DNA of 64,000 bases. Origin: Alphaproteobacteria bacterium. GTDB lineage: Bacteria > Pseudomonadota > Alphaproteobacteria > Bin65. The stretch lies in contig JAJEGH010000045.1 in assembly GCA_022819985.1 (NCBI GenBank), positions 62,001 to 126,000 on the forward strand, read 5' to 3'. This document shows, in pieces, positions 1 to 64,000 of this stretch; the stretch's first letter is position 1, and the number at the start of each line of letters is the position of its first letter. The notes below the pieces were generated by a model, which was not told the DNA's origin, ran no database searches, and saw only the letters and a program-made list of their open reading frames with translations. A program made the translations under genes and the position numbers.

Positions 1-288
1 CGTGGTGAAGATCGCGGCGTTGTTGAGCAGGATGTCCGTACCGCCGAAGGCTTCGCGCGCCGCCGCCGCCATCGCTTCGACGGACGCCGGTTCGCCGACA
101 TCCGCCCGGACGGCGATGGCCGATCCGCCGGCGTCCGCAATTTCGCCGGCGACCGCTTCGGCGTTGGCGCCGTTCAGGTCGGCGACGACGACCCTGGCGC
201 CTTCCTGCGCGAAGGCCAGGCAATAGGCGCGGCCGATACCCTGGCCGCCGCCGGTGACGATGGCGGATTTACCGTCGAGTTGTGCCAA
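1..288 (-). CDS. Short-chain dehydrogenase/reductase, N-terminal part (cut by window edge)
   Basis: Only the first 96 codons are inside the window. They form a classical SDR Rossmann start: a glycine-rich cofactor loop TGGGQGIG at about residues 12-19, an acidic residue after the second beta strand (VVVADLN) that usually marks NAD(H) preference, and NNAA near residue 90 in place of the family NNAG. The start is read as TTG at 288 because GGGAGG sits six bases upstream and the protein then begins directly with [11 protein letters not shown], as in the family. The catalytic Tyr-Lys lies outside the window, so the substrate cannot be guessed. It is transcribed away from the PBP4 gene. Confidence 0.85.
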
Positions 289-628
289 GCCGGGCCTCCC
301 TCTCTGTGCGGCGGCAATGTTCCAGCGTCGATGGAGAAAGGCAAGCCGCCGCGCGACAGGGCCGCAATGCGCGTTGCGCGGACGCGGCGGCGCGGCGGCG
401 GCGCCTTCCGGATCGCCGCCCGCCGGATACGGGCGGAAAACCGGGGCGGCGTTCTTCCCGGTGTGCAAAAGCTACTTCGGCGGACTATAGTCGCGGCGGA
501 TCCGATTTGGCCTTGCAGGCCCGCATTGTTCCGGTGCCGGGTTCCGGTGCCGGGCCTGCCTGTCTTTTCGGGGTATGGCCGGCCCCGGAGTTCGATCGGC
601 AAGAGCGGTAGCCGGGAATGAACCTGTC
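289..628. other. Divergent intergenic region, 340 bp
   Basis: No convincing gene was seen between the divergent SDR and PBP4 genes. The only promoter-like signal toward the PBP4 gene is TATAGT at 486-491, with a poor -35 (GTGCAA at 463-468) 17 bases upstream. That would leave a leader of about 130 bases. The open frames here are arginine- and proline-rich and look like chance frames in GC-rich DNA. Confidence 0.4.
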
Positions 629-2212
629 GTGAGGCAGCCGTGGGGAATGGGGGCGGTCGCGGCCGCCGGCTTCGTCGCGTTGACGGCCGGCGCCGGCGGC
701 GCCGCGTCGGCGTCGCTCGGCCTCGAAGACCTGTTCGAGCGCTTCCGTATCGACGGGCGCAGCGTCGGCTATGTCGCCATGGACGCCGCTACGGGCGCGG
801 TCCTGACGGCGCGGAACCCCGACGGCGCCTTCGTGCCGGCCTCCGCCATCAAGGCGGCGACGGCGATGATGGCGCTCGATGTCCTGGGACCGGAGCATCG
901 CGCCGTCACGCGGCTCTACACGTCCGAGGCGGTCGAGGGCGGCACCCTGAACGGCGATCTGATCCTGGTCGGCGGCGGCGATCCCGAACTCTATACCGAA
1001 CATTATCTTCCGATGATCCGGGCGCTGAAGAAGCAGGGCATCCGGCGGATCGGCGGCCGGTTCCTGTTCGACGACAGCCTGTTTCCGGAATCCCGGGCCA
1101 TCAGCGCCGCCCATGACGGCGATGTTTCCTACAATGCGGGCGTCGGCGCCCTGTCGCTTAACTTCAATCGGCTGCGGCTGAGCTGGCAGAGGTCCGGCAA
1201 GAGCCTGCAAGTGCGGATCGATGCCAGGACCGACAAAATGTCGGTGCCGGTCGATATCGTGACCGCCGGCGTCGCTCCGGCCGGGACGCAGGCGCCGCGC
1301 GGCGTGGTCCGCGTTGTCGCCGGCGGAGTCCCGCGCTGGACGGTTGTGCCGACGGCCAGGCGCAGCGGCGCGATGTGGGTGCCGGTCAAGCGGGTCGGGC
1401 TTATGGCCGCCCATGTGTTTCAGCGGCTCGCCGCGAATCGCGGCATCGCCCTGCCCGGTCCCGAGCGCGGCGCCTTGCCGGCCGGCGCTGCGGTCGTTGC
1501 GGCCCATCGTTCCGAACCGCTGATCGAGGCGGTGCGCCATTTCCTGAAATACAGCAACAATGTCGCGACCGAAATCGTCGGCCTGGCGACGACCCGCCGG
1601 ATGGCCGGCAAACCGCTGGACCTGGCGCAATCCGGCCATGCAATGGCGGACTGGTGGCGCCGGCGGCTGCCTGACGGGGACTGGACCGGCCTGCGCATCG
1701 CCAACCATTCGGGGCTGAGCCGGGAGACGCGCGTTTCGCCCCGCCAGATGGCCGTTTTCCTGCGCTGGGCGTGCAACCGGGCCTATGCCGGCCGCCGGCT
1801 GTGGGACCTGCTGCCGCCCTATCGGGTCGGTACAGGTACGGGCGGGAAGCGAACGGCAAAGCGGCCGCCGCGGGCCGGCGAACGTCCGGCGCCCCCGTCC
1901 GCGCAAGGGTCCAGGAGCCAGGCGAACGGGAATGACCGCGGCGCCGGGCGCCGGCCCGGCCCGGTCCGGGCGATGGCGATGCAGGTGCGCGGCAAGACCG
2001 GTACGCTCAACCACGCCCGATCCCTGGTCGGGTATATGGTCACCCGGTCGAAGCGTGAGATCGTCTTCGCGGTGTTCCTCGACGACGGGCGTGCCCGCCG
2101 TGCCGCCGTCGAAGCCGGCCGGCGATACCGGCAGCTGAAGCCGGCCCGCTGGGCGTGGCGTTCCCGTGTCGTGCTCAACGGTATCGTCCGTAAAATCATG
2201 CTCGAATTCTGA
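629..2212 (+). CDS. dacB: D-alanyl-D-alanine carboxypeptidase/endopeptidase, PBP4 family (peptidase S13)
   Basis: Periplasmic low-molecular-weight penicillin-binding protein that trims or cuts D-Ala cross-links in peptidoglycan. All three active-site motifs are present: SAIK (Ser about 72 and Lys about 75 from the chosen start), SNN (in KYSNNVATE) and KTG (in RGKTGTLN). The start is taken as GTG 629, which gives a short N-terminus before the hydrophobic signal-like segment (AVAAAGFVALTAGAGG). The frame is open upstream to 575, so the exact start is uncertain. An unusual arginine/proline/glycine-rich stretch of about 45 residues lies just before KTG. Its wall function fits the dcw cluster in the window, but it is not adjacent to it. 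Confidence 0.92.
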   Translation: MRQPWGMGAVAAAGFVALTAGAGGAASASLGLEDLFERFRIDGRSVGYVAMDAATGAVLTARNPDGAFVPASAIKAATAMMALDVLGPEHRAVTRLYTSEAVEGGTLNGDLILVGGGDPELYTEHYLPMIRALKKQGIRRIGGRFLFDDSLFPESRAISAAHDGDVSYNAGVGALSLNFNRLRLSWQRSGKSLQVRIDARTDKMSVPVDIVTAGVAPAGTQAPRGVVRVVAGGVPRWTVVPTARRSGAMWVPVKRVGLMAAHVFQRLAANRGIALPGPERGALPAGAAVVAAHRSEPLIEAVRHFLKYSNNVATEIVGLATTRRMAGKPLDLAQSGHAMADWWRRRLPDGDWTGLRIANHSGLSRETRVSPRQMAVFLRWACNRAYAGRRLWDLLPPYRVGTGTGGKRTAKRPPRAGERPAPPSAQGSRSQANGNDRGAGRRPGPVRAMAMQVRGKTGTLNHARSLVGYMVTRSKREIVFAVFLDDGRARRAAVEAGRRYRQLKPARWAWRSRVVLNGIVRKIMLEF

Positions 2213-2253
2213 GGCGCCCGCCGCCCGCCAACCCAAACTTCGGAGTCTTGCCG

Positions 2254-4584
2254 ATGCAGTTCGGACTCGGTCAGCCCGCGCCCCGGCGCGAAGATCGCCG
2301 CTTTCTCACCGGCCGCGGCAGATATGTCGACGACATGAACCTGCCCAGCGCGCTGCACGGCGCGGTCGTGCGCTCGCCCCATGCCAGGGCGAAAATTCTC
2401 GCGGTCGATACGGAGGCGGCGCAGGCGGCGCCGGGCGTGACGGCGGTCTGGACGATCGACGATCTGGACGCGGCGGGGATCGGCGACGTGCCGTGCCACA
2501 CCTCGCCGGCCGCCCTGGGCGCGCCGCCGCCGAAATTCTGGCCGGCCCGGCCCGCCCTGGCGCGCGGCGAGGTCCGCTATGTCGGCGAGCCGGTCGCTTT
2601 CGTCGTCGCGGACAGCCGCGCGGCGGCGGAGGACGCCGCCGATCTCGTACTGGTCGAGTATGAGGATTCGGCGCCGGTCGCGACGATCGCGCAGGCAGAA
2701 GCGCCCGGTGCAACGAAAGTCTGGCAGGATGCCGACGACAATATCTGCTTCGCCTTCGAGCGGGGCGATGCGGCGGCGGCCGATGCGGCCTTCGGGGACG
2801 CCGCAACGACGGTTTCGCTGCAAATCTACAACAACCGCGTCTCGCCCAACAGCATGGAGCCGCGCGCGACGGTCGCCACGGTCGATCCGGCGGACGGCCG
2901 CCTGATCGTCTACACGGCATCGCAGAATCCGCACGGCATGCGGCCCGCTCTGGCGGCCGATGTCTTCGGCATCCCGGAAACCGGGATTCGCGTGGTCAGC
3001 CCGGATGTCGGCGGCGGGTTCGGCATGAAGAACAACGCCTTCCACGAGGATGTCCTCGTCTGCCACGCGGCGCGGACGTTCGGCCGGCCGGTGCGCTGGA
3101 CGTCGAGCCGCGCCGAAGGGCTGCTCAACGATACCCACGGGCGCGACGTGCTGGCGGATGCCGAACTGGCGCTCGATGCGGACGGCAAATTCACCGGACT
3201 GCGCATCCACGCCCGCTACGCCATGGGCGCCTACCTGTCGTCGGCCGCGCCCGCGGCGGCGCTGGTGGGCTGCCTGCTGTACAGCGGCGTGTACGATGTC
3301 CCGGCCGCCCATCTGTCGGTTACCGCCTACTTTACCAATACGGCGATGGTCGGCCCCTATCGCGGCGCCGGCCGGCCCGAAGCGATCCATGTCATCGAGC
3401 GGCTGGTCGATCTGGCGGCACGCAAGACCGGCATCGATCCGGTCGAATTGCGCCGGCGCAACATGCTGACCCCCGACCGCCTGCCTTATGCCGGCCCGTT
3501 CGGGCCGACCTACGATACCGGCGATTTTCCCGCGCTGCTGGACAAGGCGCTGGCCGCCGCGGACTGGGACGGCTATGCACAGCGCGCGGCCGAAAGCGCG
3601 GAGGCCGGGAAGAAACGCGGTCGCGGCCTGGCCTATTTCATCGAGACCTGCGGCCTGTTCAACGACCGGATGGAAATCCGCTTCGACGAAGGCGCGGGCG
3701 TGACGATCCTGGCCGGCACCCACAATCACGGCCAGGGCCACGAGACGGTGTTCGCCCAGCTGGTGTCGGACTGGCTGGGCGTTCCGCCCGAGCGCATCCG
3801 TTTCGAGCAGGGCGATACCGACAAGGTCGGCTTCGGCCGCGGCACCTATGCGGCGCGCAGCATGACGGTCGGCGGCAACGCCCTGCGCGACGCTGCGGAC
3901 AAGGTCATCGAGCGCGGCAAGTTGCTCGCCTCCGTGCTGTTCGAGGCGGCGCAGGAGGATATCGCGTTCGACAACGGCGAATTTTCCGTCGCCGGAACCG
4001 ACAAGAAGGCGGGCTGGGCGCAGGTCTGCCACGCCGCCTTCGTGCGCGGCGGGCCGACGGCCGCCTTCGGGCCGGGCATCGAGGCGACCGGCAGCTTCTC
4101 GCCGACCACGCCGAACTTTCCCAACGGCTGCCACATCGTCGAGATCGAACTCGACCCGGAGACCGGCCATGTCGCCGTCGACCGCTATACCTCGGTCGAC
4201 GATTCCGGCGTCGTACTGAACCCGCTGCTCTACGCCGGGCAGATCCACGGCGGCATCGTCCAGGGCTGGGGCCAGGCGATGCTCGAACAGGCGCTCTACG
4301 ACGAAGACAGCGGCCAGCTCCTGACCGGCAGTTTCATGGACTACGGCATGCCGCGCGCCGACGACCTGCCCGGCTTCGCGCTCGACCATTTACACATTCC
4401 CTGCGCGACCAATCCGCTGGGCATCAAGGGCGCGGGCGAGAGCGGTACGGTCGGCGCGCTGCCGGCGATCGTCAACGCCGTCGTCGATGCGCTGGCCGAT
4501 GCCGGCGTCACCGATATCTCCATGCCGATGACGCCCGCCAAGGTGTGGGCGGCGCTGAATCCTCAGGCGGAGGCCCGGAGATAA
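2254..4584 (+). CDS. Xanthine dehydrogenase/CO dehydrogenase family molybdopterin-binding large subunit
   Basis: Large catalytic subunit of a molybdenum hydroxylase (CoxL/aldehyde oxidase type), about 776 residues, the usual length. The N-terminal domain starts with RREDRRFLTGRGRYVDD. Molybdopterin-domain motifs include GGGFGMKN, PYRGAGRPE (like the AYRGAGR loop of form II CoxL rather than the CODH loop), GTHNHGQGHET, and near the C-terminus KGAGESG, carrying the glutamate that acts as general base in this family. ATG 2254 is chosen because GGAG lies 8 bases before it; TTG at 2248 is too close. The FAD and 2Fe-2S partner subunits are not nearby, which is odd. The substrate is unknown. The 3' end overlaps the convergent permease gene by 22 bp. 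Confidence 0.92.
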   Translation: MQFGLGQPAPRREDRRFLTGRGRYVDDMNLPSALHGAVVRSPHARAKILAVDTEAAQAAPGVTAVWTIDDLDAAGIGDVPCHTSPAALGAPPPKFWPARPALARGEVRYVGEPVAFVVADSRAAAEDAADLVLVEYEDSAPVATIAQAEAPGATKVWQDADDNICFAFERGDAAAADAAFGDAATTVSLQIYNNRVSPNSMEPRATVATVDPADGRLIVYTASQNPHGMRPALAADVFGIPETGIRVVSPDVGGGFGMKNNAFHEDVLVCHAARTFGRPVRWTSSRAEGLLNDTHGRDVLADAELALDADGKFTGLRIHARYAMGAYLSSAAPAAALVGCLLYSGVYDVPAAHLSVTAYFTNTAMVGPYRGAGRPEAIHVIERLVDLAARKTGIDPVELRRRNMLTPDRLPYAGPFGPTYDTGDFPALLDKALAAADWDGYAQRAAESAEAGKKRGRGLAYFIETCGLFNDRMEIRFDEGAGVTILAGTHNHGQGHETVFAQLVSDWLGVPPERIRFEQGDTDKVGFGRGTYAARSMTVGGNALRDAADKVIERGKLLASVLFEAAQEDIAFDNGEFSVAGTDKKAGWAQVCHAAFVRGGPTAAFGPGIEATGSFSPTTPNFPNGCHIVEIELDPETGHVAVDRYTSVDDSGVVLNPLLYAGQIHGGIVQGWGQAMLEQALYDEDSGQLLTGSFMDYGMPRADDLPGFALDHLHIPCATNPLGIKGAGESGTVGALPAIVNAVVDALADAGVTDISMPMTPAKVWAALNPQAEARR

Positions 4585-5246
4585 CGGTTCATCCGTCGCT
4601 CGCCGAGGCGGAAGGTTCCGGTAATGGCCAGCGCCAGGATCAGGTACAGCGCGGCGGCGTAGAGATAGACCGTATCGTCGTAGCCGCGCGAGAAGACCGA
4701 GCGGGTCTCGCCCATCAGGTCGTAGACCGTGATCGTGCTGACCAGTGCGCTGCCCTTGAGCAGCAGGATGACCTCGTTGCCGTAGGCCGGCCAGGCGATT
4801 TGGAACGCCCGGGGCAGCACGATCCGGCGGTAGACCGTCACCCTGGACATGCCGCAGGCTTCGGCGGCTTCGACCTCGCCTTTCGGCACCGCGGCGATCC
4901 CTCCGCGCAGGATTTCGGCAACATAGGCGGTCGTGTTCAGGGTCAGGCCGAGCAGCCCGCAATATTCGGCGTCGCCAAGCACGATCCAGAACGGGCTTTC
5001 GCGCACGGCCTCGAACTGGGCGAGGCCGTAATAGAGCAGGGCGAGCTGCACGATCAGCGGCGTGCCGCGGAAAAAATAGATGTAGAGATAGGCCGGCACG
5101 GAAATCCAGCGCCGGTTCGAGCGCCGCGCCAGCGCCAGCGGGATCGCGAGAACCAGCCCGATGATACAGGCCAGCGCGACCAGCTTGACCGTGACGAGCG
5201 CGCCGTCGATCAGCCGGTCGCCATATCGGATCCACAGGTCGAGCAT
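4563..5246 (-). CDS. Polar amino acid ABC transporter permease (HisM/GlnP type)
   Basis: Inner-membrane permease of 227 residues, the normal length for the His/Glu/Gln permease family. It has about five hydrophobic segments, the N-terminal LVTVKLVALACIIGLVLAIP helix, FFRGTPLIVQL typical of the family, and the cytoplasmic EAA loop EAAEACGMSRVTVYRRIVLP that docks on the ATPase. It lies five bases downstream of a paralogous permease, and the two probably form the heterodimeric channel. The last gene of a four-gene importer operon. The amino acid carried cannot be fixed from sequence, but the binding protein suggests a basic or polar amino acid. Confidence 0.93.
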   Translation of the reverse strand: MLDLWIRYGDRLIDGALVTVKLVALACIIGLVLAIPLALARRSNRRWISVPAYLYIYFFRGTPLIVQLALLYYGLAQFEAVRESPFWIVLGDAEYCGLLGLTLNTTAYVAEILRGGIAAVPKGEVEAAEACGMSRVTVYRRIVLPRAFQIAWPAYGNEVILLLKGSALVSTITVYDLMGETRSVFSRGYDDTVYLYAAALYLILALAITGTFRLGERRMNRYLRASA

Positions 5247-5251
5247 GCGCG

Positions 5252-5992
5252 TCAGGCCGGCCGCGGCGCAGGCGGGCGCGAAACCGCCTCGCCGGCAATC
5301 CCGCGGTTGGCATGCCGCTCCAGCCGGGCGCGGAAAATGTCGGAGACGACGGTGAGCAGCAGGTAGATGACGGTCGCCGCCAGATAGAACACGAACGGCC
5401 GCTGGGTTGCCTCCGCCGCCACGCTGGTCTCGCGCATCAGTTCGTCCAGCGCGATGACGCTGACCAGCGAGGTATCCTTGAGCAGCACCATCCAGAGGTT
5501 GCCCAGCCCCGGCAGGGCAAAGCGCAGAATCTGGGGAAAACGGACGCGCAGAAAGACCTGGCGGCGCGTCATGCCGACGGCGAGCGCGGCCTCGATCTGG
5601 CCTTTCGGGACGGCCATGAAGGCGCCGCGGAAGACTTCGGAAGCGAAGGCGCCGAAAATCAGCCCCAGGGCGAGCGACCCGGCGAGCCGCTTGTTGAAAT
5701 CGAACCCGCCGTCGTAGCCGAACGCTTCGAGCAGCGCCCCGATCGCCGCGCCGCCGCTGTAGTAGACCAGCAGGATGATGAGCAGCTCAGGGATGCCCCG
5801 GATGAGCAGGCTGTAGGTCTCGGCGACGCCGCGCAATATCCGCGAGTGCGAGAGCTTCGCGCCGGCTGCTGCAAGGCCGAGGCCGAGCCCGATCGCCAGC
5901 GAATATATCGCGATCTCCACCGTGACCAGCGCGCCGACGATCAGCTCGTCGCCGAAACCGGTGTCGCCGAAATGGAGGATTTCGGGGATCAT
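5252..5992 (-). CDS. Polar amino acid ABC transporter permease (HisQ type)
   Basis: Second permease of the importer, about 246 residues. It shows LVTVEIAIYSLAIGLGLGLA, the LIRGIPELLIILLVYY segment and the EAA loop IEAALAVGMTRRQVFLRVRFPQ. ATG 5992 is preferred; a TTG in frame at 6010 is possible, but neither start has a strong ribosome site. The C-terminal tail is proline/alanine-rich. It follows the binding-protein gene across a stable hairpin (6038-6061), which would lower permease expression relative to the binding protein, as is common in such importers. Confidence 0.92.
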   Translation of the reverse strand: MIPEILHFGDTGFGDELIVGALVTVEIAIYSLAIGLGLGLAAAGAKLSHSRILRGVAETYSLLIRGIPELLIILLVYYSGGAAIGALLEAFGYDGGFDFNKRLAGSLALGLIFGAFASEVFRGAFMAVPKGQIEAALAVGMTRRQVFLRVRFPQILRFALPGLGNLWMVLLKDTSLVSVIALDELMRETSVAAEATQRPFVFYLAATVIYLLLTVVSDIFRARLERHANRGIAGEAVSRPPAPRPA

Positions 5993-6030
5993 CGCGGCGC
6001 TTCGATTCAACCGGAATTCCGGCTGCCAAA

Positions 6031-6061
6031 GAAAGAACCCCCTTCCGCGGGTAGAAGGGGG
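6031..6061 (-). terminator. Hairpin between binding-protein and permease genes (attenuator or partial terminator)
   Basis: A perfect 8-bp stem, 6038-6045 pairing with 6054-6061 (CCCCCTTC/GAAGGGGG), with an 8-base loop. On the minus strand it is followed by TTCTTTC. It starts 30 bases after the binding-protein stop, so it may stabilise that mRNA end or end part of the transcription before the permeases. The U run is interrupted, so full termination is doubtful. Confidence 0.6.
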
Positions 6062-6090
6062 CCTTGTTCACGCATCGGGCATCCCGGCGA

Positions 6091-6843
6091 CTAGTAGATA
6101 TCGAACGGGAAGTATTTCGCGTTGATCTTGGCGTAGGTACCGTTCTTGCGCAGCGCGAGGATGGCGGCGTTCACTTTATCGAGCAGCGCGGTGTCTTCCT
6201 TACGGGCCGCGATGCCGATCTTGTCCTCGTTGCTGATCTGCCCGCCGGCCATCTCGAAACCCTTGTTCTTCTCGACCCAGTCGTAGGACGGCAGGAGGTC
6301 GGACAGAATCGCGTCGACGCGTCCGGCCTTGAGGTCGAGCCAAGCGGCGGTCTGCTTGTCGTAGACCTTGATCTTCGCCACCTTCCGGTAGTTGTCTTCG
6401 AGATATTGCGAGCTGACCGTCGCGCGCTGGGCGCCGAGCGTCTTGCCTTTGATACCTTCGGCCGTCGGCTTGAAGCCGCTGCCCTTTTTCGCGACGAATT
6501 GCAGGTAATTCGAATAGTAGGGCGTCGAGAAAGCGACCTTCTTCTTCCGCTCCTCGGTAATCGACATGCTCGCGACGATCAGGTCGTACTTCTTGGCCAG
6601 CAGACCGGGGATGATGCCGTCCCAGTCCTGCGCAACCAGGGTGCATTTCGCCTTCATGTGCGCGCAGATGGCCTTGGCGAGATCGACGTCGAAGCCGACC
6701 AGTTCGCCCTTGGCGTTCTTGCTGTTGAAGGGCGGGTAGGCGCCTTCGGTGGCGATCCGGAGGTCGCGGGCGGCAGCCGGCACCGAGAAGAGAGCCGCGC
6801 CGACCATCGCGGTCGCGGCAAACTGGGCAATTTTGCGGATCAT
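6091..6843 (-). CDS. Periplasmic amino acid-binding protein (ArgT/HisJ family)
   Basis: Solute-binding protein of about 250 residues. ATG 6843 is chosen because it begins a clean signal peptide (MIRKIAQFAATAMVGAALF, then PAAARD as cleavage region) and GGGAGA lies ten bases upstream. The mature part begins LRIATEGAYPPFN and contains GELVGFDVDLAKAIC, both typical of the SBP_bac_3 family, plus SMSITEERKKKVAFSTPYY. The Arg and Asp expected to grip the alpha-amino and carboxyl groups lie in this fold, but the side-chain specificity is unclear; Lys/Arg/ornithine/His or general amino acids are likely. A small palindrome (6898-6913) lies between it and the upstream ATPase gene. Confidence 0.93.
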   Translation of the reverse strand: MIRKIAQFAATAMVGAALFSVPAAARDLRIATEGAYPPFNSKNAKGELVGFDVDLAKAICAHMKAKCTLVAQDWDGIIPGLLAKKYDLIVASMSITEERKKKVAFSTPYYSNYLQFVAKKGSGFKPTAEGIKGKTLGAQRATVSSQYLEDNYRKVAKIKVYDKQTAAWLDLKAGRVDAILSDLLPSYDWVEKNKGFEMAGGQISNEDKIGIAARKEDTALLDKVNAAILALRKNGTYAKINAKYFPFDIY

Positions 6844-6968
6844 GATGACAGGTCTCCCTGGCCAAACCGATATTCCGTCGATCGGCCCCCGGCTCACGAC
6901 CGGACTTCCGGTCTGGCTTCCGCCCTGCGGCCGGGGCGCTACGGCCGGGGACCAGCTTACATCGGCGG

Positions 6969-7757
6969 TTACATCTGGCTAGACAGAAATTGCTGTAACC
7001 GTCCGGATTTGGGCGCGCCGAACAGGTCGGCCGGCGAGCCTTCCTCCTCGATCCTGCCGCGATGCAGGAAGACGGTGCGGTCCGAGACCTCGCGGGCGAA
7101 GCCCATCTCGTGGGTCACGACGATCATGGTCCGGCCTTCCTGAGCCAGATCCTGCATCACGCGCAGCACTTCGCCGACCAGTTCGGGATCGAGGGACGAA
7201 GTCGGTTCGTCGAACAGCAGGACTTTCGGTTGCATGGCGAGCGCCCGGGCGATGGCGACGCGCTGCTGCTGGCCGCCGGAAAGTTGCGCCGGATAGCTGT
7301 CGAACCTGCTCTCGAGGCCGACCTTTTCCAGCAGCGCCATGGCTTCCTCGCGCGCCTCGGCCCTGCTGCGCTTCAACACCTGGACCGGCCCTTCCGCAAT
7401 GTTCTGCAACACCGTCATGTGGGCCCAGAGGTTGAAGCTCTGGAACACCATGCCGAGCTGCGAGCGGAGGCGGGCGATCTGTTTCCGGTCGACGCCGGTG
7501 AGCCGGCCGGCGCGGCCGATGCGGACCCGGATCTCTTCGCCGTCCAGCACGATCCGGCCGCGGTCCGGGATTTCCAGGAAGTTGATGCAGCGCAGGAAGG
7601 TGCTCTTGCCCGAGCCGGAACTGCCGATGATCGCAATTACTTCGCCGGCCGCCGCGGACAGCGTCACACCCCTCAGGACCGCGAGGTCGCCGAAGCGCTT
7701 ATGAATATCCTCGGCGATCAGGGCCGGGCCGGCTGCCGCTGCGGGATGTCCTGCCAT
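6969..7757 (-). CDS. Polar amino acid ABC transporter ATP-binding protein (HisP/GlnQ type)
   Basis: ATPase of 262 residues that drives the importer encoded downstream. Walker A is GSSGSGKST, the signature is LSGGQQQR, Walker B is [12 protein letters not shown], and the switch histidine is in VTHEMGFA. The [19 protein letters not shown] insertion between Walker A and the Q-loop resembles HisP-like proteins, which carry an extra segment here. First gene of the operon; its start is about 95 bases from the divergent MDR gene, so both promoters must lie in or near the short region holding a 15-bp tandem repeat. Confidence 0.95.
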
Positions 7758-7796
7758 CCGGCCATCCTCTAAAAGGGGGACGGGCCGTCAAGGTCA

Positions 7797-7838
7797 GATT
7801 CCGTCGGGTCCGATTCCGTCGGGTCCGATTCTGCGGGG
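7797..7838. repeat. 15-bp tandem repeat between divergent genes
   Basis: Two perfect copies of GATTCCGTCGGGTCC (7797-7811, 7812-7826) and a partial third (7827-7838). It ends at the ribosome site (GGGGAGGG) of the downstream plus-strand gene. It is one of several 12- or 15-bp repeats in this window. Confidence 0.9.
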
Positions 7839-7852
7839 GAGGGAAACGAACG

Positions 7853-8830
7853 ATGCGCGCTGTCGTCTGCGACCGGCTGAGCGAGGATTTCTCCGGCATG
7901 GCGATCCGCGACGTCGCGCTGCCCGAGCCCGGTCCGGGCGAAGTGCTCGTCCAGGTCCGGGCCGCGGGCATCGGCTTTCCGGACCTGCTGATGTGCCGCG
8001 GCGGCTATCAACTCAAACCGCCGCTGCCGTTCACGCCGGGGATGGACGTGTCCGGAACGGTCGCGGCCGTGGGCCCCGGGGTCACGGCGTTCGGGTTCGG
8101 CGACGCGGTGGCCGGCGCGGCGCGTTTCGGCAGCTTTGCCGGTTTCGTAACGGTGCCCGAGGGGCAGCTCCGCCCGAAGCCGCCCAACCTGTCCGATACC
8201 GAGGCCGCGGCCTGCCAGGTCGCCTGTCTCACGGCCTATGTCGCGCTGGTGCGCCGCGCCGCGCTGCAGCCGGGCGAGACCCTGCTGGTCCACGGCGCGA
8301 GCGGCGGCGCCGGCATGGCGGCGATCGGCCTGGGCAAGGCGCTCGGCGCGCGCATCGTCGCCACGACGGGCAGCCCCGCCAAGGCTGCCGCCCTCGAAGC
8401 GGCCGGCGCCGACCATGTGCTCGAAGCCGGCAAGGGCTTTCGGGAGCCGGTCAGGGACCTGACCGGCGGGCGCGGCGCCGATGTGGTCTTCGACCCGGTC
8501 GGCGGCGACCTGTTCGACGAATCGGTGCGCTGCATCGCCTTCGGCGGCCGGCTGCTCGTGATCGGCTTTGCCTCCGGCCGGATCGCCGAAATCGCGACCA
8601 ACATGCCGCTGATCAAGGGCTTCAGCGTGGTCGGCGTCCGCGCTGGCGAATACGGCCGCCGCTTCCCGGAGCGGGGGCACGAGAATCTCGATGCCGTCTG
8701 GAAGCTTGCGGCGGAAGGCAGGACCCGGATGCCCGTTCATGCCGAACTGCCGCTGGAGGACTTCCGGGCCGGTTTCGCCATGCTCGCACGGCGCGAAGCG
8801 GTCGGGAAGGTCGTGCTGAGGGTCAGCTAG
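7853..8830 (+). CDS. NADPH:quinone oxidoreductase-like MDR family protein
   Basis: Zinc-free medium-chain dehydrogenase/reductase, 325 residues. The N-terminal GroES-like fold starts MRAVVCDRLSEDFSGMAIRD. The nucleotide-binding site is HGASGGAGMAAIGLGKALGA, and the adenine/ribose strand ends IVATTGSPAK. The C-terminus VGKVVLRVS is typical of quinone oxidoreductases. The GHE zinc motif of alcohol dehydrogenases is missing (PGMDVSG instead), so it probably reduces quinones or enones with NADPH. A strong ribosome site (GGGGAGGG) sits upstream. Its stop overlaps the convergent MFS gene by 8 bp. Confidence 0.92.
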   Translation: MRAVVCDRLSEDFSGMAIRDVALPEPGPGEVLVQVRAAGIGFPDLLMCRGGYQLKPPLPFTPGMDVSGTVAAVGPGVTAFGFGDAVAGAARFGSFAGFVTVPEGQLRPKPPNLSDTEAAACQVACLTAYVALVRRAALQPGETLLVHGASGGAGMAAIGLGKALGARIVATTGSPAKAAALEAAGADHVLEAGKGFREPVRDLTGGRGADVVFDPVGGDLFDESVRCIAFGGRLLVIGFASGRIAEIATNMPLIKGFSVVGVRAGEYGRRFPERGHENLDAVWKLAAEGRTRMPVHAELPLEDFRAGFAMLARREAVGKVVLRVS

Positions 8831-10097
8831 CCGGGGCCACGTCTATCTGGCGATGCTGGTCCTGCTCCATGTTCCTGCGGCGCCGGAGCAGGGCGGGCGC
8901 CATGGCGATGTAGATCAGCGTGCCGGTCACCGCCGCGATTCCCAGAACCGTCTGCAAGCCGAAACGGTCGGCCAGGAAGCCCATGACCAGCGCGCCGAGC
9001 GCCGGGCCGCCGACGGATACGGACGAACTCATGCTGATCGTGCGGCCGCGCATGTCCGGCCGGGCGATGGTTTGCAGGAGGCTGTTGGACCCGACCTGAA
9101 CCGACAGCAGCGACAGCGAGACGATGAAGATCAGTCCGGCCGCCAGCCAGAACCGGTCCGTGAGCGTAAACAGGAACAGGGCGGAACCGGCCAGGAAGGC
9201 GCCGGTCAGCATGATCCGCGTGAGTCCTTCGGTGCGCCCGCGGACCAGCAGGAACAGCGCGCCGACCAGGGCGCCCAGGCCGGCCGCGGCATTGAGCGTC
9301 GCCAGCCCCTCGGCGCCGCGTCCGAAAACCGTATCGGCAAAACCGGGCAGCAGATCGTGGAAGGGCCGGATCAGCAGGCCGCCGGCGAACGACATGCCGA
9401 GCAGGAACAGGAGCGAGGGCGTCCGGCCGACATAGCGGAACCCTTCCAGAAGATCGGCGAAGATGCCCGGCCCGCCGGGGTCGCGCGGCCGGACGGGATC
9501 GCGCCGGATCAGCCAGATCATCGTCAGCATCCAGGCCGAGGTGCAGGCGGACATGAGGATCGACGCGCCGCTGCCGATCTTGGTGATCAGGACGCCGGCG
9601 ATCACCGGCCCGACGAAGGCGCCCATGTGGAACGAACTGGCGTTGAGCGCGACCGCGGCGGAGATCGACGCCCGGTCTACGAGTTGCGGGATCAGCGACT
9701 GGCGCGCCGGGAAATCGATGCCGAAGAACAGGCCCTGGAGCAGTGTGAGCGCGACCAGCAGGGGCGCCGTCATATGTCCGGAGAGCGCGATCGCGCCGAT
9801 GGCGAAGGTCGTCAGGAACAGGCCGGTTCCGGAGCGCAGCGCAACCCGCCGATGGCCGTAGCGGTCGGCCAGCGCGCCGGCGAACGGCCCGATGACCATC
9901 ACCGGGATCAGGGAGGCGAAGGCGACGATGCCGAGGAAGGAGGGCGAGCGGGTCAGTTCCCAAGCGAGCCAGCCCAGGCCGATCCGGTTGCCCCACCAGC
10001 CCATGACGTGGACGACATGCCCGCTGACATAGAAACGGTATTCCCGGTGCGCGAGCGCGCGCGAAACGCCGCCGAGAGACTTGTAGCTGAAACGCAA
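8823..10097 (-). CDS. MFS transporter (DHA3/EntS-like)
   Basis: Inner-membrane transporter with twelve likely membrane segments in 424 residues. The loop motif ADRYGHRRVALRSG between helices 2 and 3 is the MFS signature A-type motif, and ADRFGLQTVLGIAA repeats it in the second half. It resembles the EntS/DHA3 group that exports siderophores or drugs; the substrate is unknown. The start at TTG 10097 has no obvious ribosome site and should be treated as provisional; the conserved region begins at about ALAHREYRFYVSG. It stands alone between a convergent MDR gene and the ligA end. Confidence 0.9.
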   Translation of the reverse strand: MRFSYKSLGGVSRALAHREYRFYVSGHVVHVMGWWGNRIGLGWLAWELTRSPSFLGIVAFASLIPVMVIGPFAGALADRYGHRRVALRSGTGLFLTTFAIGAIALSGHMTAPLLVALTLLQGLFFGIDFPARQSLIPQLVDRASISAAVALNASSFHMGAFVGPVIAGVLITKIGSGASILMSACTSAWMLTMIWLIRRDPVRPRDPGGPGIFADLLEGFRYVGRTPSLLFLLGMSFAGGLLIRPFHDLLPGFADTVFGRGAEGLATLNAAAGLGALVGALFLLVRGRTEGLTRIMLTGAFLAGSALFLFTLTDRFWLAAGLIFIVSLSLLSVQVGSNSLLQTIARPDMRGRTISMSSSVSVGGPALGALVMGFLADRFGLQTVLGIAAVTGTLIYIAMAPALLRRRRNMEQDQHRQIDVAPAS

Positions 10098-10230
10098 GAG
10101 GAAAGGGTCCGGTCAGGGCCTTGAAACGGGACGCAGAGTGTGCCGCGCCGTCCGGCGGAAGCAAAGCGACGGATTGGCAGACGGCCCATGCAGGAATGCG
10201 CGGCGGCCATTCCGGCTGCCCGTCGGCGGA

Positions 10231-14021
<3,791 letters not shown>

Positions 14022-14069
14022 CCCCTTGGGCCGGCGGTTGCAGGGCGGCCGCGGATTCGCCCGGCCGGA

Positions 14070-15062
14070 TCAGAAAATCCGGTCGAACAGCCGGCCCAAC
14101 CAGGACTTCTTGCCGCTCTCGGCTGTCGCCTCGGGTTGCTCGCCGGCCGCCGGCTTCGCGGCCGTCCCGCCGGCCTGTCCACCAGCCTGTCCGCCAGCCT
14201 GTCCACTGGCCTTTCCATCGGCCTTTCCGCCGGCCGGCGCTTTGGGCTCCGGCGCGCTGCCGAGCGGCGAAGTGCGCTTGCCCTCCAGGATGGCGGCGCT
14301 GTCGGCGCGCCACGGGCTGTCCGGAAAGTTCCGGCCCAGGAGCGCGGCGGCGCGCCCGGCTTCGTCGCGCAAACCCAGGGCGACGTAACTCTCGGTCATC
14401 CGGTGCAGGGCTTCGGCCACATGGCGCGACCGCTGGAATTCCTGCACGATGCGCTTGAAGCGGTTGATCGCCGCAAGATGCTGGTCCTTGGCCTGATAGA
14501 ATCTCCCGACTTCCATTTCGTGCCCGGCGAGATGATCCCGGAGTACAGCGGCCTTGCGCCGCGAATCCTCGGCGTATTTCGTCGTCGGAAAACGTTCGGC
14601 GATAAGGGTGAATTCGCTGTAGGCGGCGAAGGTCGGACCCGGGTCCCTCTTCGTGTCGCGCACTTCCTCGAAGAAACAAAGCGCCTTGAGATAATGGGCA
14701 TAGGGCACATCGCGGTGCGCCGGGTTCAATCTTAGGAACCGGTCCAGGCTCAACCGGGCGGTCTCGAAGTCCCTGGCCAGATAATTCGCATAGGCCACCA
14801 TCAGCTGGGACCGCGGGGCCCACGCCGAATAGGGATGCTGCCGGTCGACCTCGCCGAACAGTTTGGCGGCCTCCGCATAATCCTTTTCCTGCATGAGGTC
14901 GTAGGCGCGGCTGTAAAGCTGGTGGACCGTCCCTTCGGTATAGTCGTCGTCCTCCTGACCGAGCGAACCGCATCCGCCGATCAGAAGCGCCGCGCCCATG
15001 GCCAGGGCGATGGCGGGGCCCGAGCGGGCCCGGACAGCGGCGCGGGTAATTCCGGCAGTCAT
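14070..15062 (-). CDS. bamD: Outer-membrane assembly lipoprotein BamD (YfiO/ComL)
   Basis: Lipoprotein of the BAM complex that folds beta-barrel proteins into the outer membrane, 330 residues. ATG 15062 begins a lipoprotein signal (MGAALLIGGC, lipidated Cys about 31). TPR repeats follow: LYSRAYDLMQEKDYAEAAKLF, then YAHYLKALCFFEE and FYQAKDQHLAAINRFKRIV, matching the BamD family. The C-terminal 80 residues are extra and low-complexity, including a GGQA-type four-residue repeat encoded by 12-bp units (14171-14230), and end in a basic/aromatic tail (KKSWLGRLFDRIF). It lies between lpxC and recN, the usual alphaproteobacterial order. Confidence 0.94.
   Translation of the reverse strand: MTAGITRAAVRARSGPAIALAMGAALLIGGCGSLGQEDDDYTEGTVHQLYSRAYDLMQEKDYAEAAKLFGEVDRQHPYSAWAPRSQLMVAYANYLARDFETARLSLDRFLRLNPAHRDVPYAHYLKALCFFEEVRDTKRDPGPTFAAYSEFTLIAERFPTTKYAEDSRRKAAVLRDHLAGHEMEVGRFYQAKDQHLAAINRFKRIVQEFQRSRHVAEALHRMTESYVALGLRDEAGRAAALLGRNFPDSPWRADSAAILEGKRTSPLGSAPEPKAPAGGKADGKASGQAGGQAGGQAGGTAAKPAAGEQPEATAESGKKSWLGRLFDRIF
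14171..14230. repeat. 12-bp tandem repeat in the 3' end of bamD
   Basis: Five 12-bp units based on CAGCCTGTCCNC (14171-14182, 14183-14194, 14195-14206, 14207-14218, 14219-14230). They encode a four-residue GQAG/GKA-type repeat on the minus strand and keep the frame. Confidence 0.9.
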
Positions 15063-15259
15063 GCTGGCGGTTCTCGAACAGTCCACGGTTCCGGTCGCGA
15101 CGAGCCCGGCCCGGCCGACCCGACGGCGCCTTTCATACCATACGCCTTGACGGCGGCGCCATCCGTCTTTCGCCCGATATTCCGGCGTTCGATCGAAACG
15201 AATTCGGCAGGACAGGATGCCGGCCGCCAACCGGCGCGACGATCCGAAACGGCGCTGCT

Positions 15260-16252
15260 TCAGGCGATCGCCCTGGCGGCGTGCATTCGCGCTTCGGCGC
15301 TCTCGCTGGCGGCGGACAGGCCGGACGTCCCGGTGAGGCGCCAGGCGCCGTCGTCGGCAAACAGGCGGCGGAGCAAACGATTGTGCAGCGCATGGCCCGA
15401 CCGGTAACCGTGGAAATGGCCAAGCAGCTGATGGCCTGCGAGCCGCATGTCGCCCACCGCATCGAGCAGCTTGTGGCGGACGAATTCGTCCCGGTAGCGC
15501 AAGCCTTCCGGGTTCAGGACGCTGCTGCCGTCGACGACCACCGCGTTGGCCAGCGAGCCGCCGCGCGCCAGCCCCGAGGCGTGCATGGCAGCGATCTCTT
15601 CCCTGAAGCCGAAGGTGCGCGCCGAGGCCAGTTCGTCGCGGAAGGCGCCATTCGACAGGTCGAAGGCGCGGACCTGCCGCCCGATCGCACCCGACGCGAA
15701 TTCGATCTCGAAACTGTAGGTGCTGCCGGCGCCCGGCATGAGGACGGCGGACTTCTCGTCGTTGCCGACCGATACCGTCTTCAGGATTTCGATAACGCGG
15801 CGCGGGGCATCGAGCGTCCGGATCCCGGCACATTCGATCAGGAAGGCGAAGGGTTCGCCGCTGCCGTCCATCGCCGGCACTTCCGGGCCGTTCAACTCCA
15901 CCGTGACATTGTCGACCTGAAGGCCGGCCAGCGCCGCCACAAGATGCTCGATCGTCCCGACGACGACGCCCTCGGCGTTGCCGATGGTCGTGCACATCCG
16001 CGTATCGACGACCTTGTCCCACCGCGCGGCGATTTCCGCACCCCGGCCCGCAAAATCGGTCCGGCGGAACACGATTCCCGTATCGGCTTCTGCGGGGAGC
16101 AGGGCCATGCTGACCTTTGCGCCGGTATGCAATCCGCGCCCGGCGCAGGAAATCACGTCTTTCAGCGTTGTCTGACGGACGCTTGTCCGGCCTGCGGACC
16201 GCTGTACGGCGCCGCGCGCGCGCAAGGATTTCGGCGAGGCATTCACATCCAT
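15260..16252 (-). CDS. lpxC: UDP-3-O-acyl-N-acetylglucosamine deacetylase
   Basis: Zinc deacetylase that commits UDP-GlcNAc to lipid A synthesis; it marks a Gram-negative outer membrane. 330 residues from ATG 16252, which has GGGGAAG upstream and gives the family start TTLKDVISCAGRGLHTG. Zinc ligands are in GTIEHLVAAL and in HKLLDAVGD (His and Asp), and the catalytic histidine is in GHFHGYRSGHALHN. The AMDGSGEPF segment and FRRTDF are typical. It sits after the ftsZ terminator, so it probably has its own promoter, and it is followed by bamD after 197 bp with no recognised gene in the gap. Confidence 0.97.
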   Translation of the reverse strand: MDVNASPKSLRARGAVQRSAGRTSVRQTTLKDVISCAGRGLHTGAKVSMALLPAEADTGIVFRRTDFAGRGAEIAARWDKVVDTRMCTTIGNAEGVVVGTIEHLVAALAGLQVDNVTVELNGPEVPAMDGSGEPFAFLIECAGIRTLDAPRRVIEILKTVSVGNDEKSAVLMPGAGSTYSFEIEFASGAIGRQVRAFDLSNGAFRDELASARTFGFREEIAAMHASGLARGGSLANAVVVDGSSVLNPEGLRYRDEFVRHKLLDAVGDMRLAGHQLLGHFHGYRSGHALHNRLLRRLFADDGAWRLTGTSGLSAASESAEARMHAARAIA

Positions 16253-16360
16253 GCGGTACTTCCCCGTTTCCCCAGGCGCTCCGGAGCGGCCCCGGGCGTC
16301 GCAGCCCGATATTCGTACCGGCTTCCCGGCCGGTGCGGTATCGAGACAGGCGGCAGCCGA

Positions 16361-16394
16361 ACAAAGAGCCGGCGACCCGGAAGGCCGCCGGCTC
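16361..16394 (-). terminator. Rho-independent terminator after ftsZ
   Basis: A 9-bp perfect GC-rich stem (16386-16394 pairing with 16366-16374, GAGCCGGCG/CGCCGGCTC) with an 11-base loop. On the minus strand it is followed by TTTGT. It lies about 80 bases after the ftsZ stop and separates the dcw cluster from lpxC. Confidence 0.75.
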
Positions 16395-16472
16395 ATTGTC
16401 TAGCAAGCCGGCGCATAAACGCTCAAATCACGCTTTGTTACGCCGTGTTACACAAACGTGTTAGCGCCTGTC

Positions 16473-18356
16473 TCAATTCGCCTGGCGGCGCAGAAAAGCC
16501 GGAATTTCGAGAAGATCGTCTTCGGCAGACCGATTCCCGTCCCGGTCGCCCGCCGGCGCCTGCGGATGGGGCCGTCCCGTCCGGTCGGCCGTTTCCCGGC
16601 GCGAGCGGTCGGAGTCGGTAATCAGCCGGACCGTCGAATCGGATTGTGCGTCCCCGTCCGGATTTGCGCCGGAAGAATCCCTGTCTTCGTTTCCGCCGCC
16701 GCGTCTCGGCGTTTCCTTCCGCCGGCCGCGAAAGAACGAGAACACGGAATCGCGCTTCCCGCCGCCGGCTTCCGGTTCGGAGTCGGCGGCGGGGCGGCCT
16801 TCCGGCCGCAGCACCGCGCGCAAATCCGGCCGCGGATTGGACGGCTCGTCGGCAGCGGCAGGGCGGACGGGCGTCAACATCTCCTCCACCTTCTGCACGA
16901 GATCGGCGGGCCGCTCGACCGGGCCCGGTGCGGCCGGCGCAACGCCGTCCGATACCGGTGCGGCCGGTGCGGCCTCGGCACGCGCCGCTTCGACCGGCGC
17001 CGTTTCCGTCGGCGCAATTGCGGCCGGCGCCGTTTCTACCGGTGCGTATCCGCCGCGCCCGGTATCCGCAGGTTCGGCCCATGCGCCTTCGCCCGCTTCC
17101 GCTGCCACCGCTCCTGCCCGGGCATCGCCGGCCGTCCCCGCGGCCAGGCCGTCGCGGCCGGCGGAAGCGGAGAACATTTCGGACTGCGCTACGGCGGCGG
17201 CCGCCTCCGGGTGCTGCGTTTCCGCAGGCGCCATTTCCCGGCCTGCGGACCTGGGCGCCGGATCGCTCGCCGGTGTCGCTGCCGCCGACGCTTCGCCGTC
17301 GTTCCGGTCGGGTAACGGATCCGGTGCGGTCCCCTGCTGCGTCGGGCGCAGGACCCTGAGTTCGGCCGGGCGCTGGGCCGCGTCCAGCGGGCCGTCGATG
17401 CCGGTGGCGAAGACCGACACCCGGATCCTGCCTTCGAGCGTCGGATCGAAAGTCGAGCCGAAAATAATGCTCGCGCCGGGATCGACTTCGTCGCGCACCC
17501 GGTTGGCCGCCTCGTCGACCTCGTAAAGGGTCAGGTCGGGGCCGCCCGAGATGTTGATCAGCAGGCCGCGTGCGCCTTTCATCGAAACATCGTCGAGCAA
17601 GGGGTTCGAAATCGCCGATTCGGCCGCTTCGATCGACCTGCCTTCGCCCTCGGCCTCGCCCGCGCCCATCATGGCCTTGCCCATCTCCGACATGACCGAG
17701 CGGACATCGGCGAAATCCAGATTGATGAGGCCGGGCATCACCATCAGGTCGGTTATGCCGCGCACACCCGAATGCAGCACGTCGTCCGCCATGCGGAAGG
17801 CGTCGGCGAAGGTCGTTTTCTCGTTGGCGACCCGGAACAGGTTCTGGTTGGGGATGACGATGAGCGTGTCGACGACATCCTGCAGTTCCTGAAGCCCGCT
17901 TTCGGCCAGCCGCATGCGCTGCGCACCTTCGAAGTGGAAAGGCTTGGTGACCACGCCGACGGTAAGGATGCCGCTTTCCCGGGCCGCCCGCGCGATAACG
18001 GGCGCTGCCCCGGTTCCGGTGCCGCCGCCCAGGCCGGCCGTGATGAACACCATGTGGCTGCCGTTCAGATGCTCGGCGATACTGTCGATTTCCTCTTCGG
18101 CGGACGCCCGGCCGATTTCGGGGCGCGAACCGGCGCCGAGACCCTGCGTAATGTTCAGGCCGAGCTGAATCTGGCGCTCGCAATCGGACTGGGCGAGGGA
18201 CTGCGCGTCGGTGTTCGCCACCACGCACACGACCCCTTCGATATCCGAACTGAGCATGTTGTTGACCGCGTTGCAGCCGGCGCCGCCGATGCCGAAGACG
18301 ACGATGCGCGGTCTCAGTTCGGGCGGTGATTTGGGCATGGAGAGTTTGAGGGTCAT
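16473..18356 (-). CDS. ftsZ: Cell division protein FtsZ
   Basis: Tubulin-like GTPase that forms the division ring. The tubulin signature GGGTGTG is at residues 110-116 and the T7 loop NLDFADVR near 212. The globular GTPase and C-terminal domains end near residue 330. The linker that follows is about 285 residues of Ala/Pro/Glu/Thr-rich low-complexity sequence, so the protein is 627 residues against roughly 380-600 in relatives. It closes with [11 protein letters not shown], the conserved tail that binds FtsA and other partners. A strong ribosome site, AAGGAGG, lies 5 bases before the ATG and falls inside the end of a possible small ORF after ftsA. A terminator follows. Confidence 0.97.
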
Positions 18357-18463
18357 CGTGGCCTCCTTGGTGTGCCTTTCCGACGGGCCGCTGCTGTCGC
18401 GGCGCGCGGCGAAGGGCTGGTCGCTGGAATTCTGTTGAGGATGGGCGGAAGGGTCCGGTTCAT
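18353..18463 (-). CDS. Possible 36-residue ORF bridging ftsA and ftsZ
   Basis: This frame starts at ATG 18463, which overlaps the ftsA stop as ATGA, and stops at a TGA that overlaps the ftsZ ATG as ATGA. AAGGAG lies 8 bases before its start, inside the end of ftsA. The peptide is basic and rich in Arg, Pro and Ala, starting [19 protein letters not shown]. Against it: about 64% G/C at third positions, lower than neighbouring genes, and a composition like chance frames in this DNA. No family is recognised. Its value may be as a leader that couples ftsZ translation to ftsA rather than as a protein. Confidence 0.3.
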
Positions 18464-19746
18464 CGGAAATGCTCCTTCACCCAGCCGCCGAGCCGGCCGA
18501 ACCGGCTGCGATCGTGGGTCTGTGCGGCGACAAAAGTCCCGAGCGCGCTGCCGATCCCGTCGGCGTTCGCACGGTTTTCCGCGGCGAAGCGGAGAAGTCC
18601 GGTACACGTCGTATAGGCTTGGCCCATCGCGGTCTCGGCGAGTCCGTCGAACGGGATCGCCCGGCCGATCCTGACCTTGCTGTCGAAGATCGTGCTGGCC
18701 AGTTGCGGCAGGCCTTTCAGCTGGCAGGCGCCGCCGCTCAGAACGATGCGGCGGCCGGCGTGCGCCAGATAGGGCGTGTCCTGCAGCCGGCTGCGCACCA
18801 GTTCCAGCGTTTCCTCGATGCGCGGCCTGATGATGCCGGTCAGCAGGCTCTTGGGCGCCGGATGGGACGGCACATGTTCGTCCGCCCCGATGGCGGGAAT
18901 TTCGATAATGGACCGGTCGTCGCTCGGCTGGGCAAGGGCGCTGCCGTAGCGGATCTTCAGCAGTTCGGCCTGCTCGATCGGGGTCGACAGGCCATGTGCC
19001 AGGTCTCTGGTGACCTGTTCGCCGCCGATCGGGACCGTATCGGCATGGACGATTTCGCCGTCCGTGAACACGGCCACGCCGGTAACGCCGGCGCCCATGT
19101 CGATCACCGTGGCGCCGAGCGTCCATTCGTCCTCGACCAGGGTCGCCAACCCGGCGGCGTAGGGCGCCATGACGAAGCGGTCGATCTCCAGATGGCAATC
19201 GCGGACGCAGGCCGCCAGGCTACGCACCGGGCCTGCCTCGGCCGTAACGGTATGCACTTCCGCGCCCAGCATTTCGCCGAACAGGCCGAGCGGATCCCGG
19301 ATGCCGCGCGCTTCGTCGAGCCGGAAACCCACCGGGATCGAGTGGATCAGGGCGCGGTCCAGTTCGTTTTCGATGCGCCGGCCGCGCTGCAGCACGCGGC
19401 GGATATCGGCGGGGCCGACCTCGCCGTTCGCGATGGGGGCCTCGAACGAGACGATTTCCGATTTCGGCCGGCCGCAATTCACCGAAACGACAACCGATTT
19501 CACGGTTTCGCCGGTCATGTTCTCGGCGATATGCACCGTGTTGGCGATCGAATCGCGCGCGGCGTCCATATTCACGACCGATCCGCGCGCCATCCCCTTC
19601 ATGTCGCGTCTGCCGATACCGACGACCCGCAATTGTCCGTTCGGCACAGGCTGCGCAATGATGCAGGTGACCTTGCTGGTGCCGATGTCCAGCGCGGCGA
19701 TCATCTGGTTACGGGTTGCGGCGGCGGTGCCGTTCCGTTTCGACAT
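18460..19746 (-). CDS. ftsA: Cell division protein FtsA
   Basis: Actin-like protein that ties FtsZ to the inner membrane and recruits later division proteins; 428 residues. The ATPase phosphate-1 motif is ALDIGTSKV, phosphate-2 [14 protein letters not shown], and the adenosine motif [13 protein letters not shown]. The C-terminus [12 protein letters not shown] is the amphipathic membrane-targeting helix. GGAGG lies upstream of the ATG. It starts 15 bases after ftsQ. Order ftsQ-ftsA-ftsZ is as in most alphaproteobacteria. Confidence 0.97.
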
Positions 19747-19761
19747 CGGGTTGCCGGCCTC

Positions 19762-20820
19762 CTATCCTCGATCGCCGTTGCGGTTCGCGGCGCTGCGCGT
19801 CTCGCCGGCGCCGGCTTCGGTTTCGCCCTGCGGCACGCGGATTACGAATTCGAAACGGGATCGCATGTCGAATCCCAGGGCGCCCCTGGCGAGCAGACCG
19901 TGCGCACGGTCCAGGTCCGCGAACCGGTGCCAGGCGGCATCGGGTCTGCGCTCCGGCAATTTCAGGAAAACGCCGTTATCGAAGATGAGGTCCCAGCGGC
20001 GGCGCCCCTGGCGGGTCGCCTGCACGACCCGTTTGGCGAGCAACGGGCGGGTCTGCAGAAGCGCGATCAGGGTCGGGGTCCGTTCGGGCGCTCCGGCGCC
20101 CTTTACGAGCAGCTTGCCCCAATGTTTCCCGGCGGTGCCCATGTCGACGAAGGCGCCCCTCTGCGATATCAGCTTCATGCGACCGCTGTCGTCGAAGCGG
20201 GCGATGGTCGTATGCTCGTGCAGTCGAACGTAGAGCGTATTCGGCCAGCGCCGCTGTACGATGGCGTCGCCGACCCAGGGCAGGGCGAGCAGCCGGCGGC
20301 GCAACGCGGTCATGTCGATGTCCGTCAGGGCGGCGCCGCGGTTGAGCCCCAGGGCCGAGGACAGCGCCCCGCGCGACGTGCGGTGGCGTCCTTCTACGAA
20401 GACATGCTCAAGATGTAGGCCGAGCGCATTGCGCAGGATCTCGCCCGTCTGTGCCGCGCTGCGGTCGATCAGGACAAGGGCAGGTTCGGTCCGGCCGGTC
20501 TGCCACAGCCAGACGGGAAAGCCGAACAGCCCGATCAGCACGACGAACCGCACGATCCTGGCGGAACGCTCCCGAAATCCAGCGCCGAGCGCATGCAGCG
20601 GCCGCCGTCGGGCGCGGCGGTTGCGGCGGACCGGCGGATCGGCCGGCAGAACCGGGGCCGGCTGGGGCCGGAGGCTCGGTGCGACGCGGGCCTCTTCCGC
20701 CGGGGCTTCGCCGGGCACGGTCGCCGCGGCATGGGCGATAATCGCGCCGGCGCTCAGAGCGGCGCAGTCTTCGAGTTCCCGCGCGCGGCGGCTCGTGACG
20801 GCGATGTTCAGGCGTCGCAT
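19762..20820 (-). CDS. ftsQ: Cell division protein FtsQ
   Basis: Bitopic division protein linking cytoplasmic and periplasmic parts of the divisome, 352 residues. A long basic, proline-rich cytoplasmic tail (about 85 residues) is followed by one membrane helix (IVRFVVLIGLFGFPVWLW) and a POTRA domain with HLEHVFVEGRHRTS, then the beta domain with LPWVGDAIVQRRWPNTLYVRLHEH, the family hallmark. The start overlaps the end of ddl by 13 bp. The cytoplasmic tail is longer than in E. coli but common in alphaproteobacteria. Confidence 0.94.
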   Translation of the reverse strand: MRRLNIAVTSRRARELEDCAALSAGAIIAHAAATVPGEAPAEEARVAPSLRPQPAPVLPADPPVRRNRRARRRPLHALGAGFRERSARIVRFVVLIGLFGFPVWLWQTGRTEPALVLIDRSAAQTGEILRNALGLHLEHVFVEGRHRTSRGALSSALGLNRGAALTDIDMTALRRRLLALPWVGDAIVQRRWPNTLYVRLHEHTTIARFDDSGRMKLISQRGAFVDMGTAGKHWGKLLVKGAGAPERTPTLIALLQTRPLLAKRVVQATRQGRRRWDLIFDNGVFLKLPERRPDAAWHRFADLDRAHGLLARGALGFDMRSRFEFVIRVPQGETEAGAGETRSAANRNGDRG

Positions 20821-21724
20821 GCCGCGTTCTCCACCAGCCAGGTCAGCAGCCGTTCGAAGGACCAGCCGGCATGGGCGGCGATCTCGGGCGCGAGCGACGT
20901 CGGGGTCATGCCGGGTTGCGTATTGACCTCCAGAACGACCAGACCGCCCGGTTCGCCTTCGGTATCGTCATAACGCAGGTCGACCCGGCTGATACCCCGG
21001 CAGCCGAGGGCGTCGTGCGACCGGACGGCCAGATCGAGCGCCTGCTCGTAGGCGTCGGGATGAATCGGCGCCGGCATGAGATGCACCGATTCGCCCGGCG
21101 AATATTTGGCGCGATAATCGTAGAAACGCCGGCCGGTCCGGATTTCGATGGCGCCGAGCGCCTCGCCGCCCTTGACCAGGACCTGGATTTCCCGGCCGGG
21201 AATGTAGCGCTCGATCAGCGTGTCCCGGTATTGCGCATAGGCCTGCCTGAGATCGTCCCAGGATTTGTTGTCGGTCTCGAAAACCAACTCGACGCCGACC
21301 GAACTGCCCTCGCACAGCGGCTTCATCACATAGGGCCGGTCCGGTTCCGGGAAGTCGTCGAGCCGGCACTGCGGCACGACCCAGCCTTCGGCGAGCGGAA
21401 TTTCCTTGAGCGCGAACATCGCCCGGCTGACGGACTTGTCCATCGCCATGGCCGAGGCCGTGGCGCCGGAATGGGTGTAGGGAATGCCGAGGATGTCGAG
21501 CAGGCCCTGAATGCGGCCGTCTTCGCCGAACGGGCCGTGCAGGGCGTTGAACACGGCGTCGGGCGCCGGGTCGAGCGCCTTCAGGAGCGCGTCCAGATCG
21601 CGCGTCACGTCGATGGCCGTGACCTCGAACCCGGCATTGCGCAGGCCTTCGACGCAGCCCTTGCCGGACGACAGGGAGACCTCGCGTTCGGAGGAGAACC
21701 CGCCCATAAGGACCGCGACCCGGG

Positions 21725-21728
<4 letters not shown>
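20808..21728 (-). CDS. ddl: D-alanine--D-alanine ligase
   Basis: ATP-grasp enzyme that makes D-Ala-D-Ala for the pentapeptide, 306 residues. ATG 21728 is supported by a strong GGGGAGG site and by the start RVAVLMGGFSSEREVSLSSG, typical of Ddl. HGPFGEDGRIQGLLDILGIPY, DKSVSRAMF, MKPLCEGSSVGVE, and the C-terminal LEVNTQPGMTPTSL (metal and substrate binding) are all present. It overlaps murB by 4 bp and ftsQ by 13 bp. Its protein acts just before MurF in the same pathway. Confidence 0.97.
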
Positions 21729-22686
<958 letters not shown>

Positions 22687-22690
<4 letters not shown>

Positions 22691-24108
22691 CGGGCATCCC
22701 CGTTCAGGGCTTCCAGCCGGCCGGGCAGGGCGTGGGCCCAGGCGGTGATGTTGCCGGCGCCCAGGCAGATGACGAAATCGCCCTCGCCGGCGATATCGGC
22801 GATGACGGCCGGCAGGTCATCCGCGCAATCGAGGCTTCGGACGTTGCGGTGGCCGCGATTGCGCAGGCCGTGCACCAGGCTGTCCCGGTCGGCGCCGGGG
22901 ATCGGCTCTTCGCCGGCCGGATACACGTCGGCGATGACGACCTTGTCGGCGTCGTTGAAGCAGGTGCAGAACTCTTCGAAGAGATCGCTCAGGCGCGAAT
23001 AGCGGTGCGGCTGCGCGACGGCGATCACCTTGCCGCGGCAGGCCGCCCGGGCCGCCTTGAGGACATGGGCGATCTCGACCGGATGATGGCCGTAGTCGTC
23101 GATCACGGTGATGCCGTTCGCCACGCCGGTGCGGGTGAAGCGGCGGTTGACGCCTTCGAAGCCGGCGAAGGCGCCGCAAATGGCCGTCTCGTCCAGGCCG
23201 AGCTCCCAGCCCACGGCAAGCGCCGCCAGCGCATTGCGGACATTGTGTTCGCCGAGCATCGGCAGGGCGATATCCGCGAAGCGCGCCGGCCGGCCCCGGA
23301 GCTGCTCTGCGATTTCGACGTCGAAGACCGTCCCGTCGGGCCGGTGGCGGAGATTGACACCGCGAATGTCGGCCTGGCGCGACAGGCCGTAGGTGATGAG
23401 CCGCCGGTCCGACAGGCGCGGGATCATCGCCTGGACTTCGGGATCGTCCAGGCAGAGCACGGCGCAGCCGTAGAAGGGGATGTTGCCGACGAAATTCTCG
23501 AAGGCGAGGCGCAGCGCGTCGAAATCGCCGTAGTAGTCCAGATGTTCCGGATCGATATTCGTGACGATGGCGACGGTCGCCGGCAGTTTCAGGAAGGAGC
23601 CGTCGGATTCGTCGGCCTCCACGATGATCCAGTCGCCCTCGCCCAGGCGGGCATTGGTGCCGTAGGCATTGATGATCCCGCCGTTGACGACGGTCGGGTC
23701 CATGCCCGCGGCGTCCATCAGGGCGGCGACAAGGGATGTCGTTGTCGTCTTGCCGTGGGTGCCGCCGACGGCGATGCCCCATTTCAGCCGCATCAGCTCG
23801 CCCAGCATCTCGGCCCGCCGCACGACCGGCGTCCGGCGCGCGCGCGCCGCCTCGATTTCCGGGTTGTCGCCCTTGACCGCGGTCGAAACGACGACGACCG
23901 CCGCATCGCCGATATTCTCCGCCGCGTGGCCGAGCGAGACATCGATGCCCAGGCCCTGCAGCCGTCTGACATTGGCATTGGCCGCGATGTCGCTGCCCTG
24001 CACCGGATGGCCCAGATTGTGCAGGATCTCGGCGATACCGCTCATGCCGATGCCGCCGATGCCGGTGAAATGGACGGTGCCGAGGTCGAAGGGGAGCCTG
24101 GCCATCAT
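22687..24108 (-). CDS. murC: UDP-N-acetylmuramate--L-alanine ligase
   Basis: Adds L-Ala to UDP-MurNAc with ATP, 473 residues. The N-terminal Rossmann motif is [14 protein letters not shown], the P-loop is [10 protein letters not shown], then EADESDGSF and [11 protein letters not shown] (Mg and carbamate region), and [14 protein letters not shown] in the C-terminal domain; all are specific to MurC. Start and stop each overlap the neighbouring gene by 4 bp. Confidence 0.97.
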
Positions 24109-25244
24109 GCGGCGGGCCTCCCCTCGGCGACGCCAGCCACCAGATCGGCCAGCCGCTCTGCGGCGTCCGGGCGGGCGATCGCGGTCGCCGCCCGCGCCGC
24201 GGCGGCCAGCGGCTCCGGATCCTTCAGGAAGCGCGAGATCCGGTCGGCGAGCGCCGCCGGCGTGAAAGCGGTTTGCGGCATCAGCCAGCCGGCGCCGGCC
24301 CGGTCGATATGGCGGGCGTTACAGGTCTGGTGGTCGTCGGCGGCGGCCGGGTAGGGCACATAGATGGCGGGCACGCCCGCCACCAGCGCCTCGGCGCAGG
24401 TTGAAGCGCCGGCGCGGCAGATCATCAGATGGGCCGCCGAGAGATGCTCCGGGATATTCTCGAAGAAGCTCGCCAGGTCGGCCGCCACGCCGGCGTCCTG
24501 GTAGACGATCCGCACCGGCTCGATATCTTCGGGCCGGCACTGCTGGGTGACGCGGAGCCGGGCGCGTTCGGCCGGCTCCAGCGCCGCGATGGCGCCCGGC
24601 AGCACCTCGCTGAACACGGTGGCGCCCTGGCTGCCGCCCATCACGAACAGGCGGAACGGACCGCCCGGCGCCGGCGCGGCATAGGGCTGTCCGTGCAGCG
24701 CGTTGATCTCCGGGCGGACCGGATTGCCGGTTTCGACCGTGCGGGCGCGGGTTTGCGGAATGGCCTCGACGGCCGGGAAGGAGACGGCGATGGCGCTCGC
24801 CGCTCCGGCGACCTTGCGGTTGGCGAGGCCGAGATAGCCGTTCTGCTCGTGCAGAACCACGGGCCGCCGTTGCCGCGCGGCCATGAAGGTTGCCGGAAAT
24901 GCGGCATAGCCGCCGAATCCGACGACCGCGGCCGGGTTGTGCCGGCGCAGCAGACGGCTGACCGCCAGGGCGCCGCGGGCCATGACGAACAGGGAGGCGA
25001 TCCTGCCGAGCGCACCGCCGCGGAACGGCGAGGCCGCCGGGACGACATGGGCCTCTATGCCCGGCGTGCGCTTCGCATAGTCGGCGCCGCGCCTGTCGGT
25101 GTAGAGGCGCACGGAATAGCCGCGCTGCAGCAGCGCCGCGCCCAGCGCGACGGCCGGGAACAGGTGGCCGCCGGTGCCGCCGGCGGTCAGGACGACGGTC
25201 CGGCCCGCAGGATGGCTCGCAGGACGGCTCACAGGACGGCTCAC
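24105..25244 (-). CDS. murG: UDP-GlcNAc:lipid I N-acetylglucosaminyltransferase
   Basis: Peripheral inner-membrane glycosyltransferase that turns lipid I into lipid II, 379 residues. Motifs: [14 protein letters not shown] (N-terminal glycine loop), [12 protein letters not shown], the second loop [12 protein letters not shown], and [15 protein letters not shown] with the donor-binding site. There is no ATG: the start is read as GTG 25244, overlapping the ftsW stop by 4 bp with GGGAGG about six bases upstream. A second in-frame GTG lies 12 bases later because the start codon itself is inside a 12-bp tandem repeat. Confidence 0.94.
25209..25244. repeat. 12-bp tandem repeat spanning the murG start
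   Basis: Three 12-bp units (25209-25220, 25221-25232, 25233-25244; AGGACGGCTCAC type). The two last units are identical, and each carries a potential GTG start with SRP after it. Confidence 0.9.
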
Positions 25245-26362
25245 AGGGTGCCTCCCGCCCGGTCGCGGGTCAGCGCCAGGATCATGCCGGTGCCCAGCGC
25301 CAGCGCCATGATCGACGAGCCGCCATAGGAGATGAAGGGCAGCGTCATACCCTTGGTCGGCATCAGGTGCAGCGTGGAAGCCAGGTTGACGATCGCCTGG
25401 AGGCCGAAGGCGGCGAGCAGGCCGACCGTGGCGAACAGCACGAACAGATTGTTGCTCTCCATCGCCCGGAAAAAGCCGCGGATCACGATGAAGGCGTAGG
25501 TTGCGACGATCAGCAGGCAGGCGATCAGGCCGAATTCCTCGCCGGCGACGGCGAAGATGAAATCGCTGTGGGCATCCGGCAGCATCGCCTTCACGGTGCC
25601 TTCGCCGGGCCCCTTGCCGAAGATTCCGCCGTTGATGAAAGCGTCGAGGGAACGGTCGACCTGGTAGTTGTCGCCGCTGCCGGGATTGAGGAACAAATCC
25701 ACCCGCTTGGCGACATGGGCGAAGGTGAAATAGGCCGCCGCTGCGGCGCCCGCGACGACGAGGACGCCGGCGCCGATCAGCCACAGCGACAGGCCGGCCA
25801 GGAACATCAGGCAGAACCAGATGGAAAACACGACCGACGCCATGCCGATATCCGGCTGGATGGCGAGCACCCCGAGCGTCCCGAGGCACAGGAACGTGGC
25901 GAGCACCCGGCCCGGAAACCCGGTGTCCGAATGTGCTGCCGCGCAGAGCCAGGCGCAGACGACTGCGAAGCCCGGCTTGATAAATTCCGACGGCTGGAAA
26001 GCGAAGCCGGCAATCGAAAGCCAGCGCCGCGCGCCCCTGATTTCCGCGCCGGCGAACGCGACGAACACGGAAAAAATGAGTGCGCCGGCCAGCACGATAA
26101 GCGCTGACCGACGCACCCAGGGCGGGGTAAGCAGGGACGTCAGCAGCATCAGCGCGATCGCGCACGGGATGAACAGGAGCTGCTGACGGACGAAGTGGAA
26201 ACTCTCGATGTTGGCCCGCGCCGCGGCCGAGGGGCTCGCGGCAAGGGTAAGCACGATGCCGTAGACGATGAGCAGGCCGACGGCGATGAGCAGCCAGCGG
26301 TCGACCGTCCACCACCAGCGGCCGATGACGCTGGTATCGAGGCGGGACGGGGCATAGCTCAT
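25241..26362 (-). CDS. ftsW: Septal peptidoglycan polymerase FtsW (SEDS family)
   Basis: Polytopic inner-membrane glycosyltransferase that works with FtsI, 373 residues, about ten membrane helices. SEDS marks: GARRWLSIAGFAFQPSEFIKP, QPDIGMASVV (catalytic Asp region), HSDFIFAVAGEEFG, and the C-terminal PTKGMTLPFISYGGSS. It overlaps murD upstream and murG downstream by 4 bp each. The length is close to the usual 370-415. Confidence 0.97.
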   Translation of the reverse strand: MSYAPSRLDTSVIGRWWWTVDRWLLIAVGLLIVYGIVLTLAASPSAAARANIESFHFVRQQLLFIPCAIALMLLTSLLTPPWVRRSALIVLAGALIFSVFVAFAGAEIRGARRWLSIAGFAFQPSEFIKPGFAVVCAWLCAAAHSDTGFPGRVLATFLCLGTLGVLAIQPDIGMASVVFSIWFCLMFLAGLSLWLIGAGVLVVAGAAAAAYFTFAHVAKRVDLFLNPGSGDNYQVDRSLDAFINGGIFGKGPGEGTVKAMLPDAHSDFIFAVAGEEFGLIACLLIVATYAFIVIRGFFRAMESNNLFVLFATVGLLAAFGLQAIVNLASTLHLMPTKGMTLPFISYGGSSIMALALGTGMILALTRDRAGGTL

Positions 26363-27819
26363 GCTGCGCCTCCCGCCCCGGCGGGCAGGGTCCCGGTGGA
26401 CAGGCCCCCGGATGGCAGGTTTCCGGTGGGCAGATTCCCGGCGCAGGCCCGGAAGGCGTCGCCCCGGGCGCCGAAATTCGCAAACTGGTCGAAGGATGCG
26501 CAGGCCGGCGACAAAAGGATGACGGAGGCGGCCGGCGCGTCGCCGGCCGTGGCGGCCGTCCAGGCGTCGGCCACGGCATTTTCCAGGGTGCCGGACACGG
26601 TCGCGGGCAGGGCCGGCGCTGCGCCGGCCAGGAAGCGCGCCAGCGCCGGCGCCTCCTCGCCGATCAGGAAGGCGCCGCGTACAGAGGCCAGCGCCGGCGC
26701 CAGCGCCGCGTAGCCGCCCTGCTTGCCGCGTCCGCCGGCGATCCAGAAAATATCGTCATAGGCCGATAAGGCCCGGGCGGCGGCGACCGCGTTGGTCGCC
26801 TTGCTGTCGTTGACGAAGGTAACGGTTCTGCCGCCGGCGGAAATTTCGCCGACCGTTTCCTGGCGGTGAGGCAGGCCGGGGAACGATCCGAAAGCGGCGG
26901 CAACGACCTCCGGGGCGACGGCGAGGCTCCGGCACGCGGCCCAGGCCGCCGCCGCGTTCTGGCGATTGTGCGCGCCGTGCAGGGCCGGCGCCCGGACAAG
27001 GTCGACAGGCCGGCCGGTGCTGTCCGGCGTATCGTCGCGCAGAATTCCGTCCGACACACCGACACCGCCGTCGACGTGCGCCCTGCCGGAAACGCGGATT
27101 ACCGTTTGCCCGGACTCTTCGGCGCTGTCGGCGAGAGCGCGCGCCATCGGATCGTCGATGCCGACGACGGCGGTCGCGTCCGGCGCGGTAAGGTCGAAGG
27201 ACCTGCGCTTTGCGGCGACATAGCCGTCCAGGCCGCCGTGCCGTTCCAGATGGTCCTCGGCGATATTCAGCAGGACGGTGGCCTGCGCCCGCAGACTGTA
27301 GGTCCGGTCCAGCTGATAGGACGACAGCTCCAGGACATAGGTTCCACCTGCCCCCAGCGGCTCCAGGCCGAGCGTGGGCGGCCCGAAATTGCCGCCGACT
27401 TCGACTCTTCGGCCGGCCGCGCGCAGGATATGGCCGATCAACGCGGTCGTCGTCGATTTGCCGTTGGTGCCGGTGACGGTCACGCAGGTGGCGGCCGGAA
27501 CCGACCGGGCGAGCAGTTCGATATCGCACAAGATTTCGGCGTTGGCGGCGCGTGCCGCGGCGGCGACCGGGTGGGGCGCCGGAAACCTGTCTGGAATGCC
27601 GGGGCTCAGGACGAGCGGCAGGTCGGCGGTCCAGGCGAGAGCGCCCAGGTCGGTCGCGGCGATGCCGGCGGCGGCAGCGGCGTCGCGGCCCGCCGCCGCA
27701 TCGTCCCACGCCAGAACGTCCGCCCCGCTTTCCGCCAGGGCGCGCGCGGTCGCCAGCCCGGCGACGCCGAGGCCCATCACGGCAACCCGCTTGTTGGCGA
27801 AGGAGGGCACGGGAATCAT
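26359..27819 (-). CDS. murD: UDP-N-acetylmuramoyl-L-alanine--D-glutamate ligase
   Basis: Adds D-Glu in the cytoplasm, 486 residues. The N-terminus NKRVAVMGLGVAGLATARAL, P-loop TGTNGKSTTT, LELSSYQLD and NIAEDHLERHG are diagnostic; FVNDSKATNAVAAARAL is in the C-terminal domain. The last 30 residues form a five-residue repeat (GNLPT/GNLPS/GGLST/GTLPA) encoded by four 15-bp units (26383-26442); this tail is not part of the MurD fold. It follows mraY after five bases and overlaps ftsW by 4 bp. Confidence 0.97.
   Translation of the reverse strand: MIPVPSFANKRVAVMGLGVAGLATARALAESGADVLAWDDAAAGRDAAAAAGIAATDLGALAWTADLPLVLSPGIPDRFPAPHPVAAAARAANAEILCDIELLARSVPAATCVTVTGTNGKSTTTALIGHILRAAGRRVEVGGNFGPPTLGLEPLGAGGTYVLELSSYQLDRTYSLRAQATVLLNIAEDHLERHGGLDGYVAAKRRSFDLTAPDATAVVGIDDPMARALADSAEESGQTVIRVSGRAHVDGGVGVSDGILRDDTPDSTGRPVDLVRAPALHGAHNRQNAAAAWAACRSLAVAPEVVAAAFGSFPGLPHRQETVGEISAGGRTVTFVNDSKATNAVAAARALSAYDDIFWIAGGRGKQGGYAALAPALASVRGAFLIGEEAPALARFLAGAAPALPATVSGTLENAVADAWTAATAGDAPAASVILLSPACASFDQFANFGARGDAFRACAGNLPTGNLPSGGLSTGTLPAGAGGAA
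26383..26442. repeat. 15-bp tandem repeat in the 3' end of murD
   Basis: Four imperfect 15-bp units (26383-26397, 26398-26412, 26413-26427, 26428-26442; GGGCAGGTTCCCGGT type), in frame, adding a five-residue repeat to the protein tail. Confidence 0.88.
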
Positions 27820-27824
27820 GGCGC

Positions 27825-28946
27825 CTACCGCAGTTTCAGCGTCGAGAGGCCGACGATCGCCAGCACGGCGGCGATGATCCAGAACCGCACGACTATGGTC
27901 GGTTCCTGCCAGCCCTTCTGCTCGAAATGGTGGTGAATCGGCGCCATGCGGAAGACGCGCTTTCCGGTCAGCTTGAACGAGGCGACCTGTACGATCACCG
28001 AAAGGGTCTCCAGCACGAACAGGCCGCCGACGATCGCCAGGACGAGTTCATGCTTGACGGCGACCGCGATGGCGCCGAGCGCGCCGCCCATCGAAAGCGA
28101 GCCGGTATCGCCCATGAACACCATCGCCGGGGGCGCGTTGAACCACAGGAAGCCCAGCGCGGCGCCGACCAGCGATCCGCAGAAGACCGCCAGTTCTCCG
28201 GTCCCGGGAATGAAGGTGATCTGCAAATAGTTGGAAAAGACGACGTTGCCGGCCAGATAGGCGATCAGGCCGAACACGCCGGCCGCGATCATGACCGGCA
28301 CGATCGCCAGGCCGTCCAGGCCGTCTGTCAGGTTCACCGCATTCGAGGCGCCGACCATGACGAAGCAGGCGAACAGGATGAACAGGAAGCTGCCGAGGTC
28401 GAGCAGGTAGTTCTTCAGGAACGGGATCGACAGGCCGGTCGCGAGCGGCAGGTCGGCGTCGATCTGGTATTTGAACTGGGCGTCCCAGCCGAGACGCATG
28501 ATCCAGTAGGTCGCGGCGACCGAAATCACGATCTGCCCGGCGAATTTAAGGTTGCTCGGCATGCCCTTCGACGACTGTCTCGTGAGCTTCCGGTAATCGT
28601 CGTAGAAGCCGAGCAGGCCGAAGCCGAGGGTGACGATCAGCACGCTCCAGACATAGCCGTTGCCCAGGTCCATCCACAGCAGCGTTGAGATCGCCACCGA
28701 CAGCAGGATCAGGACGCCGCCCATCGTCGGCGTACCCCGTTTCCTGAAATGCGATTGCGGGCCGTCGTCCCGGATCGGCTGCCCTTCGGCCTGCCGCCGC
28801 TTCAGCCAGCGGATCGTCGCCGGCCCGAGGATCAGGCCGATCACCAGTGCGGTCATCAGCGCGCCGCCCGACCGGAAGGTCAGATACTGGAACAGCCTGA
28901 GCGGGCTGAACTCCGAGGACAGGGGCAGCAGGAATTCAAACAGCAT
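27825..28946 (-). CDS. mraY: Phospho-N-acetylmuramoyl-pentapeptide transferase
   Basis: Inner-membrane enzyme that moves phospho-MurNAc-pentapeptide to undecaprenyl phosphate (lipid I), 373 residues, about ten helices. Catalytic motifs: GTPTMGG (with downstream acidic pair DDYRKLT), [26 protein letters not shown] and [15 protein letters not shown]. The start overlaps the 3' end of murF by 11 bp; the gap to murD is five bases. Confidence 0.97.
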
Positions 28947-30438
28947 CGCCGCCTGCCTCCCCGCTGCGATTTCCCCCGGGACTTTCCTCTGGACTTTCCT
29001 CTGGACTTTCTCCGGGACTTTCCCCGGGACTTTCCAGCGCGACCAGCGCCTCGACCACGGGTTTCATCCGGCTGCCGAGCGAGCCCTTGACGCACACGAC
29101 GTCGCCGGCCTGCACGGCTGCGGCCACCGACGGAATCAACGCTTCCGAATCGGCCGCATGGCATCCGCGCCGCGCCGCGGGAACGGCGTCGTACAGGTGG
29201 CGCATCAGCGGCCCCGCGGCGAACAGCAGGTCGACATTGGCCTCGACCAGATCGCCGGCGAGTCCGGCATGGAGCGCCGGCCCGTCGTCGCCCAGTTCGC
29301 GCATGTCGCCCAGCACGGCGATGCGCCGTCCGCGGCCGTGCGGATTGGCGAGCATGAGCGTCTCCAGCGCGGCGCGCACGGCGGCCGGGCTTGCGTTGTA
29401 GCTCTCGTCCAGCAGATCGAAACTGCCGTCGTCCAGGCGGATCGTCCGGCGCGCGCCGCGTCCGGCCGGCGCCTCGAGGCCGGTCATGGCTTCGGCTGCG
29501 GCATCGGCGTCGGCGCCGATCTCGCGAATCGCAGCCAGCATGGCGAGCGCATTCATCGCCCAGTGATGGCCGGGCACGCCGACCCGGAAGCCGATCCGCC
29601 GCCCGAACGCCGACGCCGTCACATCGCTGCCGTCGGCATCCATGACCGACGCCAGCAGCCTGACATCCGCTTCCGGATGCACGCCGAAGGAAATCCGTCG
29701 TGCAATGCCGGCTTCGGCGGCGCGCGCGTCGAGCAGGTCGAAATGGTCGTTGTCGCGCGGCAGGATCGCGACCCCGCCCTCGACGACACCCTGGAATATT
29801 TCCGCCTTGGCTTCGGCCACTGCCTCGACGCTGTCGAAGAACTCCACATGCACCGGCGCGACCGTCGTAATCAGGGCGATATGGGGCCGGACCAGCCGCG
29901 AGAGCGGCGCGAGTTCGCCGGGGCCGCTCATGCCCAGTTCGAAGACGCCGTAGGCCGCCGAGCGGGGCAGGCGGGCGAGCGACAGCGGCGCGCCCCAGTG
30001 GTTGTTCAGGTTGCCGGCGGTTGCATAGGTCTTGCCCTGCCGGGACAGCAGGGCATACAGGCTTTCCTTCACGCCGGTCTTGCCGACGCTGCCGGTCACG
30101 GCAACGATCCGGCCGGCGCAGCGCGCGCGGGCGGCGCGGCCCAGATCCTCCAGGCCCGCTCGGGTGTCGCGGACGAGGAGGCCGGGTCCGGCGGGTTCGA
30201 CCGGACGGTGCACGAGCGCCGCGGCGGCCCCGGCGGCAAACGCCTTGCCGGCAAAGTCGTGGCCGTCGAACACCGGGCCCTTCAGCGCGACGAACAGGTC
30301 GCCGGTCGCGACCGTCCGGCTGTCGATCGACACGCCGGTCGCGAACCAGCCCCCGGACCAATCCCCGCCGGCCGATGCCAGCGCCCGGCCGCGGGTTGCG
30401 GCCGCCGCTTCCGCGGCAGTCCAGAGCGCCGCGCTCAT
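28936..30438 (-). CDS. murF: UDP-MurNAc-tripeptide--D-alanyl-D-alanine ligase
   Basis: Adds D-Ala-D-Ala to complete the pentapeptide, 500 residues. The N-terminal domain has [19 protein letters not shown], the P-loop is [23 protein letters not shown] is specific to MurF, and [15 protein letters not shown] and VLGDMRELG follow. The C-terminal 35 residues are a repeat of ESPG/ESPE encoded by five 12-bp units, ending in SGEAGGDAV; it lies beyond the MurF fold and overlaps the mraY start by 11 bp. The start overlaps murE by 4 bp. Confidence 0.97.
28978..29037. repeat. 12-bp tandem repeat in the 3' end of murF
   Basis: Five 12-bp units (28978-28989 to 29026-29037; GGGACTTTCCTC type), in frame, giving an acidic four-residue repeat at the protein tail. 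It lies 32 bases upstream of the mraY start on the minus strand. Confidence 0.92.
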
Positions 30439-31961
30439 GCCGCCCCGTCCGCTGAGTGGTCCGCCGAACTGTCCGCCGTGGCGATCGCCTCGCGGGCCAC
30501 GGTCGCGTCATCGAAGGGCAGTAAGGCGTCGCCGACGATCTGGCCCTGCTCGTGGCCCTTGCCGGCGATCACCAGAATGTCGGCGGGGCCCAGGCCGGAG
30601 ACGGCGGCGAATACGGCCTCGCGCCGGTCGCCGATCTCGATAGCGCCGGGGCAGGCCGGCAGGATCGCGGCACGGATGGCCGAAGGCGCCTCGCTGCGCG
30701 GATTGTCGTCCGTGACGATCGCCCGGTCGGCGAGCCGGTGCGCCGCGGCGCCCATCGGGGCGCGCTTTCCGGCGTCGCGGTCTCCGCCGCAGCCGAAAAC
30801 CACGGTCAGCGCGCCCGTCGTGTGAGGCCGGAGGGCATTCAACACGGCGCCCAGAGCGTCCGGCGTGTGGGCATAGTCGACATAGACCGCCGCGCCGTTG
30901 CGCCGGGCGCCGACCCGTTCGAGCCGGCCCGGCACGCCGCGCAGTCCGCCGAGGGCGTTCAGCGCGTCGCCGGCATCGACGCCGGTCGCGGTCGCGAGCC
31001 CCAGCGCACACAGGGCGTTCCAGGCCTGAAAGTCGCCGACCAGTGGCAGGTCGACGACGGCGGGTTCTCCGTGCAGCGTCAGCGCGATTCGCTGGCCGCC
31101 GGCTGACGGCGTCAGATCGTGCAGGACGATATCCGTCGCTGCGCGACCGTAGCCGACGACCTTGAGGTCTGCCTCCTCGCAGGCCTTGCGAACCGCATCG
31201 AAGACCGGGCTGTCGGCGTTGATCACGGCCGTTCCGCCGGCTGGCACGAGTTCGGCGAACAACCGCAGCTTGCACGCCAGATAGGCGTTTGTGCTGCGGT
31301 GGTAATCGATATGATCGCGGCCGAGCCCGGTGAAGGCAGCGGCGCGCAGGCGCAGCCCGTCGAGCCGGAACTGGTCCAGTCCGTGGCTCGAGGCTTCGAT
31401 GGCCAGGCATTCGATGCCGGCGCGGCTCAGCGCGGCGAGGTCGCGGTGCAGCGAGATGGGATCGGGCGTCGTCAGCGCGCCCGGGCGTTCGAGGCCGAGA
31501 CGGCGGATGCCGGGGCCGCGGATGCCGAGGGTTCCCATCGTAGCGGCCTCGAGGCCGGCGGCGGACCAGATCTGCTGGAGGAAGGCGGCGACCGAGGTCT
31601 TGCCGTTGGTCCCGGTTACGGCAGCCTGGATCGCCGGTTGGGCATCGAAGAAGCGATCCGCCATCCAGGCAAGCTGCCGGCGGGGCCGGGGGTCCGTAAT
31701 CAATGCCGCCGCCGCGCCGCCCAACCTCTCCCGGGTGATGTCCATCGTCGACAGAATGGCCGCTGCGCCTGCGCTCAGGGCGTCGGGAATGAAACGCCGG
31801 CCGTCGCGATGCGCGCCCGGCAGCGCGGCGAACAGGTAGCCCTGCGCGACCTGACGCGAATCGGCGCTCAGGCCCGCGATGTCGATATCGCCGGCGGCCG
31901 GATCCCAGCGCGCCGTGGCGGGGCGGCCCGGTCTTTCGGCCATCAGGACGGCGAGCTTCAT
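30435..31961 (-). CDS. murE: UDP-MurNAc-L-Ala-D-Glu--meso-diaminopimelate ligase
   Basis: Adds the third amino acid, 508 residues from ATG 31961 (GGGAGAG upstream). P-loop TGTNGKTSVAAF, LTTPDPISLHRDLA, EASSHGLDQFRLDGL, and the specificity loop DNPRSE, which selects meso-diaminopimelate over lysine. The N-terminal ADSRQVAQGYLFAALPG is typical. It overlaps ftsI and murF by 4 bp each. The cell wall is therefore of the usual Gram-negative DAP type. Confidence 0.97.
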   Translation of the reverse strand: MKLAVLMAERPGRPATARWDPAAGDIDIAGLSADSRQVAQGYLFAALPGAHRDGRRFIPDALSAGAAAILSTMDITRERLGGAAAALITDPRPRRQLAWMADRFFDAQPAIQAAVTGTNGKTSVAAFLQQIWSAAGLEAATMGTLGIRGPGIRRLGLERPGALTTPDPISLHRDLAALSRAGIECLAIEASSHGLDQFRLDGLRLRAAAFTGLGRDHIDYHRSTNAYLACKLRLFAELVPAGGTAVINADSPVFDAVRKACEEADLKVVGYGRAATDIVLHDLTPSAGGQRIALTLHGEPAVVDLPLVGDFQAWNALCALGLATATGVDAGDALNALGGLRGVPGRLERVGARRNGAAVYVDYAHTPDALGAVLNALRPHTTGALTVVFGCGGDRDAGKRAPMGAAAHRLADRAIVTDDNPRSEAPSAIRAAILPACPGAIEIGDRREAVFAAVSGLGPADILVIAGKGHEQGQIVGDALLPFDDATVAREAIATADSSADHSADGAA

Positions 31962-33730
31962 CGGTCTCTCCCGACCGGGGTCGCGCTGCGGCGGGTCTTT
32001 TTCCGGGGCGCCCGCGCGGCGCTGGCCAGGACCTGCTTGCGGGCTTCCCGCGGCTCCTCGGCCTGGGGCGCGATTTGCAAAATCGGCGCGATCCGTTCGA
32101 TGATCTCCTTGGCTGCCGGTGCGGCGACCCAGCCTGCGGTCGCGTAGCCGTGGCTCTTCTTGTTGCCCCTCGGCTCGTCGAGCGAAACGAGCAGCACATA
32201 GCGCGGCCGGTTCATCGGGAAGGCGGCGACGAAAGACGACAGCAGCGCCTTGCGCCGGTAACCGCCGCGTCCGGCCTTTTCCGCCGTGCCCGTTTTGCCG
32301 CCGACCCGGTATCCCTTGGCGTTCGCCCGCTTGCCCGTGCCTTCCAGGACGACGCGGCGCATCAGTCCGCGGAGAATGCGGCTGGTCTTCGACGATACGA
32401 TGCGCCGCCGCCACAGGGGCCGCCCGTTCGGGCGCTTGAGCAGGGTCGGCCTCACCATCACGCCGTCGTTGACGATACCGGCAACCGCAGCGACGAGATG
32501 AACCGGTGTGACGGCGATACCGTGGCCGAACGCGATCGTCAGCGTATTGACCGGCCGCCAGTGCCGCGGATACAGCGGCTGGCCGGTTTCCGGCAGTTCC
32601 AGGGGAAGTTGCGCAAGCATTCCCGCCCGGCGCAGGAAGGCCTTCTGGCGCTTGGCTCCGATCTGCCGCCCGATCAGCGCAGAACCGATATTGGACGATT
32701 TGACCAGGATGGTGCCTGTATCGATCGGCTTTGCGATCGGGTGCGAATCGCGAATGAATCGCCGCCCGGCCGGAACCGGCTTGTCGACCCGGTACATTTT
32801 GCGCAGATGGGTAACGCCGTAGTCGAGCGCCATCGCCGTATTCAGGACCTTGAAGACCGAGCCGAGTTCGTACACTCCCAGCGTGTTGCGGTTGAATCGG
32901 GCCTTTTTAGGGGCGTCCCGCAGATTGTAGGGGTCGTAGTCGGGCAGCGAGACCATCGCCGGGATCTCACCGGTCCGCACATCCATGACCAGCGCCGCAC
33001 CGCCGATGGCACGCCAGTAGGCGATCGACCGGGCCAGTATCTCGCGAACGGCGACTTGGACGCGCAGGTCTATGGACAGTCCGACCGGCCCGACGCCGGA
33101 GCGTATCCGTTTGTCCATGCCGGCCTCGACGCCGGCGGTTCCCCGGTTATCGACATCGCTCGTGCCGACAATGTGCGCGACCAGCGCACGTTGGGGGTAG
33201 GCCCGGCGCAAATCCGGGCGCGCGTGGATGCCGGCCAGCCCGAAGCGCAGGATCTCCTGGTAGGCTGCCGGCGATGCCTGTCTTTGAATCCAGACAAAGC
33301 GCGATTTGCGCCGCAGCTTCGCCGCGAGGGTGCGAACGGACTGATTCGGAAAGATATGGGCCAGGATGCGGGCCGTGCGGCCGGGATCGCCGACATGGGC
33401 GGGATCGGCATAGATCGACCAGGCGCGGATGCTGGTCGCCAGCACGACTCCGTTGCGATCGACGATATCGGCCCGATGGTCGCGCGGCAGGGCTTTGCCG
33501 GCCGCGCGCTGGGCCTTTTCGGCCTCGACGCCGGCCCGGATCACACTCAGGTCGAACAGCCGGTAACCGATGGCGGCGAACGCGAGCAGGAAGACCGCGG
33601 CGGTAACGAACAACCGGCGGCGCGCCAGGGAAATCGCCTTGCCGGCCGCACCCTCCAAATGCATTTCGCCCGGACGGCACCGGGCGGTTTCGGCGTGCGG
33701 GCGGCACAGGTCGCGGAGACGGCGGCTCAT
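31958..33730 (-). CDS. ftsI: Septal D,D-transpeptidase FtsI (PBP3)
   Basis: Cross-links septal peptidoglycan, partner of FtsW; 590 residues from ATG 33730. A basic cytoplasmic tail is followed by one membrane helix (LFVTAAVFLLAFAAIGYRLF), the pedestal domain with RADIVDRNGVVLATS, and the transpeptidase domain with SVFK (active-site serine), SSN (KSSNIGS) and KTG (GGKTGTAEK). The C-terminus is a 60-residue basic extension rich in Arg, Lys and Ala, not part of the fold. It overlaps ftsL and murE by 4 bp each. Confidence 0.97.
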   Translation of the reverse strand: MSRRLRDLCRPHAETARCRPGEMHLEGAAGKAISLARRRLFVTAAVFLLAFAAIGYRLFDLSVIRAGVEAEKAQRAAGKALPRDHRADIVDRNGVVLATSIRAWSIYADPAHVGDPGRTARILAHIFPNQSVRTLAAKLRRKSRFVWIQRQASPAAYQEILRFGLAGIHARPDLRRAYPQRALVAHIVGTSDVDNRGTAGVEAGMDKRIRSGVGPVGLSIDLRVQVAVREILARSIAYWRAIGGAALVMDVRTGEIPAMVSLPDYDPYNLRDAPKKARFNRNTLGVYELGSVFKVLNTAMALDYGVTHLRKMYRVDKPVPAGRRFIRDSHPIAKPIDTGTILVKSSNIGSALIGRQIGAKRQKAFLRRAGMLAQLPLELPETGQPLYPRHWRPVNTLTIAFGHGIAVTPVHLVAAVAGIVNDGVMVRPTLLKRPNGRPLWRRRIVSSKTSRILRGLMRRVVLEGTGKRANAKGYRVGGKTGTAEKAGRGGYRRKALLSSFVAAFPMNRPRYVLLVSLDEPRGNKKSHGYATAGWVAAPAAKEIIERIAPILQIAPQAEEPREARKQVLASAARAPRKKTRRSATPVGRDR

Positions 33731-34083
33731 CGCGGCCTCCCCGCTTTCGCGCCGCCGCGTCCGGGTTCGACGTCCGGCGCCCGGCCTTCGTCCGTTGCCG
33801 CATACTGCGCCAGGAACGTGTCGGGCAAGTCCGCGAAGCGCCTGAACTGGTCGCCGGACAGCGGGGCAAGGCCGCCCGGCGGCATTCGCCCAAGGCGCTG
33901 CGGCGAGGTCAGCAAGGTCCATTCGGCCTGCAGAATCCGGATATTGTTCCGATAGGACCGCACGTCCGCTCCTACCGCCGCAACCTGCTTTTCGAGCGTC
34001 TGGACCTGGTGCTTTACCAGGAACAGGGCGCCGGTCAGCCCGCTCAGCAGGACGAGCAGGACGATTGTGGTCCGGCGGATCAT
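33727..34083 (-). CDS. ftsL: Cell division protein FtsL
   Basis: Small bitopic protein (118 residues) that forms a coiled coil with FtsB and activates FtsW-FtsI. It has one membrane helix (TIVLLVLLSGLTGALFLV), then a heptad-like coiled coil (HQVQTLEKQVAAVGADVRSY), and ILQAEWTLLTSPQRL, a strong FtsL signature. The tail is long and Gly/Pro-rich. The 4-bp overlaps on both sides place it between rsmH and ftsI, the standard position. Confidence 0.93.
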   Translation of the reverse strand: MIRRTTIVLLVLLSGLTGALFLVKHQVQTLEKQVAAVGADVRSYRNNIRILQAEWTLLTSPQRLGRMPPGGLAPLSGDQFRRFADLPDTFLAQYAATDEGRAPDVEPGRGGAKAGRPR

Positions 34084-35057
34084 GCCGCGCCCCCGGCCGG
34101 AATACCGGCGCCATTGTCGGCCCAGGCCGGATTATCCGTCCGCTCCGCCGCGCGCAGCCGGGAGGAACGGGCGCGCGGGTTGGCGGCCAGTTCGCCGGCC
34201 GAGGGCGCGATCGCCCGGCGGTGCAACGGTCGGAACGTCGGCAGCCGCCGCCCGGCCGGGTCTGGCCGGTGACGCGAGCCGCGCGACGCCTCGACGCTGC
34301 GGTCGCGCAGGAATCGCTTTACGCGCCGGTCTTCGAGCGAGTGGAAACAGACCACGGCGAGCCGCCCGCCCGCCCGCAGCAGGCGTTCGGCGCCGCGCAG
34401 GCCGCGGTCGAGCTCTTCGAGTTCGCCGTTGACGTACAGCCGCAGGGCCTGGAAGGTGCGGGTCGCCGGATCGATGCCGCCGGCCGGGCGAGGTGCGGCC
34501 GACCGGACGATTTCCGCCAGTTGGAGCGTCCGCTCGACCGGTTCCGTGCGGCGCGCGCGGACGATGGCCTTCGCAATGCGGCGGGCGGCGCGTTCTTCGC
34601 CCAAGGTGAAGATGATTTTCGAAAGCTCCGCTTCGGCGGCGCGGTTCACGACATCGGCGGCGGTCGGGCCGCAGCGGCCCATGCGCATGTCGAGCGGGCC
34701 GTCGCGGCGGAAGGAAAATCCGCGCTCGGGGGTGTCGAGCTGGGGCGAGGATACGCCGATATCGAGGGCGACCCCGTCGACCGGCGCGTCGGTGACCGCG
34801 CGGACGAGGCGTTCCATGTCGCCGAACCGGCCTTCGATCAGCGTGAGCCGGCCGCCATACCGGTCGCACAGCGCGCGGCCCCGTTCGATGGCGTCCGGAT
34901 CGCGGTCGATGGCGGTCACCCGGCAGTCGGCGGCATCCAGAAGTGCAGCGGCGTACCCTCCGGCGCCGAAGGTTCCGTCGACATAGGCGCCGCCGGGACG
35001 CGGCGCGAGCGCGCGGACCGCCTCGTTCAAAAGGACGGGGATGTGGGCGGCGGTCAT
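34080..35057 (-). CDS. rsmH: 16S rRNA (cytosine(1402)-N(4))-methyltransferase
   Basis: SAM-dependent methyltransferase (old name MraW) acting on C1402 of 16S rRNA, 325 residues. ATG 35057 is chosen because it overlaps the mraZ stop by 4 bp and begins MTAAHIPVLLNEAV, the family start. The SAM motif is VDGTFGAGGYAAALL, then LDIGVSSPQLD and RGFSFRRDGPLDMRM, all diagnostic. The frame is open upstream to 35084, but that reading would overlap mraZ more. Overlaps ftsL by 4 bp. Confidence 0.97.
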   Translation of the reverse strand: MTAAHIPVLLNEAVRALAPRPGGAYVDGTFGAGGYAAALLDAADCRVTAIDRDPDAIERGRALCDRYGGRLTLIEGRFGDMERLVRAVTDAPVDGVALDIGVSSPQLDTPERGFSFRRDGPLDMRMGRCGPTAADVVNRAAEAELSKIIFTLGEERAARRIAKAIVRARRTEPVERTLQLAEIVRSAAPRPAGGIDPATRTFQALRLYVNGELEELDRGLRGAERLLRAGGRLAVVCFHSLEDRRVKRFLRDRSVEASRGSRHRPDPAGRRLPTFRPLHRRAIAPSAGELAANPRARSSRLRAAERTDNPAWADNGAGIPAGGAA

Positions 35058-35536
35058 GCCGCGCCTCCGGCCCCGAGCGACCACAGATCCTTCAGGCCGA
35101 TCTGGCCGAGCGGGCCTTTCGCGGCATCGGCGCGCCAGGATTCGCGGCGCTCCGGCGACCAGATCTGGAATGTTCTGCCGACACCGACAAACACCGCCTT
35201 GTCTTCGATCGCGGCGACGCCGGTAAATTCTTCAGGCAGAATGATCCGGCCTTCGCCGTCGAAGGGCAGTTCTTCGGATTCCGACAGGATGCGTTCGATC
35301 GCCTGCTGCTCGTCCGGCGTAAGCCCCTCGCGGGCGTCGAGCCGGTCGATCGTATCCTCGATCCGCCGGTAGTCGCAGGCGTCGATTGCGCCGAGCCCCT
35401 CGTTCGGGAAGACGACGATGCCGTTGAAAGCGCCCGCGCCGGATTGGGCGGACAATGTCGCACGAAACCGCGCCGGCACGGAAACCCGCCCTTTCCTGTC
35501 GATTCTGTTCGTAAACGTGCCGATGAACGACGCCAT
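35054..35536 (-). CDS. mraZ: Transcriptional regulator MraZ
   Basis: Ring-forming DNA-binding protein that represses its own dcw operon in E. coli, 160 residues. It carries two SpoVT/AbrB-like units: the first with NRIDRKGRVSVPARFR, the second with GEGRIILPEEF. First gene of the cluster. The leader is long: about 115 bases from the predicted start of transcription to ATG 35536. TGG repeats at 10-bp spacing overlap the promoter upstream. It overlaps rsmH by 4 bp. Confidence 0.95.
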   Translation of the reverse strand: MASFIGTFTNRIDRKGRVSVPARFRATLSAQSGAGAFNGIVVFPNEGLGAIDACDYRRIEDTIDRLDAREGLTPDEQQAIERILSESEELPFDGEGRIILPEEFTGVAAIEDKAVFVGVGRTFQIWSPERRESWRADAAKGPLGQIGLKDLWSLGAGGAA

Positions 35537-35648
35537 ACGAACCCCATCCCCGCGAGGGCAGTGCCGCCGGATTCGGGGCTTGCCCGGACTATCGTTCCCA
35601 TGGTGCCGGCCCGGTCACACTGTCGGGTCACACTGCGCCGATCATCCA

Positions 35649-35688
35649 TGGCCGGTTATGGGATATCATGGGATTTCATGGAAGTCAA
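35649..35688 (-). promoter_or_regulatory. dcw promoter with MraZ-box repeats
   Basis: On the plus strand TGGCC (35649), TGGGA (35659), TGGGA (35669) and TGGAA (35679) start at exact 10-bp steps. E. coli MraZ binds TGGGN repeats spaced by five bases, the same geometry. On the minus strand a promoter TTGACT (35683-35688), 17-bp spacer, TATCCC (35660-35665) overlaps these boxes, so MraZ bound here would cover the promoter. The -35 is good, the -10 weak. The direction suits mraZ. Confidence 0.7.
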
Positions 35689-35821
35689 TGCCGCAAAGAT
35701 CGGAATTTCTAGGCAAATCAAGCGGTTGGGATATCCCTGGCACCTATATGTGGGGCTTGCGGCGGACTGGCGGCGGCGCGCGCCCGAAACGCGCGGCAAC
35801 GCCGTTTCCCTTGGGGGCAGA

Positions 35822-36224
<403 letters not shown>

Positions 36225-36229
36225 CCGTC

Positions 36230-36258
36230 AACATCGTTACCCGGCCGGCCGCGGTCAA
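36230..36258 (-). promoter_or_regulatory. Promoter of rnpB
   Basis: On the minus strand TTGACC (36253-36258), a 17-bp spacer and GATGTT (36230-36235). The first transcribed base is then expected near 36223, matching the P1 stem end of the RNA. Confidence 0.6.
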
Positions 36259-36268
36259 GATGTCCGGC

Positions 36269-37000
36269 CTACGCCGCGGCGGCAACGACCGCAGCCAGGG
36301 CGGCGGTTTCCGAATCGGCCGTCCCGGTCACCGACACCGGCCGGAAACGGCGCTGGAACGCGGCAAGGACCGCTGTGCGCCCGCGCGGCTTCGCTGCCCC
36401 GGCGTCGCCGGGCTCCGCCGGCCAGCGATACCCGATCCTTTCCAGATTGCGGCCGATCGACTGCCGGTCGGCCTCCGGTTCCGCCTCGAGCCTTGCCTGC
36501 ACGGTCCGGGCATCGGGCCAATAGCCGACGCCGGCCGCCGCGAGCAACGGCCAGTCGAACAGTTCGCCGGGATCGGTCTTGCGCTCCGGCGCGACATCGC
36601 TGTGGCCGACGACGCGCAGCGGGCGGATGCGGTAGCGCTCCACGACCGCTTGCGACAGGGCCAGCACCGCCTGCATCTGCGCCTCCGGAAACGACCGGTA
36701 GCCGAACTCGTGACCGGGATTGACGATCTCGATGCCGATCGAGAGCCCGTTCACATCGGTTTCGCCCTGCCAGCAGGCGACGCCGGCGTGCCACGCCCGC
36801 CGGTCTTCCGCGACATGGGCATAGACCGTGCCGCCCTCGTCCACCGTGTAATGGGCGCTGACCTGCGCGGCCGGATCGCACAGCCGGTCCAGCGCCTCGG
36901 CGGCTGTCCGCATCCCGGTATAGTGCAGCACCAGCATGTCCGGCGCCCGGCCGCCGGGCCGCGCGTTATGGTTCGGGGAAGGTCGCTCGACGATTTGCAT
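36269..37000 (-). CDS. N-acetylmuramoyl-L-alanine amidase, Amidase_2 with C-terminal peptidoglycan-binding-like domain
   Basis: Zinc amidase of the AmpD/AmiD group, 243 residues. Zinc ligands are expected at LHYTG (near residue 26), in WHAGVACWQG, and in GHSDVAPERKTDPG (His, with the Asp/Lys pair near). NGLSIGIEIVNPG is characteristic. The last 70 residues have the YRWPAEPGD and VLAAFQRRFRP features of a peptidoglycan-binding fold. No clear signal peptide, so it may act in the cytoplasm on recycled anhydromuropeptides, as AmpD does. It starts 18 bases after the EamA gene, so the two may be co-transcribed. Confidence 0.92.
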   Translation of the reverse strand: MQIVERPSPNHNARPGGRAPDMLVLHYTGMRTAAEALDRLCDPAAQVSAHYTVDEGGTVYAHVAEDRRAWHAGVACWQGETDVNGLSIGIEIVNPGHEFGYRSFPEAQMQAVLALSQAVVERYRIRPLRVVGHSDVAPERKTDPGELFDWPLLAAAGVGYWPDARTVQARLEAEPEADRQSIGRNLERIGYRWPAEPGDAGAAKPRGRTAVLAAFQRRFRPVSVTGTADSETAALAAVVAAAA

Positions 37001-37018
37001 ACCGGCATTCCGGGCGCG

Positions 37019-37891
37019 TCAGGATTTGAGCGGCGCTTCGGCCGTGGCCGGGCGGCGCAGTACGATAACCGCCACGCCGGCGACCGTCAGCACCGAACCG
37101 AGGATCATCTGCCAGGTCGTCTGCTCGCCCAGGATCCAGACGCCGCCCATGACGCCGAACACCGGCACGACGAGCGTGAAGGGCATGACCTGGTTCACCG
37201 CGTAGCGCCGGAGGAACGAATACCAGATACCGTAGCCGATCAGGCCGACGCAGACGGTCATATAGGCCACGGCGCCCCAGCCGTAGAGGCCCGCAGCCTG
37301 GAAGTCGCGCCAGTGGTTGTCCTCGAAAATCAGCGAGATCGCGAGCAGTTGCGGCGCGGCGAACAGGCTGCTCCAGCCGAGCACGCCGAGGGGAGGCGCG
37401 TCGCCCATCGCCTTCACCTGGATGTTCGAGGTCGCGAAGACCAGCGAGGCGGTGACGACCAGGCCCAGATGGAACAGGTTCGATTCCATGCGCGGCTCGC
37501 CGGCGATCAGCACGATGCCGGCGAAGGCGCCGACCATACCGAGCATGCGCCGCCAGCCGAGATAGTCCTTGAACAGGATCGCCGCGAGGATCGAGGCGAA
37601 CGGCACCTGGAGCTGGATGGCGACGGCGGCGACGGCGGCGTCCACGCCGGCGACCCCGGTGAACATCAGGCCGAAATGCAGCGAGCCCATGGTGAAGGAC
37701 AGGCCGACCACATGGCCCATCTTCGCCCGCGGCATCTCGACGAAGGGAACCAGCACCAGCCCCATGATCAGGAAGCGGAGGCTGAGCAGGAATATCGGTT
37801 CGAAATCCCGGAAGCCGAATTTCGCGGCGACGAAATTCAGGCCCCAGAGCACCATCACGCCGAACAGGAGGGCGGCGTGGCTCAACCGCAT
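37019..37891 (-). CDS. EamA/DMT family transporter
   Basis: Drug/metabolite exporter-type inner-membrane protein, 290 residues, about ten helices in two EamA repeats. The first repeat starts LLFGVMVLWGLNFVAAKFG, typical of the family; the second ends TLVVPVFGVMGGVWILGEQ with a conserved PVFG and GE near the C-terminus. Substrate unknown; relatives export amino acids or metabolites. Its start is 10 bases after uup, so they may share a transcript. Confidence 0.9.
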   Translation of the reverse strand: MRLSHAALLFGVMVLWGLNFVAAKFGFRDFEPIFLLSLRFLIMGLVLVPFVEMPRAKMGHVVGLSFTMGSLHFGLMFTGVAGVDAAVAAVAIQLQVPFASILAAILFKDYLGWRRMLGMVGAFAGIVLIAGEPRMESNLFHLGLVVTASLVFATSNIQVKAMGDAPPLGVLGWSSLFAAPQLLAISLIFEDNHWRDFQAAGLYGWGAVAYMTVCVGLIGYGIWYSFLRRYAVNQVMPFTLVVPVFGVMGGVWILGEQTTWQMILGSVLTVAGVAVIVLRRPATAEAPLKS

Positions 37892-37901
37892 CGGACCGGC
37901 C

Positions 37902-39809
37902 TCACGCCGCCGTGGCTCCCGCCGCGCCGCCTCGATTTCTCTGCGCCGCTTCGGCTTCCTCGCGCCGCGTTTCCAGGATCAGCCAGCGATCCTCGGCCGC
38001 CGACAAATCGGTCCTCGCCGCCTCGAGCCGGGCCGCGGCTTGGGCGAAGCGGCCGGGGTCGGCGGCGTACAGGCCTCGGTCCGAGAGCTCCGCCTCCAGC
38101 GCGGCGATCTCCGCCTCCAGCGCGGCGATCTCGTCCGGCAGCAGGTCGAGGGCGCGCCGGTCCTTGTAGCTGAGCCGCGTTGCCGGGCGGGACTTCGCCG
38201 GCGCTTCGGGCGCCGTCTTTGTGCCGCCCTTCCCCGGCGGGGCTGCCGGAGGGACGGCGGCTCCCGAAGGACGGTCCGGGCGCTGGACCAGGTAATCGGC
38301 ATAGCCGCCGGCATATTCCTTCACCCGCCCGTCGCCTTCCAGGACGATGGTGCTGCTTACCGTCTTGTCCAGAAAATCCCGGTCGTGGCTGACCAGGATC
38401 AGGGTGCCGGCATAGTCGGCGAGCAGGCCCTGGAGCAGGTCGAGCGTGTCCATGTCGAGGTCGTTGGTCGGCTCGTCCAGGATCAGCAGGTCGCTGGGCG
38501 TCGCCAGCACCTTGGCGAGCATCAGCCGGTTGCCCTGGCCGCCGGAGAGAGTCGCCACCCGCGCCTCGGCTTCGCGCGGATCGAACAGCCAGTCTTTGAG
38601 ATAGCCGCGGACATGGCGCATCGAACCGCCGACGCGGACCAGGTCGCCGCCGGATTCGCACAATGTGCTTTTGAGCGTGGCTTTCGGGTCGAGCAGGCGG
38701 CGCTCCTGGTCGAAATAGGCCAGGCTCAGCGCCTTGCCGACCCGGACATGGCCGCTGTCCGGCTTCAGTTCGCCGATCAGCATTTTGAGCAGCGTCGTCT
38801 TGCCCGCCCCGTTCGGGCCGATGATGCCGATGCGGTCGCCGCGCAGGATGCGGGTCGAAAATCCCTCGACAACGGTGCGGGTATCCGTCCCGCCGGAATC
38901 CGCCCCTTCCGGGCCGAACCGCTTGGCGATGTCCCGCGCTTCGATAACCAGCTTGCTGCGCACTTCGCCGTCGTCGATCCTGGCGCGGATACGCCCGGTG
39001 TCGGCGAGCAGGGCGGCGCGGGCGGCGCGCATCTCCTCCAGCTTGCGCAGGCGGCCCTGGTTGCGCCGCCGGCGCGCCGTCACGCCGCGCAGCAGCCAGC
39101 GGGCTTCGTCCCGCAGCCGGCTGTCGAGCCGCTGCGCCTCGCGCGCCTCTTCGTCCAGAACCCGCTCGCACCAGTCGTCGAAGGCGCCGAAGCCCTGGCC
39201 GGTCCGGCGCAGCCGGCCCCGCTCCAGCCACAGGATGCTGTTGGTGACGTTGGCGAGGAAGGTGCGGTCGTGGCTCACGACCAACGCCGCGCCCCGGAAC
39301 TTCCGCACGGCGCCTTCCAGCCACTGGATCGTCGCGATGTCCAGATGGTTGGTCGGCTCGTCGAGCAGCAGCAGGTCCGGCGGATCGACGAAAACCTGGG
39401 CGAGCGCCGCCCGGCGCTGTTCGCCGCCCGACAGGCCGGCGACGTCGCGCCCGCCGTCCAGTTCGAAGAGCGAGAGCGCGGCTTCCACGGCATGGCGCGG
39501 GTGCGTCTCCTGCGGCCGGCCCAGCGCGATGTCGGCCGAGACCCAGTCGAACACGCGCGTGCCTGCCGTCATGGCGGGCTCCTGGGCCAGATAGGCGACG
39601 GTGAGGCCCGGTTCGGCGTAGCGTTCTCCGGCGTCGAGCTCCAGCTCGCCGGCGATCAGCTTCATCAGGGTCGATTTTCCGCAGCCGTTGCGGCCGACCA
39701 GGCAGGCGATATCGCCCTTGGCGATATGCAGGGTCAGCCCCGCGAACAGCGGCGGGCCGCCGAATCCGATCGCGGCGTCGCGCAGGGAGAGTAGGGGCGG
39801 CGGCGCCAC
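37902..39809 (-). CDS. uup: ABC-F family ATPase (Uup-like)
   Basis: Soluble ATPase with two ABC domains and no membrane part, 635 residues. First domain: Walker A GRNGCGKST, signature LSGGEQRR, Walker B LLLLDEPTNHLD. Second: GPNGAGKTT, LSGGQGNR, LILDEPTNDLD. After the second domain comes an Ala/Glu-rich coiled-coil C-terminus (LEAEIAALEAELSD) as in Uup, which binds branched DNA or ribosomes. GTG start at 39809; the RES toxin gene ends three bases upstream, hinting at a joint transcript. Confidence 0.93.
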   Translation of the reverse strand: MAPPPLLSLRDAAIGFGGPPLFAGLTLHIAKGDIACLVGRNGCGKSTLMKLIAGELELDAGERYAEPGLTVAYLAQEPAMTAGTRVFDWVSADIALGRPQETHPRHAVEAALSLFELDGGRDVAGLSGGEQRRAALAQVFVDPPDLLLLDEPTNHLDIATIQWLEGAVRKFRGAALVVSHDRTFLANVTNSILWLERGRLRRTGQGFGAFDDWCERVLDEEAREAQRLDSRLRDEARWLLRGVTARRRRNQGRLRKLEEMRAARAALLADTGRIRARIDDGEVRSKLVIEARDIAKRFGPEGADSGGTDTRTVVEGFSTRILRGDRIGIIGPNGAGKTTLLKMLIGELKPDSGHVRVGKALSLAYFDQERRLLDPKATLKSTLCESGGDLVRVGGSMRHVRGYLKDWLFDPREAEARVATLSGGQGNRLMLAKVLATPSDLLILDEPTNDLDMDTLDLLQGLLADYAGTLILVSHDRDFLDKTVSSTIVLEGDGRVKEYAGGYADYLVQRPDRPSGAAVPPAAPPGKGGTKTAPEAPAKSRPATRLSYKDRRALDLLPDEIAALEAEIAALEAELSDRGLYAADPGRFAQAAARLEAARTDLSAAEDRWLILETRREEAEAAQRNRGGAAGATAA

Positions 39810-39812
39810 GGG

Positions 39813-40274
39813 TCAGGACTCGCCGCGAATCAGCCGCGGGTCCAGTCCGAGCGGCGCTTGCGAAAGGACGGCGATCCGACCGGCGTCGGCGTGCTGCGGG
39901 TTGATCAGGACATTCTCCTCTTCCGGCACGACGGCCGACGGCAGGTGCAACGCCGCCGACCGGGCGGCGCGGACCCAGAGATCGCCCACGGATTGCGTGA
40001 GGCCGGTCGCGCCGTCGCGCCAGTGCGCCGGCAGGTCGGCGGCGGCGCGGGCTTCCCGGCGGATGTCGTCGGGGATCGAGATTTCCAGTCTGATATAGTC
40101 TTCGGGCAGGAGGTCCGGGCCGGTATGGACGAGGATTTCGAGGATAGCCAGCGAGAGATGGCGCGAGGCGTACACCAGCCGCGTCCCCGGCGAGTTCCAG
40201 CGGCCGCCGTAGAGGAAGGCGCCCTCGCCATCCAGCGCAGCGCGCCCGGCCCGGCACAGACGCCAGACGATCAC
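39813..40274 (-). CDS. RES-domain toxin (NAD+ phosphorylase type)
   Basis: Toxin half of a RES-Xre pair, 153 residues. RES toxins destroy NAD+ by phosphorolysis in known cases. It shows the family's opening WRLCRAG, YGGRWNSPGTRLVY (conserved Arg/Trp/Asn/Gly) and AILEILVHTG, then VVPEEENVLINPQH near the end, where the Asn-Pro pair is conserved. GTG at 40274 is the start, with GGAAG about ten bases before it; it begins 25 bases after the antitoxin stop. Toxin and antitoxin are in the usual order, antitoxin first. Confidence 0.9.
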   Translation of the reverse strand: MIVWRLCRAGRAALDGEGAFLYGGRWNSPGTRLVYASRHLSLAILEILVHTGPDLLPEDYIRLEISIPDDIRREARAAADLPAHWRDGATGLTQSVGDLWVRAARSAALHLPSAVVPEEENVLINPQHADAGRIAVLSQAPLGLDPRLIRGES

Positions 40275-40299
40275 CGCCGGCCGGTCTTCCGCAGACGCC

Positions 40300-40704
40300 T
40301 CATCCGTAGACGCCGTGCGCCAGCCGGCCCAGGACGGTCTCGACCAGGCGCGCGCCTTCGCCGGTCGAGCACAGGTCGAGGGGGCGATGGCCGCCGGCCG
40401 CGCCGTTCGACGTCCGCAGCCAGCGGTGCGCCTTTGCCGGGTCTCCGAAGGTTTCTTCGGCCAGCTTCACAATGTCCGAGACCCGCGCCAGTCGATCCGA
40501 TTCTCCCGACGTGAACCTGCCGGACCGCTTGCGGCGCATCAGGGTTCTTTTCGGGGCGATCATCGCTTCGGCTTCGTCCGCCGATATCCGGCTCCGGTCC
40601 AGCAGGTCCTGCAGTTCGGACCAGCGCAGCCCGGCGGCGATCTCAAAATGGCGGGCCAGCGGCGGGGGTTCCGCAAGCTGCATCACGATTCCGTCCTGTG
40701 CCAT
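40300..40704 (-). CDS. Xre/MbcA/ParS-type antitoxin (DUF2384 toxin-binding domain)
   Basis: Antitoxin of the RES pair, 134 residues. The middle resembles an Xre-like helix-turn-helix (LRWSELQDLLDRSRISADE), and the C-terminus carries the toxin-binding domain ETFGDPAKAHRWLRTSN and LDLCSTGEGARLVETVLGRL. Two starts are possible: ATG 40704, which would give an almost leaderless mRNA given the promoter, or ATG 40683 (residue 8), which has AGGACGG upstream. It probably represses itself at the palindrome that overlaps its start. Confidence 0.88.
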   Translation of the reverse strand: MAQDGIVMQLAEPPPLARHFEIAAGLRWSELQDLLDRSRISADEAEAMIAPKRTLMRRKRSGRFTSGESDRLARVSDIVKLAEETFGDPAKAHRWLRTSNGAAGGHRPLDLCSTGEGARLVETVLGRLAHGVYG

Positions 40705-40741
40705 TTGCCTGTGATTTTATCGCAAATGGCACAGCGGTCAA
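40697..40741 (-). promoter_or_regulatory. Toxin-antitoxin promoter embedded in a 12-bp palindrome
   Basis: Perfect inverted repeat TGTGCCATTTGC (40697-40708) and GCAAATGGCACA (40722-40733), 13-base centre. On the minus strand TTGACC (40736-40741), 16 bases, TAAAAT (40714-40719). The -10 lies in the centre and the left arm covers the antitoxin ATG 40704, so a bound antitoxin would block both. The expected transcription start is within a few bases of that ATG. Confidence 0.8.
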
Positions 40742-40753
40742 TATGCCGGCTCG

Positions 40754-41491
40754 TCACGCCAGTCCCCGTTCCTTCCTGATCGCGTCCCAGGCCGCGTTGA
40801 TCTTGGCGATGTGCTCGTTGGCGGCGTCGACGAATTCCTGGGGCAGGCCCTCGGCGATCAGCTTGTCCGGATGATGCTCGCGGATCTGGGTGCGCCAGGC
40901 GGCCCGGGCCTCGTCGTCGCCGGCGGACGGGTCGATCCCAAGGATCCTGTACGGGTCGTCCTGCGGCCGGACCGTATGTTTCGCCTCGATGCGCCGGAAG
41001 TCGGCCTCCGAGAAACCGAACAACGCGGCGACCTCTTCCAGCCACGCCTTCTCGCCGGGATGGTACTGTCCGTCGGCCTTGGCGATGTGGAACAGGGCGT
41101 CGAGCAGCGCTTCCAGGATTGCCGGCTCGTCGCGGAACATGTCGCGAAGCTGCCGGGCATAGGGCTCGAAACCGGCGGCGTCCTGCTTGGCGATGTCGAA
41201 CAGGCGGGCGACCTGTTTGACCTCGCCGGGCGGCACCTGGAACACCTCCCGGAAGGCCGCGATCTCGTCGCGGGTCACGACGCCGTCGGCCTTGGCCATC
41301 TTGGCGCCGAGCACGATGACGGCGGTGGTGAACGCGATCTGGCGCGCCATCCGGCCGCCCGGCGCCCGGCCCGACAGGGTCTGGATCGTGCGGTCGGCGA
41401 CATGGCCGGCGCCGACGCCGATAATCGCGCCGATCGGCCCGCCGATCGCGAGGCCGGCCGCGCCGCCCAGGATCTTGCCCCAGATGCTCAT
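40754..41491 (-). CDS. djlA: DjlA-like co-chaperone (TerB + J domain)
   Basis: 245 residues. A glycine-rich N-terminal hydrophobic segment (GKILGGAAGLAIGGPIGAIIG) is probably a membrane anchor. A TerB-like helical domain follows (FTTAVIVLGAKMAKADG and FHIAKADGQYHPGE), then a C-terminal J domain with the essential HPD in REHHPDKL. This is the DjlA layout: a membrane-bound J protein that stimulates DnaK ATPase. It lies just downstream of the noncoding repeat block and upstream of the toxin-antitoxin pair. Confidence 0.92.
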   Translation of the reverse strand: MSIWGKILGGAAGLAIGGPIGAIIGVGAGHVADRTIQTLSGRAPGGRMARQIAFTTAVIVLGAKMAKADGVVTRDEIAAFREVFQVPPGEVKQVARLFDIAKQDAAGFEPYARQLRDMFRDEPAILEALLDALFHIAKADGQYHPGEKAWLEEVAALFGFSEADFRRIEAKHTVRPQDDPYRILGIDPSAGDDEARAAWRTQIREHHPDKLIAEGLPQEFVDAANEHIAKINAAWDAIRKERGLA

Positions 41492-41660
41492 GGCGCCGGT
41501 GTAGGGGGCGGATATGGCGTGCGCAAGGCGGTGCGCCGCCGCAAGCGGCGGGGGAATTCCGGCATGTCAGGAAATGTCATGATTTGTCATGATCCGTCAT
41601 GTCCGGCCGGCGGCGGGCCGCACCGCCTTTCCGTCGTTCCGGCCGTGCGCAACCCCCACC

Positions 41661-41817
41661 CCGTCATTTCGACCGGAGCGGCGTCAGCCGCGCAGCGGAG
41701 AAATCCGGCCGGCGACGGGCGCCGGCCGGATGCTTGAGCCTGCGGCGTCGACGGAGCGTCCGCCAGATTTCTCCACTCCGCCCCGGCCGGGGGCCGGGGC
41801 TCCGGTCGAAATGACGG
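41661..41817. repeat. Long hairpin, 19-bp inverted repeat (copy 1)
   Basis: CCGTCATTTCGACCGGAGC (41661-41679) is the exact reverse complement of 41799-41817. A nested pair GGAGAAATC/GATTTCTCC lies inside. Copy 2 (41937 to about 42094) has the same design with some mismatches. A REP/MITE-like folding element. Confidence 0.85.
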
Positions 41818-42234
41818 ATGGGGGGCGGTCCGGGTGGACGTGTCATGAAATGTCATGTTGTGTCAGGTTCCGTCCTGTCCGGCCGGCGGCGGGCCGCACC
41901 GCCCTTCCGTCGTTCCGGCCGCGCGCAACCCCCACCCCGTCATTTCGACCGAAGCGGCGTCAGCCGCGTAGTGGAGAAATCCGGCTGGCGACGGAGGCCG
42001 GCCGGAGGCACAGCCCTGCGGCGTCGATAGAGCGCTGATCGGGTTTCTCCACTCCGCCCCGGCCAGGGCCGGGGCTCCGGTCGAAACGACGGAAGGGAGA
42101 GTCGGTGTGTGTAATGAAATGTCAGGTTTTGTCATGATCTGTCGCAGCGCTTCGGGCTCGCACCGAGCGCACCGCCGTGTCGCCCCGGACCCCGATCCGG
42201 GGCCTGGAGCCGCCCGGCACAATCTTCGCGGTTG

Positions 42235-42280
42235 GCCCCTTCGACAAGCTCAGAGCCTGCCCTGAGCTTGTCGAAGGGGC
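42235..42280. repeat. 19-bp perfect inverted repeat with 8-base loop
   Basis: GCCCCTTCGACAAGCTCAG (42235-42253) pairs with 42262-42280. This motif, often written CCCTTCGACAAGCTCAG, is widespread between genes in many proteobacteria as a REP-like hairpin. It belongs to the third unit of the repeat block. Confidence 0.88.
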
Positions 42281-42537
42281 AGGCTCTGAACCCCGGACTT
42301 CCGCTCCGCTCCATCCGGGGTGACAGGGGAGGGGTGTGGCGGTGTCATCAAATGTCATGAAATGTCAGGTTCCGGCATTCGGTGGGTGGGACGGAATGGT
42401 CTGCCTCTTCGATTTCCCGCCGGCCGGCGCCGGCGCCGAAATTGCAGTTGTTGTTCATATAATGTTCTTTTAATGGAAGCCAAGCGGTTTTCGGCGTCGT
42501 CCGGGAGCGGCTTCGCGGCCGGACAGGCCGGCACCGT

Positions 42538-43323
42538 CTATGGCGGTCCGGCGGACGCCTGGCCCCCGATGGTTTCCTCGAACAGTTCCCAGACCCGCTC
42601 CGGCGCCTCGACATGGCAGTTGTGGCCGAGGCCGGGCAGCAGCGCGGCCTGCGGATCGAGCGCCTGCATCTCGGCCAGGCCCACCATCGGGTCGGCCTCG
42701 CCCGCGGCGAGCCGGACCGGCGCGTTGGCGGCGCGGTAGAAGTCGCCGACCGCCGGACCCACCGCAGCGTAGACGCCCTGGTCGGCCGCCAGCCGGAAGC
42801 CGCCCTCCGCCTCGGCGACGCCGGCCAGGGCCTCCGGCGCGTCGGCTTCGACCAGGCCGGCGAGGCCCGAGACCCTGAGATAGCGTTCGGCCGCTTCGGC
42901 CCGGCTGCCGAAAACCCGCGCCGGCCGGGCGGCCAGGCCCTTCATCTGCGCGACCTCGTCCAGCGTCCAGCCGATCTTGACGCCGAAGGCGAAGACGTGG
43001 CGCACGGTCACGCCGAACCAGCCGGTCGCCAGCGCCATCGCCACGACGCCGCCCATCGAATGGCCGAACAGGACCGTCTCTTCGTCCTGACTGCCCAGGG
43101 CGTTGGCGACATCGGCGGCGAAGCCGGCATAGCCGTAGGGCGGCGCGTGGGCCGAGCGCCCGTGGCCGCGCAGGTCGGCGGCGATCCAGCGCCCCGGCCA
43201 GCGCCCCTCGACGACCGGCAGCATCCGGTTCCACACCGCCGCGTTGGCGCCGATGCCGTGCAGCAGGACCAGCACCGGCGCGCCGCTGCCGCCGGATCGG
43301 GTGTGGATGTCGATGGCGCTCAT
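42538..43323 (-). CDS. Alpha/beta hydrolase
   Basis: 261-residue serine hydrolase of the alpha/beta fold. LVLLHGIGANAAVWNRML (oxyanion HG), DLRGHGRSA, the nucleophile elbow GHSMGG, an acid candidate in GEADPMV, and the histidine in PGLGHNCHVEAP complete a normal triad, unlike the two-domain hydrolase at 51-53 kb. The substrate is unknown. The region after its stop holds the repeat block. Confidence 0.9.
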   Translation of the reverse strand: MSAIDIHTRSGGSGAPVLVLLHGIGANAAVWNRMLPVVEGRWPGRWIAADLRGHGRSAHAPPYGYAGFAADVANALGSQDEETVLFGHSMGGVVAMALATGWFGVTVRHVFAFGVKIGWTLDEVAQMKGLAARPARVFGSRAEAAERYLRVSGLAGLVEADAPEALAGVAEAEGGFRLAADQGVYAAVGPAVGDFYRAANAPVRLAAGEADPMVGLAEMQALDPQAALLPGLGHNCHVEAPERVWELFEETIGGQASAGPP

Positions 43324-43509
43324 CGTAAATTCACTTCACCGGGATAGGCCGGGCGCGCTTCGCATTGCCTGCTGCGGCGTTTCCGGAGCGCATATCCGGC
43401 ACAACCTATCGCGCTCGCGCTCAACTGTCGGCCTGGGATGCCAATTTTCTGGAAAGTCAGCTTGAGCGCCAGGCCGATATTGCGGCAGAGGGGTCAGCCG
43501 TCGACAAGA

Positions 43510-43719
43510 TCAAGGCGTCGCTCGTTCAACGCGGCGGGCTAGGTCGGTTATCTCGACATTGCGCCCAACGCTGCGTTGAACCAGCGCCGAAACATGACCT
43601 TCCAGTGCGGTCAGCCGGCTTTCGATCGAGAGAAATTGCCCGTCATGCTCCGCCAGCTTCGCCTGAATGGCTTTCAGGTGCTCCAAGAGAAGTGCATTGG
43701 TCACGTTGTCCGGCTGCAT
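43510..43719 (-). CDS. Small coiled-coil protein, uncharacterised
   Basis: 69 residues from ATG 43719. Heptad-like: EHLKAIQAKLAEHDGQFLSIE, then LTALEGHVSALVQRSVGRNV. It resembles small coiled-coil proteins of unknown function common in proteobacteria. GAAGG lies very close to the start, so the exact start is unsure; the frame runs on upstream into the tRNA. Immediately downstream of tRNA-Ser on the same strand. Confidence 0.45.
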   Translation of the reverse strand: MQPDNVTNALLLEHLKAIQAKLAEHDGQFLSIESRLTALEGHVSALVQRSVGRNVEITDLARRVERATP

Positions 43720-43755
43720 GCCTTCGGATATAGCATCGGCGCGGAAAGGTGCCAA

Positions 43756-43842
43756 TGGCGGAGGGAGGGGGAATCGAACCCCCGACACCCTATCGGGTGT
43801 ACGGATTAGCAATCCGCTGCATTACCGCTCTGCCATCCCTCC
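43756..43842 (-). tRNA. tRNA-Ser (anticodon GCU)
   Basis: On the minus strand it begins GGAGGGATGGCAGAGCGG, has GCGGATTGCTAATCCG as anticodon arm with GCT, a long variable arm (CACCC/GGGTG) as tRNA-Ser has, a T arm GGGGGTTCGATTCCCCC, acceptor 3' strand TCCCTCC, discriminator G and an encoded CCA (43756-43758). It reads AGC and AGU codons. Confidence 0.97.
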
Positions 43843-43894
43843 GGAACCTCTTTGCCCCGGGGCGCCCGGTTTGCATCGGGGCCGGGGCGCTGCC

Positions 43895-43923
43895 TTCTAG
43901 AATGTGGCGATTCGGCCTGTCAA
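43895..43923 (-). promoter_or_regulatory. Promoter of tRNA-Ser
   Basis: On the minus strand a consensus TTGACA (43918-43923), 17 bases, CTAGAA (43895-43900). The tRNA begins about 52 bases after the -10 hexamer, so a short 5' leader is made and presumably cut by RNase P. Confidence 0.65.
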
Positions 43924-44272
43924 TGCGAGGGCGCGCAACCGCCGGGACCGACATGAGGTCGGATCCCCGGCCCGGTCGGCCGCAAACCTTCGATTTACAA
44001 GAGGTATATGTAGGCTCGCAGCCTGCCGCCCGCCAAGGCGTCCCGCTCTTAGCGCGATCAGCATCGACGATTCTGCCTCGTAACTTCTCCGGTTCGCACG
44101 CTCTTGCGGCGTTCTTCCCTTCCGCTCGCAGGGCGGCACAGGGCACCCGACCGGCGGCCGGCAACATGTCGACAAGATCGACACGTTCGGAAAAGGTGTC
44201 GAGAAAAACAGGATACATCGACATGACCTTCGACCTCGGCCGTCCTTTCAACGACCTTCCGGACCCGCCGGC
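43924..44272. other. Intergenic region, about 350 bp, nothing recognised
   Basis: Between the tRNA-Ser promoter and the GST gene. A minus-strand frame runs through it into the tRNA, but its composition is shadow-like. I looked for 4.5S, 6S and tmRNA core motifs and saw none. It has TGTCGA/TCGACA pairs around 44170-44215 that could form small hairpins. Confidence 0.4.
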
Positions 44273-44902
44273 CTATTGCGGCGGCGGCGGAATCTGTATC
44301 CCGCGCTGGACTGCCGGTCGGCTGCCGACGGCGTCGAACCAGCGCTTCACGTTCGGGTAGTCCGCCAGGTCGATCTCCTGCCACTCGTGCCGGAGCACCC
44401 AGGGCCAGGTCGCAATGTCGGCGATGGAATAGCCTTCGCCCGCCAGATGGTCCCGGCCGTCGAGCCGCCGGTCGAGCACGCCGTAGAGCCGGCGCGCCTC
44501 CGTGCCGTAGCGCTCGATGCCGTAGGGCACCTTCTCCTTCGCCGCGCGCAGGAAATGGTGCACCTGGCCGAAGATCGGGCCGATGCCGCCCATCTGGAAC
44601 ATCAGCCACTGGATGACCTCCATGCGTGGCGCCGGCGCGGTGGGCAGGAACTGCCCGTACTTCTCGGCCAGGTAGATCAGGATGGCGCCGGATTCGAAGA
44701 CCGTAATCGGCGCGCCGTCCGGCCCGTCCGAATCGACGATGGCGGGGATCTTGCCGTTCGGGTTGATCGCCAGGAATTCCGGTGTGAACTGGTCGCCCTT
44801 GCCGATATGGATCGGGTGGACGGTGTAGTCCGCGCCCAGCTCCTCCAGCATGATCGAGGCCTTGCGGCCGTTCGAGGTGGACCAGGTGTACAAGTCGATC
44901 AT
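44273..44902 (-). CDS. Glutathione S-transferase, Nu-class-like (YfcG/YghU group)
   Basis: 209 residues from ATG 44902. The N-terminal thioredoxin fold begins MIDLYTWSTSNGRKASIMLEEL, with NPNGKIPAIVD (cis-Pro site) and ESGAILIYLAEKYG; the helical C-terminal domain has EGYSIADIATWPWV, the GST N-capping motif. The TSNG at the active site in place of Tyr/Ser-Cys is typical of the Nu class, which has disulfide reductase activity. Divergent from the MaoC gene; a 15-bp repeat lies in between. Confidence 0.93.
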   Translation of the reverse strand: MIDLYTWSTSNGRKASIMLEELGADYTVHPIHIGKGDQFTPEFLAINPNGKIPAIVDSDGPDGAPITVFESGAILIYLAEKYGQFLPTAPAPRMEVIQWLMFQMGGIGPIFGQVHHFLRAAKEKVPYGIERYGTEARRLYGVLDRRLDGRDHLAGEGYSIADIATWPWVLRHEWQEIDLADYPNVKRWFDAVGSRPAVQRGIQIPPPPQ

Positions 44903-44961
44903 GGCGGGGTTCCGTCGCGGCTGGTGGAGATGCGGCGCTATCGATAGCGCGCCGGGCGCCG

Positions 44962-45004
44962 GAAACCAAACGGAATGAAACCAAACGGAATGAAACCAGC
45001 CGGA
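44962..45004. repeat. 15-bp tandem repeat between GST and MaoC genes
   Basis: GAAACCAAACGGAAT at 44962-44976 and 44977-44991, then a partial third copy (44992-45004), in the divergent promoter region. Confidence 0.9.
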
Positions 45005-45093
45005 TTGCCGCCGCGGCACGGATGCCGCTATCGTCGCGCCGTCTTCGCCAGCCGGCCGCATCGCGCCGGGAACAGCCGAACGGGGCCCGCGCC

Positions 45094-45579
45094 ATGTCCG
45101 AAAATTTCTGCGCTTTCACCTTCGACAATGTCCGGGACTTCGTCGGCAAGGAGATCGGCGTCACCGCCTGGCACCGGGTCACCCAGGACCAGGTCGACCG
45201 GTTTGCCGACGTGACGCGCGATCACGACTGGATGCATGTCGATCCCGAGCGCGCCCGGCGCGAACTGCCCTACGGCGGCACGATCTCGTTCGGCTTCTAC
45301 ACCCTGTCCCTGCTCACCGCCTTCTCCCATGAAGTCGGCCTGTGGCCGGACGGGGCGGACTACGGCCTGAATTACGGGCTGAACAAGGTGCGCTGGATGG
45401 CGCCGGTGCCGGTCGGCAGCCGGATCCGCGGGCGCTTCGTGCTCGAAGCCTTCGATCCGCACCCGAGCGGCGGCCACCTGAGCACGACCCGCGCGACGGT
45501 CGAGATCGAAGGCGAGGAAAAGCCCGCCATGGTCGCCGAATGGCTCGGCCTGTTCATGCGCGGGGCGGACGCGGCCTGA
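45094..45579 (+). CDS. MaoC family dehydratase
   Basis: Hot-dog fold hydratase, 161 residues from ATG 45094. The hydratase-2 motif is spread over ADVTRDHDWMHVDPERARR, with Asp and His as catalytic pair, then YGGTISFGFYTLSLLTAF. It probably hydrates a 2-enoyl-CoA or similar thioester. It is the first of a plus-strand run: MaoC, SDR, acyl-CoA ligase, small membrane protein, GST. ATG choice rests on the family N-terminus; the ribosome site is poor. Confidence 0.9.
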   Translation: MSENFCAFTFDNVRDFVGKEIGVTAWHRVTQDQVDRFADVTRDHDWMHVDPERARRELPYGGTISFGFYTLSLLTAFSHEVGLWPDGADYGLNYGLNKVRWMAPVPVGSRIRGRFVLEAFDPHPSGGHLSTTRATVEIEGEEKPAMVAEWLGLFMRGADAA

Positions 45580-45622
45580 TCCGTCAATTCCGCGAAGATA
45601 GCGGCTCGTATATCCCGAAGTA

Positions 45623-45695
45623 GTTGCCGTCGGAATTTCCCGGTTCGAGGTCTTGCCGCGCCGGTCGGCGCCGAATCCTTGTGCCTGACGGCAAC
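45623..45695. repeat. Inverted repeat between MaoC and SDR genes
   Basis: GTTGCCGTC (45623-45631) and GACGGCAAC (45687-45695) in a 200-bp gap with no gene. The arms are short and the loop is 55 bases; possibly a dispersed element. No clear promoter was seen. Confidence 0.4.
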
Positions 45696-45780
45696 TTCGG
45701 CTTGAGTCCGGGGGGCGGCTGGCCCTAAGCCTTGCCGGGCCGGACGAATTCCGGCGCCTCCAACATCCGGGAAACACCGC

Positions 45781-46611
45781 ATGACCAGCCTGCAAGGAAA
45801 AACCCTGTTCATCACCGGCGCGACGCGCGGCATCGGCCACGCTATCGGCGTCCGGGCGGCGCAGGACGGCGCCAACATCGTCGTCGCCGCCAAGACGACC
45901 GAGCCGCATCCGAAACTGCCGGGTACGATCTACACCGCCGCCGAGGATATGGAGCGGGCCGGCGGCAAGGCGCTCGCCCTGCCGGTCGACGTGCGCGACG
46001 ACGGCGGCCTGCGCGACGCCATGGAAGCGGCGGCGGAAGCCTTCGGCGGCATCGACATTCTGGTCAACAATGCCAGCGCGCTCAGCCTGACCGATACGCC
46101 GTCCACGCCGATGAAGCGCTACGACCTCATCATGGGCATCAACGTGCGCGGCACCTTTGCCGCGACCCAGGCGGCACTGCCGTATCTCAAGCAGGCGGCC
46201 AACCCGCATATCCTCACGCTCAGCCCGCCGCTCGACATGAACCCGCGCTGGTTCCGCGATTCGACCGCCTACACCATGTCCAAATTCGGCATGTCCATGT
46301 GCGTGATCGGCCATGCCGCGGAGTTCGCGCAATACGGCATCGCGGTGAACGGGCTGTGGCCGCGGACCTTCATCTCGACCGCCGCGCTGAAGCTGGTGCC
46401 GGGCATGGACTGGGAGACCGCGCGCACGCCGGAAATCCTGGCCGACTGCGCCCATATCGTCCTGACCCGCGACGCCAGGACCTGCACCGGCAACCTGTTC
46501 CTCGACGAAGAGGTGCTGGCGTCGGAGGGCATCGCCGATCTGGACAAGTACCGCAACCACCCGGACAAGCCGCTCGCCATCGATTTCTTCGTCGACGGGT
46601 TCGGAGAATGA
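45781..46611 (+). CDS. SDR family oxidoreductase, HSDL2-like
   Basis: 276 residues. TGATRGIGHAIG cofactor loop, NNASAL (NNAG type), catalytic Tyr-Lys in AYTMSKFG and the preceding active-site region LSPPLDMNPRW. AAKTTEPHPKLPGTIYTAAE is a strong mark of the hydroxysteroid-dehydrogenase-like protein 2 group, which acts in fatty-acid metabolism. It lies 31 bases before an acyl-CoA ligase, so a lipid- or acid-directed operon is likely. Confidence 0.93.
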   Translation: MTSLQGKTLFITGATRGIGHAIGVRAAQDGANIVVAAKTTEPHPKLPGTIYTAAEDMERAGGKALALPVDVRDDGGLRDAMEAAAEAFGGIDILVNNASALSLTDTPSTPMKRYDLIMGINVRGTFAATQAALPYLKQAANPHILTLSPPLDMNPRWFRDSTAYTMSKFGMSMCVIGHAAEFAQYGIAVNGLWPRTFISTAALKLVPGMDWETARTPEILADCAHIVLTRDARTCTGNLFLDEEVLASEGIADLDKYRNHPDKPLAIDFFVDGFGE

Positions 46612-46642
46612 GGCCGGGCGCGGGATACGGGGAGAAACAGCC

Positions 46643-48169
46643 ATGCTGACGACACTGGGCGAAGCCATCGAGAAGGCCGCGGCGGCGTTCGGCGGCAAGC
46701 CGGCGGTGATCTTCCGCGACGAACCGTGCAGCTTCGACGCCCTGAACCGGCGCGCCAACCGGGTCGCCAACGCCCTGGTGGCGCAGGGCATCGCGCCCGG
46801 CGACCGGGTGACCCTGTGCGGCCAGAATTCGACGGACTGGATGGCGGCCTATTACGGCGTCGCCAAGGCCGGCGCGGTGCTCAACCCGGTCACCGCCATG
46901 CTGACGGCCGGCGAGATCGGCTACATCGCCGGCAATTGCGGCGCGAAGCTGCTGATGGTCGGCGCCGGCAAGGGCGACGGGCTGATGGATGCGCTGGCCG
47001 GGTCCGACGTCGAGCGGGTCGTCCTGTTCGACGACGACGGGCCGGCGGATGCGACGCCGTTCGAGGACTTCATCGCCGATGCGCCGGAGGACTTCGAACT
47101 CCGGCCCCGCGGCCTCGATGAGCTCGGCGCCATCGGCTACACCTCGGGCACGACCGGCCATCCGAAGGGCGCGATGATGTCCAACCGGGCCATCGCGGTC
47201 AGCACGGCGGGCACGGCGATGATGCACGGAAGGACCGCCGCCGATATCGTCGTGACCGCGCTGCCCTGCTCCCATGTCTACGGCAAGGTCGTGATGAACT
47301 GCTCCGTCTGGTACGGCGCGACGCTGGTGCTGCACGAAAGGTTCGAGGCGGAGCCGATGCTGCGCTCGGTCGAGCAATACCGCGCGACCATGCTGGAGGC
47401 CGTGCCGACCGGCTTCATGTACATGCTCGCCGACCCGGCCATCGGCAAATACGACTTTTCGAGCCTGGAGCGGATGACCTGCGGCGGCCAGACCTTCCCG
47501 GCCGCGACCTGCGCCGAGGTCGAGGCGAAGTTCGGCGCGACGCTGATGGAATTGTGGGGCATGACGGAGCTGGCCGGCCCCGGCACGACCCACGCCTGGT
47601 CCTGCGAGCGGCGGCTCGGCTCGATCGGCGTGGCCCTGCCCTATACCGAGGCGCGGATCGGCGGCCTGGAGGACAGCGCGGAGACCATGCCGGCGGGCGA
47701 GCCCGGCGAACTGCTGATCCGCGGGCCGATCGTCATGATGGGCTATTACGGCAACGAGGCCGCCACGCAAGACTCCATGGCGGCCGACGGTTGGTTCCGC
47801 ACCGGCGACGTCTGCACCCGCGACGAGGACGGCTTCCTCTGGGTCGTCGACCGCAAGAAGGACATGATCAACACCGCCGGCTTCAACGTCTATCCGGCGG
47901 AACTGGAACGGGTCCTGGCGGCGCACCCGGACGTTTCGATGGTCGCCGTCGGCGGCGTGCCCGACGCGCAGAAGGGCGAGCTTGCCAAGGCCTATATCGT
48001 GCCGCGGCCCGGCAGCGACCCGGACGCGAACGACGTCGTCGCCCACTGCCGCAAGACGCTCGCGCCCTACAAGGTGCCGCGCAAAATCCAGTTCGTCGCC
48101 GACCTGCCGACCAACCCGACCGGCAAGATCCTGCGCCGCGAACTGCACACCATCGACGACGGGAGTTGA
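46643..48169 (+). CDS. Acyl-CoA ligase (AMP-binding, class I adenylate-forming)
   Basis: 508 residues. Activates a carboxylic acid to its CoA thioester via an acyl-AMP. Motifs: YTSGTTGHPKGAMMSN (P-loop-like A3), LWGMTELAGP (A5), GWFRTGDVCTRDEDGF (A7), RKKDMINTAGFNVYPAELE (A8) and the C-terminal lysine in PTGKILRREL (A10). Substrate unresolved. GGGGAGA lies before the ATG. Follows the SDR gene after 31 bases. Confidence 0.94.
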   Translation: MLTTLGEAIEKAAAAFGGKPAVIFRDEPCSFDALNRRANRVANALVAQGIAPGDRVTLCGQNSTDWMAAYYGVAKAGAVLNPVTAMLTAGEIGYIAGNCGAKLLMVGAGKGDGLMDALAGSDVERVVLFDDDGPADATPFEDFIADAPEDFELRPRGLDELGAIGYTSGTTGHPKGAMMSNRAIAVSTAGTAMMHGRTAADIVVTALPCSHVYGKVVMNCSVWYGATLVLHERFEAEPMLRSVEQYRATMLEAVPTGFMYMLADPAIGKYDFSSLERMTCGGQTFPAATCAEVEAKFGATLMELWGMTELAGPGTTHAWSCERRLGSIGVALPYTEARIGGLEDSAETMPAGEPGELLIRGPIVMMGYYGNEAATQDSMAADGWFRTGDVCTRDEDGFLWVVDRKKDMINTAGFNVYPAELERVLAAHPDVSMVAVGGVPDAQKGELAKAYIVPRPGSDPDANDVVAHCRKTLAPYKVPRKIQFVADLPTNPTGKILRRELHTIDDGS

Positions 48170-48210
48170 GCGGACTTGCAAGAGGCGGCCGCGTGCCATA
48201 AATCCATTAC

Positions 48211-48450
48211 ATGACCGCCTTCGATACGTTGCAAGCTTCCCGGGCCCTGCAGGCCGCAGGCGTCGACCGGGCCCACGCGGAAGCGCACGCGGCGCAACTG
48301 AAGGCCGCGGCCGACGCCGACCGCAATGGGGCGGCGACGAAGATCGATCTGGCTACGCTGGAGACCCGTCTGACCTGGCGGATGGTGGTTATTTCCGGCC
48401 TGTGGTCCGGCGTCCTGTTTGCGCTGCTCCGGTTCGTGCCGGTAACCTGA
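48211..48450 (+). CDS. Small coiled-coil membrane protein, DUF1640-like
   Basis: 79 residues. AALQAAGVDRAHAEAHA-type helix, a second helix ending LATLETRLTWRM, then one membrane helix (VVISGLWSGVLFALL) at the C-terminus. The design fits small DUF1640/MCUR1-like proteins. It follows the ligase after 41 bases; role unknown. Confidence 0.7.
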   Translation: MTAFDTLQASRALQAAGVDRAHAEAHAAQLKAAADADRNGAATKIDLATLETRLTWRMVVISGLWSGVLFALLRFVPVT

Positions 48451-48601
48451 TTCGTACGAAACGCCCCGCCGCTCCCAAAAAACCGAGATGCCGCCTCGGG
48501 TTTGTTCCGGGGTCCGGATTTCCGCTCCCAACGGCGCCCGCTACCGCAGCGGGACGTAAACGCGCGATCATCTGCACAACTCTCAAAACGAAAGGACCGG
48601 C

Positions 48602-49591
48602 ATGACAGCGCCCTACAGGATTTTCGGCAGCGAGATGTCGCCCTATTCGGTCAAGGTGCGCGCCTGGTTCCGCTACAAGGACCTCCCGCATCTCTGGCTG
48701 CAACGGGCCTGGCACAGCGACGAGTTCAAGGCCCGGGCGCGGCTGCCGCTGATCCCGCTGGTCATCGCGCCGGACGACCGGGCGCTCCAGGATTCGACGC
48801 CGCTCATCGAAACGCTGGAGGCCGAGCATCCCGAGCCCGCGATCCATCCCGAAGATCCGGCGCTGCGCTTCCTGTCGGCGCTGATCGAGGAATATGGCGA
48901 CGAGTGGGGTAACAAGCTGCTGTTCCACCACCGCTGGCACGCGGACGTGGACCGGCGCGGCGCGGCGCTGGGGCTGGCCCGCGCCTTCGATCCCTATGGC
49001 GCGCCGGAAGCGGTCGGGGCGGCGGCGGAACAGATCTACGAACGCATGGTCGGGCGGCTGCATTTCACCGGGTCCAGCCCGGAGACCGCGCCGCTGATCG
49101 CCCGGTATTTCGACGATCTGCTCGCCATTCTCGAACCGCATCTGGCGGCGCGGAAATACTTGTTCGGCGGCCGGCCGGCTTTCGCGGATTTCGGCCTCGC
49201 GCCGCAGGTTTATACGATGTCGCAGGACCCGACCTCCGCCTCCGCGATCCGGGTGCGCGCGCCGAACCTGCTGGCCTGGTCGTTCCGGATGCTGGAGCCG
49301 CGCAACGATGGGCCGTTCGAAAGCTGGGACAGCCTGAAGGACACCCTGACGCCGCTGCTGGCGAATGCCGGCGCCTTCTTCCTGCCTTGGTCGCGGGCCA
49401 ATTCCGACGCGCTGGAGGCGGGGGAGGACAGCTTCAGCGTCGATCTGCCCGGCGGCGCCTATGTCCAGGGGCCGCAGAAATACCATGCCCGCTCGCTGGT
49501 CGCGCTCCGGCAGAAATATGCCGCGGCGAAGGATGCCCCCGGCCTCGCCGCCATCCTCGCCGAAACCGGCTGCCTGCCCTGGCTGGAATAG
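48602..49591 (+). CDS. Glutathione S-transferase family protein, long form
   Basis: 329 residues, about 100 longer than a typical GST. The N-terminal thioredoxin fold starts YRIFGSEMSPYSVKVRAWF, with a cis-Pro site near LIPLVIAP and DSTPLIETLEAEHP. The C-terminal domain has GGRPAFADFGLAPQ as N-cap. The extension (SFSVDLPGGAYVQGPQKYHA) is unlike ordinary GSTs and resembles the C-terminal end found in this long subgroup. GAAAGGA lies before the ATG. Last of the plus-strand run. Confidence 0.88.
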   Translation: MTAPYRIFGSEMSPYSVKVRAWFRYKDLPHLWLQRAWHSDEFKARARLPLIPLVIAPDDRALQDSTPLIETLEAEHPEPAIHPEDPALRFLSALIEEYGDEWGNKLLFHHRWHADVDRRGAALGLARAFDPYGAPEAVGAAAEQIYERMVGRLHFTGSSPETAPLIARYFDDLLAILEPHLAARKYLFGGRPAFADFGLAPQVYTMSQDPTSASAIRVRAPNLLAWSFRMLEPRNDGPFESWDSLKDTLTPLLANAGAFFLPWSRANSDALEAGEDSFSVDLPGGAYVQGPQKYHARSLVALRQKYAAAKDAPGLAAILAETGCLPWLE

Positions 49592-49623
49592 CGGCTCCGG
49601 CCGCACTGCCGGCCGGCGCGGCG

Positions 49624-51189
49624 TCAGCCCTCCAGCACGCCGGGGTTCATCCGTCCGTCCGGGTCCAGGGCGGCGCGGATGCGGCGGTGGATGTCCGCCT
49701 GCGCCGGCGTCAGGCGCGACAGGAACGGATAGTAGCGCCCGATCTGCATGTGGGCGGCGCCGTGCGCCCGTAGGATTGCTCCGGCCGCATCCCGCAGTTC
49801 GAAGACCAGTGCGCGCCCGCGCGGATTCTCCGGCGCCTCGCGATGCAGCTTCACCTGTTCGGGCGTCGCGTGGGCGAGATGAAACGGGCTCAGCCGGTCC
49901 GGCCAGAAGAATTGCGGCTCCACCAGCACGCAGCGCGGCGCGAGGACGGTGAGGACGGTGCAGGTTACGCCGGCGTCCGCCATGTCGCCGGCGCTGGCCT
50001 GCAAACGGTCGTGCAGCGCCGCCATGCAGCCGGCGGCGCGGGCAAGGCCGAGCGCGCCATGCACCGGCAGCCAGTTTTCGCCGCGCGGGCCGAGCAGGGC
50101 GGTAATCGGCCCGAACGGCCGGGCCCGGGTGACGCGCGGAATGGTGTCCGGAAGGTCCGTGCCGCCGCGCTGCGCCAGTTCGGCCCGCAGCGCCTCGGCG
50201 CGGGCCGCGGCGTGGCGCGCATCGTCCCCTTCGACGGCAAGATGCAGCGAATAATCCGCCCGTTCCAGAAAGCCCAGGCCCTCGGCCGGCAGGCGTGCGG
50301 CGCGCGCCAGTCCGCCGGTTCCCCGCGCCACGCCGGCAGCCGCGCCGAGCTTCTCCCGGAAGCCGATCCGCCGGTCCAGGATGTTGCGGTGCGCCTGGCG
50401 GTCGAAGCTGAAGCACTCGCCGAGGCCGGGCCGGCCGGCCAGTGCCGTTTGGGCATCGAGCATCGTCAGCGGGTCGTCGAACGCCATCGACAGGAAGGCT
50501 TCGCCGCCGGCCGCCGGGGCCAGCCGCAGGGCGATCCGCGCCTTGATGCCGAACGCGCCGCAATCGCCGACGAAAAGGTGGGTCGGGTCCGGGCCGTGGG
50601 GCAGGGCGTCGACCGCTTCGGGGCGCAGCGCGCCCGTGTGCAGCAGGCGGCCGTCGGCGAGGACGACCTCCAGCCCGAGCACGCTGCCGGCAATGCTGCC
50701 GGCCGAGCCCGAACCGAAAAACATCGCGTTGTGCGAGACCGCGCCGCCGACCGTGGAAACCCCGCCGGAGAGCGGACCGAAGGACGGCGGGCGCAAGCCG
50801 GTGCTGCGCAGGGAGTCGTGCAGGGTTGCCCAGGTGCAGCCGGCCTCGACGATGGCATGCCGGTTTGCGGTATCGATTTCCGCGACCGCGGACAGCCGTG
50901 TCATGTCGAACAGGACGCAGCCTTCCGCCGACGGCGCATAGCCCCCGGTATAGGACATGCCGCCGCCGCGCGGCACGATGGCGAGGCCGCTTTCCGTGGC
51001 GGCGGCGACGGCCCTTTGCAGGGCCGGAATCGTTTCGGGGGCGACGATACACAGCGGCCGGGCCCCGGCCGGGCCGGCGACATCGTGGGACAGGCCGGCA
51101 AGCCGTTCCGGATCGGTGACGATGCCGTCCGCGCCGACCGCCGCCCTGAGGCGGTCCGGAACCGGCATTCCGGCGGGCGCCCCCGTCAT
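49624..51189 (-). CDS. FAD-linked oxidase (FAD_binding_4, GlcD/VAO type)
   Basis: 521 residues from ATG 51189, overlapping the hydrolase stop by 4 bp. FAD-binding features: IVPRGGGMSYTGGY, GGVSTVGGAVSHNAMFFGSG and GDCGAFGIKARIALRL. The C-terminus LDPDGRMNPGVL is the family end. Members oxidise hydroxy acids, phenols or sugars with FAD, sometimes covalently bound. It probably oxidises the product of the preceding enzymes in this operon. Last gene of the seven-gene run. Confidence 0.9.
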   Translation of the reverse strand: MTGAPAGMPVPDRLRAAVGADGIVTDPERLAGLSHDVAGPAGARPLCIVAPETIPALQRAVAAATESGLAIVPRGGGMSYTGGYAPSAEGCVLFDMTRLSAVAEIDTANRHAIVEAGCTWATLHDSLRSTGLRPPSFGPLSGGVSTVGGAVSHNAMFFGSGSAGSIAGSVLGLEVVLADGRLLHTGALRPEAVDALPHGPDPTHLFVGDCGAFGIKARIALRLAPAAGGEAFLSMAFDDPLTMLDAQTALAGRPGLGECFSFDRQAHRNILDRRIGFREKLGAAAGVARGTGGLARAARLPAEGLGFLERADYSLHLAVEGDDARHAAARAEALRAELAQRGGTDLPDTIPRVTRARPFGPITALLGPRGENWLPVHGALGLARAAGCMAALHDRLQASAGDMADAGVTCTVLTVLAPRCVLVEPQFFWPDRLSPFHLAHATPEQVKLHREAPENPRGRALVFELRDAAGAILRAHGAAHMQIGRYYPFLSRLTPAQADIHRRIRAALDPDGRMNPGVLEG

Positions 51190-52784
51190 CTGTCGCCGTG
51201 CAACGGGCACAGGGCCAGCGGATCGTCGTAGTGCTCGATGCTTGCGCCGCGGCTGGCCGCCCGGTTCAGCAGCGCCGTCATGTCCCCGTCCTGCGCCGCG
51301 CGGCACAGCGCGTCGTTGCCGGCGGCGCCGAGCACGGCCCCGGTAAAGCGGGCGTGGAGCAGGTTCACCGGCGGATCGTCCGGCAGGCGCCACGCGCCGG
51401 CGACGGTCCGTTCGTTCCAGTGCCGGTAGAGCAGGCTGTCGCGCGCCCAGTACCAGGCCGCTGCCAGATGCGCTCCGTCCCAGCGCAGCCGGAGATCGGG
51501 GCAGGCCGGGGCGCCGGCGGCTTCGGCGCTCTCGTTTGCGCCGGCAGGAGCCTGGGCCAGGGCCAGGCAATGCACCCCGGCCGGCCCGTCGGCGGCAAGG
51601 GCGGCGGCAAATACGGCGCCGCTGCCTTCGCCGGCCACATCGCATTCGCGGATGCCCAGAGCGTCCAGGCAGCCGCCGAGCCAGTCGACGACCGCCGGCA
51701 GGCCGGGCACCGGCGCGGCGTCCGTTTCGCCGTTGCCGGGCAGGTCGATGGCGATGGCCGGACCGCGCCGTCCCAGCCGCACCAATCGGTCGTCCAGTTC
51801 CGCCGACGAGCCCGGCGTGCGGTGGAGCAGCACGGTCGCCCTGCCGTCCTGCAGCCCGGCAAAGCGGACATGGGCCGCGCCCGCCGGCGTCTCGATGAAG
51901 CGCCTTCGCACCGGGCGCGCGCCGAGCGGGTCCGCCGCGGGCTGCGGCGCGGCCGCCTGGCCCGGATGCGCCGCCATGATTTCGCCGATGGCCGCGCCCC
52001 AGGCGTCGCGGTCGGCGCTCAGCCGATGGACGGCGATGCGGTCCGGAAGGGAGGCGGGCAGCCGGTCGAGATGGGGGAACAGCAGGTCGTCTTCCCGCGC
52101 CACGACGGCGACCGGCGCCTGCACCTCCGTCAGCGGCCCGATCCCGTCGAACCGGAAGGCGGCGGCATAGGCCGGCCGGTAACGGTCGCCGGCGCGCAGG
52201 AAATCCTCGACGACGAGCTGGTGGAAATCGAGCGGCGGCGGATCGCGCGGCAGCCGGCCGAGGTTGCCGGCCGCATACCAGGGAAAGAAGGTGAACTGGT
52301 CGCGCACCCGCGCCCACAGCCACGCGACGTGGGTGCCGTCCCAGGACGGGCGGAACGGCGGCAGATACGCGCGCAGCAATTCTTCCTGCTCGGCAGCCGT
52401 GAAGACCGGATAACCGTCCATCACGGCGACCGAAACCCGCTCGGGATGTCGAAGCGCCAGGTCCATCGCGATGCAGGCGCCGGTATGGGTGCCGTAGACC
52501 GGCGCCCGCGCGATGCCCAGCGCCGCCAGCGCGTCGGCCAGCGCGTCGGCGTAGTCGGCGCTCGACGGCCGGTCCATCGCCAGCGGATCGGAGCCGCCGA
52601 AACCCGGCGTATCGAAACCGAAGACGGTGAAGCGGCCGGCCAGCCGCTCCATCAGCGGCAGCAGGGCGACCGACGAGCGCGGCGATTCGTGCAGCAGCAC
52701 GGCCGGCGGGCCGCTCCCGGCGTAGCGGAAGCTGACCTCGCGGCCGGCGATGTCGACGGACTGGCGCCTTGCCCGGAAGGTCAT
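51186..52784 (-). CDS. Two-domain alpha/beta hydrolase fusion lacking nucleophile serines
   Basis: 532 residues: two alpha/beta hydrolase folds in tandem (about 1-275 and 295-532). The halves match each other: VLLHESPRSS versus VLLHRTPGSS, FDTPGFGGSD versus IDLPGNGETD, and WDGTHVAWLWARVRDQ versus WDGAHLAAAWYWARDS. At the nucleophile elbow GxSxG, domain 1 has GTHTG (98-102, His in place of Ser) and domain 2 GEGSG (385-389, Gly at that place). Neither has the expected serine. Either it is a non-hydrolytic relative (lyase, binding or oxygenase-like role) or it uses another residue. Between the ABC permease and the FAD oxidase, overlapping the latter by 4 bp. Confidence 0.85.
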   Translation of the reverse strand: MTFRARRQSVDIAGREVSFRYAGSGPPAVLLHESPRSSVALLPLMERLAGRFTVFGFDTPGFGGSDPLAMDRPSSADYADALADALAALGIARAPVYGTHTGACIAMDLALRHPERVSVAVMDGYPVFTAAEQEELLRAYLPPFRPSWDGTHVAWLWARVRDQFTFFPWYAAGNLGRLPRDPPPLDFHQLVVEDFLRAGDRYRPAYAAAFRFDGIGPLTEVQAPVAVVAREDDLLFPHLDRLPASLPDRIAVHRLSADRDAWGAAIGEIMAAHPGQAAAPQPAADPLGARPVRRRFIETPAGAAHVRFAGLQDGRATVLLHRTPGSSAELDDRLVRLGRRGPAIAIDLPGNGETDAAPVPGLPAVVDWLGGCLDALGIRECDVAGEGSGAVFAAALAADGPAGVHCLALAQAPAGANESAEAAGAPACPDLRLRWDGAHLAAAWYWARDSLLYRHWNERTVAGAWRLPDDPPVNLLHARFTGAVLGAAGNDALCRAAQDGDMTALLNRAASRGASIEHYDDPLALCPLHGDR

Positions 52785-52794
52785 GGCGTCCGCC

Positions 52795-53601
52795 TCAATG
52801 GACGGCTTGCGGGGCCGGCCCCGCCGTGCCTTCGCGCCGCCGCGAGACGTGCCAGGGCACGAAGGCGCGCTCGGCGAGTTCTACGATGTAGAACAGGATG
52901 GTGCCGACCACGGCGAGCAGCAGGATCGCCGCAAAGATCCGCGTTGTGTCGAAGGTCGGTTGCGCCGAATCGATGACAAAACCGAGCCCGGCCTGCGAGG
53001 CGACGAACTCGCCGACGATGGAGCCGATGAAGGCGAAGGAAATACCGACCTTCATGCCGGCGAACATGCTCGGCAGCGCCGTCGGGAAGCGGATCTTCCA
53101 CAGGGTCTGCATCGCCGATCCCCGCATCGACCGGGCGAGATCGAGCATGTCGGGTTCGACCGAACGCAGGCCCAGCACGGTATCGATGACGATCGGGAAG
53201 ACGGCGATCAGGAAGGCGATGGCGACCTTGGGCTCGATCCCGGCGCCGAACCAGACGATGAAGAGCGGCGCGACGGCGACCTTCGGGATCGAGTTGATCG
53301 CCACGAGGAAAGTGTAGAGCGTCTGTTCGACGAAGCGCGAGAAGACGATCCCGATCGCCATCACCAGGCCGACGACGACCGCCAGCAGAAAGCCCAGCGC
53401 CGTCTCCTTCAGGGTCTCCAGCGTGTGCATGCCGTACCACAGCGGCTCCGCGGCGATATCGGCCAGCACGCGCGAGGGCGCCGGCAGGAGGAACGGCTTG
53501 ATGCCGAAAACGATGACCGCCCCTTCCCAGATCAGGCCGAAGCCGATCAGCACCAGGACGACATTGAGGATCCGCCCGTTTCGGGTCGACCAGAAATCCA
53601 T
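52795..53601 (-). CDS. ABC transporter permease (SsuC/TauC/ThiX type)
   Basis: Inner-membrane permease, 268 residues, about six membrane helices. The cytoplasmic loop with LARSMRGSAMQTLWKIRFPTALPSMF holds the EAA-like motif that meets the ATPase. Family relatives import sulfonates, nitrate, pyrimidine precursors or other organic substrates. Two bases separate it from the ATPase gene, and ten from the fused hydrolase. Confidence 0.93.
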   Translation of the reverse strand: MDFWSTRNGRILNVVLVLIGFGLIWEGAVIVFGIKPFLLPAPSRVLADIAAEPLWYGMHTLETLKETALGFLLAVVVGLVMAIGIVFSRFVEQTLYTFLVAINSIPKVAVAPLFIVWFGAGIEPKVAIAFLIAVFPIVIDTVLGLRSVEPDMLDLARSMRGSAMQTLWKIRFPTALPSMFAGMKVGISFAFIGSIVGEFVASQAGLGFVIDSAQPTFDTTRIFAAILLLAVVGTILFYIVELAERAFVPWHVSRRREGTAGPAPQAVH

Positions 53602-53603
53602 CG

Positions 53604-54455
53604 CTACTGCCCCCGTTTCATGACGCCCAGCCCCTCGAAAATCTCGCGGATGTGCCGGACATAGCCCGAGAAGTCCGGCGTCTCCCGGATATCGAGCGCG
53701 CGCGGCCGGTCGAGACCGATATCCAGGATTTCGACGATGCGCCCCGGATTGCGCGACATCACGACGACCCGGCTGGACAGGAACACCGCTTCGGGAATGC
53801 TGTGGGTGATGAAGACGATCGTCTTGTGGGTCGCTTCCCAGATGCGTTCCAGTTCGAGGTTCAGCTCGTCGCGCGTGATGGCGTCCAGCGCGCCGAACGG
53901 CTCGTCCATCAGCAGCAGCGACGGATCGCGGATCAGGCCCCGGCAGATCGCGACCCGCTGGCGCATCCCGCCCGACAGTTCCCAGGGGAAGCGGTCGGCG
54001 AAATCCTCAAGCTCGAACAGGTGCAGGAGCTCCATCGCCTTGTCGCGCCAGTCTCCCGTCCTCAGGCGCGCAAATTCGATCGGCAACAGGATGTTGTCGA
54101 TGACCGAGCGCCAGTCGAGCAGCACGTCGCGCTGGAAGACGATGCCGGTATCCCGGGGCGGCTCGACGACCGGCTGGCCGCGGATCGCGACGTCGCCGGC
54201 CGTCAGGTCCTCCAGGCCGGCGATGCATTTGAGCAGGGTGCTCTTGCCGCAGCCGCTCGGCCCGAGGACGCTGATGAACTCGCCGTTGCGGATGTCGAGG
54301 TCGATCGCCTGGAGCGCTTCGACGTCGCCGCGTTCCGAATGGTAGGTCTTGTCCAGGCCGGCGATCCGGACATAGGGCTCGCCGATGCCGTCGCCGGAAA
54401 CTCCGGCCGCGCCTGCCGGCGCAGCCGGAGCCCCGTCCCCGGGCGGTGCCGCCAT
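53604..54455 (-). CDS. ABC transporter ATP-binding protein (SsuB/TauB type)
   Basis: 283 residues. Walker A GPSGCGKST, Q-loop QRDVLLDWRSV, signature LSGGMRQR, Walker B LLLMDEPFGALD, switch His FITHSIPEA. The order and sequence are those of the nitrate/sulfonate/taurine class. A Gly/Ala/Pro-rich 25-residue N-terminal tail precedes the domain. Starts four bases after the binding-protein gene. Confidence 0.95.
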   Translation of the reverse strand: MAAPPGDGAPAAPAGAAGVSGDGIGEPYVRIAGLDKTYHSERGDVEALQAIDLDIRNGEFISVLGPSGCGKSTLLKCIAGLEDLTAGDVAIRGQPVVEPPRDTGIVFQRDVLLDWRSVIDNILLPIEFARLRTGDWRDKAMELLHLFELEDFADRFPWELSGGMRQRVAICRGLIRDPSLLLMDEPFGALDAITRDELNLELERIWEATHKTIVFITHSIPEAVFLSSRVVVMSRNPGRIVEILDIGLDRPRALDIRETPDFSGYVRHIREIFEGLGVMKRGQ

Positions 54456-54459
54456 GGGG

Positions 54460-55470
54460 TCAGCGGGGCATGAAGGAGGCGTTGTAGAAGTCCGTGGTCT
54501 TCATGCTCGCCTTGATCCGCCCCAGGCTCTTGAGCGTTTTGACCGTGTCGTCCCAGTCCTTCTCGCTCATGTAGCCCATCGGCTTGCCCTTGGTCGTCGG
54601 CGAGAAGAAATACGGCCGGTAGGCGTTGAAGATCAGCTTGCCGACCACCATCGACACGCGCGCCTTCGGCCGCTGGTCGATCATCGCCTGCACGGCCTCG
54701 TCGAGGCCGCCGTCGAGGATGTGTTTCCAGCTCCGCGCCAGGGCGGTCATGAATGCCTTCATGGCCTTTGGCTTCTTCGCGATCGAATCGTCGTTTGCGA
54801 CGATGCCCCAGGACAGCATGGGCAGGCCGTTTTCCGCGAAACCGACGAAACCCGACGGCCGCTTCTTCGCCGCGATCGCCAGGAAGAACGGGACCGGCCC
54901 GATCACGCCGTCGCCGCGGCCCGACAGGTAGGTCGCGATCTTCGCCGACGCGGCCACGGCCAGCAGATTGACATCGCTGCGCTTGAGGCCGCCCTGGGCG
55001 AGGAAGGTGTCGATGAAGGGCGCCTCGATCGACCCGGAGGTGTAGACCAGCGTCGTGCCCTTGAAGTCCTTCGGACCCTTGTAGGGCTTGCCCTTGGAGA
55101 AGATGACGCCGACTTCGTTCCTCCGGAGGATGCTGCCGATCGCCGTGACGGGCAGCCCCTTGTTGCGGGCCAGCGCCATCACCGAAAGCGAGGCATGGCC
55201 GATATCCGCCTGGCCGGCGCCGACGAGGCCGACCGTCGAGGCCGAGCCCTTGCCGTCGACGATTTTCACGGTAACGCCGGCTTCCTTGAACCAGCCCTTG
55301 GCCTGCGCCAGGTAGAAGGGCGCGTGCATGCCGTGGGGCGACCAGTCCTTCATCAGGGTCAGGCTCATGCTGTCGTCGGCCCTGGCCGGCGCCAGTCCGA
55401 TGCCCGCTGCAAGGGTCAGGGCGAGTGCCGCCCGCGTCGTGCCGGTCGTTATCGTGCTTGTCCTGCGCAT
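54460..55470 (-). CDS. ABC transporter substrate-binding protein (NMT1/THI5-like)
   Basis: 336 residues, with a signal peptide (TRAALALTLAAGIGLAPARA, then DDSMS). The mature part opens LTLMKDWSPHGMHAPFYLAQAKGWF, the NMT1 fold mark, and continues VGAGQADIGHASLSVMALAR. The pocket suggests an organic heteroaromatic or sulfonate-like ligand, but this is only by family. Transporter genes of this class usually sit with catabolic genes, as here. It is 86 bases from the ligase upstream. Confidence 0.92.
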   Translation of the reverse strand: MRRTSTITTGTTRAALALTLAAGIGLAPARADDSMSLTLMKDWSPHGMHAPFYLAQAKGWFKEAGVTVKIVDGKGSASTVGLVGAGQADIGHASLSVMALARNKGLPVTAIGSILRRNEVGVIFSKGKPYKGPKDFKGTTLVYTSGSIEAPFIDTFLAQGGLKRSDVNLLAVAASAKIATYLSGRGDGVIGPVPFFLAIAAKKRPSGFVGFAENGLPMLSWGIVANDDSIAKKPKAMKAFMTALARSWKHILDGGLDEAVQAMIDQRPKARVSMVVGKLIFNAYRPYFFSPTTKGKPMGYMSEKDWDDTVKTLKSLGRIKASMKTTDFYNASFMPR

Positions 55471-55556
55471 GTCTTCCCTCCGTTGTTTCGGACCCCGGAT
55501 GCGCGTCCGGGGCCGGGTTGGCCGGCGGGTGCCGCCGGCGGAATATCCGGTCCGGC

Positions 55557-57092
55557 TCAGGCCTCGCGCAGCTTGCGCTTCAGCACCTTGCCCGCCGCGT
55601 TGCGCGGCAGGGCGCCGGTGAATTCGAACGTCTTGGGCACCTTATAGGGCGAGAGATGCTCGCGACAGAAGGTTTCGAGCGCCCGCGCCTCCGGCGCCGC
55701 GCCGGGCTCCGGCACCACGAATCCCTTCAGTTCCTCGCCCCATTTCTCGTTCGGCACGCCGATCACGGCAACGTCGGCGACGCCGGGATGGCGGAACAGG
55801 ATTTCCTCGATTTCCCGCGGATAGATGTTGATGCCGCCGGAGATCACCATGTCCTTCTTGCGGTCGACCAGATAGACGAAGCCCTCCTCGTCCCGGGTCG
55901 CCATGTCGCCGGCGCTGAACCAGTCGCCGCGGAAGCAGGCCGCCGTTTCCTCCGGTTTGCCCCAGTAGCCGTTGAAGATGTAGGGCGAATTGCTGAACAG
56001 TTCGCCGACCTCGCCGGGCGCAACCTCCCGGCCGTCGTCGTCCAGCAGGCGGACATGGCTCGCGACGAACGGCAGGCCGACGCAGCGCTGTTTGATGAGC
56101 TGGTCGGCCGGGCGCAGGTTGGTGACGATTCCGGCCTCGGTCGAACCGTAGGTCTCGTGCAGGACGCCTTCGCCGAAATAGTCGACGATCCGCTCCTTGG
56201 TCGCCTGGGCGAGCGGCGCGGCGTTCGACACGATCGCCTTGAGCCGGTCGAAGGCGCGATATCGCTCCAGGACGGGACGCTCCAGCGCGAAAACGGCGTG
56301 GAAATGGGTCGGCACGAAAAAGGTTCCGCCCAGCTGTTCCGTGGCCAGCCGCTCGATCACCCGTTCGGGATCGAACCCCGGCAGGATTTCGCAATAGCCG
56401 CCGAAATAGACGATCGCCACGGCGAACGCGAAGCCGGCGCCGTGAAACAGCGGCGCCGTCGCCAGATAGCGGTCGTCCGGGCCGTAGCAGCCGTATTCCG
56501 AGGCCATGCCGTAGAAGGTGAGGACGCGGGAGCGGTGCGGCAGCACCACGCCCTTGGGCTCGCCGGTCGTCCCGGAGGTGTAGGAAATCGAGAAGGGCGA
56601 CCATTCGGGCAGCGGCGCCGGCCGCAGGGGCCGGGCCTCGGCGAGCAGGGCGTCGTACTCCTCGCCCAGAACGACGATCCGCTCGACGCTGTCCAGCGTC
56701 AGGCCGCGGACGGTTTCGGCCAGATCGGCGTGGACGAACAGGACGCGCGCGCCGCAATCGTCGCAGATGTAGCGGATCTCCCGGCCGACCAGCCGGGGGT
56801 TCAGCGTCGCGACCGCCACGCCGGCGCAGGAAGCGCCCGCGACGATCTCGATATACTCCAGGCAGTTGGGCGACAGGATCGCGGCGTTGTCGCCCGGCTC
56901 GAGGCCGAACCCGTCGGTCACCATCGCGCTCACCCGGTCGATCCGGTCGACCAGCGCGGCGTAGGTCAGCGTCCGGCCGCCTTCCCGCAGGGCGGTCTTC
57001 TCCGGCGTACGCTCGGCCGCGGCGCGCATGCCGGTCGCGATGGTGAGCGGCCGGTAGGTGGCGGGCGGAGACTGCGCCGGTGCCGGGGTCAT
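55557..57092 (-). CDS. Acyl-CoA ligase (class I adenylate-forming)
   Basis: 511 residues from ATG 57092. Motifs: SYTSGTTGEPKGVVLPH, ETYGSTEAGIVTNL, GDWFSAGDMATRDEEGF, RKKDMVISGGINIYPREIEE and the C-terminal lysine in NAAGKVLKRKLRE. Activates an imported or intermediate carboxylic acid as CoA thioester. A second gene of this type is at 46.6-48.2 kb, but the two are not close copies. Between the amidohydrolase (19 bases upstream) and the ABC importer. Confidence 0.94.
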   Translation of the reverse strand: MTPAPAQSPPATYRPLTIATGMRAAAERTPEKTALREGGRTLTYAALVDRIDRVSAMVTDGFGLEPGDNAAILSPNCLEYIEIVAGASCAGVAVATLNPRLVGREIRYICDDCGARVLFVHADLAETVRGLTLDSVERIVVLGEEYDALLAEARPLRPAPLPEWSPFSISYTSGTTGEPKGVVLPHRSRVLTFYGMASEYGCYGPDDRYLATAPLFHGAGFAFAVAIVYFGGYCEILPGFDPERVIERLATEQLGGTFFVPTHFHAVFALERPVLERYRAFDRLKAIVSNAAPLAQATKERIVDYFGEGVLHETYGSTEAGIVTNLRPADQLIKQRCVGLPFVASHVRLLDDDGREVAPGEVGELFSNSPYIFNGYWGKPEETAACFRGDWFSAGDMATRDEEGFVYLVDRKKDMVISGGINIYPREIEEILFRHPGVADVAVIGVPNEKWGEELKGFVVPEPGAAPEARALETFCREHLSPYKVPKTFEFTGALPRNAAGKVLKRKLREA

Positions 57093-57111
57093 GACGCTGC
57101 GTCCGGCGCCG

Positions 57112-58008
57112 TTACCCGGCCGCCCGCGCGTCCGTCGCCCGCGCATCCGCCGCCGATTCCGGCAACCGGAAGACGCGCAGCGCATTCTCCCGCATCAGCG
57201 CGCGCCGGCTTTCCGGGCGCAGGTCCAGGGCGGCGATTTCGGCCACCGCGCGCTCCGGATCGATGACCGGCCAGTCGGTGCCGAACAGGACCTTGCTGCG
57301 GCCGTAGGTGTCCAGGTAATGCACGATTTCCGGCGGCCAGTGCTTCGGCGCGTAGGCGTCGACGCCGATGAAGATATTCTCGTGCTTCCAGGCCATGGAG
57401 ATCATCTCCTGGGTCCAGGGCACGCCGATATGGATGCCGAGCAGCTTGAGTTCCGGAAAATCGATCGCCACCTGGTCGAGGCAGATCGGCCGGCCGACGC
57501 TCGGCAGGCGCCGGTTGCGCGAATAGATCAGGCTGTGCCCGACCTGCATCATGATCGGAATGTCGAGTTCGCAGCACTTGGCGTAGTAGGGGTAGTATTT
57601 GGCGTGGTCCGGTGCCAGGCCGAACCAGTGCGGATAAAGATGCGCGCCGACGAAGCCATGGTCGCGGACCGCCTCCTCCAGGTCGCGCAGGCCCTGCATG
57701 CCGCGGAACGGATCGACGCCGGCGAGCCCGGAGAAGCGGCCGGGATGCGCGGCGCAGACCTCCGCAACCCGGCTGTAGGGAATTTCGAAGGATTCCCGGA
57801 CGTTCAGATCGCCCGCCCGCACCGCAATCAGCAGGGAGCGCGCGATTCCCGCCCGGTCCATCTTCGCGAGATAGTCCTCGACCGAAACCCCGCCGCGGTA
57901 TTCCGGCGGCATGCGGATCTGCGCCTTGAACGTGTCGTCCAGCCCGGTCTGGCCGAGCCGCACTTCCCGTTCGGTAAACAGGTTGCAGACGATGTCTATG
58001 GCATCCAT
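57112..58008 (-). CDS. Amidohydrolase_2 family protein with degenerate metal motif
   Basis: 298 residues from ATG 58008. TIM-barrel of the ACMSD/gamma-resorcylate decarboxylase type: FVGAHLYPHWFGL (strand 4 His), KLLGIHIGVPW (strand 6 His) and VLFGTDWPVID (strand 8 Asp). The N-terminal metal motif, normally DxHxH, reads AIDIVCNL: both histidines are replaced. Some family branches lack it. It likely decarboxylates or hydrolyses an intermediate. First gene of the seven-gene run. Confidence 0.85.
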   Translation of the reverse strand: MDAIDIVCNLFTEREVRLGQTGLDDTFKAQIRMPPEYRGGVSVEDYLAKMDRAGIARSLLIAVRAGDLNVRESFEIPYSRVAEVCAAHPGRFSGLAGVDPFRGMQGLRDLEEAVRDHGFVGAHLYPHWFGLAPDHAKYYPYYAKCCELDIPIMMQVGHSLIYSRNRRLPSVGRPICLDQVAIDFPELKLLGIHIGVPWTQEMISMAWKHENIFIGVDAYAPKHWPPEIVHYLDTYGRSKVLFGTDWPVIDPERAVAEIAALDLRPESRRALMRENALRVFRLPESAADARATDARAAG

Positions 58009-58140
58009 CGGGTCGCCTCTTCCCGGTATTCGCCGGTCCGCATCGCCCGGCGGGGCGCGACTGTAGAGCCGCGCCCGGCCGGTGTCACCCGGTAAGCCCC
58101 GGTTTCGTCGCCAGGGCAGGCCCGCCATGCGCCAGACACA

Positions 58141-58360
58141 GGCCGCCCCTCCGACCCTTCGATACGCCCCGGCCCGGGGGCCGGGGCTACTCAGGATGAG
58201 GAAGAGGGGGTGTTGAGGCCTTTGAGTCCCCCGAACAATCTCCTCATCCCGAGTAGGCGCGTCAGCGCCGTATCGAGGGGGCCGTATCGAGGGGGCCGTA
58301 TCGAGAGCCTGCCCTGAGCGAAGCCGAAGGGGGGCCGTATCGAGGGGCTTCCGGTATCGG
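58141..58360. repeat. Intergenic hairpin and tandem repeat upstream of the catabolic operon
   Basis: The 58009-58438 gap holds no gene. CTACTCAGGATGAGGA (58187-58202) pairs with 58241-58256 with one mismatch. Then GCCGTATCGAGGGG is repeated at 58267, 58281, 58295 (partial) and 58333 onward. Similar CTCATCC/ATCGAGGGG elements are dispersed in many alphaproteobacteria. A promoter for the operon must lie here or just upstream of 58008, but none was clear. Confidence 0.8.
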
Positions 58361-58438
58361 GGTGCCGACATAGCACAACATCGTCCGGCCGGCCGCGGAC
58401 CGGACCGCGCGGGCGGCAGCCTTGCCGCACAGCGGCGA

Positions 58439-59140
58439 TCAGCCCACCGCGACCGTCGCCATCGGATAGTGGCGGTTGCCGCCGGCGAAGGGCGGCAGGG
58501 TGTGGAAGTCGGCGCGCATGTCCTGCATCACCGATGACGCCATCGCCGCCTTGAGGGCGTCGCCGTCGTCGAACACCACCTTGTTGCGCTGCATGTGGTC
58601 GACGCGCGGCCAGGGCAGGGCGCCGCACCAGTCGATGCGCGAGCAGACCTCGATCTCGCGGATCGCCGGGAAGGTCGCCATGATCCGCGTGTGGTTCTCC
58701 AGATAGTGCGCCAGCCAGGCGCCGATGTCTTCGGCCTCGCCGGGATAATGGACCAGGTAGGTGCACCAGGGCGCGCCCGGCGGCGTGCGGAATTCGGGAT
58801 CGGGCACCGGAAAGGCCCGAGCCAGCATCGCCTGCTGTTCGCGCGCGGCGCCGGCGAGCGAGGGCAGGGCGCCGGGCGCCGCCAGCGCCTGGAGATGGCC
58901 GTCCGGCGCCAGCGCCGCCTCGAGGTCGCCGATCTCGTCGAAATAGAGTTGCAGCGCCAGTTGCGGCGCCACGCCGTCGTCGAAATAGAGGCCGCTCACG
59001 TCCCAGGGCGTGTAGACGAGGCCCTTCGACAGGCCGGGCGTCGCGCCGACGACATCGCAGACGAAGCGGTGCTCGGCGTCCGGCAGCCGCAACTCGGCGT
59101 CGGCCGGATCGTGCAGAGTGGCGAACCAGGCAAAGCGCAT
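58439..59140 (-). CDS. EthD-like/dimeric alpha-beta barrel protein, uncharacterised
   Basis: 233 residues from ATG 59140. Two ferredoxin-like halves; the second carries YLVHYPGEAEDIGAWLAHYL and HTRIMATFPAIREIEV, which resemble EthD-type dimeric barrel proteins found in degradation clusters. No catalytic residues can be assigned. It lies between the catabolic operon and the carboxymuconolactone decarboxylase-like gene, so it may belong to the same pathway. Confidence 0.7.
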   Translation of the reverse strand: MRFAWFATLHDPADAELRLPDAEHRFVCDVVGATPGLSKGLVYTPWDVSGLYFDDGVAPQLALQLYFDEIGDLEAALAPDGHLQALAAPGALPSLAGAAREQQAMLARAFPVPDPEFRTPPGAPWCTYLVHYPGEAEDIGAWLAHYLENHTRIMATFPAIREIEVCSRIDWCGALPWPRVDHMQRNKVVFDDGDALKAAMASSVMQDMRADFHTLPPFAGGNRHYPMATVAVG

Positions 59141-59277
59141 GTCCGCGCGTTTAGTCGAAAGCGCTCCTTGGGGCAAGGATGTGGGGCAAGCACGCCGGAC
59201 AAATACGCCGTTCGGGCCGCGCTCTGGCCAGCCCGGCGGGTTTCGTGCCACATTCCGCGTTTCGCAACGCCGATCCG

Positions 59278-59301
59278 CCGGAGACGAAGCCGGAGACGAA
59301 G
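59278..59301. repeat. 12-bp tandem repeat before the CMD-like gene
   Basis: CCGGAGACGAAG occurs twice in a row (59278-59289, 59290-59301), ending four bases before the start codon and including its ribosome site. Confidence 0.9.
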
Positions 59302-59304
59302 AGG

Positions 59305-59907
59305 GTGCCGAATCCGCTATTGCGCAGGGTCGGGCCGGAGGCCATGGCCGACTGGCTTCGGACCGCCTATCGCGAGAGCCGTGCCTTGCAGGAAAGCAAG
59401 GGCGGCGACGCGACCTTTTACGAGATCGGAGCCAACGCGCCCGAACTGCTCGAATGGTACATCCGGGGCTTCTACGGCTCGGTCTTCTACGGCGGCCGGG
59501 TCGACGTCCGGATGAAGGAGCTGCTGCGCTACCGGCTGTCGATGACCCATGGCTGCGCCTACTGCAACAAGGGCAATATCGAGGCGGCGCGCCGCGCCGG
59601 CCTTGGCGACGACAAGCTTGCCGCCGTCATGGACGCGGACAGCGACGTCTTTACCGGACCCGAGCGCGCGGTCCTGCGCCTCGCCGCGGAAATGGCGCTG
59701 ACCAACATGGACGGCCGGCTGACGCCGGCCCTGTACGAAAGCCTGTCGGCGCATTTCGACGACGGCGAGATTTTCGAACTCGGCATGGTGGCGGCCGTGC
59801 TGACCGGCATGGCCAAGTTCCTCTTCGTCTACGACCTTGTGGAGCGCGAGGCCCATTGCCCGGTCGGCCCGCCGCCGGCGATGGAAGAACGGGCGGCGGC
59901 GGAGTAG
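59305..59907 (+). CDS. Carboxymuconolactone decarboxylase (AhpD-like) family protein
   Basis: 200 residues from GTG 59305; ATG 59344 is a second possibility. All-helical AhpD-like fold with redox motif CAYC in SMTHGCAYCNKGN. Family members are peroxidase partners or decarboxylases. The GTG is preferred because CGGAGA lies about nine bases upstream and the protein then starts PNPLLRRVGPEAMADWL as relatives do. It lies beyond the EthD-like gene on the opposite strand. Confidence 0.88.
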   Translation: MPNPLLRRVGPEAMADWLRTAYRESRALQESKGGDATFYEIGANAPELLEWYIRGFYGSVFYGGRVDVRMKELLRYRLSMTHGCAYCNKGNIEAARRAGLGDDKLAAVMDADSDVFTGPERAVLRLAAEMALTNMDGRLTPALYESLSAHFDDGEIFELGMVAAVLTGMAKFLFVYDLVEREAHCPVGPPPAMEERAAAE

Positions 59908-59950
59908 TAGGCGGCAGGCGCCGCAGCAGGGTCCGGCTCCCGCAGGGCGG

Positions 59951-60355
59951 CTATTTGCTCAGGCTCTCCAGATAGTCGATCACGTCCTTGCGGAATTTCT
60001 TTTTCTTGAACTTGTTGACCATCTTGTTGCTGACCCTTTTTTTGCCGAGATATTTCTGCAGGAATTTCTTGGGGTGCTTGAGATAGGCCATCAGGGTCTC
60101 CCGCTCCCACACCAGGCCCTTCTCCGCCGCCATCTTCAGCCCCTTGGAATACCGGAATTTCGCGACCGACGCGGCCTTGCGCCCGTAGATCCCGTGCAGC
60201 GACGGGCCGTTCAGGTTCTTGCCTTCCGTCAGGGAATGGCAGGCCTTGCAGCGCTTGAAGTTCTTCTCGCCCTTGGCGATGTCGGCCGCGGCCGGTCCCG
60301 CCAGGCCGGCCCAGGCGAGGGCGATCGCAACAGTCAGCTTCAGGACGCAGTTCAT
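59951..60355 (-). CDS. Cytochrome c, class I, lysine-rich
   Basis: Periplasmic monoheme cytochrome c, 134 residues. Signal peptide (AIALAWAGLAGPAAA), heme-binding CKACH, GPSLHGIYGRKA with the conserved Gly-Pro-x-Leu, and an axial Met candidate in NKMVNKFKKK. The second half is unusually lysine-rich (KKFLQKYLGKKRV), so the protein should be very basic near the heme edge. Partner unknown; it is isolated. Confidence 0.9.
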   Translation of the reverse strand: MNCVLKLTVAIALAWAGLAGPAAADIAKGEKNFKRCKACHSLTEGKNLNGPSLHGIYGRKAASVAKFRYSKGLKMAAEKGLVWERETLMAYLKHPKKFLQKYLGKKRVSNKMVNKFKKKKFRKDVIDYLESLSK

Positions 60356-60391
60356 GACGGCAAGCTCCTTCGACAGGCGTTCCCCCCAAGG

Positions 60392-60439
60392 GAGTATCGG
60401 GGGGAATATCGGGAGAAATATCTGCGGAAATATCAGGAC
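60392..60439. repeat. 12-bp tandem repeat upstream of the cytochrome and ispH genes
   Basis: Four 12-bp units (GAATATCGGGAG type) at 60392-60403, 60404-60415, 60416-60427 and 60428-60439, in the divergent region. Confidence 0.88.
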
Positions 60440-60576
60440 ATCGCCCCCGCCCGCAACCGCCGCCTGCTGTGCCGTCCGCCGCGCCGGCCCCCGCGCTGCC
60501 CACCGGGCCGCCCACCGCGCCGGTTGACGGTGCGGGTTTCCGGGGCTACCTGCTCAATAGCCTTGAGGAGTTCGCG

Positions 60577-61503
60577 ATGAAGGTCATCCTCGCCCAGCCG
60601 CGTGGCTTCTGTGCCGGCGTCGAGCGCGCGATCGAGATCGTCGAGAAGGCGCTCGAGCGCTACGGGCCGCCGGTCTATGTGCGCCACGAGATCGTCCACA
60701 ACAAGCGGGTCGTGCAGGAACTCACCGCCAAGGGCGCCCGGTTCGTCGAGGAGCTGGACGAGATCCCCGACGGCGCGATCACCGTCTTCAGCGCCCACGG
60801 CGTCGCCCAGTCGGTCGAGGACACTGCGGCCGACCGCTCCCTGCCGGTGCTCGACGCGACCTGTCCGCTGGTCGCCAAGGTGCACAAGGAAGGCCAGCGC
60901 TATGCCGAAAAGGGCTTCGAGGTCGTCCTGATCGGCCATGAGGGCCATCCGGAAGTCGTCGGCACGATGGGCCGGATTCCGGGCGTCGTACATCTGGTGC
61001 AGGACGCCGGCGATGTCGCGGCGCTGGCGCCGGCCAACCCCGACAAGCTCGCCTACGTCACCCAGACCACGCTCTCGGTCGACGACACCCGCGACGTGAT
61101 CGAGGCGCTCAAGGCGCGCTTCCCGGACATCGCCGGTCCGGACGTCAAGGACATCTGCTACGCCACCCAGAACCGCCAGGCGGCGGTGCGCAAGCTGTCG
61201 GAAACCGTCGATCTCATCCTGGTCGTCGGCGCGCGCAACAGTTCCAACTCGAACCGCCTGCGCGAGCTCGGCGGCGAGGACGGCACGCCCAGCTATCTGG
61301 TCGAGGAGGTCGCCGCCGTCGATCCGGGCTGGTTCGAGGGGGTCGGCGCGGTCGGCGTCACCGCCGGCGCCTCGACGCCCGAGCATCTGGTCGACGAGGT
61401 GATCGACCGGCTGCGCGCGGTCGCCCCGGTCGAGCTGTCCATCATGGACGGCATCGAGGAGCATATTCGCTTCAAGCTGCCGGAACAGTTGCGCGCGGCG
61501 TGA
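60577..61503 (+). CDS. ispH: 4-hydroxy-3-methylbut-2-enyl diphosphate reductase
   Basis: Final MEP-pathway enzyme, making IPP and DMAPP; 308 residues from ATG 60577, with GAGGAG upstream. The three 4Fe-4S cysteines are in [12 protein letters not shown] (12), [11 protein letters not shown] (about 96) and [10 protein letters not shown] (about 197). HGV in [10 protein letters not shown] and TAGASTPE are substrate-binding marks. Divergent from the cytochrome gene. Confidence 0.97.
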
Positions 61504-61592
61504 TCCGGCCGCGGCGGCGGAAGCGCCAGGCGGCGGGGGCCGGTGGAGGATGCGGCTGTCGGCCGATGGCCGATTCCGTGCCGGATGACAGC

Positions 61593-62561
61593 CTAGAACC
61601 GGGCAATTACGCGGAAGGCGGCGGTGTGCTCCGGCGGCGCGTTTCGCCGGGACGCGCTCTCAAACCGACGTGCTTCGAAGGCAAGCTCCAGCGCGATGCC
61701 GTCAGGCGCGACGCTGCCGGGGGTCAACCGCCAACCGATGCTGTAGTCCCGCCCGGTATCGGACATGCCGACGGCGATCTCGGGCGTTGCGGTGAAGCGG
61801 TGGCGGAAGGCCGGAAAGCCGTATCCGAAGCGCGCTTCCAGCCGCCTGCCCCGAAGGCTGTCGCCCGGTTCGCCGGTTGCCGGCCCTGCCGGTGTCCGGC
61901 GCGTGAGCAGCGCGTCGGTGCCGCCCAACGCAGGGACGCCCACCGTCTGGGTCAGACTCAGCCGCGGCCCGCGCTCGCCCGTCACCGGACCCCAGGCGAA
62001 GGAGCCCGAAAGCCCCCACCCCCGGAAGCCCTTCGCCTCATGGGCGAGCAGGCCGCGCCCGCGCAGCTCCGCGCCCAGGCCGCGCTCGGCGTCCTGCCAG
62101 GCGATTCCGGCGCCGATGTCCGCACCGAAGCCGGTCTCCGCGTCGCCGCCGTCGCGGCGCAGGCCGATTTCCATGCTCGGTGTCAGCACCGAACCGTCGC
62201 CGAGCGGGAAGGGCCGCGATGCTTCCAGCCCGAGTCTGAGCCGTGTGACCTCGGCCGTGGCGGCCGCCAGGTTGCCGCCCGTACCGGATACCGGGTCCGA
62301 CGCGGTGCGCACGGCCATGGCATCGGTCTTCACCGCCAGCGAGACGCCGTCGTCGCCGCCGTCGAGCGCCACGCCGCGCAGCCCGACCGCCGCCATCCGG
62401 AGATCCAGGTCGGTTCGGATTGCCCCGGAGCGGGTGCCGTCCTCCGCGCGCGGCTCCAGTGTCAGGCTGCCCTCGCCATAGCCGGCCACACCCCACGCAT
62501 CTGCGATGCAAATGACGAATGCCGCATCCGCTGTCTGCCCCGGAACCATTATCCTTTGCAA
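61593..62561 (-). pseudogene. Truncated C-terminal outer-membrane beta-barrel domain of a surface/autotransporter-like protein
   Basis: About 320 residues reading only the end of a larger family: GYGEGSLTLEPRAEDG, MRMAAVGLRG-type strands, AETGFGADIGAGIAW, YGFPAFRHRF and DYSIGWRLTPG, closing with a terminal aromatic RVIARF as outer-membrane barrels do. No signal peptide and no passenger are present, and the frame begins near TTG 62561 (ATG 62549) after an in-frame stop at 62628. So it looks like a remnant. It is paralogous to the partial gene at 63471. It may be silent. Confidence 0.75.
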
Positions 62562-62701
62562 ACAATGAGTTGTTCCATCCGCGGCCCGTCGTTCCTTCCC
62601 GTTCCGAACCTCCGATCCCCGCCACGTTCAGGACACGACCCTACTGCAAACCCGCAGGCTTTCAAAGCCCGGAGCATGCCGCGAAGCGGCCCCGTTCATC
62701 G

Positions 62702-63447
62702 TCACTTTCGCCCGGCGGCGATGTCGCGGTAGCCCTTCAGCATGGCGCGAGCCTTTTCGAGACGGCGCCTGATCCTCGCCCGCATCCACCCGTCCTCCCA
62801 CCAGTCTTCCGCGACGCGCTCCTTGCCCCAAAGCACTTCCGCGATCTCGCGCCAGGTCAGCCCGTTCTGGTCGGCTTCGAGCACGGTTAACAGTTCCGCC
62901 CGTTTCCGTTCCCGTGAGCCCGCCCGCCGATCCCGTGCCGAGGGGCCTCGCCCGTCGAAGGGTCCCCGCCGCAGACGCTCCACAGGTCGCCCAGCCGGGC
63001 GATGGCAACCGGCAGCGCGAGGCCCCAATCGTGGAACAGCCGGACCCCGCCGCCCGCCAGCAGGGGCGCCGGGTCCTCGATGCGCGCCTGTACGGCCCTG
63101 TCCCCGGCTTCCACTTTCAGAACCAGCGCGCCGTCGCCGAGGCGGAGCCCCTCGACCCGCGCTCCGGCGGCTTCCAGCATCGCCAGCAGGGGCGTCGCCG
63201 TGGACGAGCCTTCGCCCTCCAGCATGGGCGTGTCGAAGAAGGCGGAGACCGCATCGCCCTCGGGGTCCTCGAAGGCGAGCAGGCTCCAGTCCCGTTCGGC
63301 GATCCTGTCTGCCCCGGAGCCGATACGCACCGGGAACGCTGTGCCGCCCTCGTATCGGGGCCGGGCAGCGTGTTCGCGCCACGCCGCCCGGTATTCCCTG
63401 TCGAGCCGGAGCAAGGCCCAGGCCCCCGCGAGGTCGCCCGCACCCAT
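62702..63447 (-). pseudogene. DUF6499/DUF2285-type regulator with a frameshift
   Basis: The first frame, 63447 down to 62887, opens with LLRLDREYRAAWREHA and carries DWSLLAFEDPEGD and IARLGDLWSVCGGD, as in DUF6499/DUF2285 proteins of conjugative elements. It then runs into a stop at 62887. The neighbouring frame continues as KRAELLTVLEADQNGLTWREI and EVLWGKERVAEDWW, the expected C-terminus, to 62702. A one- or two-base shift between about 62890 and 62940 separates them. So a broken gene or a sequencing error. It lies between two barrel fragments. Confidence 0.7.
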
Positions 63448-63470
63448 CGCGCGGCGCGGTCACCCCCGCC

Positions 63471-64000
63471 TCACCAGTTCGCCCTAAGCTCGAACCCGAC
63501 CGTATGCTCCGGCGCCGCCGTGTCGCTCTCGCGCCGCGTCGCCTTCATGCCGAAGGAGAGGTCGGGCGCGTTGGCGTTGGCCGCCGGCGAGAGCCGCCAG
63601 CCGAGCGTGTAGTCGCGCGCGCCCGTGGCAAGCCCCAGCCCGACATGCGGGCTGCCGGTGAAGCGGCCCGAGAAGGCCGGGAAGCCGTACGCGGCCTCCG
63701 CCTGCCAGCGGCTCTCCGCCTCGGCCGTGCCCGCGCGGTCGGCCAGCGGGTCGGTCGCGAACAGCGCGTCAAGACCGCCCTCGGCCGATCCGCCCCAATC
63801 CTGCCGCAGCGTCAGCGACAGGCCGCGCTCGGTGCCGGGGTTCGGATCGAAGGCGAGCGAGGCCGCGAAGCCTTGGTCCTCCAGGTCGTCGTTGCCGTGC
63901 GCGATCAGCGTGCGGCCCGACAGGTCGAGCGAGAGCCCGATCGCCGGATCGGTCCAGGCGATGCCGCCGCCGAGCTCGACGCCGAAGCCGGTCTCGGCGT
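63471..64000 (-). CDS. C-terminal beta-barrel of a surface/autotransporter-like protein (cut by window edge)
   Basis: An open frame of 176 codons with no start in the window, ending at a TGA at 63471. It reads AETGFGVELGGGIAW, then RTLIAHGNDDLEDQGF, YGFPAFSGRF, DYTLGWRLSPAAN, PEHTVGFELRANW. The phrases match the remnant at 61593 in order (AETGFG, YGFPAF, DYxxGWRL, PEHT), so they are paralogues. It ends in Trp, as barrels do. The passenger and N-terminus lie beyond base 64000. It lies 23 bases from the broken regulator gene. Confidence 0.82.
   Translation of the reverse strand, partial: AETGFGVELGGGIAWTDPAIGLSLDLSGRTLIAHGNDDLEDQGFAASLAFDPNPGTERGLSLTLRQDWGGSAEGGLDALFATDPLADRAGTAEAESRWQAEAAYGFPAFSGRFTGSPHVGLGLATGARDYTLGWRLSPAANANAPDLSFGMKATRRESDTAAPEHTVGFELRANW

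Follow-up and report, generated by a model that had tools for sequence, protein, structure and literature searches.

Seven genes that follow one another on the minus strand raise two questions: whether they form a single unit, and what that unit does for its host, a marine and probably sponge-associated bacterium. All coordinates refer to the window, the whole stretch of 64,000 nucleotides that was analysed. The seven-gene operon runs from 58008 to 49624 on the minus strand, with the reading frames, in order of transcription:

57112..58008, minus strand: AMH, an Amidohydro_2 (COG2159-type) TIM barrel of 298 aa (Pfam PF04909, 1.5e-43)
55557..57092, minus strand: LIG, an AMP-forming acyl-CoA ligase (ANL) of 511 aa (PF00501 and PF13193)
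54460..55470, minus strand: SBP, an NMT1/THI5-type periplasmic binding protein of 336 aa (PF09084, 4.3e-41)
53604..54455, minus strand: ATP, an ABC transporter ATPase of the taurine/nitrate/sulfonate type, 283 aa (PF00005, ABC_tran)
52795..53601, minus strand: PERM, an ABC transporter permease of 268 aa (PF00528, BPD_transp_1)
51186..52784, minus strand: DABH, a tandem alpha/beta-hydrolase of 532 aa (Pfam Abhydrolase_1 in two stretches)
49624..51189, minus strand: FAD, a VAO/PCMH-superfamily flavoprotein oxidase or dehydrogenase of 521 aa (PF01565, 2e-31)

The initial annotation had described seven minus-strand genes between 58008 and 49624 with gaps of 2 to 86 bp and one 4-bp overlap, and all of these frames and spacings were confirmed. 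From AMH to FAD, the same-strand frames are separated by 19, 86, 4, 2, 10 and -4 bp, the DABH/FAD junction being the only overlap in the operon. Promoter- and terminator-like matches around the operon, including one promoter-like match upstream, occur at chance level only, and an Rfam search of the operon region returned zero matches. The gene order is the same in the congeners G002, G003 and G006, and apparently also in G004, where it is split over two contigs. In the congener G001, a block of ~9.5 kb is gone, from the 3' end of the oxidase gene (window position 49797) to the start of the CMD gene described below (59302); what is left is an oxidase remnant of 167 bp, with 90% identity, adjoining the CMD gene. 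Beyond the genus, other families of the class also have the AMH-LIG-DABH-FAD core, together with other importers; compared across 10 loci, the distance matrices of its four genes are strongly correlated (r 0.85-0.95, p about 0.0001-0.0002). Chance adjacency of the seven genes is ruled out by their conservation, by their loss as a block and by this correlation. On this evidence the seven neighbours are one unit, and the original claim, which a set not conserved in relatives would have refuted, stands.

Beyond AMH lie three further features:

58184..58257, no strand assigned: a copy of a dispersed inverted repeat with arms CTCATCCTGAGTAGCC and CTCATCCCGAGTAGGC, between the EthD-like gene and the operon
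58439..59140, minus strand: an EthD-like two-domain protein of 233 aa (TIGR02118, under cut-off)
59305..59907, plus strand: a CMD-like (carboxymuconolactone decarboxylase/AhpD fold) protein of 200 aa (PF02627)

The EthD-like and CMD-like genes had been placed beyond the operon at the outset. The former, 430 bp upstream and behind the repeat, neighbours the operon in this genome and G002 only and is not a member. The same distribution rules out the GST gene (48602-49591) and a second ligase gene (46643-48169). The EthD-like call is itself weak, TIGR02118 scoring 26.0 bits against a cut-off of 30.5, and a Pfam search of the protein gave zero hits. The CMD-like protein belongs to the CMD/AhpD family (PF02627, 49.8 bits against a cut-off of 23). 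Its gene lies beside the core, divergently, in four congeners, and at the core's other end in L040, L095 and L097, yet it survives alone, without the operon, in G001; we regard it as outside the operon and loosely associated with it. The repeat arm has 78 + 80 matches in this genome, against 0 + 1 for the reversed control, and the copy sits in a 263-bp stretch that is unaligned in G002.

Three adjoining genes carrying PF09084, PF00005 and PF00528 make up an NMT1-type importer. Their families and gene order are those of the TauABC (taurine), SsuABC (sulfonate), nitrate and ThiY importers, but all NCBIfam scores are far under the equivalog cut-offs, and the ligand is not predicted from them. The matches of ATP are SaoA/TauB/NtrCD-like and those of PERM SaoP/SsuC/TauC-like, all under cut-off, and the nearest solved relatives of SBP, THI5 and pyrimidine-precursor binders, are reached at only about 1e-18. 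The core occurs elsewhere with a Dpp-type importer instead (L040, L095, L097 and L098), with a Liv-type importer (L071) or with a TRAP-type importer (L073, L076, L077 and L091). Since importer classes change between loci, importer type is ruled out as a pointer to the substrate. Beyond the genus, the NMT1 importer is shared at the family level only (L147, L148 and L154 have NMT1 systems near AMH), so that it need not carry the substrate of the enzymes. The unit first proposed is real, but its composition is better described, from these comparisons, as a core of AMH, LIG, DABH and FAD with the importer as a replaceable part.

The gene identities originally given are supported by Pfam families and by conservation, except that neither AMH nor DABH should be taken for an ordinary hydrolase. 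The structural model of AMH (pLDDT 91) best matches PDB entry 3irs, BB4693, an uncharacterised protein whose entry names no function and in which Met is aligned with the strand-5 position. In an alignment of 81 sequences, strand 1 reads I-D-I-V-x-N instead of the HxH metal motif (Asn9 invariant, V7 in 80/81) and the strand-5 His position is Gln155 in 81/81, so that the HxH and strand-5 His of metal-dependent amidohydrolase_2 proteins are missing across all 81 sequences compared. His123 and His127 are likewise invariant (81/81), and the strand-6 His193 and strand-8 Asp245 are kept (81/81). The roles of the aligned positions as metal ligands are those generally assigned in the superfamily. AMH shares its fold, strand-6 His and strand-8 Asp with the gamma-resorcylate/dihydroxybenzoate decarboxylases, LigJ hydratase and ACMSD (Amidohydrolase_2/COG2159), from which it differs by the loss of HxH and the strand-5 His. 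It is a barrel without most of the canonical metal ligands.

DABH has the alpha/beta-hydrolase fold (model pLDDT 86; Foldseek leads to epoxide hydrolase and fluoroacetate dehalogenase). Its N-half (residues ~7-258) and C-half (~294-526) are homologous, the latter lacking the elbow motif and reading G-E-G-S-G at that position; the comparison identifies an old tandem duplication with a degenerate C-half. The nucleophile elbow of alpha/beta-hydrolases (G-x-Nuc-x-G) normally carries Ser, Asp or Cys. The elbow of the N-half is G98-T-H100-T-G102 (G-x-H-T-G), with His at the nucleophile position, which the model places between strand 94-99 and helix 101-112. His100, Asp233 and His238 are invariant in 16/16 aligned DABH sequences. 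An elbow His is otherwise found in none of the 30 best Abhydrolase_1 matches of this genome, the readable ones having nearly all Ser, Asp or Cys. We know of no alpha/beta-hydrolase in which a His at the elbow is the catalytic residue. The fold and the N-terminal half of the domain are those of PcaD enol-lactonase, the BphD/HsaD C-C hydrolases and N-acetylaminomethylene-succinate hydrolase (3kxp), a group of Ser/Asp/Cys enzymes of aromatic and N-heterocycle breakdown, and also those of fluoroacetate dehalogenases and epoxide hydrolases; DABH differs from all of these by its elbow His and its duplication with a degenerate C-half.

FAD possesses the FAD_binding_4 domain that it has in common with vanillyl-alcohol, eugenol and glycolate oxidases (VAO/PCMH), but these match residues 10-250 only and their substrate domain has no sequence match. 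The FAD-oxidase_C match spans just 26 residues, and structure matches end near residue 250. In LIG, the AMP-binding and AMP-binding_C domains of ANL enzymes are both present; no NCBIfam equivalog cut-off is reached, and for this reason the acid that it activates is not predicted.

The best reading of the locus, judged from sequence, is that a small organic acid, possibly an N-heterocyclic one, is imported and broken down in a CoA-dependent manner, and we give a probability of roughly 0.6 to a self-contained catabolic operon of this kind, in which importer, FAD/DABH and AMH/LIG would together serve one small organic compound. We infer the catabolic role, the direction and the consecutive action within each of the two pairs as follows. 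The importer would take up a small ring compound, which probably bears a carboxylate and possibly contains nitrogen, and the FAD enzyme would oxidise it. Acting as the partner of this enzyme, the G-x-H-T-G hydrolase may cleave or isomerise the oxidised product. AMH might then change a further bond, by hydrolysis, hydration or decarboxylation, to yield an acid, which LIG would convert to its CoA thioester for use in central metabolism. This reading is favoured by the adjacency of AMH and LIG in most loci sampled, by that of DABH and FAD also where AMH is missing, and by the presence of DABH and FAD genes in one cluster on Sphingomonas plasmid pJE1. The general idea of the scheme first put forward, import, CoA activation, cleavage and oxidation, is backed by the conservation of the set, its loss as a block and the correlated divergence of its core genes, while the bond cleaved and the order of the steps go beyond what sequence tells.

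It is possible, though unlikely, that two sub-pathways lie side by side, a wide and old AMH-LIG pair and a separate DABH-FAD pair, and that this genus has gained an unrelated NMT1 importer between the two. The importer indeed lies exactly between LIG and DABH in the genus, DABH-FAD are adjacent without AMH in L041, L054 and L195, and Gammaproteobacteria usually have AMH-LIG with neither DABH nor FAD. In 70 of the 80 loci sampled, most of them from Alpha- and Gammaproteobacteria, AMH and LIG are adjacent (same strand, within 500 bp, AMH positions in relatives being taken from tblastn); their contexts in Gammaproteobacteria are very different, so that the pair may serve more than one pathway. 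Nevertheless, DABH comes immediately after LIG in ten loci from outside the genus, AMH immediately after DABH in L126 and L127, and the distances of the two pairs are strongly correlated. LIG is directly followed by FAD, with no DABH between, in L069 and L070, which counts against a single catabolic operon.

A more specific form of the catabolic reading, which we hold to be tentative and rather unlikely, assigns the core to a so far undescribed route for compounds with a nitrogen ring, of the pyrrole, imide or ureide type. The G-x-H-T-G hydrolase would then represent a new catalytic class with an elbow His and would work together with an amidohydrolase that has lost its metal site. The neighbours of AMH-LIG in relatives, which include hydantoinase, isochorismatase-type amidase, LeuCD, ureidoglycolate-lyase-like, allantoinase-like, molybdenum hydroxylase and bilin-reductase-like genes, lend this reading support. 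As proof of such a substrate, the enrichment in isochorismatase and hydantoinase genes was rejected as suggestive only, this genome alone having 15 and 11. Plasmid pJE1 of Sphingomonas sp. JE1 carries a tandem hydrolase gene followed by an MFS gene and a gene for an FAD enzyme with 34% identity along its length, but its cluster differs in that AMH-LIG is absent from the 19 kb read and LeuCD, cupin, MmgE/PrpD and HapK are present. A text search of open-licence papers gave no function for this cluster, and a limited search of the same kind matched no known pathway to the gene set studied here.

We consider it improbable that the cluster is biosynthetic or modifying, building or tailoring a metabolite from a precursor supplied by the NMT1 importer. 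CoA ligases, FAD_binding_4 oxidases and alpha/beta-hydrolases are also known from natural-product clusters and the host lineage is probably sponge-associated, but the set has no synthase, carrier protein or exporter, and related loci have several importer types (Dpp, Liv, TRAP and TTT binding proteins) and catabolic partners (acyl-CoA dehydrogenase, isochorismatase-type amidase, hydantoinase, LeuCD, UbiD and IclR regulators). That DABH and AMH are catalytically dead scaffolds or binding proteins would fit the DABH elbow without Ser, Asp or Cys, its degenerate C-half and the AMH barrel without HxH and strand-5 His, but is very improbable, as the substituted residues are strictly kept (His100, Asp233 and His238 in DABH; Asn9, His123, His127, Gln155, His193 and Asp245 in AMH), whereas dead enzymes are expected to drift, as the C-half of DABH does.

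The AMH-LIG-DABH-FAD set joins, as one testable unit, four widespread proteins that are mostly annotated no further than 'amidohydrolase', 'AMP-binding', 'alpha/beta hydrolase' and 'FAD-binding'. The unit is known in Alphaproteobacteria and the AMH-LIG pair also in Beta- and Gammaproteobacteria, in carriers that are largely marine or uncultured. Cultured carriers include Flavimaribacter sediminis, Marinibacterium profundimaris, Variovorax and Comamonas, which makes the pathway open to testing in laboratory strains. An active G-x-H-T-G hydrolase would bring to the alpha/beta-hydrolase fold a catalytic residue that we do not know from it; an inactive one would mean that a whole family is wrongly annotated as hydrolases.

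The seven-gene minus-strand operon, most likely for uptake and breakdown of some compound, which the initial annotation placed between 58008 and 49624, is real, conserved and functionally coherent; all seven genes lie at the positions and on the strand proposed, and Pfam agrees with each name.

Features of the operon and its surroundings
57112-58008, minus: amidohydrolase (AMH)
55557-57092, minus: AMP-forming acyl-CoA ligase (LIG)
54460-55470, minus: NMT1-type importer, SBP
53604-54455, minus: NMT1-type importer, ATP
52795-53601, minus: NMT1-type importer, PERM
51186-52784, minus: tandem alpha/beta-hydrolase (DABH)
49624-51189, minus: VAO/PCMH-type flavoprotein (FAD)
58184-58257 (stretch 58146-58408): copy of an inverted-repeat element dispersed through the genome
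58439-59140, minus: two-domain EthD-like protein, scoring under the EthD cut-off
59305-59907, plus: carboxymuconolactone decarboxylase-like gene (CMD)
Congener G001 (L151), about 9214-10049: deletion scar, a 167-bp oxidase-gene remnant beside an intact CMD

Spacings from AMH to FAD are 19, 86, 4, 2, 10 and -4 bp; promoter- and terminator-like matches across the operon region do not exceed chance level. The repeat arm CTCATCCTGAGTAGCC (at most 2 mismatches) gives 78 + 80 matches in the genome, the reversed arm used as control 0 + 1. Around the repeat copy the sequence is unaligned in G002, and only there and in the source genome does the EthD-like gene adjoin the operon. The source genome comprises 51 contigs (4.04 Mb). 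Its closest named genomes are uncultured Rhodospirillaceae and, because one of these came from Spongia, the host lineage may be sponge-associated. Within these 4 Mb the amidase/hydrolase repertoire is large (15 isochorismatase-type, 11 hydantoinase A and about 40 Abhydrolase_1 matches).

Within the order, the tandem hydrolase occurs only in the source genus, in 5 of its 7 genomes. All seven genes keep their order in G002, G003 and G006; in G004, AMH-LIG lies at the edge of one contig and SBP-ATP-PERM-DABH-FAD starts another. G001 lacks the operon and retains CMD, which shows that CMD can persist without it. A 167-bp piece, 92 bp from that CMD, corresponds to the oxidase gene's 3' terminus (window 49631-49797; 90% identity), and 49798-59301 is absent. 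Loss of one block in a single event would explain this most simply.

An AMH alignment, used to scan the genomes of 84,980 species, located 80 loci, most of them in Alpha- and Gammaproteobacteria. Of these, 70 have LIG on the AMH strand and no more than 500 bp away, and in ten non-congeneric loci DABH comes directly after LIG; DABH adjoins FAD in ten, three of them congeneric. G296 (L040), from outside the genus, keeps AMH (74%), LIG (64%), DABH (44%) and FAD (46%) in the operon's order, with CMD (81%) at the opposite end of the cluster and an SBP_bac_5/Dpp-type importer plus an isochorismatase-type hydrolase where the source genus, between LIG and DABH, has its NMT1 system. Importer type varies by locus: Dpp-type in L040, L069, L095, L097 and L098, Liv-type in L071, L134 and L143, and TRAP in L073, L076, L077, L091 and L111. 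Comparing the distance matrices of the four enzymes across the ten loci that have them all gives correlations of r 0.854 to 0.948 (permutation p about 0.0001-0.0002 for each), which partly reflect shared species history.

DABH carries an alpha/beta-hydrolase domain in both halves, the N-half profile detecting the C-half. Of the 39 N-halves in a 91-domain tree, 37 join one truncated "single" in a well-supported group (99/93), and the C-halves group separately on longer branches; the tandem therefore stems from a single old duplication, with the C-half changing faster. The N-half nucleophile elbow reads G-x-H-T-G, its His present in 27 of 29 class-wide relatives and in 16/16 aligned AMH-linked DABH. 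Single-domain hydrolases with this motif lie near AMH-LIG in Comamonas and Variovorax, and L042, L057 and L059 each hold paired, adjoining tandem hydrolase genes of this kind outside any AMH context. The predicted model (pLDDT 86, pTM 0.86, confident) places His100 precisely at the junction of strand 94-99 and helix 101-112, in a fold matching epoxide hydrolases and fluoroacetate dehalogenases. Among the best 30 alpha/beta-hydrolase matches of the source genome, no elbow His was found besides that of DABH, nearly all readable ones having Ser, Asp or Cys. Asp233 and His238 are invariant in the 16 aligned DABH, with no further conserved C-terminal His after them. This conservation argues that DABH is functional.

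AMH is an Amidohydro_2 barrel (model pLDDT 91); among solved structures it is closest to the uncharacterised BB4693 (3irs) and then to dihydroxybenzoate decarboxylases. In an alignment of 81 sequences, V-x-N replaces the metal-binding HxH and Gln the strand-5 His, at positions which we take to be the superfamily's metal ligands; His193 (strand 6) and Asp245 (strand 8) are retained, and His123 and His127 are invariant. The flavoprotein has a VAO/PCMH FAD domain, its structural relatives (vanillyl-alcohol, eugenol and glycolate oxidases) covering only the first 250 residues. LIG is a general acyl-CoA ligase, to which NCBIfam assigns no equivalog.

AMH-LIG neighbourhoods are breakdown settings. 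In Beta- and some Alphaproteobacteria they include acyl-CoA dehydrogenase, isochorismatase, allantoinase-like deacetylases, TTT, Liv or NMT1 importers and IclR regulators. The rich catabolic islands L138/L142 combine AMH-LIG with UbiD, CaiB, hydantoinase, isochorismatase, LeuCD, molybdenum hydroxylases and a G-H-H-T-G hydrolase, which together would be consistent with breakdown via maleimide or citraconate; they also carry a ureidoglycolate-lyase-like gene and a berberine-bridge-type FAD oxidase. In Gammaproteobacteria AMH-LIG accompanies an EbdA-like molybdoenzyme, a DsbA-like isomerase, a DUF4437 cupin and at times a gene resembling ferredoxin-dependent bilin reductases (PF05996, 1e-19; L112:15812-16504 and 7 more loci). 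The latter lies downstream of AMH-LIG and the molybdoenzyme, an arrangement that resembles a catabolic operon. Several neighbourhoods point to nitrogen-containing rings; since amidases of these types are abundant in the source genome anyway, this substrate class is a guess.

FAD is paired with DABH, and AMH with LIG, because each pair is adjacent in loci without the other. In the likeliest order, the compound would be imported and oxidised by the FAD enzyme, DABH would cleave or isomerise the product, AMH would perform an additional lyase or hydrolase step, and LIG would activate the result with CoA; the direction, too, is what we infer. No published counterpart was found in the open-licence papers searched. 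The operon is of an ordinary kind, a peripheral catabolic operon, with two unusual enzymes built in.
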